A program made the translations under genes and the position numbers. 23,021 bases of DNA, taken from positions 1-23,021 of the IMG/VR virus record IMGVR_UViG_3300046817_000777; one strand, given 5' to 3'. The notes under the pieces were generated by a model that made no database searches, was not told the DNA's origin, and saw only the letters and a program-made list of their open reading frames with translations. This document shows, in pieces, positions 1 to 23,021 of this stretch. The stretch is from a virus. Numbering within the stretch: position 1 is the first letter of the stretch; each line of letters opens with the position of its first letter.

Positions 1-1
1 C

Positions 2-1984
2 GATCGATATAAGCTCGCCGCCCGCATCAACGGCGTGCTGAAAGGCGTCGCCACGGCCGAATCGTTCACGCTGTCGCAGTCGTATTATTTCGGCAGCGTG
101 AAGCACAATCCGGCGCATTTCGCGCAGGTCATCGACGGCGAATGGTTCGTTGACTGTTGCGACGACCTCGACGCCGGCGCGATCGGGGCGCCGGTCAAGG
201 TGAAGGGTAAGGCCAAAGCGTCACCCCAAGCCGGGCCGGAGACGACGCCGAATCACACCGAAGCGGACCTGGATGAATTTGTTCGCACCGCCAATGATAT
301 CAACACCCACGGCGATCGGCAGTGGCATAATAACATTCGTTCAGTCACTTCATCGATGGTGAGGAAGTTCAAGACCGACGCCGAGATTTATGAGAGGTGT
401 GCGCCGGCGTGTCGCGAGGGTTTTGGTGATGCCGATGTTAAAAAGCTGATCGATACGGCGCGGGAGAAATATGGAGTAGCCGATCCTGAAACCAGCTCGA
501 ATGAATTTATCAGTCTACTCAGCGAATTCACGGCGGAGGCTGCGGCCGCAGGTATTAAAGGGCCGGGATTTCGCAGCAAAGATCAGGAAAAATGGCGGCC
601 CAAGCTGACCGACTTCTATGCCTTCCTGCCAACGCACACCTACATTTTCATTGCGACATCCGACCTGTGGCCGGCAGTCAGTCTCAACGCCATCATGGGC
701 AAGGTGAAGATCGGCACCGAGAAGGTGAAGCTGAAGAAAAAGGACAAGGTCGATCGCGACGGGCCAGACGAATACCGGGTCGAAGAGGTGACGATGCCGG
801 CCTCGCTGTGGCTGGATCGGCATCGTCCGGTGCAGCAGATGGGCTGGGCGCCGGGCTACCCGCAGACGATCGATAACAAGCTGGCCGACGAGGGTGGCTG
901 GGTCGATCATCAAGGGGCGAAGACGTTCAACACCTACAAGCCACCGCCGGCGCGCAATCCTGCAGGCGACGCGCGCAAGGCCGGGCCATGGGTCGAGCTG
1001 TTGCGCGATGTGTATCCAGACCATGCCGACCACATCGCGGCGTACCTGGCGCATCTGATCCAGTACCCTGGCGTGAAGATCAATCACGCACTGGTCATGG
1101 TCGGAGCGCCGGGGATCGGCAAGGACACATTGCTGGAACCGCTATCGCACGGGCTCGGTGAGTGGAATTTTAAGGATATCAAGCCACACAACGTCGCCGG
1201 GCCGCACAACGATTATCTGAAATGTCTGTGTATCCGCATTAATGAGACGCACGACCTCGGTGATGTGTCGAGGTTCACGTTCTATGAGAACACCAAAACC
1301 ATGATCGCGGCGCCGCCGGCCATGGTGCGGATCAACACCAAATATGTGCCGCAGTACTACATCCCCAACGTCAACGGCACTATCATGACGACCAACCACG
1401 GCACCGATGGGCTGTATCTGGAGGCTGACGATCGGCGGCACTACGTGGCGGGCTCCGAGATCACATCAGCCGATTATGAGGATGGCTACCTGCCAGGGAT
1501 CTGGCAGTGGTACGCCGATGGCGGGCTAGATCATGTTGTCGCCTACCTGGCCGAATTAGATCTTGCGGTGCTCGGCTTTACGCCGACCATGCTGCCGGCC
1601 AAGACCCCGGAATTCTGGCGCATGGTCGACGCCGGCGGGGCTGCGGCGTTGCCGGAATTGCGGGACGCGATCGATGCGGCCGGCGCCGATATGGAAAAAC
1701 CAGAAAAACCTCCTGCGGCGGTCACGCTTGCGATGGTCAAAGAGGCTTCGGCCAAGCACAACTTTGACGGGATGTGGGAATGGCTGCACAATAAAAAGAA
1801 CGCCAGAGAGGTGCTGCACCGGATGGAGGACTGCGGCTATGAGCCGGTGCGGTGTGTCGGCCCGGAGGATGGTTTGTGGGTGATTAAGGGGCGCCGGGTC
1901 GTGATCTACGGCAACAAGAAACTGTCGCCATCGGCGCGCTACGCAGCAGCGGAAACGCTAAAAACCAAGGAAAACGCTAGGTAA
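2..1984 (+). CDS. Phage primase-helicase (D5/DUF5906-like SF3 ATPase), 5'-truncated
   Basis: The reading frame is open to the first bases of the window, so the gene starts upstream; the GTG at 35 is only an internal codon. Numbering from that codon, residues about 86-147 are a helical segment like the PriCT linker of phage and plasmid primases. Residues 357-365 (GAPGIGKDT) are a Walker A loop, CIRINE at 399-404 is Walker B-like, TNH at 453-455 fits a sensor, and RR at 467-468 could be an arginine finger. This order is that of DUF5906/D5-type superfamily 3 helicases, which unwind DNA at phage and plasmid origins, often fused to a primase domain. The primase catalytic part, if present, lies outside the window. 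The gene ends just before a large inverted repeat that may be its origin. The ATPase assignment is strong; the precise family is inferred from motifs. Confidence 0.85.
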   Translation, partial: DRYKLAARINGVLKGVATAESFTLSQSYYFGSVKHNPAHFAQVIDGEWFVDCCDDLDAGAIGAPVKVKGKAKASPQAGPETTPNHTEADLDEFVRTANDINTHGDRQWHNNIRSVTSSMVRKFKTDAEIYERCAPACREGFGDADVKKLIDTAREKYGVADPETSSNEFISLLSEFTAEAAAAGIKGPGFRSKDQEKWRPKLTDFYAFLPTHTYIFIATSDLWPAVSLNAIMGKVKIGTEKVKLKKKDKVDRDGPDEYRVEEVTMPASLWLDRHRPVQQMGWAPGYPQTIDNKLADEGGWVDHQGAKTFNTYKPPPARNPAGDARKAGPWVELLRDVYPDHADHIAAYLAHLIQYPGVKINHALVMVGAPGIGKDTLLEPLSHGLGEWNFKDIKPHNVAGPHNDYLKCLCIRINETHDLGDVSRFTFYENTKTMIAAPPAMVRINTKYVPQYYIPNVNGTIMTTNHGTDGLYLEADDRRHYVAGSEITSADYEDGYLPGIWQWYADGGLDHVVAYLAELDLAVLGFTPTMLPAKTPEFWRMVDAGGAAALPELRDAIDAAGADMEKPEKPPAAVTLAMVKEASAKHNFDGMWEWLHNKKNAREVLHRMEDCGYEPVRCVGPEDGLWVIKGRRVVIYGNKKLSPSARYAAAETLKTKENAR

Positions 1985-2009
1985 TAGGTAACCGGGTACC
2001 ATAAAAATA

Positions 2010-2157
2010 GGTGACATCGGTGACATCGGTGATTTCCAGTATGTGCTCCAAATGGAAGTTATTTTCCAGGTCCTTTCTGTGAATCAAAAGGGTTTTTATA
2101 TAAATATTATGTTATATGGAGCACATACTGGAAATCACCGATGTCACCGATGTCACC
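2010..2157. repeat. Perfect 41-bp inverted repeat with AT-rich centre; candidate replication origin
   Basis: The left arm (2010-2050) and right arm (2117-2157) are exact reverse complements over 41 bp. The 66-bp centre (2051-2116) has 17 G/C bases by my count and includes a run of A/T around 2094-2117. Inside each arm the 9-mer GTGACATCG occurs twice in tandem plus a partial copy (2011-2019, 2020-2028), which looks like iterons. A small inner inverted pair, TGGAA 2053-2057 and TTCCA 2064-2068, lies in the centre. It sits between the helicase stop (1984) and the next start (2209). An origin fits the position and structure; a MITE-like element, large operator or RNA hairpin are alternatives. 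No target-site duplication is visible. Confidence 0.85.
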
Positions 2158-2208
2158 GATTCAGCCGGCTGCCCGTCGTCTACCCACCCACAGTTGTAGG
2201 AGCTTAAA

Positions 2209-2424
2209 ATGGAACCCCATCCACAGACTGAAATGAACAAGGTTAAACGGTCGCTTTGTGTGCGGTGTCAGCAGGTGGTGACCTGGGAGGAATCCCGTCG
2301 CGCTTATGGGAAAAAGAAGCGGGCACAGTTGGCGGATGTGGATTGTAATCCGCGGATGCATCTCAAGTGTGCATCATCTTTGATCCACCAAAGGCGACGG
2401 GAATTCATAGAGAACCTGTGTTAG
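2209..2424 (+). CDS. Small Cys-rich, possibly zinc-binding protein
   Basis: This 71-aa protein is basic and has a CVRC pair near residues 17-20, followed by C and H residues around 46-54 (DCNPRMHLKC). That spacing suggests a small zinc-binding fold, but no family is recognised. AGGAG at 2198-2202 stands six bases before the ATG, supporting the start. It lies directly downstream of the large inverted repeat and reads in the same direction as the helicase, so it may belong to the replication operon. Its stop codon (2422-2424) interlocks with the stop of the convergent regulator gene (2421-2423). Function unknown. Confidence 0.6.
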   Translation: MEPHPQTEMNKVKRSLCVRCQQVVTWEESRRAYGKKKRAQLADVDCNPRMHLKCASSLIHQRRREFIENLC

Positions 2425-2795
2425 CGGTGCTCTTCGGGGATGCCGTGTTTTTCGTACATGTCCATGAGCTTGGCCACGACTACCGGCACTGCGGATGTGC
2501 CGTTGCTCATGCGGTAGATGGTCGAGCGGCCCATGCCCAATAGCCGGTGTGCGGTGCTGACGTTGTAGCCCAGCCTGGCTAACCCCTGGACAAAGCGTTC
2601 CTTGGTCATGGTGGGGACTTCGACCCCTGGGGGTGTCCTGGAAATTGCCACGGAATTGTCCGGCTCGGGTTCGCGCTCGTGCCGGCCTTGCAACAGGCGG
2701 TGGATCTGCCTGGCTTCGCCAGGTTGGATTTCAGGATTATTTTTGGATGCAGCTGCGATGGCACGTTCCACATTCGGAAAATTATATTTTGTCAT
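2421..2795 (-). CDS. Helix-turn-helix transcriptional regulator
   Basis: A 124-aa protein. The N-terminal half (1-60) is charged and Pro-rich with no recognised fold. Residues about 63-115 form a helix-turn-helix-like domain: ERFVQGLARLGYN, a turn, STAHRLLGMGRSTIYRMSNG as positioning and recognition helices, then PVVVAKLMDMYEKHG as a closing helix. This is the layout of Xre/Cro-type or HTH-only phage regulators. It probably binds operator DNA in the control region; the palindromes at 4251-4264 and 3227-3278 are candidate sites, which is speculation. The ribosome binding site is weak (GGAA about ten bases upstream). It converges on the preceding rightward gene with interlocking stops. Repressor or activator cannot be told from sequence. 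Confidence 0.65.
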   Translation of the reverse strand: MTKYNFPNVERAIAAASKNNPEIQPGEARQIHRLLQGRHEREPEPDNSVAISRTPPGVEVPTMTKERFVQGLARLGYNVSTAHRLLGMGRSTIYRMSNGTSAVPVVVAKLMDMYEKHGIPEEHR

Positions 2796-2851
2796 GTCAT
2801 GGGTTCCGGTTTTTTAGTGGTTGGATCTGGATCGGTCGCGCGGGCGCGCGG

Positions 2852-2883
2852 AAGCCCTCGCCACGTTGCCGTGGCGAGGGCTT
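2852..2883. terminator. Strong hairpin, probable transcription terminator
   Basis: Perfect 13-bp stem (AAGCCCTCGCCAC at 2852-2864 pairing with 2871-2883) and a six-base loop. It lies just beyond the stop of the leftward 99-aa gene (2907) and before the regulator gene. No clear T-tract follows on either strand, so intrinsic termination is likely but not certain; it could instead be an RNA-stabilising hairpin. Confidence 0.55.
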
Positions 2884-2906
2884 TGGTTTGGTGCTGTGCT
2901 GCGGCG

Positions 2907-3206
2907 CTACCATACGCCGAGACGTTCGAGGGTTTCACGGTCGCGTTGCGCCATGATCTGGTATTCGCGCGGCAACGATTCGAAGTGCGCCTTTACCTCT
3001 TCAAACAACGCGCGTTGCTCCGCGGTCATGAATAGGATGGCGCCGATCGATACTTGGTATGGATTGCATACCATCATTGCGCCCTGCCACGCGGCCGCGG
3101 CCGCGGTTTCCGACCGCGGGCATCGTGCGAGCAACTGGCCGCGGTTTTTTCCTTTGCTGGCATAGGCGCCGGCCAAGGCTGTCTTTGCATTTGCTGATAG
3201 TGTCAT
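2907..3206 (-). CDS. Hypothetical phage protein, 99 aa
   Basis: The frame opens at 3227, but ATG 3206 is preferred: AGGA at 3213-3216 lies six bases upstream inside the leader ATAACAGGA shared with two other genes of this cluster. The protein begins MTLSANAKTALAGAYASKGK. It has a basic N-terminus, a short hydrophobic stretch near YQVSIGAILFM, and a charged helical C-terminus (EQRALFEEVKAHFESLPREY) that looks amphipathic. No family is recognised. It is the last gene of the leftward group, with the hairpin at 2852-2883 behind it and the 52-bp palindrome in front of it, suggesting separate expression from the upstream gene. Confidence 0.6.
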   Translation of the reverse strand: MTLSANAKTALAGAYASKGKNRGQLLARCPRSETAAAAAWQGAMMVCNPYQVSIGAILFMTAEQRALFEEVKAHFESLPREYQIMAQRDRETLERLGVW

Positions 3207-3212
3207 GGTCTG

Positions 3213-3221
3213 TCCTGTTAT
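3213..3221 (-). promoter_or_regulatory. Shared ribosome-binding leader ATAACAGGA, copy 1
   Basis: On the minus strand the 9-mer ATAACAGGA precedes ATG 3206 by six bases. The same 9-mer stands before two other leftward starts (4092-4100 and 4218-4226). AGGA is the Shine-Dalgarno core; the conserved ATAAC in front is beyond what ribosome binding needs. Confidence 0.6.
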
Positions 3222-3226
3222 CGGCA

Positions 3227-3278
3227 TGATTGCCGCTCATGCCACGCGGCCTAGGCCGCGTGGCATGCACTGCAATCA
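3227..3278. repeat. 52-bp near-perfect palindrome (30-bp perfect core)
   Basis: The core 3238-3267 is an uninterrupted 30-bp palindrome centred on CTAG (3251-3254). After a 4-by-4 mismatched internal loop (3234-3237 and 3268-3271) the pairing resumes for seven more bases (TGATTGC 3227-3233 with GCAATCA 3272-3278). It fills the gap between two leftward genes and includes the stop codon of the 268-aa gene. As RNA it would be a very stable hairpin, so a terminator or processing site is likely; as DNA it could bind a dimeric protein. Confidence 0.85.
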
Positions 3279-4082
3279 CCCGACAACGAATCCGCTTTGG
3301 TCTTGTTTGCCCTTGCCCTTGGCATAGAGCGCAACGGCGCTGGCCATTGGGTCAATGTGACGGATATCAGTGTCATCACCATCGACAACGGGCAGACCCA
3401 TGAAAGAGGCGCCGCGTGCGAGCATATCGTTGACGGTCGCGCGCGTGCGGAACACAACTGCGATTCGCATGTTAGCCGCGATCGCAAGCTGAACTTGCTT
3501 TTGGTATTCAGGAACGCCCGAATAACTAAACGTCAAATCATAATTTGCGGGAATCCCTTTACGGTTAGCAAGCTTGGTATAGTCATAGAATTGCACGGCG
3601 GGGTGATTTTCGATTATGCCGTATTGCTCCCAGCGCAAATCAGAGGTTCCGTTCAAGCGTACCAACAAAACATAACCGGTTTTTGCCGCGTGCTTTTCGA
3701 AGCATCGAACCTCGTTATTGATCATGGCAATTGCTTCGGAACGGTACTGCAACAGGAACATGGTCTTTCGTAACCGCGCGAATTGAACGGTTGCCATGGC
3801 GCCGCGGCCGCTGGTATTCAGGCAAGCATCAAAACATTTTGCGGTTTTTGCCATCGGGCAAACATTGTGACCCGACATGGTGTAAGGCGCGAGATAGAGA
3901 ATCGCGGTGCGATAGCCGAGCTTGTTCCCTTTGATCACTTTCGTTGAGCCGTCGAGGCGCAACATCGCGTCAGGCTTGCGAGAAAACCAACGCAAAAGCT
4001 TTTTTGAGCTCAAGATTTGCTCGCGTGTATCGGGAGCAAGCTTGGTTAGATCATAGATGACTGTTGCGGCTGAATACTTCAT
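3276..4082 (-). CDS. Cys-motif phage protein, GP88/DUF7227-like
   Basis: The frame extends upstream to 4490, but the start is placed at ATG 4082: ATAACAGGA (4092-4100) lies nine bases before it, and the upstream part overlaps a separate small gene and a divergent gene. The 268-aa product has C75, C83 and C87 in NVCPMAKTAKCFDACLN, followed by SGRG and a basic helix (ARLRKTMFLL). VRLNGTSDLRWE (141-152), FYDYTKL (165-171) and DGDDTDIRHIDP (234-245) are further conserved-looking motifs. This pattern resembles uncharacterised phage families I know as GP88 or DUF7227. The three Cys could bind a metal or Fe-S cluster, but the spacing is not the radical-SAM CX3CX2C. The function is unknown. The stop lies inside the 52-bp palindrome. 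Confidence 0.7.
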   Translation of the reverse strand: MKYSAATVIYDLTKLAPDTREQILSSKKLLRWFSRKPDAMLRLDGSTKVIKGNKLGYRTAILYLAPYTMSGHNVCPMAKTAKCFDACLNTSGRGAMATVQFARLRKTMFLLQYRSEAIAMINNEVRCFEKHAAKTGYVLLVRLNGTSDLRWEQYGIIENHPAVQFYDYTKLANRKGIPANYDLTFSYSGVPEYQKQVQLAIAANMRIAVVFRTRATVNDMLARGASFMGLPVVDGDDTDIRHIDPMASAVALYAKGKGKQDQSGFVVG

Positions 4083-4091
4083 AGGTTCGGT

Positions 4092-4100
4092 TCCTGTTAT
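4092..4100 (-). promoter_or_regulatory. Shared ribosome-binding leader ATAACAGGA, copy 2
   Basis: Minus-strand ATAACAGGA followed by ACCGAACCT and ATG 4082. It decides the start of the 268-aa gene, because the longer open frame upstream has no comparable site. Confidence 0.6.
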
Positions 4101-4108
4101 GGTGGGGT

Positions 4109-4210
4109 TTAGAGCGGACGATATTGACGGGTGACACAGAATGAAAAGCAAAGGCGGCCGATTTTGAAAAACCGAATACCGCCAACGCGGCGAGTCGTGA
4201 CGTTGAACAT
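4109..4210 (-). CDS. 33-aa microprotein
   Basis: A short frame with ATG at 4208-4210 and TAA at 4109-4111. The product starts MFNVTTRRVGGIRFFKIGR and ends VTRQYRPL. It is basic and alternates hydrophobic and polar residues, as in two or three beta strands. It is accepted as a gene because ATAACAGGAAA stands just before the ATG, the same leader as the two larger genes of this cluster, and because it ends 26 bases before the next start, as in an operon. Tiny basic proteins with similar endings occur in other phages as far as I recall, but I cannot name a family. Function unknown. Confidence 0.5.
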   Translation of the reverse strand: MFNVTTRRVGGIRFFKIGRLCFSFCVTRQYRPL

Positions 4211-4217
4211 TTTCGTT

Positions 4218-4226
4218 TCCTGTTAT
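4218..4226 (-). promoter_or_regulatory. Shared ribosome-binding leader ATAACAGGA, copy 3
   Basis: Minus-strand ATAACAGGA with seven bases to ATG 4210. It is the main evidence that the 33-aa frame is translated. Confidence 0.5.
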
Positions 4227-4250
4227 GCTCGTTTCAGTGTTTGCAATATC

Positions 4251-4264
4251 GTCCCGATCGGGAC
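4251..4264. promoter_or_regulatory. 14-bp perfect palindrome in a divergent gap; candidate operator
   Basis: GTCCCGATCGGGAC is its own reverse complement. It lies in the 69-bp gap between the leftward gene ending at 4210 and the rightward gene starting at 4280, and directly abuts the AGGAG ribosome binding site (4265-4269). A dimeric regulator bound here could control both directions; no clear -35/-10 pair was recognised. Confidence 0.5.
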
Positions 4265-4279
4265 AGGAGTCAATAGGTC

Positions 4280-4591
4280 TTGTCAGATAATCTGAAAAAT
4301 AAACCGCGGCCGCAATCGGGGAATGCCGCGTGGCGTGCGGCCATGGCAAAGCATGCGATAAAACCGGGATATGCGAATAGACGGCGCTGCGTCGCCATTG
4401 CGCGGCACAATGGCGCGCCGTGCGGTCAATTAGCGATGCGCGGCGTTCCAGTATGCCGCTGGCATGGTGGCAATATGCTACAAGCCGCAAAGCGTATCAG
4501 GGAGGCGAAGCGCAATGCAGAGCAAGCCCCGCTTAATCGAAGCGGCCGACAAGCCCGGGACAGATTTAAACGCGCCGGCGCCGGGCTCTGA
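4280..4591 (+). CDS. HGG-motif Cys protein (HGGxSTG-like)
   Basis: A 103-aa basic protein. C37, C48, C59 and H62 lie in RRRCVAIARHNGAPCGQ and PVCRWHGG, the pattern of the HGGxSTG-domain proteins common in proteobacterial phages and prophages; the four residues could hold one zinc ion. The STG part is replaced by NML here. The C-terminus is Arg/Lys-rich. The start is a TTG at 4280: an in-frame stop at 4274 excludes anything further upstream, AGGAG is at 4265-4269, and the next ATG (4343) has no ribosome binding site. It overlaps the next gene by 77 bases. The role is not established; such genes are often found near terminase genes, which is context only. Confidence 0.65.
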   Translation: MSDNLKNKPRPQSGNAAWRAAMAKHAIKPGYANRRRCVAIARHNGAPCGQLAMRGVPVCRWHGGNMLQAAKRIREAKRNAEQAPLNRSGRQARDRFKRAGAGL

Positions 4592-4796
4592 GAATTCGCA
4601 AGCCTCTCTAAGGGCCATTGTGAAAGAGGCGCTGCTAGGGCTGCTAAGCGATCCAGAGGCTAGCGCGGCCGCGAAAGCCAGCGCCGGACGAACGCTACTC
4701 GAGTATTTTAGTGAGGAAAAACAAGGACTTAACAAGAGAGGCGCGGAAATGACCGCGGCCGAATTGAACGACGCTATCGAACGGTTCAAACGCTAG
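4515..4796 (+). CDS. Small acidic helical protein, possible terminase small subunit
   Basis: The frame is open from 4464, but ATG 4515 is preferred because GGAGG at 4501-4505 lies nine bases before it. The 93-aa product starts MQSKPRLIEAADK. It contains SLRAIVKEALLGLLSDPEA and KASAGRTLLEYF, like the helical repeat of some small terminase subunits (LxxLLxDP followed by A-xx-LLEY), and ends with TAAELNDAIERFKR. No DNA-binding domain is clear. If it is a small terminase it is unusual in being 11 kb from the large subunit. It is translated from within the preceding gene. Alternative: an unrelated phage protein. Confidence 0.5.
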   Translation: MQSKPRLIEAADKPGTDLNAPAPGSENSQASLRAIVKEALLGLLSDPEASAAAKASAGRTLLEYFSEEKQGLNKRGAEMTAAELNDAIERFKR

Positions 4797-5067
4797 CCGC
4801 GTGCGAGTTGGCGTGCGAGTTGGCAAATTGTCCAATGATATCAAGGGAAAACTCCTCATTAAAAAAGAGGAGGCGGCCACGATCGGCCCACGTTGATATT
4901 GTTAAAGCGTGAATAACCCAATGACATCAAAGACTTAGCATATCGCCCCCTGGCGGGGTCGGGTTGGCGGGCGGTCCGCGGCCGCAATGCAGCGTGGCAA
5001 AATTTTTACAGTTTGAAGCTATCCGCGGCATGGTAATCCGCGTTGAAAATTCTTCTTTCCGTTTACC
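4797..5067. other. Non-coding interval between convergent genes
   Basis: About 270 bp with no convincing gene. It holds a 12-bp tandem duplication (4801-4824), a weak 6-bp hairpin (4852-4857 with 4867-4872), ATATCAA and TTGATAT as a distant inverted pair near 4838 and 4893, and a GCGGCCGC site at 4978-4985. A 25-codon frame from 4835 lacks a ribosome binding site. A packaging or regulatory role is possible but nothing shows it. Confidence 0.5.
4801..4824. repeat. 12-bp perfect tandem duplication
   Basis: GTGCGAGTTGGC occurs twice head to tail, five bases after the stop of the 93-aa gene. It may be a replication-slippage duplication or a pair of binding sites. Confidence 0.7.
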
Positions 5068-5085
5068 ATACCCCCTACGGGGTAT
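5068..5085. terminator. Hairpin overlapping a stop codon, candidate terminator
   Basis: Seven-bp stem ATACCCC (5068-5074) with GGGGTAT (5079-5085) and a four-base loop. On the plus strand it runs into TTTTCC, so it could end rightward transcripts from 4280-4796. It also covers the TAG (5075-5077) of the leftward 188-aa gene. Confidence 0.4.
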
Positions 5086-5641
5086 TTTCCTGTTTCGTTC
5101 CGTCCGCTTCTAATACCCCGTCTAAAGCGCGGACGAACTCGTTCACCCATCGTTCGTCCGGCCACACACCAGTGATGCCCGACGCCACGCCAGCCGCGCG
5201 CAGCATTTCCTGTTTGCGCGACTCTGCGATCGGCAGCGGCTCCGCTGGCGGTTCTTTGAACACCACAGGAGTGTTCTCGACGATCTGATGTTTGAACACA
5301 TGTTGTGGTGACGCCATTGGGTCAGCGACTGCGCCGCTGGCGCGATCGATGACGGCGCTGTTTATCCACCAGCCGTTCGGCGTTCGATCGATCTGCGCAT
5401 CTTTCGGGATCTGCATCATGTGAACCCGCGACATGTCGCAGGCTTGTTCGTCGGAGTGAATCTCGATCCTGCGAGCGCCGCTGCGCAACAGCCGCCGGCC
5501 GCCTTCCGATATCGCCAGGTTGCCCCAGTCGTCGTAGGCCAGGCCGGCGCCCAGCAGTTCGCGAGCAGTGCTGTGCATGGTGTTGAAGCGCGCGCCGTCT
5601 TCCAGACTGCGCAGCGCGTGCATTGCGTCGGCCGATAGCAT
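5075..5641 (-). CDS. Hypothetical protein with winged-helix-like N-terminus
   Basis: ATG 5641 is chosen over ATG 5656 because AAAGGA lies six bases before it. The 188-aa product starts MLSADAMHALRSLEDGAR. Residues about 1-55 resemble a winged-helix unit: a helix with ALRSLEDG, a second helix TARELLGAGLAYDDWG, and a wing-like LAISEGGRRLLR, as seen in small regulators. The rest contains a possible beta segment (NGWWINSAVIDR) and a Pro-rich linker (PVVFKEPPAEPLP), with no recognised family. It is transcribed divergently from the tail-fibre operon, 55 bp away, so it could regulate that operon; this is inference from position and the N-terminal pattern only. Confidence 0.55.
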   Translation of the reverse strand: MLSADAMHALRSLEDGARFNTMHSTARELLGAGLAYDDWGNLAISEGGRRLLRSGARRIEIHSDEQACDMSRVHMMQIPKDAQIDRTPNGWWINSAVIDRASGAVADPMASPQHVFKHQIVENTPVVFKEPPAEPLPIAESRKQEMLRAAGVASGITGVWPDERWVNEFVRALDGVLEADGTKQENTP

Positions 5642-5696
5642 GTTGGTTCCTTTCATGCGATAAAGCCCAAGGCCAATAGCTCAGAGGCAACGTATC

Positions 5697-7103
5697 ATGC
5701 CCGCCATTGTTCGCCCAAAACAGTCGATCTTGTTTTCTGATCGGCCGCGCGGCCTGGTTCAGGCTGATTTGCTCGACGCCCAAATTCACAATCTGGTGCA
5801 GGCCATCCACTCGACGCAGGTTGCGTTGGAAGAGATCCGCCGCGACGACGGAAAATTGAAGAATAACATCGTCGGTCGCGACCAGCTTGAGCAGGATATC
5901 AAGCACAGCCGCTCGGAAATGGACACTGTCGAGCAGCGCGTCCTCGCTGCCGCGCAAAATGCGGTTGAGGCGGTCGGCAGAGTGGTCGGCGCCGGCCGTG
6001 ATGTTGATTTGCGCGCCAATGACGCCGAAGCGGCCGCCGTCAGCGCCGCAAAATCGCTTTCTGCGGTGACGCTCGACAGCGCCACGGCGTTTGACGCGGC
6101 TTCTGATGCTGATAATTCGGCCGATCGCGCTGAATCTGCCGCGATCCAGTCGGAAAATTGGTCAAATCACAGTCTGGCCAATTCTGATAACGCCATTGCT
6201 GCTAAAAACGAGGCGACGCAGTGGGCCGAGTACCTCGCCGGCCCGGTGGTCGACCCCAATGCGGCGCCGGCGTACATCCAGAACCACCCTTATGGCCACG
6301 GTTTGTATTATCAGCCGGTGCAAGGCGGTCTGGCCGGCCTGTGGTCGGCAAAATGGTGGGCGTTGTACGCTCAGCAGCTCGTCGGCAATGTCGGATTTTA
6401 CTATTTGGGCGCCTCCGACACGCCGCCGATCCCGGGCGGCCAGAATCCGGTCACCGGACAGGCTTATCCGAACCCGATTGCGCCTGGCAGCTTCTATTAC
6501 GACACCGCGGCGCACCCGCCGCAGGTTTATTTCTGGAATGGCAGTCAGTGGACCACGGCAAATCCGACTGTCACTGCTGGTTATATGGCGCGCTACGTTT
6601 ACACCGCCGCTGCCGGCCAGACCACGTTCAGCGGCATCGATAACAACGGTGTTATTCCGACATTCACCGACGAAGGTCACAATATTCACGTCAACGGCGT
6701 GCGTTTGATTCCGAATGTCGATTTCATCATCGATAATCCGAACCAGAGCGTATCTTTGGTCGAGGGCGTTCCTGCCGGCAGCAGCGTGCAGTGGGATCTG
6801 CTGATTTCCGGCGACAAGGTCAACTCCGCGGCAATGGACTCATTCAAGTGTGAGCCGCTATCGCCGGATGGTTCGCAGCTGACGTTTCTATTGACCTACA
6901 TTGACCCGATCAGCACCAACTCGACGCCGTGCCAGATCGGCACCGGCGCGCAGCTGCTGGTGAGCCAGGACGGTGTCATTCAGGAGCCCGGCATCGATTT
7001 TACCGCGGTTGGTAATGTTTTAACGATGGCTGTAGCGCCATCGGTCAGCAGCAAGCTCTGGGCGGTGTGGTATCGCCCGCACATACAGATGGATCTGCCA
7101 TGA
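5697..7103 (+). CDS. Tail fibre protein with Ala-rich coiled coil
   Basis: A 468-aa protein, first of the fibre operon. Residues about 25-180 are an Ala/Ser/Asp-rich coiled coil (such as AANQ-free runs like AATQ-type heptads around EAAAVSAAKS and SADRAESAAI), as in T7-like tail fibre shafts. Residues 232-290 hold YYLGASDTPP and SFYYDTAAHPPQVYFWNGSQW, the common fibre motif ending in W-N-G-x-x-W. Residues about 300-370 (YTAAAGQTTFSG, VNGVRLIPNVDF) and about 385-460 are two copies of a beta-rich module also frequent in phage fibres. It probably forms a trimeric fibre attached to the tail. GAGG at 5684-5687 precedes the ATG by nine bases. Its stop overlaps the next start (ATGA). Confidence 0.8.
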   Translation: MPAIVRPKQSILFSDRPRGLVQADLLDAQIHNLVQAIHSTQVALEEIRRDDGKLKNNIVGRDQLEQDIKHSRSEMDTVEQRVLAAAQNAVEAVGRVVGAGRDVDLRANDAEAAAVSAAKSLSAVTLDSATAFDAASDADNSADRAESAAIQSENWSNHSLANSDNAIAAKNEATQWAEYLAGPVVDPNAAPAYIQNHPYGHGLYYQPVQGGLAGLWSAKWWALYAQQLVGNVGFYYLGASDTPPIPGGQNPVTGQAYPNPIAPGSFYYDTAAHPPQVYFWNGSQWTTANPTVTAGYMARYVYTAAAGQTTFSGIDNNGVIPTFTDEGHNIHVNGVRLIPNVDFIIDNPNQSVSLVEGVPAGSSVQWDLLISGDKVNSAAMDSFKCEPLSPDGSQLTFLLTYIDPISTNSTPCQIGTGAQLLVSQDGVIQEPGIDFTAVGNVLTMAVAPSVSSKLWAVWYRPHIQMDLP

Positions 7104-9211
7104 GCCAGAACCTTCGCGTCGCCACCTGGATCCCTGTCGTCGATCCTGACGTCGACGGCGAAGTGATCACCGCCACCGGGCCGGCCTCGGCCAACGAAAT
7201 CGTGCCGACCGCGTTCTCGATCGGCGGCGGCCCCAAAGGTGACAAGGGTGACAAGGGTGACAAGGGTGATCCCGGCACCAACGGTACCAATGGCGTCGAC
7301 GGCGCGATCGGTCCGATCGGCCCGCAAGGACCGCAGGGCATCCAAGGCGCCAAGGGTGACAAGGGCGACAAGGGTGACACTGGCGCGTCCGGCAGTGGCA
7401 CCGGAGACATGCTGGCCGCCAACAACCTGAACGACGTCGCCAGCAAGCCCACTGCGCTCGCCAACATCGGCGGCGTGGCAAACGCTGGCGGCACCATGAC
7501 TGCCGATCCGACCGTGGCGCTCGGTGTCGCTACCAAACAATACGTCGATAATCACACCGTCACCGGCAGCTTTCTGCCGATCTCCGGCGGCACGCTTACT
7601 GGTGATTTGGAGTTGGCGACCGGCGCCAATATTTACGTCGACGGTGGCAACATCGACGTCGCTTACGACGCCTACATTGGCGGCAATGCCAATGTGACGG
7701 GGGTCGGCACATTCGGCAATGCGAAGATCAGCAATCCGCCGGTTGCCGGCAACGACTTAACAAACAAGGCTTACGTCGACAGCAAGGTCGCCAGTGGTGT
7801 TACGAAGAGTTATGTCGACAGTCAGGACGCGCTTAATGTTTTGAAGAACGGCGGCACCATGACCGCTGATCCGACCGTCGCGCTCGGCGTTGCCACCAAG
7901 CAGTACGTCGACGCCAAGCCGGCCGGTGGCGCCATCGTCTCCGACACGCCGCCGGCGTCGCCAACACCCGGCCAAATGTGGTGGGAGAGTGATTCCGGTC
8001 TGCTCTATATTTGGTTCAATGATGGCAGCTCGTCGCAGTGGGTGATCGCGACGCCGATGCCGGATTTGTCGCTGGTGAATGGCGCCGTGCAGAGGGCTGG
8101 CGACACGATGAGCGGCAATCTGACGATTTCTAATTCGTCAGCGTCAACCGGGTTGTTCTTGAACAGGGTCGCGGGCAACACCGCTGTAATCATTGCACAG
8201 AAGGCCGGACTTAATCGCTGGCAGATGCAGCTTATGTCCGGCGACACTGAAAGTGGTGGCAACGTCGGGTCTAATTTTGCCCTCTTTAGGCATGATGATG
8301 CTGGTGTTTTGTTGGCGGGCGGCCCCATTTTATGGGCCGCACGTCAAGATGGGCTGCTTCAAGTTCTCGCCGACCCGACTGTCGCGCTCGGCGTCGCCAC
8401 CAAGCAGTATGTCGATGCCAAGGCCGGCCGGCCGCAGCTCAGCGCCGCGCGCACCTGGTACACCCGCACCGACGGCAATGACGGCAATGACGGCTCGGCC
8501 AACGACGCCGCTCATGCGTTTAAGACCATCCAGCGGACCTGGACCGAAATCTGCAAGTATGATCACAACGGCTTTGCGGTGACGCTCAAGCTCGGCGCCG
8601 GCATGGTGTTTACCAATGACAGCTTGACGACCACTGCCACCAATATGCCGGTCAACGGCCTCAACATCACGCTCGATGGTAGCGGCTCGACCATAAGTCC
8701 ACAGTTTGGTCAATCCGTTTTTCACACCGCGCCGAATGTTCTCTTGCAGATTTACAACTGCGTCCTCAATTCGTCGTTTGGTAGTCCCTGCGTTACATTC
8801 AGCGGCCGCGGCGTCCGGGGCACCATCGCCGGAGCCAATACATTCGGCGCATCGACCGGCGGCAACGGCACGCATATGCGCGTCGACGGTGGCGCCTACA
8901 TGAATGTGAGCAATCCCTACACGGTGACCGGCGCTGCCAGCTATCATTACTACGTCAGCAAGCAGTCGATGTTTGATATAAGCGCCATCAATCCGACACT
9001 GCTCTCCGGTGCAACCTTCACCAACTTTGCCGTGTGCGAATTCGGCAGCTATCTCGGCATTTCGACGGTGAACTTCGTCAACGCGGCTACGATCCTTGGT
9101 CAGCGTTATTTGTGTTCAAGCAACGCGGTGATCAACACGGGCGGCGGTGGCGCCAATATGTTCCCTGGCAGCGTTGCCGGCGTGAGTGCCACCGGCGGCC
9201 AGTACATTTGA
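7100..9211 (+). CDS. Collagen-like tail fibre with repeats and beta-helix-like end
   Basis: The start ATG 7100 overlaps the previous stop as ATGA, giving 703 aa. Residues 44-98 are Gly-X-Y triplets (GPKGDKGDKGDKGDPG, GPIGPQGPQG), which would form a collagen-like triple helix and imply a trimer. The motif ADPTVALGVATKQYVD occurs at residues 135-150, 256-271 and 424-439, with a degenerate relative (NDLTNKAYVDS) between; such xxATKxYVD repeats are typical of phage fibre shafts. From about 445 the YTRTDGNDGNDG...AFKTIQ motif opens a region resembling beta-helix pectin-lyase-like domains of tailspikes. A depolymerase is possible, but no catalytic residues can be named. Probable receptor-binding fibre. 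Confidence 0.8.
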   Translation: MSQNLRVATWIPVVDPDVDGEVITATGPASANEIVPTAFSIGGGPKGDKGDKGDKGDPGTNGTNGVDGAIGPIGPQGPQGIQGAKGDKGDKGDTGASGSGTGDMLAANNLNDVASKPTALANIGGVANAGGTMTADPTVALGVATKQYVDNHTVTGSFLPISGGTLTGDLELATGANIYVDGGNIDVAYDAYIGGNANVTGVGTFGNAKISNPPVAGNDLTNKAYVDSKVASGVTKSYVDSQDALNVLKNGGTMTADPTVALGVATKQYVDAKPAGGAIVSDTPPASPTPGQMWWESDSGLLYIWFNDGSSSQWVIATPMPDLSLVNGAVQRAGDTMSGNLTISNSSASTGLFLNRVAGNTAVIIAQKAGLNRWQMQLMSGDTESGGNVGSNFALFRHDDAGVLLAGGPILWAARQDGLLQVLADPTVALGVATKQYVDAKAGRPQLSAARTWYTRTDGNDGNDGSANDAAHAFKTIQRTWTEICKYDHNGFAVTLKLGAGMVFTNDSLTTTATNMPVNGLNITLDGSGSTISPQFGQSVFHTAPNVLLQIYNCVLNSSFGSPCVTFSGRGVRGTIAGANTFGASTGGNGTHMRVDGGAYMNVSNPYTVTGAASYHYYVSKQSMFDISAINPTLLSGATFTNFAVCEFGSYLGISTVNFVNAATILGQRYLCSSNAVINTGGGGANMFPGSVAGVSATGGQYI
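7238..7270 (+). repeat. 9-bp tandem repeat coding Gly-Asp-Lys
   Basis: GGTGACAAG occurs three times exactly (7238-7264) followed by GGTGAT. A second block with GGTGACAAG and GGCGACAAG starts at 7355. It encodes the collagen-like triplets and is prone to length change by slippage. Confidence 0.8.
7502..8416 (+). repeat. Three dispersed 48-bp repeats in a fibre gene
   Basis: Copies at 7502-7549, 7865-7912 and 8369-8416 encode the same 16 residues and differ mainly at third codon positions. The second and third copies are closest and share the following GCCAAG codons. They delimit in-frame segments of about 363 and 504 bp (both multiples of three), so recombination between them would delete or add whole modules. 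Confidence 0.8.
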
Positions 9212-9220
9212 GGGCGATCA

Positions 9221-10156
9221 ATGCTCGATTTTCCATCTTCACCAACCAACGGCCAGAAATACCCGGCTTCGCCGATCGCCGGCATACCGACCTACACCTG
9301 GGACGGCGAGAAATGGACGACGCAGGGTGCGTCGATCGGTCAGTACGTCGCCAAGACCGGCGATACCATGACGGGAGATTTGGCGTTCGCCACCGGCAAG
9401 GCCACCAGCTTCAACGGCGGTAACAACGTCATCAAAGAATTTGCTGGCGGCAACTCCGGTCAAGCGCAGCTGGGCTTCTACGGCAACAAGCCTATCACTG
9501 CGTTCAAATATATCAGCACCGATGGTGGCATAGACGGCCCACAGATTGCGACCTATCACGCCTCGCCGACACCGGCAGCAAATGACATCATCGGGCGGTG
9601 GAGCTTTAACGCTAACAATCCAAGTCTCGTTGAAGCTAACTTTGGTGGAATAGCCGCTAATGTTACTGATTTTACTCCGGGGACGGAGACGGCTTATGTT
9701 TCTTTGAATGTTCTCAGGGGCGGTGTTCAAGCGAGTGTGCGCCTCGATCCGGCAACCTACGCCGATTACTTAGCTAACACATCACCAAACAACACTCGGG
9801 TGCTCACTAGCGGCGCGGTGTGGAATGCGGCTCCGCCAGTCGCATTAACAGATGGGGCTGTTGTTACTTTAAATTGGGCAACCGGAATTAATTTTTATTG
9901 GCAGATCGGCGGCGCCAACCGCGTGTTCCCTAATCCGCCATCTACCGGCGGCAAGATGGGACAGACCGGAATTATTATCATTCAACAAGATGGGACAGGT
10001 AATCGCACCATTGCATCATGGGGTAGTTTTTTTCATTTCCCTGGCGGTGTTAAACCGACGTTGTCAACGGCGCCTGGTGCGGTCGATATTATTTCTTATT
10101 GGATACAAGACCCCACCGCCGCCATTCGCTGTAGCTTCGCAGCGGACTATAAATAA
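9221..10156 (+). CDS. Short tail fibre protein
   Basis: A 311-aa protein. The N-terminus (LDFPSSPTNGQKY, then YTWDGEKWT) is a common phage fibre opening. KTGDTMTGDLAFATGKATSF (45-64) is a fibre-shaft repeat. From about 177 to the end is a compact C-terminal module: VWNAAPPVALTDGAVV, GINFYW, NPP, KMGQTGIIII, ASWGSFFHFPGGVKPTLS and SYW. The same module ends the gene at 12693-13877, so the two are paralogous at this end; it may bind the receptor or cap the trimer. GAGGG at 9210-9214 lies six bases before ATG, within the previous stop region. The final stop shares a base with the next start (TAATG). Third-position A/T is more frequent from about 9600 on than in the preceding gene, suggesting mosaic origin. 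Confidence 0.75.
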   Translation: MLDFPSSPTNGQKYPASPIAGIPTYTWDGEKWTTQGASIGQYVAKTGDTMTGDLAFATGKATSFNGGNNVIKEFAGGNSGQAQLGFYGNKPITAFKYISTDGGIDGPQIATYHASPTPAANDIIGRWSFNANNPSLVEANFGGIAANVTDFTPGTETAYVSLNVLRGGVQASVRLDPATYADYLANTSPNNTRVLTSGAVWNAAPPVALTDGAVVTLNWATGINFYWQIGGANRVFPNPPSTGGKMGQTGIIIIQQDGTGNRTIASWGSFFHFPGGVKPTLSTAPGAVDIISYWIQDPTAAIRCSFAADYK

Positions 10157-12090
10157 TGTTGCAAGGGATAATCCCATCGCTAGGCTTGAGCGCGGCCGCC
10201 ACTCCCGCCACCAACTACCGTGTGCCGCGTTCGCTGCGCTTTAATTCTGCCAACGCCAACACCTACGCTGGTTATGTCAACGTCGTGAATAGCGACAAGC
10301 GCCAGATCATGACGGTCAGCACTTGGTTCAAGCGCATCGCCATCAACGCCATTCACTACATTTACGGTGGGTTTGTTGATGCCAACAATTACGTTGGCCT
10401 GTACATCAATACTAACGGCAGTATGAGCCTGGTTGTTTTTATCGGCGGCACTTTGGTTGTTAATAAAAACTTTGGCAATTACACCGACCTCACCAAATGG
10501 TTTCATGTTTGTTTCTCCATCGACACGACGCCGGCAACACCGACGGTGACCATCGAGATCAACAGTTTTCCGCCAGGATCATACATCACCAACACCAACA
10601 CCCTGACGCAGAACACGCAGCTGCCGTGCCACGTCAACGGCGCGTCGATGTGGCTCGGCACCTACAGCGGGCCGCAGTATCTGTATTGCGGTTACCTCGC
10701 CGAGACGCATGTCCTCGACGGCATCAAGCAGCCGGCATCTGCATTCGCCAAGCAAGACGCAGTGCAGGGCTGGATACCGAAGGCGTATCTCGGATTGCAC
10801 GGCGCCAACGGCTTCTTTGTCAACTTCGGCGATAACAGCAGTGTTGCCGCGCTCGGTAAAGATTTGAGCGGCATGAGCAATTTGCTGACGTACTCGGATA
10901 ATTTTACAATATGGTCAACAGTTAACAGCCCAACTGTTACTGGTGGACAGCCTGATTTGTTTGGCGGCACCAATGCTTTCAAACTTGCGGTTGGACCAGG
11001 AGGCAACGTAAGCCCGGCAGTCACTGCTATCTACACTTATAGTGCGGGGCAACAAACTACTGCCACGGTGTATGCTAAAACAGGAACACCCGGCTTTAAT
11101 GGCCTCGGTCTTTATAATGGTTGGACGCAAGGTGCTTACGCTGGGTTTGATTTGGATGCTATCACTATCAATGCACCAGCCTTCATCATCGGAAATGCCA
11201 CCAATCCAGCAGCAACAATAATCGACGCTGGTAATGGTTGGCGCAAATGCTCCGTTACTGTTACGCACAATACGGCTGGTGATGATGTTGTTTGTTTAGT
11301 TGGGTCCGTGGGCACAACCACTCCTGGCAACTACATTACAATTTTCCGCGCCGATTTAACCAACGGCGCAATCATGCCAAGCGAGTTGCAGCTCGTCACC
11401 GGCACCGCTGTGCCGAACAAAAATCTGCCGATGCAGAATTTTCTCCTTTCCACCGTCTACACCAACGACAGCTTTGTTGACGTGCCGTCGAACACCGACA
11501 CCGACACCGGCAAGGGTGAGGAGGTCCGTGGCAATTATGCGGTGATGAACCCGAACGATAGCTACAGCATGTCCTTTGGCTGGGGTAATTTGTACGGGGG
11601 AAATCCGTCGGCGACGGCGCAATGGGGCAACGCCCGCTCGACCCTGAACGCAATCCCGCTGGCGAAGCATTGGTGGTGCGAATTCAATGTGTGGTCCTTA
11701 AACAGCTATACGATGTTTGGCACCGGCGATCCGGCGCAGGGTCTGCCGACCTATCCTGGTGCGGCGCAAAACGCCAAATCTATTGGCTACCTCATTAACG
11801 GATCAATTTACGTCAACGGTGCGGTTACCACGACTGTTGCCGCGCTCGCCGTCGGCGATTTTGTCGGAATTCGCATATTCAACGGTGGTGTGTATTTCTA
11901 CAAACTGGTCGGCGGGGTGTGGACGCTGCAAGTTCAGGCGGCATCGGGGCTGACCGGCATGATCAGCATCGTCGCCGGTGCCTACGTCGCCGGCGATGCT
12001 TACTTTGCCAATTTTGGACAGCGCAAGTGGGCGGCGCCGCCGCCTGCCGGCGCGCTGGCGATCTGCTCGCGGAACCTGTTGCTGCCATGA
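10156..12090 (+). CDS. LamG-like lectin adhesin with inserted carbohydrate-binding-like module
   Basis: A 644-aa protein starting in a TAATG overlap. Residues about 25-215 match the concanavalin/LamG-like pattern of phage adhesins: SLRFNSANANTY, TVSTWFKR, NYVGLYINTNG, KWFHVCFSIDTT, YCGYLAETHVLDG. Residues about 241-420 (NLLTYSDNF, TATVYAKTG, GWRKCSVTVT) resemble carbohydrate-binding beta-sandwich modules. It is inserted where similar phage proteins run straight from GKDLSG into a PNN-type linker, which resumes here as NKNLPMQNF at 421. The rest (DSFVDVPSNTDTDTG, EVRGNYAVMNPND, then GDFVGIRIFNGGVYFYK) is like a SPRY-type lectin domain. It probably recognises a surface glycan. No signal peptide. 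The function is inferred from folds; none of the sugar ligands can be named. Confidence 0.75.
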   Translation: MLQGIIPSLGLSAAATPATNYRVPRSLRFNSANANTYAGYVNVVNSDKRQIMTVSTWFKRIAINAIHYIYGGFVDANNYVGLYINTNGSMSLVVFIGGTLVVNKNFGNYTDLTKWFHVCFSIDTTPATPTVTIEINSFPPGSYITNTNTLTQNTQLPCHVNGASMWLGTYSGPQYLYCGYLAETHVLDGIKQPASAFAKQDAVQGWIPKAYLGLHGANGFFVNFGDNSSVAALGKDLSGMSNLLTYSDNFTIWSTVNSPTVTGGQPDLFGGTNAFKLAVGPGGNVSPAVTAIYTYSAGQQTTATVYAKTGTPGFNGLGLYNGWTQGAYAGFDLDAITINAPAFIIGNATNPAATIIDAGNGWRKCSVTVTHNTAGDDVVCLVGSVGTTTPGNYITIFRADLTNGAIMPSELQLVTGTAVPNKNLPMQNFLLSTVYTNDSFVDVPSNTDTDTGKGEEVRGNYAVMNPNDSYSMSFGWGNLYGGNPSATAQWGNARSTLNAIPLAKHWWCEFNVWSLNSYTMFGTGDPAQGLPTYPGAAQNAKSIGYLINGSIYVNGAVTTTVAALAVGDFVGIRIFNGGVYFYKLVGGVWTLQVQAASGLTGMISIVAGAYVAGDAYFANFGQRKWAAPPPAGALAICSRNLLLP

Positions 12091-12290
12091 TTCAGACCAC
12101 CGGCAAGATCATCGGCGCCGTCACTGACGGACTTAAAGATCGCCCGCTGGCGCTGGCGCTGGTCCTGGTCAATGTGCTGTTTTTGATCATGACGTCCGGG
12201 TTGCTGTATTCGGTCAACGAACACGGCCTGCGGCGTGATAAGTTGATTTCTGATTTGATCCAACTGTGCTCACCCAAACGCGGAGACTGA
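12087..12290 (+). CDS. Small single-pass membrane protein
   Basis: A 67-aa protein; its ATG overlaps the preceding stop (ATGA). Residues 20-41 (PLALALVLVNVLFLIMTSGLLY) are a clear transmembrane helix, preceded by a short amphipathic stretch with K and D and followed by a charged tail with RRDK and KRGD. No signal peptidase site is evident. It could be a holin-type or other inner-membrane protein, but one helix and no adjacent lysin do not settle it. It sits inside the adhesin operon, which is an unusual place. Confidence 0.65.
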   Translation: MIQTTGKIIGAVTDGLKDRPLALALVLVNVLFLIMTSGLLYSVNEHGLRRDKLISDLIQLCSPKRGD

Positions 12291-12292
12291 AG

Positions 12293-12691
12293 ATGGCGAA
12301 TTACCACATCGAAGCCAACGAAGTGATTTCGATCGTCGGTCCGGCCAAGATTAGCGTTGTGTCCGATGTTCCGCCGGTCACCGCGGTGGTCGATGCGCCG
12401 ACCATCACCGACTTAGAGCCTAGTTCGGTGGCGCTTGGTGACCCTGACGTCGACCTTCACGTTACCGGAACCGGGTTCACCGAAATTAGCTGCATCGTTT
12501 TTGACGGTCACGACGAACCCACCAAGCTGATTTCTGAGACCGAAGTCAGTACCGGCGTGAAGCCGTCGTTGTTCACCGAAGCCAAGGATATCGGCGTTGC
12601 GGTGCGCAACGGCAGTATGATCAGCTCCACACTGCCGTTCACCTTCACCGCATCCGGCACCCGCAGCGCGAGCCGTCGCAAGAGGGATTAA
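12293..12691 (+). CDS. IPT/TIG-like Ig-fold protein
   Basis: ATG 12293 is chosen because GGAG at 12282-12285 lies seven bases before it; the frame is open further upstream. The 132-aa product has residues about 36-119 with the IPT/TIG signature: PTITDLEPSSVALGDPDVDL, then VTGTGF, a strand with IVFDG, and VAVRNG with SSTLPFTFT. Such Ig-like domains are common in phage tail and surface-exposed head proteins, where they bind polysaccharide weakly. The C-terminus is basic (SRRKRD). No transmembrane segment. A decoration or fibre accessory protein is likely; the exact virion site is unknown. Confidence 0.75.
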   Translation: MANYHIEANEVISIVGPAKISVVSDVPPVTAVVDAPTITDLEPSSVALGDPDVDLHVTGTGFTEISCIVFDGHDEPTKLISETEVSTGVKPSLFTEAKDIGVAVRNGSMISSTLPFTFTASGTRSASRRKRD

Positions 12692-12692
12692 A

Positions 12693-13877
12693 ATGCCAGC
12701 ACATGTTCGCTTGCGTCGGGATTCCAATCCGGCGACGCCGTTTCCGCCGACCATTGAGCCGGGCGAACTTGCGCTGAACACGGCCAACCGTCAGCTCCTG
12801 GCCGGTGATGCTGACCCAGCTTCGCCTGGTACTTTGATGACGATCTTGGCTGTGCGGGTGTTTGATTCCCGCGGCATGTATGGGGTTGGCGATTATGTCG
12901 TCCAGTCCGGCAACATGTACCGTTGCAAGACGCCACACGGCCCGGCCGCGTTCAATGCTGCTAGTTTCGAGCAGATTGTCGGCGTTGATGCAGCCGCAAC
13001 GAAGCTTGCGAACTATCTGCTGTTAACCGGCGGCACCTTGAGCGGCGCGCTGCAGTTGCCGGCTGCGGCGCCGATCGCGGCGACCCAGGCCACCAACAAG
13101 AAATACGTCGACGACCAGATCACCGGCCTGATCCTCGGCCAGGTTTCGGCTTCGACGATCAACAACACGCCGTCCGGCAACATTTCATCGACCACGGTGC
13201 AGGACGCGCTCAGCGAGCTAGACACCGAAAAAGTGGCCAAGGCCGGCGATAGCATGACGGGCCAGTTGGCGCTGCCGGCCACGCCGGCGTCTGGCCCAGC
13301 CAATGCGGCGCGGCGCGACTACGTCGACAGTGTGAGAACCGACTTCGGTGCGGCTGACGGGACGTTGCAGACCAATATTGACGGTAAGGTCGCCAAAGCC
13401 GGCGATACGCTGACTGGACAACTATCGCTGCCGACTGTGCCGGCTCCGGTGGCCGCCAATGCGGTCCGCAAGGATTACGTCGATACGCTGCTGGTTCCGG
13501 CCACGGTCGCTGAATTCACCAGCAACGCCAGCGCCGTCAAGATGCTGACGCCGGCGACGGTCTGGAATGCGGCTGGTTTGGTTAGTTTGACCGGCAATGC
13601 CGTGCAGCCCGACTTCGGCGCTGGTATCGACTTTTACTGGCCACTCAACGCTAGTTGCACGTTGTACAACCCGCTGCGGATGAAGGTCGGGCAGAAGGGG
13701 ATGATCTATTTTGGCGTCGCCGGTCCTGGCTGCAATGTCGGCGCCTGGGACAGCGCCTGGAAATTTCCCGGCAGTTTAAAGCCGGTATTTTCCGCCAACG
13801 GCGGCTTCGATGCGATGTCCTACGCCGTCGTGAACTCCTCGTTTATCTGCTGTTTCTTCGGGGCCGGGATGGGTTGA
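12693..13877 (+). CDS. Tail fibre with Mtd-type N-terminus and chitin-binding-like segment
   Basis: A 394-aa protein; GAGGG at 12682-12686 precedes ATG 12693 by six bases. Residues about 5-45 (RLRRDSNPA, PGELALNTANRQLLAGD) match the N-terminal virion-attachment domain of Mtd-like fibres. Residues about 62-95 (YGVGDYVVQSGNMYRCKTPH, then FNAASFEQI) resemble a family 5/12 chitin-binding module. Three fibre repeats follow at about 107-140, 180-212 and 233-265, each with TLSG/SMTGQL and KKYVD/RDYVD. Residues about 269-394 are the C-terminal module shared with the gene at 9221 (VWNAA, GIDFYW, KVGQKG, WKFPGSLKP). Receptor-binding fibre; trimer likely from family precedent. Confidence 0.75.
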   Translation: MPAHVRLRRDSNPATPFPPTIEPGELALNTANRQLLAGDADPASPGTLMTILAVRVFDSRGMYGVGDYVVQSGNMYRCKTPHGPAAFNAASFEQIVGVDAAATKLANYLLLTGGTLSGALQLPAAAPIAATQATNKKYVDDQITGLILGQVSASTINNTPSGNISSTTVQDALSELDTEKVAKAGDSMTGQLALPATPASGPANAARRDYVDSVRTDFGAADGTLQTNIDGKVAKAGDTLTGQLSLPTVPAPVAANAVRKDYVDTLLVPATVAEFTSNASAVKMLTPATVWNAAGLVSLTGNAVQPDFGAGIDFYWPLNASCTLYNPLRMKVGQKGMIYFGVAGPGCNVGAWDSAWKFPGSLKPVFSANGGFDAMSYAVVNSSFICCFFGAGMG

Positions 13878-13878
13878 T

Positions 13879-14670
13879 ATGCCAATTCCTGGGCTGATCA
13901 TGGCGGGCGGTCCGATCATTACCAAGCCGCCGGCGCGGTTTTTGGGGATCGGCAGCACCTACAACATCAATCTACGTTCGTACCATGATGCCTATTACTC
14001 GACGCTGCCGGTGCCGGGGCAGGATGTTGTTTTCATTGTCGTTCCCGGTGCCAATGTCGGCGGCTCCGGTACTGTTGCGATGAACGTCGGCCCCTGGCCG
14101 ACTGGTGTGACGCCGACCCTGCTCATTCAGGGCCGCGTTCAGGGCTATGGCGGCAACGGCGGCAACGGTGGCGGCTACGGGGGCGACGTTAATGGCCAGC
14201 CCGGCGGCACGGCGCTGTACACGCGCAACCTGGTCAACGTGGTGCTGACCGGCGGCCAGCTCTGGGGCGGCGGCGGTGGTGGTGGCGGCGCCGACAACTG
14301 GGGCAACGGCAGCGGCATGTGGCTCGGTGGCGGCGGCGGCGCCGGCAATGTGTCCGGCATCTGCGGGACAACGGAGCCGACCGTCAATGCGGTCGTTGAC
14401 GTCGCACACAATGGCACAACCGAGAACGGCGGCGACGGTTGGGTCTATCCAGGTTATCACCCTTGGTACAACGGCATGGGCGGCGATCCTGGCCAGCCTG
14501 GGTATGCGTTCGGTGGCGACTCTGGCGGTACCTTCAATCGCATGGGTGCTGGCGGCGCCGCGGGCTGGTCGACCGATGGCGCGGGCTACATGACATTCGG
14601 CAGTTGGAATGGGGTACGTTTCATTCCAGGATATCCCGGTGATGGAGATATCCGCGGACCAATGGGCTGA
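13879..14670 (+). CDS. Polyglycine-rich adhesin
   Basis: A 263-aa protein, one base after the previous stop. Residues 1-80 include beta-like strands (DVVFIVVPGANVGG). From about 85 it is dominated by glycine runs: GYGGNGGNGGGYGG at 89-102, WGGGGGGGGADN near 129-140 and LGGGGGAGNVSG near 149-160, with GGTALYTRNLVNVVLTGG between. The pattern resembles glycine-rich tail-tip adhesins, for example Gp38 of T2-like phages, where a polyglycine II sandwich bears receptor-binding loops, and the C-terminus of some J-like host specificity proteins. The variable aromatic-rich loops (YPGYHPWYNGMGG) fit tip loops. A phage-tip adhesin is inferred. Confidence 0.65.
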   Translation: MPIPGLIMAGGPIITKPPARFLGIGSTYNINLRSYHDAYYSTLPVPGQDVVFIVVPGANVGGSGTVAMNVGPWPTGVTPTLLIQGRVQGYGGNGGNGGGYGGDVNGQPGGTALYTRNLVNVVLTGGQLWGGGGGGGGADNWGNGSGMWLGGGGGAGNVSGICGTTEPTVNAVVDVAHNGTTENGGDGWVYPGYHPWYNGMGGDPGQPGYAFGGDSGGTFNRMGAGGAAGWSTDGAGYMTFGSWNGVRFIPGYPGDGDIRGPMG

Positions 14671-14681
14671 AGGAGGACATG

Positions 14682-14939
14682 ATGGGAAAAAAGAAACGCC
14701 GAAACCCCAAACCAAAAGGTAAGCTGCCACGGCGCAAGACGTCGATAGCTGCACCTCGAAAGAAGAAGAGGAAGTCCAAGATGACCACTAAGAAGCCGAC
14801 CGACGAAGACCCCCATCCGGCACCGAAGCATCCAGACAAGCAAGATCACAAGCCGGCAGAGGATGATCCGATGGCGAAGCCGCCGGATTCACCACCCAAT
14901 CCCAACCTGCCGCCGGAGCAGCCGCAACCACATAAATGA
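14682..14939 (+). CDS. Small Lys/Pro-rich low-complexity protein
   Basis: Two ATGs stand in tandem at 14679 and 14682; the second is five bases behind AGGAGG (14671-14676) and is preferred, since the first is only two bases away. The 85-aa product has a very basic N-terminal half (KKKRRNPKPKGK, RKKKRKSK) and a Pro/Asp/Lys-rich C-terminal half (HPDKQDHKPAEDDP, NPNLPPEQPQPHK). No globular domain is expected. The strong ribosome binding site suggests abundant product. Binding of nucleic acid or acidic surfaces is a guess from charge. Its stop overlaps the next start (ATGA). Confidence 0.55.
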   Translation: MGKKKRRNPKPKGKLPRRKTSIAAPRKKKRKSKMTTKKPTDEDPHPAPKHPDKQDHKPAEDDPMAKPPDSPPNPNLPPEQPQPHK

Positions 14940-15502
14940 TTGAGCTGTCGAAGAATCCTGACGATCCACGTCCGGTGGCGATGGAAACGCCGCCACCGGA
15001 TGTGCTCGCCGTAAACCGTACGCTTACGACCGTGTCTTCGCCGCCCAACGACGGCATGACCAGCGGCGGTGGCGTTTACCCTGATGGCGCCACGGTGACG
15101 GCGGTTGCCACACCCAACGTCGATAAGCACTTCGTTCAGTGGACTTACACCAACGGCCTCACCGCTTCGGTCCACCAGAACTACACTTTCAGTATTTCCA
15201 ACGATACCAATCTGGTTGCCAACTTCGCCGAAGGCGCGATCATCCCGCCGCCGCCGGATATACAGGGTCCGCTTAATCTGTTCATCGAACGGGTTGGTCA
15301 TGCCGAGGCGCTCAATCGTGCCCACGCAACCAAGGAGCAGTACCAGCGGCTTGGTTTTGATTTTGGTCAGCCGGAGGTAAGGTCGGACCCACCGCCGCCG
15401 ATGGGTACGCCGATCAGCGCCGGCGGTCCGATCGACACCCCCATAGACGGGGTCAAGTACATGTTAGATATTTCCACCGCGGCAGCGCGCCGCCGACGCT
15501 AA
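14936..15502 (+). CDS. Protein with InlB-type bacterial repeat domain
   Basis: A 188-aa protein beginning in an ATGA overlap. Residues about 28-98 follow the Bacterial_repeat/InlB_B-repeat pattern: GGGVYPDGATVTAVATP, then FVQWTYTNG, YTFSISNDTNLVANF, the typical (G-Y-G-T)VTLTATP, W and NLVANF landmarks. These small beta folds occur in surface adhesins and internalins. The rest is Pro-rich (IIPPPPDIQGP, DPPPPMGTP) with a helical ELN-AH-type segment (FIERVGHAEALNRAHATKEQ) and ends in RRRR. Accessory adhesin or linker in the virion is inferred; no other family is recognised. Confidence 0.65.
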   Translation: MIELSKNPDDPRPVAMETPPPDVLAVNRTLTTVSSPPNDGMTSGGGVYPDGATVTAVATPNVDKHFVQWTYTNGLTASVHQNYTFSISNDTNLVANFAEGAIIPPPPDIQGPLNLFIERVGHAEALNRAHATKEQYQRLGFDFGQPEVRSDPPPPMGTPISAGGPIDTPIDGVKYMLDISTAAARRRR

Positions 15503-15516
15503 CAGGCCAACGACCA

Positions 15517-15729
15517 ATGATGCGGCTCGCCGCAATGGTGGTGATCGCCATGCTGATGGTGAGCTGCCGCAGTGGCCGTTTGGCTTGGGTTGAGGAAGAA
15601 CCGATCGTTGCACCAGTGGTCGCGAAATGTCGCGGTGGCACCGTCAACACTGAGCGTCGTGTTACTGATGTTTCAGTGCTCGGCCGCACCCGCAGCACCA
15701 CCTATCGCACTGACGCTTGTCTCGACTAG
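15517..15729 (+). CDS. Small lipoprotein
   Basis: A 70-aa protein. MMRLAAMVVIAMLMVSC is a lipoprotein signal peptide with the likely lipidated Cys at residue 17 (lipobox MVSC). The mature part is short, with two further Cys (C38 and C68) that could pair. It may be an Rz1-like spanin subunit, since phages often encode small outer-membrane lipoproteins and the next gene is a small two-helix membrane protein. No Rz-like partner is seen, so this is unproven. The ribosome binding site is weak (AGG about eight bases upstream). ATG 15520 is an equal alternative. Confidence 0.6.
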   Translation: MMRLAAMVVIAMLMVSCRSGRLAWVEEEPIVAPVVAKCRGGTVNTERRVTDVSVLGRTRSTTYRTDACLD

Positions 15730-15740
15730 GGAGCAATACG

Positions 15741-15911
15741 ATGAGCATAGGTCTTCTATTTTGGGTCTTGATGGTGCTCTGGTTCGTAAGTTGGCTCGGC
15801 GCGATCTACGGGCCTGGCGCCTATCCTTGGGTACATGCCAACAACGTGCTGTTCTTCATCCTGCTGTTCTTGTTGGGATGGCATGCTTTTGGCTTCGTTA
15901 TACACGCTTGA
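15741..15911 (+). CDS. Two-helix small membrane protein, holin candidate
   Basis: The ATG at 15741 is preferred: AGGGAG (15728-15733) lies seven bases upstream. The 56-aa product has two membrane segments, about 3-22 (IGLLFWVLMVLWFVSWLGAI) and 35-54 (NVLFFILLFLLGWHAFGFVI), joined by a short Gly/Pro/aromatic turn. Length and topology fit class II holins. No lysin gene is in the window, so the holin call is only a possibility; superinfection or membrane roles are alternatives. Confidence 0.6.
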   Translation: MSIGLLFWVLMVLWFVSWLGAIYGPGAYPWVHANNVLFFILLFLLGWHAFGFVIHA

Positions 15912-15957
15912 GCCGCCCAAAAATTTTTTCGGATTTTCAACCTAAAGGAACCACATC

Positions 15958-16185
15958 ATGGCAATGCCAAAAGTCCCGATCGTCAAGATTAAGCCGCCGC
16001 CGGTCGCCAAGGCGCCGCCACTCACGTCCAAGACCATGGACACTTACACGCATCACACTTCGCCGGTGAAAGGACCACAGCCAATGCCGGCGGAAGTGGA
16101 CGCTATCAGCTCCAAGCCGATGGTGAAGATCAAGACACTGCCGGACGCGCCGATGGCAAAATACAAGCATGTCGAAGAACCCTGA
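15958..16185 (+). CDS. Hypothetical Pro/Lys-rich protein
   Basis: A 75-aa protein with AAAGGAA (15944-15950) seven bases before its ATG. It is rich in Pro, Lys and Val (PIVKIKPPPVAKAPP, PMVKIKTLPDAP); the two related VKIK segments suggest an internal repeat. No domain is recognised. It overlaps the terminase start by 17 bases, so it may be translationally coupled to it. It occupies the position where a small terminase often sits, but it does not look like one. Confidence 0.55.
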   Translation: MAMPKVPIVKIKPPPVAKAPPLTSKTMDTYTHHTSPVKGPQPMPAEVDAISSKPMVKIKTLPDAPMAKYKHVEEP

Positions 16186-17746
16186 CGAGGTTATTCAGCT
16201 CAAGCTGCTAAAGCGCAAACGTGCGATCCTGGATGCGCGTGGTGATCTGATTGCGTTCACGCAGCTGATGATGCCGGATCCCAACTTCGACGACAATGTT
16301 GAGCATTCGCTGTATCAGCCGCAGAGTTTCCACCGGCTGATCGCCAAGTCGCTGGAGGAGGTCGAGCGCGGCGATTACCGGAGGTTGATGATCAATGTCG
16401 GACCCAGATTTGGAAAGACTACGCTCGCTAGTGCCATGTTTCCTGCATGGTACGTTGGTCGACATCCTGACCGCTCTATTATTGTTGCTACTTACAACGA
16501 GCATTACAGCTGGGATCTTGGCCGTCGGGTAAGGGATATTATGGAGACACCTGAGTACAAGCAGGTGTTCCCTGAAACCGAAATCAAAGTTGGCGCCAAT
16601 GCGGTTAACCGAGTTCAGACGACGCGCGATGGGGTCGTCTTCTCTGTTGGACGTGGTTCCTCGATCACAGGCCGCGGAGGTCACTGCATACTTCTTGATG
16701 ACCCTATTAAGGACCGAACTGAAGCTGACTCGGTCATCGTTCGTGAGAAATTATGGAGCTGGTATAACCAAGTGCTCCGTACCCGGCTCATGGACAGCAC
16801 GGGCACTATCGTCATTGTCCAAACCCGGTGGACCGAGGATGACTTAGTCGGTCGCCTGATCGACCCGATGAATCCGTACTTCAACGTCGAGGAAGCCAAG
16901 GCCTGGCGCAAGATCGACCTGCCGGCGTTAGCGGAAGCGGATGATCCACTCGGCCGCAAGGAGGGTGAGCCGCTGTGGCCGGAGCGGTTCACCAAGACTT
17001 ATTTGGAGGAGATCCGTGCCACCGATCCACGTGGATTTGCTGCGCTGTATCAGGGCCGTCCAGGCCCTAAAGATGGGGCCTTCTTCAAGTCTGAGGATAT
17101 CGTCACTTACAACAAAATGGATGACGTCCCGGCGTTCCATAAACTCAGGTTCTATGGAGCGTCGGACCATGCCGTATCGGTTGCTAAATCTGCCGATAAG
17201 ACCTGCCTCTTGATCGCTGCGGTCGACGAGAAAGACCACATCTGGATCATGCCGGACCTGGTCTGGGAGCGTCTCGATTCACATGACGCGGTCGAGCGCA
17301 TGCTCGGTCTGATGAAGAAATACCACCCGCAGTTCTGGTGGGCGGAAGGCGGCAGCATCACCAAGAGCATCGGGCCGTTCCTGCGTCGGCGGATGCGGGA
17401 AAAGCAGATCTTCTGCGCCATCGACCCGATCAGCCCGGCTGCGGACAAACAGCAGCGCGCCCAGGCGATCCAGGCCCGATCGTCAATGAAGATGGTACAC
17501 TTCCCTGGCTTTACCCGTTGGTGGTCGGATGCGCTCGACCAGATCTTGAAGTTTCCGCACGGATCGAAGGATGATCTGGTAGATACATTAAGCTTGATCG
17601 GATTGGGGCTTGCCAAAATGCACGGCCGTACCCGCACCAGGCACGTTGAACCTGAGGTCGTGGCAGGCACGTTCCGTGAAATGATCGAGAACACGCGCCG
17701 GCGTGAAGGGCGTGAAAAGCGCGGCAGGAGTCTGCAAGGATGGTAG
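16169..17746 (+). CDS. terL: Terminase large subunit
   Basis: A 525-aa packaging motor that translocates DNA into the procapsid and cuts the concatemer. The ATPase N-domain shows Walker A GPRFGKT at 78-84, Walker B ILLDDP at 174-179 and coupling motif QTRW at 218-221. The C-terminal RNase H-like nuclease shows likely metal-binding residues D333 (GASDHA), E393 (WAEGG) and D468/D472 (SKDDLVDTLSL). Length and order are standard, and all key motifs appear intact. The start overlaps the preceding gene; no strong ribosome binding site is seen there. The portal begins seven bases before its stop ends. Codons between about 16400 and 16880 end in A or T more often than in the flanks. Confidence 0.95.
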   Translation: MSKNPDEVIQLKLLKRKRAILDARGDLIAFTQLMMPDPNFDDNVEHSLYQPQSFHRLIAKSLEEVERGDYRRLMINVGPRFGKTTLASAMFPAWYVGRHPDRSIIVATYNEHYSWDLGRRVRDIMETPEYKQVFPETEIKVGANAVNRVQTTRDGVVFSVGRGSSITGRGGHCILLDDPIKDRTEADSVIVREKLWSWYNQVLRTRLMDSTGTIVIVQTRWTEDDLVGRLIDPMNPYFNVEEAKAWRKIDLPALAEADDPLGRKEGEPLWPERFTKTYLEEIRATDPRGFAALYQGRPGPKDGAFFKSEDIVTYNKMDDVPAFHKLRFYGASDHAVSVAKSADKTCLLIAAVDEKDHIWIMPDLVWERLDSHDAVERMLGLMKKYHPQFWWAEGGSITKSIGPFLRRRMREKQIFCAIDPISPAADKQQRAQAIQARSSMKMVHFPGFTRWWSDALDQILKFPHGSKDDLVDTLSLIGLGLAKMHGRTRTRHVEPEVVAGTFREMIENTRRREGREKRGRSLQGW

Positions 17747-20373
17747 ACACTTTCCAATCCTCCATGATGGATGTGTTCGCTGGCGCTTTTGATGAAAACA
17801 ACAGCGAGCCGGACATCAACCCAACCACCGGCAAGCCCAACAGCATTCCGCGAGCTAACCCGGATCCGCCCGAGCGGCGCCGCAAGCTGGTCAAGGACTG
17901 GACCCGCAAGGTCAAGCGGGCGAAGCGGTACTGGAAACCCTCATTCGATCGGATGCGCGAGGATCAGGCGTTTGCCTTCGGCAAGCAGTGGTCGAAGAAC
18001 GACCAGGACAAGCGTTACGTCGCCAATCTCACACTCCGGCTGGTCGCGCAGAAGACTGCCTTCCTTTATGCCAAAAACCCTAAAGCCGTCGCCAAGAAGC
18101 GGCCACGGCTGAACGCCACCAGCTGGGATGAATCTCAGACCACGTTGAACCAGCTAATGCAGTCCGCCGCCATGATGATGCAGCAGGCGCAAGCCTCTGG
18201 CGCCATGGCTGGCGGAATGCCGGGCATGCCTGGGGGGATGCCCGGCATGCCGCCCGGCCTGGCCGGCCAGGCCACCGGCGCGATCGGCAACACCATCCAG
18301 GGCATGATGCCGATGGCGACCGGGCAACCTCCCGACATCGGCATGCTGATGGCTGGCGGTGGTGCGCCCACGCAGTCGGCGATGCCGTCGCCGTCGATGA
18401 ACTCAATAGCGGGTCAGACCGGCGCCGCCCTCGGCGGCGCCACCATGCCCGGCATGGGCGCCGGCCCAATCCCGGGATCGATGCAGCAGCCGCAGCGGCT
18501 CGGCGATCAGCTCGGCCAGGCCGCCGCCGGCGCCGCGGCCAACAACCTGGTGCCCCCTGGATCACCGATGGTGGCGCAGGCGGTCGGCTCCGGCATGGAC
18601 ATCATGATGGACGCCGCCCGCGTCAAAAACGAAAACCTGATGATGGACAAGCTCGCCCGTACCCTGGAGCTGCTCTACGGCTACGAGGTCGACAACCAGC
18701 CGCATCCATTCAAGGGCATGCTGAAGATGACCGTGCGCCGGGCGGTCACCAACGGTGTCTCCTACGTCAAGCTCGGCTACGAGCGCGTGATGGCGCTACG
18801 TCCAGATCTGGAGAAGGGCATCGCCGACATGAACGAGCGGCTGGCGACCTTGCAGCGCCTGGCTGCAGATGCCACCGACAGCATCACGGACGACACCGAT
18901 CAGGAAGCCGAACAGATCCGGTTGCTGGTCGCGGACCTGCAGAAGCAGCAGGGTGCGGTCGTCCGTGAAGGTCTTACCTTCGATTTCCCGCAGAGCACCC
19001 GGATCATTCCCGATATCAAGTGCATCGACATCAAGAACTGGGTGGCGGCCGACTGGGTCTGCGAAGAGTACCTGCTGTCGGTCGACGAGATTGAGGAGAT
19101 CTACAACGTCGATGTCCGCGGTCATTGCACCGAATACGGATCCGACGACGAAGACAGCAATGATCCGGCCGCGACCATGCACTCCTGGTCGAACACCAAG
19201 AACAGCAAGGATGAAGCGCGCGGCGATCCGAACGCCTTGGTGTGGGAGATCTACAATCGCAAGGATGGCCTGGTCTATGTCATCTGCGATGGCTATCGCG
19301 AATTCTTGAAAGAGCCGGCCGGGCCAGAGGTCTACAACGAACGGTTCTATCCCTGGTACGGCTTGATCTTCAACGGCCTTGAAGACGAGAAGGAGCTGTA
19401 TCCGCCGAGCGATGTCAGGCTGATGCGCGACATGCAACTCGAATACAATCGCTGCCGCGAGGGCCTGAAAGAGCAGCGCATCGCCGGCCGGCCGTTCATC
19501 GCTGCGGTATCTGGCGCGCTCGATGAGGAAGACCTGCTCAAGATCACCAACCGCGAGGCCAACGCGGTGATCGAGCTCAATGCCTTGCAGCCGCAGCAGG
19601 ATATCAAGCAACTGCTTCAGCCATATGCTGGACCGGGAGTGGATCCTAACCTGTACGAGGTCAGTCCAGTCTACGAAGACATTCTGCGGACCACTGGTAT
19701 TCAAGAAGCCAACTTAGGTGGCACTTCTAACACTACTGCAACCCAGGCGCAGATCGCCGAAGGTTCGCGCATGACCAGCATGGGTTCTAATATCGACGAC
19801 TTGAATGACCTGTTGACCCAACTAGCCCGCAACGGTGGGCAGATCCTACTGCGTGAAATGAGCCAGGAGCGGGTTAAGAAAATCGTCGGGCCTGGCGCAG
19901 TGTGGCCCGCCGAGCCGGTCGCCCAGGATATCGCCAACGAGATCCTGCTGGAGATCGAAGCCGGTTCGATGGGCCGGCCGAACCAGGCGCAAGAGATCTC
20001 TAACGCCCAGCGGCTGATGCCGCTGCTCATTCAGCTGCCCGGCATCGACCCGGAATTCCTCGCCAAGGAGACGCTGCGCCGATTGGACGATCGCCTCGAC
20101 CTCACCGAGGCTTTCAAGTCCGCGCTACCGTCGATCGTGGCCATGAACGGAGCGATGTCGGGCGCCGGCGCCGGTCCCGCCGGACCGACCGCGCCAGGGG
20201 CCGGCGCCGGACCGGGAGCTTCGATGGGTCCACAGGGAGCCGTCAACGCGCCTGGTGGCGGCTCAGCAGGTCCGCCACCGAGCGCGCCGGATGCGCAGAC
20301 CACATTGAATGGCGCACCACCGGGTCGGCCGCATCCGATGCCGTCACAGGTCAAGATGCCGGGGCCGCCGTGA
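17740..20373 (+). CDS. Portal protein with Gly/Met/Pro-rich insertion
   Basis: An 877-aa protein. Its ATG overlaps the terminase stop, and AGGAG at 17726-17730 lies nine bases upstream. The dodecameric portal forms the unique vertex for DNA entry and tail attachment. Position after TerL, the QDKRYVANLTLRLVAQKTAFLYAKNP segment, the helical stem region LYPPSDVRLMRDMQ and the GSRMTSMG / helical C-domain support this. Residues about 151-285 are a low-complexity insertion (GGMPGMPGGMPGMPPG, PGMGAGPIPG) between the helix ending AMMMQQA and the helix DIMMDAARVKNENLMM. The last 80 residues are also Gly/Pro/Ala-rich (GAGAGPAGPTAPGAGAG). At 877 aa it is long beside P22-type portals. Assignment of portal is by context and sequence pattern. 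Confidence 0.85.
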   Translation: MVDTFQSSMMDVFAGAFDENNSEPDINPTTGKPNSIPRANPDPPERRRKLVKDWTRKVKRAKRYWKPSFDRMREDQAFAFGKQWSKNDQDKRYVANLTLRLVAQKTAFLYAKNPKAVAKKRPRLNATSWDESQTTLNQLMQSAAMMMQQAQASGAMAGGMPGMPGGMPGMPPGLAGQATGAIGNTIQGMMPMATGQPPDIGMLMAGGGAPTQSAMPSPSMNSIAGQTGAALGGATMPGMGAGPIPGSMQQPQRLGDQLGQAAAGAAANNLVPPGSPMVAQAVGSGMDIMMDAARVKNENLMMDKLARTLELLYGYEVDNQPHPFKGMLKMTVRRAVTNGVSYVKLGYERVMALRPDLEKGIADMNERLATLQRLAADATDSITDDTDQEAEQIRLLVADLQKQQGAVVREGLTFDFPQSTRIIPDIKCIDIKNWVAADWVCEEYLLSVDEIEEIYNVDVRGHCTEYGSDDEDSNDPAATMHSWSNTKNSKDEARGDPNALVWEIYNRKDGLVYVICDGYREFLKEPAGPEVYNERFYPWYGLIFNGLEDEKELYPPSDVRLMRDMQLEYNRCREGLKEQRIAGRPFIAAVSGALDEEDLLKITNREANAVIELNALQPQQDIKQLLQPYAGPGVDPNLYEVSPVYEDILRTTGIQEANLGGTSNTTATQAQIAEGSRMTSMGSNIDDLNDLLTQLARNGGQILLREMSQERVKKIVGPGAVWPAEPVAQDIANEILLEIEAGSMGRPNQAQEISNAQRLMPLLIQLPGIDPEFLAKETLRRLDDRLDLTEAFKSALPSIVAMNGAMSGAGAGPAGPTAPGAGAGPGASMGPQGAVNAPGGGSAGPPPSAPDAQTTLNGAPPGRPHPMPSQVKMPGPP

Positions 20374-20407
20374 CAAAGATCTTGATTTGACGTAAGTATC
20401 GATCAGA

Positions 20408-20428
20408 GGTGCCGATTGGCACCGGGAG
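20408..20428 (+). promoter_or_regulatory. Hairpin abutting the scaffold ribosome binding site
   Basis: GGTGCC (20408-20413) pairs with GGCACC (20418-20423) around a GATT tetraloop, and GGGAG (20424-20428) follows with no gap. It could limit ribosome access or protect the message 5' end after cleavage. It sits in the 63-bp gap between portal and scaffold. Confidence 0.45.
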
Positions 20429-20436
20429 AATTCAGT

Positions 20437-21429
20437 ATGGCAGGGAACGACAAGCTACCCACCGCGGTAGAGTCGATCGACAATGTACCTTCGCCAGGTA
20501 CGGACGGCGATGCCGGTGGCAGTCTACTTGATGTATCCAACCGCGGAGATCTTCGCGGCGATTACATAGACGCCAACGACACTGGGGATTCGCCAACCCG
20601 CGTTGCACGCAAGTCCGATCCTGAACCGGAGTTGCCGGAAGAAGCGACACCTGAAGAAATAGCCAAGCTTTCCAAAACGGCACAGCGCCGCATCAAGAAG
20701 CTTAACTCGCAACGCACGAAGCTCGCGGGCGAGTTACAGCGGCTTAAGCGGCTCGAGCCGGACGCTATCATGGCGGCCAAGGTCACCGGGTACATGCGCG
20801 AGCATGACATCGGTCAGGATGATTTCGTCTTTGGTATGGACATGATGGCGGCGATGCGCCGCGGTGACTTCGCGAGGTTTCATGCGGGCGTAAGCCCGTA
20901 CATGAAACTCTGCGAAGAGTACCTCGGCATTTCATTGCCCCCGGATCTGCAGCAGCAGGTCAATCAGGGTCACATGACGACACAGGCTGCTGCCATGTAC
21001 TCGCGAGAGCGCATGGACAAGGCGATGGCGCAGACCAATGCGGTCCGTAGTCAGGCCACGTTGCAACAGCAGCAGCAGGCGTCGGCAAAGGAAGTTCTGG
21101 CTAACAAGGTCGCTAACGCCGTCAACAACTGGGAAGCTCACAAAGAGATATCGGACCCGCGGTACGCAGACAAAAAAGCCGCCGTTCAGAACACGATGTG
21201 GGCTGTGGTGCGTGAGCAAGGCTCGCCGCAGTCGCCCGAGCACGGCATTCAGATCGCCGAAGAGGCGTATCGCCGCGTTAACGAGCAGTACCGCGGCTGG
21301 GTCGCACCCCAGCGGCGTCCGACATCGAGGGTTCCGAGCAGCACAGGTCGAACCGCAGGCGTTGCGCCCGAGGCAAAGACACTGCTGGAAGCAGTCCGAT
21401 TTGCTCGCGAAGGAGCGCCGCGCCTCTAA
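20437..21429 (+). CDS. Scaffolding protein
   Basis: ATG 20437 follows GGGAG by eight bases; an upstream TTG at 20416 is less likely because it overlaps the hairpin. The 330-aa product has an acidic disordered N-terminus (1-70), a coiled-coil-like stretch at about 72-105 (EEIAKLSKTAQRRIKKLNSQ), and long amphipathic helices with a Gln-rich segment (residues 208-215). It lies between portal and capsid, the usual place of a scaffold, which guides capsid assembly and then leaves or is degraded. Identification is from position, composition and predicted helicity; no family motif is recognised. Confidence 0.75.
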   Translation: MAGNDKLPTAVESIDNVPSPGTDGDAGGSLLDVSNRGDLRGDYIDANDTGDSPTRVARKSDPEPELPEEATPEEIAKLSKTAQRRIKKLNSQRTKLAGELQRLKRLEPDAIMAAKVTGYMREHDIGQDDFVFGMDMMAAMRRGDFARFHAGVSPYMKLCEEYLGISLPPDLQQQVNQGHMTTQAAAMYSRERMDKAMAQTNAVRSQATLQQQQQASAKEVLANKVANAVNNWEAHKEISDPRYADKKAAVQNTMWAVVREQGSPQSPEHGIQIAEEAYRRVNEQYRGWVAPQRRPTSRVPSSTGRTAGVAPEAKTLLEAVRFAREGAPRL

Positions 21430-21446
21430 TTTAAGGGGCCGCTGCT

Positions 21447-22568
21447 ATGCCTGTTTATACCGCGCCACTACTCGCGCATATCACCACTGCTGCTCTCGAT
21501 TGGTGGATGAACAAAGGGACCGCCTTCCAGGAGGCGATCCAGGAGAAGCCGCTGCTAGCGGCGATGGAGTCCAAGAAGAAATCGTTCCCGGGCGGCAAGG
21601 GCAATATTGTCATTAGCGTCAAGGGAGATTTTGGCAACACGGCCGCGCCAGGTACTGACGATCAGCTCAAAGGCTACGAGCTGGCTGACAGCGTCACCTA
21701 CTACACGCCGGCCAACCTGACCCAGGCAATCTACCCCTGGAAGGAACACCACATCGGTATCATGCTCACTCACTCCGAGCTGAAGACCGATGGCATCAGC
21801 GTCACCGATGGTCCTGGCATGGAGGAGGACACCTCCGAGCATTCCGGCCGCGATGACACCGTCCTGGTCGGTCTGTTGCAAGACGCACTGCAAGACGTCT
21901 CCGAGCAGTACGCCCGCGGCATGAACAACCTGCTGTGGACCAACGGTGCCACGGACGCCAAGGCCCTCGCCGGCATGGCGGCACTTATCACCGACGATCC
22001 GACCACCGGCATCGTCGCCGGCATCAACCGCGGCCAGAAGCCGTGGTGGAGAAACCGCGCTTACACGACCGCAATGGGTGCAGCTGTGACAGGCACACCG
22101 GCGCTGTCGGCATGGGGTGGCGGACCGATCACCTCGGCCGCGGCCAACGGCGGGGCGCTGATCACCTTGCTCCAGAAGGAGTATCGGCAGCTGACCCGGT
22201 ACGGCGCCAAGCCGAACACTGGGTTCTGTGGATCCGACTGGCTCACCGCCCTGGAGACAGAGCTGCGTGCCAACGGCAACTACTCAATGCAGGGCTTCTC
22301 CGGCGGCAAGGACATCTCGGTCGGTCAGATCTCCTACATGGGGACCGACTTCGAGTATGACCCGACGCTCGATCAGCTCGGCAAGAGCAAGCGTTGCTAT
22401 TGGTATGACTCGCGAGACATCTACCTGGTTGCCATGCAGGACGAATGGCGCCACCAGCACTCACCCGAGCGGGCGCCTGACAAGTACGTCATCTACCGCT
22501 CGATCACTTCGACCGGACAACTCTGTGCGCGGCGCCTTAACGGCGCTGTCGTCATGGATATTGTCTGA
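21447..22568 (+). CDS. Major capsid protein
   Basis: AAGGGG at 21433-21438 lies eight bases before ATG. The 373-aa product (MPVYTAPLLAHITTAAL...) comes after terminase, portal and scaffold, the expected place. Features include an N-terminal helical arm, an extended-loop-like stretch (KGNIVISVKGDFG) at about 51-63, a spine-helix-like region around TVLVGLLQDALQDVSEQYARG, and late beta-rich sequence (YVIYRSITSTGQLCARRLNG). This is consistent with the HK97 fold, but the family is not confirmed. It assembles the head shell. No frameshift or truncation. Confidence 0.85.
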   Translation: MPVYTAPLLAHITTAALDWWMNKGTAFQEAIQEKPLLAAMESKKKSFPGGKGNIVISVKGDFGNTAAPGTDDQLKGYELADSVTYYTPANLTQAIYPWKEHHIGIMLTHSELKTDGISVTDGPGMEEDTSEHSGRDDTVLVGLLQDALQDVSEQYARGMNNLLWTNGATDAKALAGMAALITDDPTTGIVAGINRGQKPWWRNRAYTTAMGAAVTGTPALSAWGGGPITSAAANGGALITLLQKEYRQLTRYGAKPNTGFCGSDWLTALETELRANGNYSMQGFSGGKDISVGQISYMGTDFEYDPTLDQLGKSKRCYWYDSRDIYLVAMQDEWRHQHSPERAPDKYVIYRSITSTGQLCARRLNGAVVMDIV

Positions 22569-22573
22569 TCGAA

Positions 22574-22598
22574 ACGGCCGGGGTGGCGGTGGTTTTTT
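22574..22598 (+). terminator. Weak hairpin with T run after the capsid gene
   Basis: ACGGCCG (22574-22580) pairs imperfectly (one mismatch, one G-T) with CGGTGGT (22587-22593), followed by TTTTT (22594-22598). It could partly terminate transcription after the capsid gene. Pairing is poor, so the call is tentative. Confidence 0.3.
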
Positions 22599-22643
22599 CC
22601 TGCAAGATTGGCCGCCCTCACCTCGGCTTCAATAGGAGGCTAA

Positions 22644-23021
22644 ATGGCTAAACAAATCCAGTACTGCACCTGCAAGATCAACCTGGCCGGTCAGAATTGC
22701 CACACCGTGATCTACAACGAATTCAATCCGGTGACCTGGCCGGAAGTGCAAGTGTTGCAGGCGGTCCACGGCGACGAGAACGTCATGGACGTCATGCCGT
22801 GCGGCATCGGCGAGGTGTGGCCGACCGAAGAGAAGAACCGACTTGCCAGCATCTACGGTCGCAAGGTTGTCGAAGCGTGTTTCCCGGGGCGGGCGTTCCG
22901 CATGGACTACATGATGACCGAAGATGTGAACCTGCCACGCTACGACGGGGGTACGCCATCTGTCGTGGTGGCGCCGCCAGGCAGCGATGACGAGGATGTG
23001 GAAGCTAGCTCCGAGCCCAAC
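22644..23021 (+). CDS. Hypothetical head-region protein, 3'-truncated
   Basis: AGGAGG at 22634-22639 is four bases before ATG 22644, and the frame stays open to the window end (126 codons). The visible product starts MAKQIQYCTCKINLAGQNCH and contains C8, C10, C19 and C53. IYNEFNPVTWPEVQVLQAVHG, GIGEVWPTEEKNRL and GRKVVEACFPGRAFRMDY are its most structured parts, followed by an acidic Pro/Ser tail (GSDDEDVEASS). A phage protein next to the capsid gene may be a head-completion or decoration protein, but no family is recognised. Confidence 0.65.
   Translation, partial: MAKQIQYCTCKINLAGQNCHTVIYNEFNPVTWPEVQVLQAVHGDENVMDVMPCGIGEVWPTEEKNRLASIYGRKVVEACFPGRAFRMDYMMTEDVNLPRYDGGTPSVVVAPPGSDDEDVEASSEPN

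Follow-up and report, generated by a model that had tools for sequence, protein, structure and literature searches.

A mirrored iteron element directly downstream of an SF3 helicase gene as a candidate replication origin in a phage family

SF3 initiators with an origin just downstream of their own gene are already known from P4 crr, the SaPI ori and the pRN1 stem-loop. In the P4 record, crr is annotated as required in cis for replication and lies directly after the alpha gene; its GGTGAACA repeats are inverted and have a spacing of 9 bp in the tandem pair. The type I repeats of P4 crr and ori are read by the alpha protein, and the C-terminal winged helix of the P4 helicase is described as binding the origin repeats in a passage of PMC4234260 that cites Ziegelin and Yeo. 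The origins of SaPIs are placed immediately downstream of Rep and made of iterons recognised by its C-terminal domain; binding by this domain has been shown for Cch2 of SCCmec (PMC7581432). Plasmid pRN1 has an essential 100-bp stem-loop after orf904 (21-nt stem and 58-nt loop at 75 °C) whose structure is kept and whose sequence is not, and the same was proposed for phage BIP-1 (PMC4234260). A scan of BPP-1 for the stem-loop proposed for BIP-1 did not find it, the best arm being 9 bp. In the case of the Nitratiruptor phage NrS-1, 8-nt recognition sites in opposite orientation have been suggested as the possible origin (PMC7102993). It was to pRN1, SaPI/SCCmec and NrS-1 that the literature on SF3 helicases with iterons or origins pointed, and a literature search for the iteron word described below returned nothing relevant.

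The inverted-repeat element and its helicase gene

The DNA analysed here (the window) is a linear virus fragment of 23,021 nt from IMG/VR (IMGVR_UViG_3300046817_000777, positions 1 to 23,021). It contains a single copy of an inverted-repeat element (2006–2161), placed between the stop codon of a helicase gene (1984) and the first plausible start of a gene beyond it (2209) and identified as a candidate origin by arm search, simulations and comparison with relatives. An exact-arm search gave perfect arms of 41 bp at 2010–2050 (+) and 2117–2157 (−), the first beginning 26 bp from the helicase stop, and with two mismatches allowed the arms extended to 48 nt (2006–2053 and 2114–2161; 96 % complementary). 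When the window was simulated 50 times with a first-order model, the longest perfect inverted arm arising by chance within 400 bp measured 12–17 bp. The 66-bp centre (2051–2116) has a GC content of 25.8 % compared with 58.3 % for the whole window, a trend that is repeated in relatives, and is the predicted melting region. Single-stranded RNA of 1985–2180 had a predicted fold of −104 kcal/mol (z −14.6), and the DNA fold of the element had a z score of −14.5 against shuffles.

Each arm consists, from outside to inside, of two copies of GGTGACATC, a partial unit GGTGA and an inner box TTTCCAGTATGTGCTCCA of 18 bp. In the left arm (+) these units occupy 2010–2018, 2019–2027, 2028–2032 and 2033–2050, respectively. 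Their mirrored counterparts in the right arm (−) are the iterons at 2149–2157 and 2140–2148, the partial iteron at 2135–2139 and the inner box at 2117–2134. Many relatives have a CTATCTCCATT-type box at the position of the inner box. The original prediction had described a 148-bp symmetric element with exact 41-bp arms too long to be expected by chance, tandem 9-mers in each arm and a centre of about a quarter G/C, and all of these claims held on re-analysis. It had placed the 9-mers in another phase, and its account of the arms covered the iterons and made no mention of the second conserved unit, the inner box.

The adjoining gene (2–1984, +) runs off the contig on its 5′ side and comprises the C-terminal 660 codons of an SF3 helicase of the NrS-1/SaPI PriRep/D5-like kind, as assigned by Pfam, PHROG, profile and Foldseek searches. 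It matched DUF5906 in Pfam (3.2e-9) and DNA primase in PHROG, and the sole PDB match of the family profile was the NrS-1 phage primase (6e-11). An AlphaFold2 model of the helicase part (pLDDT mostly 80–98) matched the C-terminal region (CTR) of NrS-1 in Foldseek (2.6e-16), with further matches to ASFV PrimPol, SaPI5 PriRep1 bound to dsDNA and poxvirus D5/E5. Residues G368, G373, K374, E415, N465 and R479 were invariant in the family alignment (A5) and correspond to Walker A (GxxGxGK), here GAPGIGKD at 1103–1126 (+), an acidic Walker B, the sensor Asn and the Arg finger. With both the motifs and the matching fold of the NrS-1/DUF5906 group, the protein is an SF3 helicase of the type found in self-loading initiators. 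The original prediction had called it a primase-helicase, of which the helicase part is borne out and the primase is probable: the N-terminal part is beyond the contig edge, and NrS-1, the closest fold, has an AEP primase domain. The last 130 residues were modelled confidently (pLDDT 90.8) in the b-a-a-a-b-b order of a winged helix, and the best PDB matches of this C-terminal model were winged-helix DNA binders, at weak scores (Foldseek, best E 0.05). This region is therefore a predicted winged helix, and residues 567–630 (1700–1891, +) are its putative iteron-reading part according to the model, Foldseek and the co-variation described below.

Compared with these features, P4 crr is alike in adjoining a primase-helicase gene and in having inverted GGTGA-type repeats, a 9-bp tandem pair and an A+T-rich stretch. 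P4 differs in that alpha has a TOPRIM-type primase, a second, distant ori is present, and the repeats are less regular and form no long perfect hairpin. SaPI shares the origin behind the helicase gene and the C-terminal reader, and SaPI5 PriRep1 is among the closest folds; judged by published description, however, the iterons of SaPI/SCCmec differ in sequence and length (AAGTG for Cch2), and the mirror-perfect arms present in the window have not been described for these origins. In pRN1 a stem-loop likewise lies just past an AEP-SF3-winged-helix gene, with structure conserved over sequence, but this is an archaeal plasmid and its stem-loop is without iteron structure according to PMC4234260, whereas the arms in the window are 9-bp iterons. 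The NrS-1 primase-polymerase is the closest solved structure to the window helicase, and inverted GGTTACACTTTTGG repeats lie just past its gene; unlike in the window, the arms are only 14 bp and fall within the gene annotated next. That gene also contains, just past the NrS-1 primase gene (L400, approximately 4050–4355), copies of GGTTACACTTTTG in both orientations. Moraxella phage Mcat4 (L401, 4170–4520) resembles the window in having iterons directly after an SF3 primase-helicase gene, in this case inverted GTGCAGGGT iterons of 9-bp period around an A+T-rich stretch, and differs in its iteron word, its more scattered arrays and a best arm of 20 nt. Of these two named phages, taken as checks, Mcat4 has clear inverted repeats past the primase gene and NrS-1 short ones. 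The Mcat4 helicase is annotated as a hypothetical protein, and no origin is annotated in the stretch fetched.

Other features were noted elsewhere in the window. Two hairpins between minus-strand genes are possibly terminators, one at 2852–2883 (14-bp perfect arms AAGCCCTCGCCACG, 4-nt loop) and one at 3227–3278 (26-nt palindrome at 88 %). A GP88-like protein of unassigned function (3276–4490, −; PF17338 1e-37, phrog_1617 4e-62) is encoded between the structural genes and the candidate origin region. A row of tail-fibre-like genes at 5697–13877, several with ATKQYVD/NKAYVD-type motifs, are possibly duplicated receptor-binding genes, and the gene at 7067–9211 has a collagen-like GDKGDKGD stretch.

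Inverted repeats behind related helicase genes

Relatives of the window helicase were selected by protein alone, giving 58 loci with enough sequence (32–52 % identity). No relatives were recovered when exact peptide words of the window were used in single-protein searches, and the search was built stepwise, with an alignment including distant phage helicases first and closer relatives afterwards. An inverted repeat with a score of at least 18 was present around the helicase stop in 39 of the 58 relatives (40 of 59 with the window), and at a score of at least 14 in 47 of 58 (48 of 59); the corresponding counts in control windows, which were mostly coding, were 0 of 620 and 6 of 620. Dereplication to 46 helicases left 29 and 36 loci with a repeat at the two thresholds, respectively. 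The check proposed in the original prediction, to look for the element in other phages whose helicases are related, was thus positive. The median arm in relatives was 35 nt and the median middle 76 bp, and in 37 of 40 elements the G+C content of the middle was below that of its locus. The genes downstream of the element differed between loci, the largest family being present in 6 of 46, indicating that the element belongs with the helicase. In one relative (L242), perfect arms of 36 bp begin at the stop codon and consist of TGAAAGCCC twice followed by TGATTTCC, where the arm in the window has TGACATCGG twice followed by TGATTTCC; in another (L329) the iteron word is GGTCGTGAA. By eye, two tRNA-like sequences seem to lie at the helicase stop of L348 (after 5335), in the place of the inverted repeat in relatives.

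Loci were also collected by repeat pattern. Another IMG/VR virus (L003) carries the same 23-mer in inverted arrays just after an SF3 primase-helicase gene. GGTGACA repeats alone gave many coding matches in IMG/VR, from glycine-rich reading frames, and were replaced by inverted-array patterns and protein-first tests. With a looser repeat pattern, loci with SF3 genes mostly had inverted GGTGACA arrays directly after the stop. Inverted GGTGACA arrays alone identified 39 loci, about 20 of which had an SF3 gene ending within approximately 230 bp or overlapping.

The same layout, with other words, was detected behind VapE-type helicases, for which an 8-mer in at least four copies was found in the 400 bp past the stop in 38 of 78 loci compared with 18 of 1309 controls. 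After dereplication, inverted 8-mer arrays were present in the first 400 bp at 27 of 59 loci and in 0–3 loci for other 400-bp bins. The words differ by lineage, and GGTGACA occurred in both orientations in only 4 of 78 loci, which indicates that the shared feature is the layout and not the word. Among the inverted iterons seen 0–400 bp after these stops (L129–L208) were TGTCCCAG, TGTACCCA, CAGTACCC, TGTGACGG and others, mostly with a 9-bp period. The inverted iterons behind about half of VapE-type primase-helicase genes are probable origins, which could be predicted in bulk. Nine distant DUF5906 relatives in INPHARED (approximately 25–30 % identity) had no such repeat directly downstream, and in a wider IMG/VR set of distant DUF5906 helicases arrays were often located about 2–3 kb downstream or were not found; both results count against the origin reading. 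Four loci (L312, L270, L268 and L321) have inverted GTGGGTCAT- or TGTGGACA-type arrays approximately 2–2.5 kb past the SF3 stop, not directly downstream.

Co-variation within the arms and with the winged helix

Arms in the relatives consist of two to three tandem 9-bp units followed by the inner box. The best period was 9 in nearly all arms, with a unit often of the form GTCnGTGAA; a universal TGTnnCC theme across all words was unsupported (10 of 50). Arm letters vary widely between phages yet agree across both arms. All 24 tested pairs, from 21 loci, had changed on both sides, such that the stem-loop after the gene keeps its structure under sequence change in the manner of pRN1. As the inverted-repeat finder favours well-matched arms, the pairing and mirror statistics are inflated: 95.2 % of cells were paired (63 % when shuffled, 28–41 % when slid), differences between neighbouring units in one arm were mirrored in the other arm in 62 cases and not in 25, and mismatch was 5 % at mirrored positions versus 20 % at other positions. 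At a laxer threshold the counts were 78 and 35, with mismatches of 5.6 and 20.6 %. The inner box is mirrored between arms as well.

Since the arms are mirrored position by position, inner box included, the origin in this phage clade might act as a hairpin or cruciform, beyond two sets of double-stranded iterons, with stem extrusion and arm-to-arm copying forming part of initiation. This suggestion is tentative and we consider it rather doubtful. If true, a single element would combine the iteron type of origin with the stem-loop type, and its 9-bp recognition word would be changeable.

Distances between iteron words were compared by correlation with distances between regions of the helicase for 29–32 loci. 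The word was correlated with the winged helix (residues 567–630) after removal of the core (partial r 0.37, P=0.001), and the same value was obtained for dereplicated loci (partial r 0.37, P=0.002), whereas the correlation with the core after removal of the winged helix was −0.07. The middle, linker and tail of the helicase gave no significant correlation with the word, and a wider C-terminal region gave the same picture as residues 567–630. As the word tracks only the winged-helix region, this domain probably reads the 9-mer, the evidence being a specific correlation and not proof.

Interpretation as a replication origin

The position of the element, its symmetry, the co-variation between its arms and the co-variation of the iteron word with the winged helix are all computational observations. 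The features of an SF3-initiator origin are present: a location directly downstream of an SF3 primase-helicase gene, as in most of the 58 relatives, an A+T-rich stretch with short iterons of both orientations on its two sides, and an initiator with a C-terminal winged-helix domain, the last according to the model and with weak PDB matches. We estimate a probability of approximately 0.83 that the element is a phage replication origin, directly downstream of the initiator gene whose product reads it. The candidate origin of the original prediction is supported in this by the inverted repeats at the helicase stops of related loci and by the co-variation of word and winged helix. By analogy with the P4, SaPI and pRN1 systems, the C-terminal winged helix of the primase-helicase would bind the tandem 9-bp iterons of each arm, which would set two helicase rings face to face, as mirror images, on either side of the A+T-rich centre. 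The rings would melt this centre using ATP, and the exposed strands would be primed by the primase portion of the protein, with replication proceeding in both directions.

Iteron arrays often serve as control sites too, and the helicase or another phage protein could bind those of the window to regulate copy number, transcription or partition, with replication starting at another site. P4 has an ori plus a separate crr with the same repeats, and a small HTH regulator is encoded near the element (2421–2795). However, the element tracks the helicase gene and has no conserved downstream gene, and the A+T-rich centre and the winged-helix co-variation point to the helicase rather than to a separate repressor, making a control site unlikely. 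The very stable fold past the stop codon would also suit a long hairpin at the 3′ end of the helicase mRNA, serving to terminate or protect this transcript. We regard such an RNA element as very improbable, as the hairpin is without a T-run, a terminator scan finds nothing there, and a terminator needs neither tandem 9-bp units nor a 66-nt A+T-rich loop; moreover, the word tracks a DNA-binding domain, and in VapE phages the arrays are retained but mostly lack long perfect hairpins.

Packaging, recombination and dimer-resolution sites commonly have inverted repeats, but the terminase gene is 14 kb away (16169–17746), no recombinase was recognised adjoining the element and the association is with the helicase, so that there is only a slight chance of a site of this kind. 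The chance that the element is a MITE, as the original prediction had allowed, or another mobile insertion, or an artefact of assembly or amplification, appears negligible. Although inverted arms of such insertions, and chimeric inversions, can resemble it, the element is present in a single copy, its arms end within the contig, and DNA searches found no homologue in phage collections and only chance-level short matches in plasmid collections. Relatives have an analogous element of unrelated sequence in the same place, which would be expected of neither an insertion nor an artefact. Of the two findings that the original prediction had named as contrary to an origin, MITE-like copies at many loci and a clear GC-skew origin elsewhere, neither appeared. 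GC skew is uninformative on a fragment of this kind: the cumulative curve climbs early, has no minimum inside and gives no support for an origin.

A phage family with mirror-perfect iteron arms and a changing 9-bp word tied to the winged helix looks undescribed. No earlier description was found in a search mostly of non-subscription literature, and one may exist. Origins of uncultured phages are rarely known, and here sequence alone suffices to find a probable origin family, by proceeding from the SF3 primase-helicase to the DNA past its stop codon and from there to the iteron word. The mirrored arms also bear on the question raised by pRN1, namely double-stranded repeats versus extruded hairpins. 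Given the co-variation of the word with a single small winged-helix domain, pairs of word and domain provide many natural examples of DNA recognition by self-loading SF3 initiators, and the specificity of these initiators becomes directly testable by domain and word swaps.
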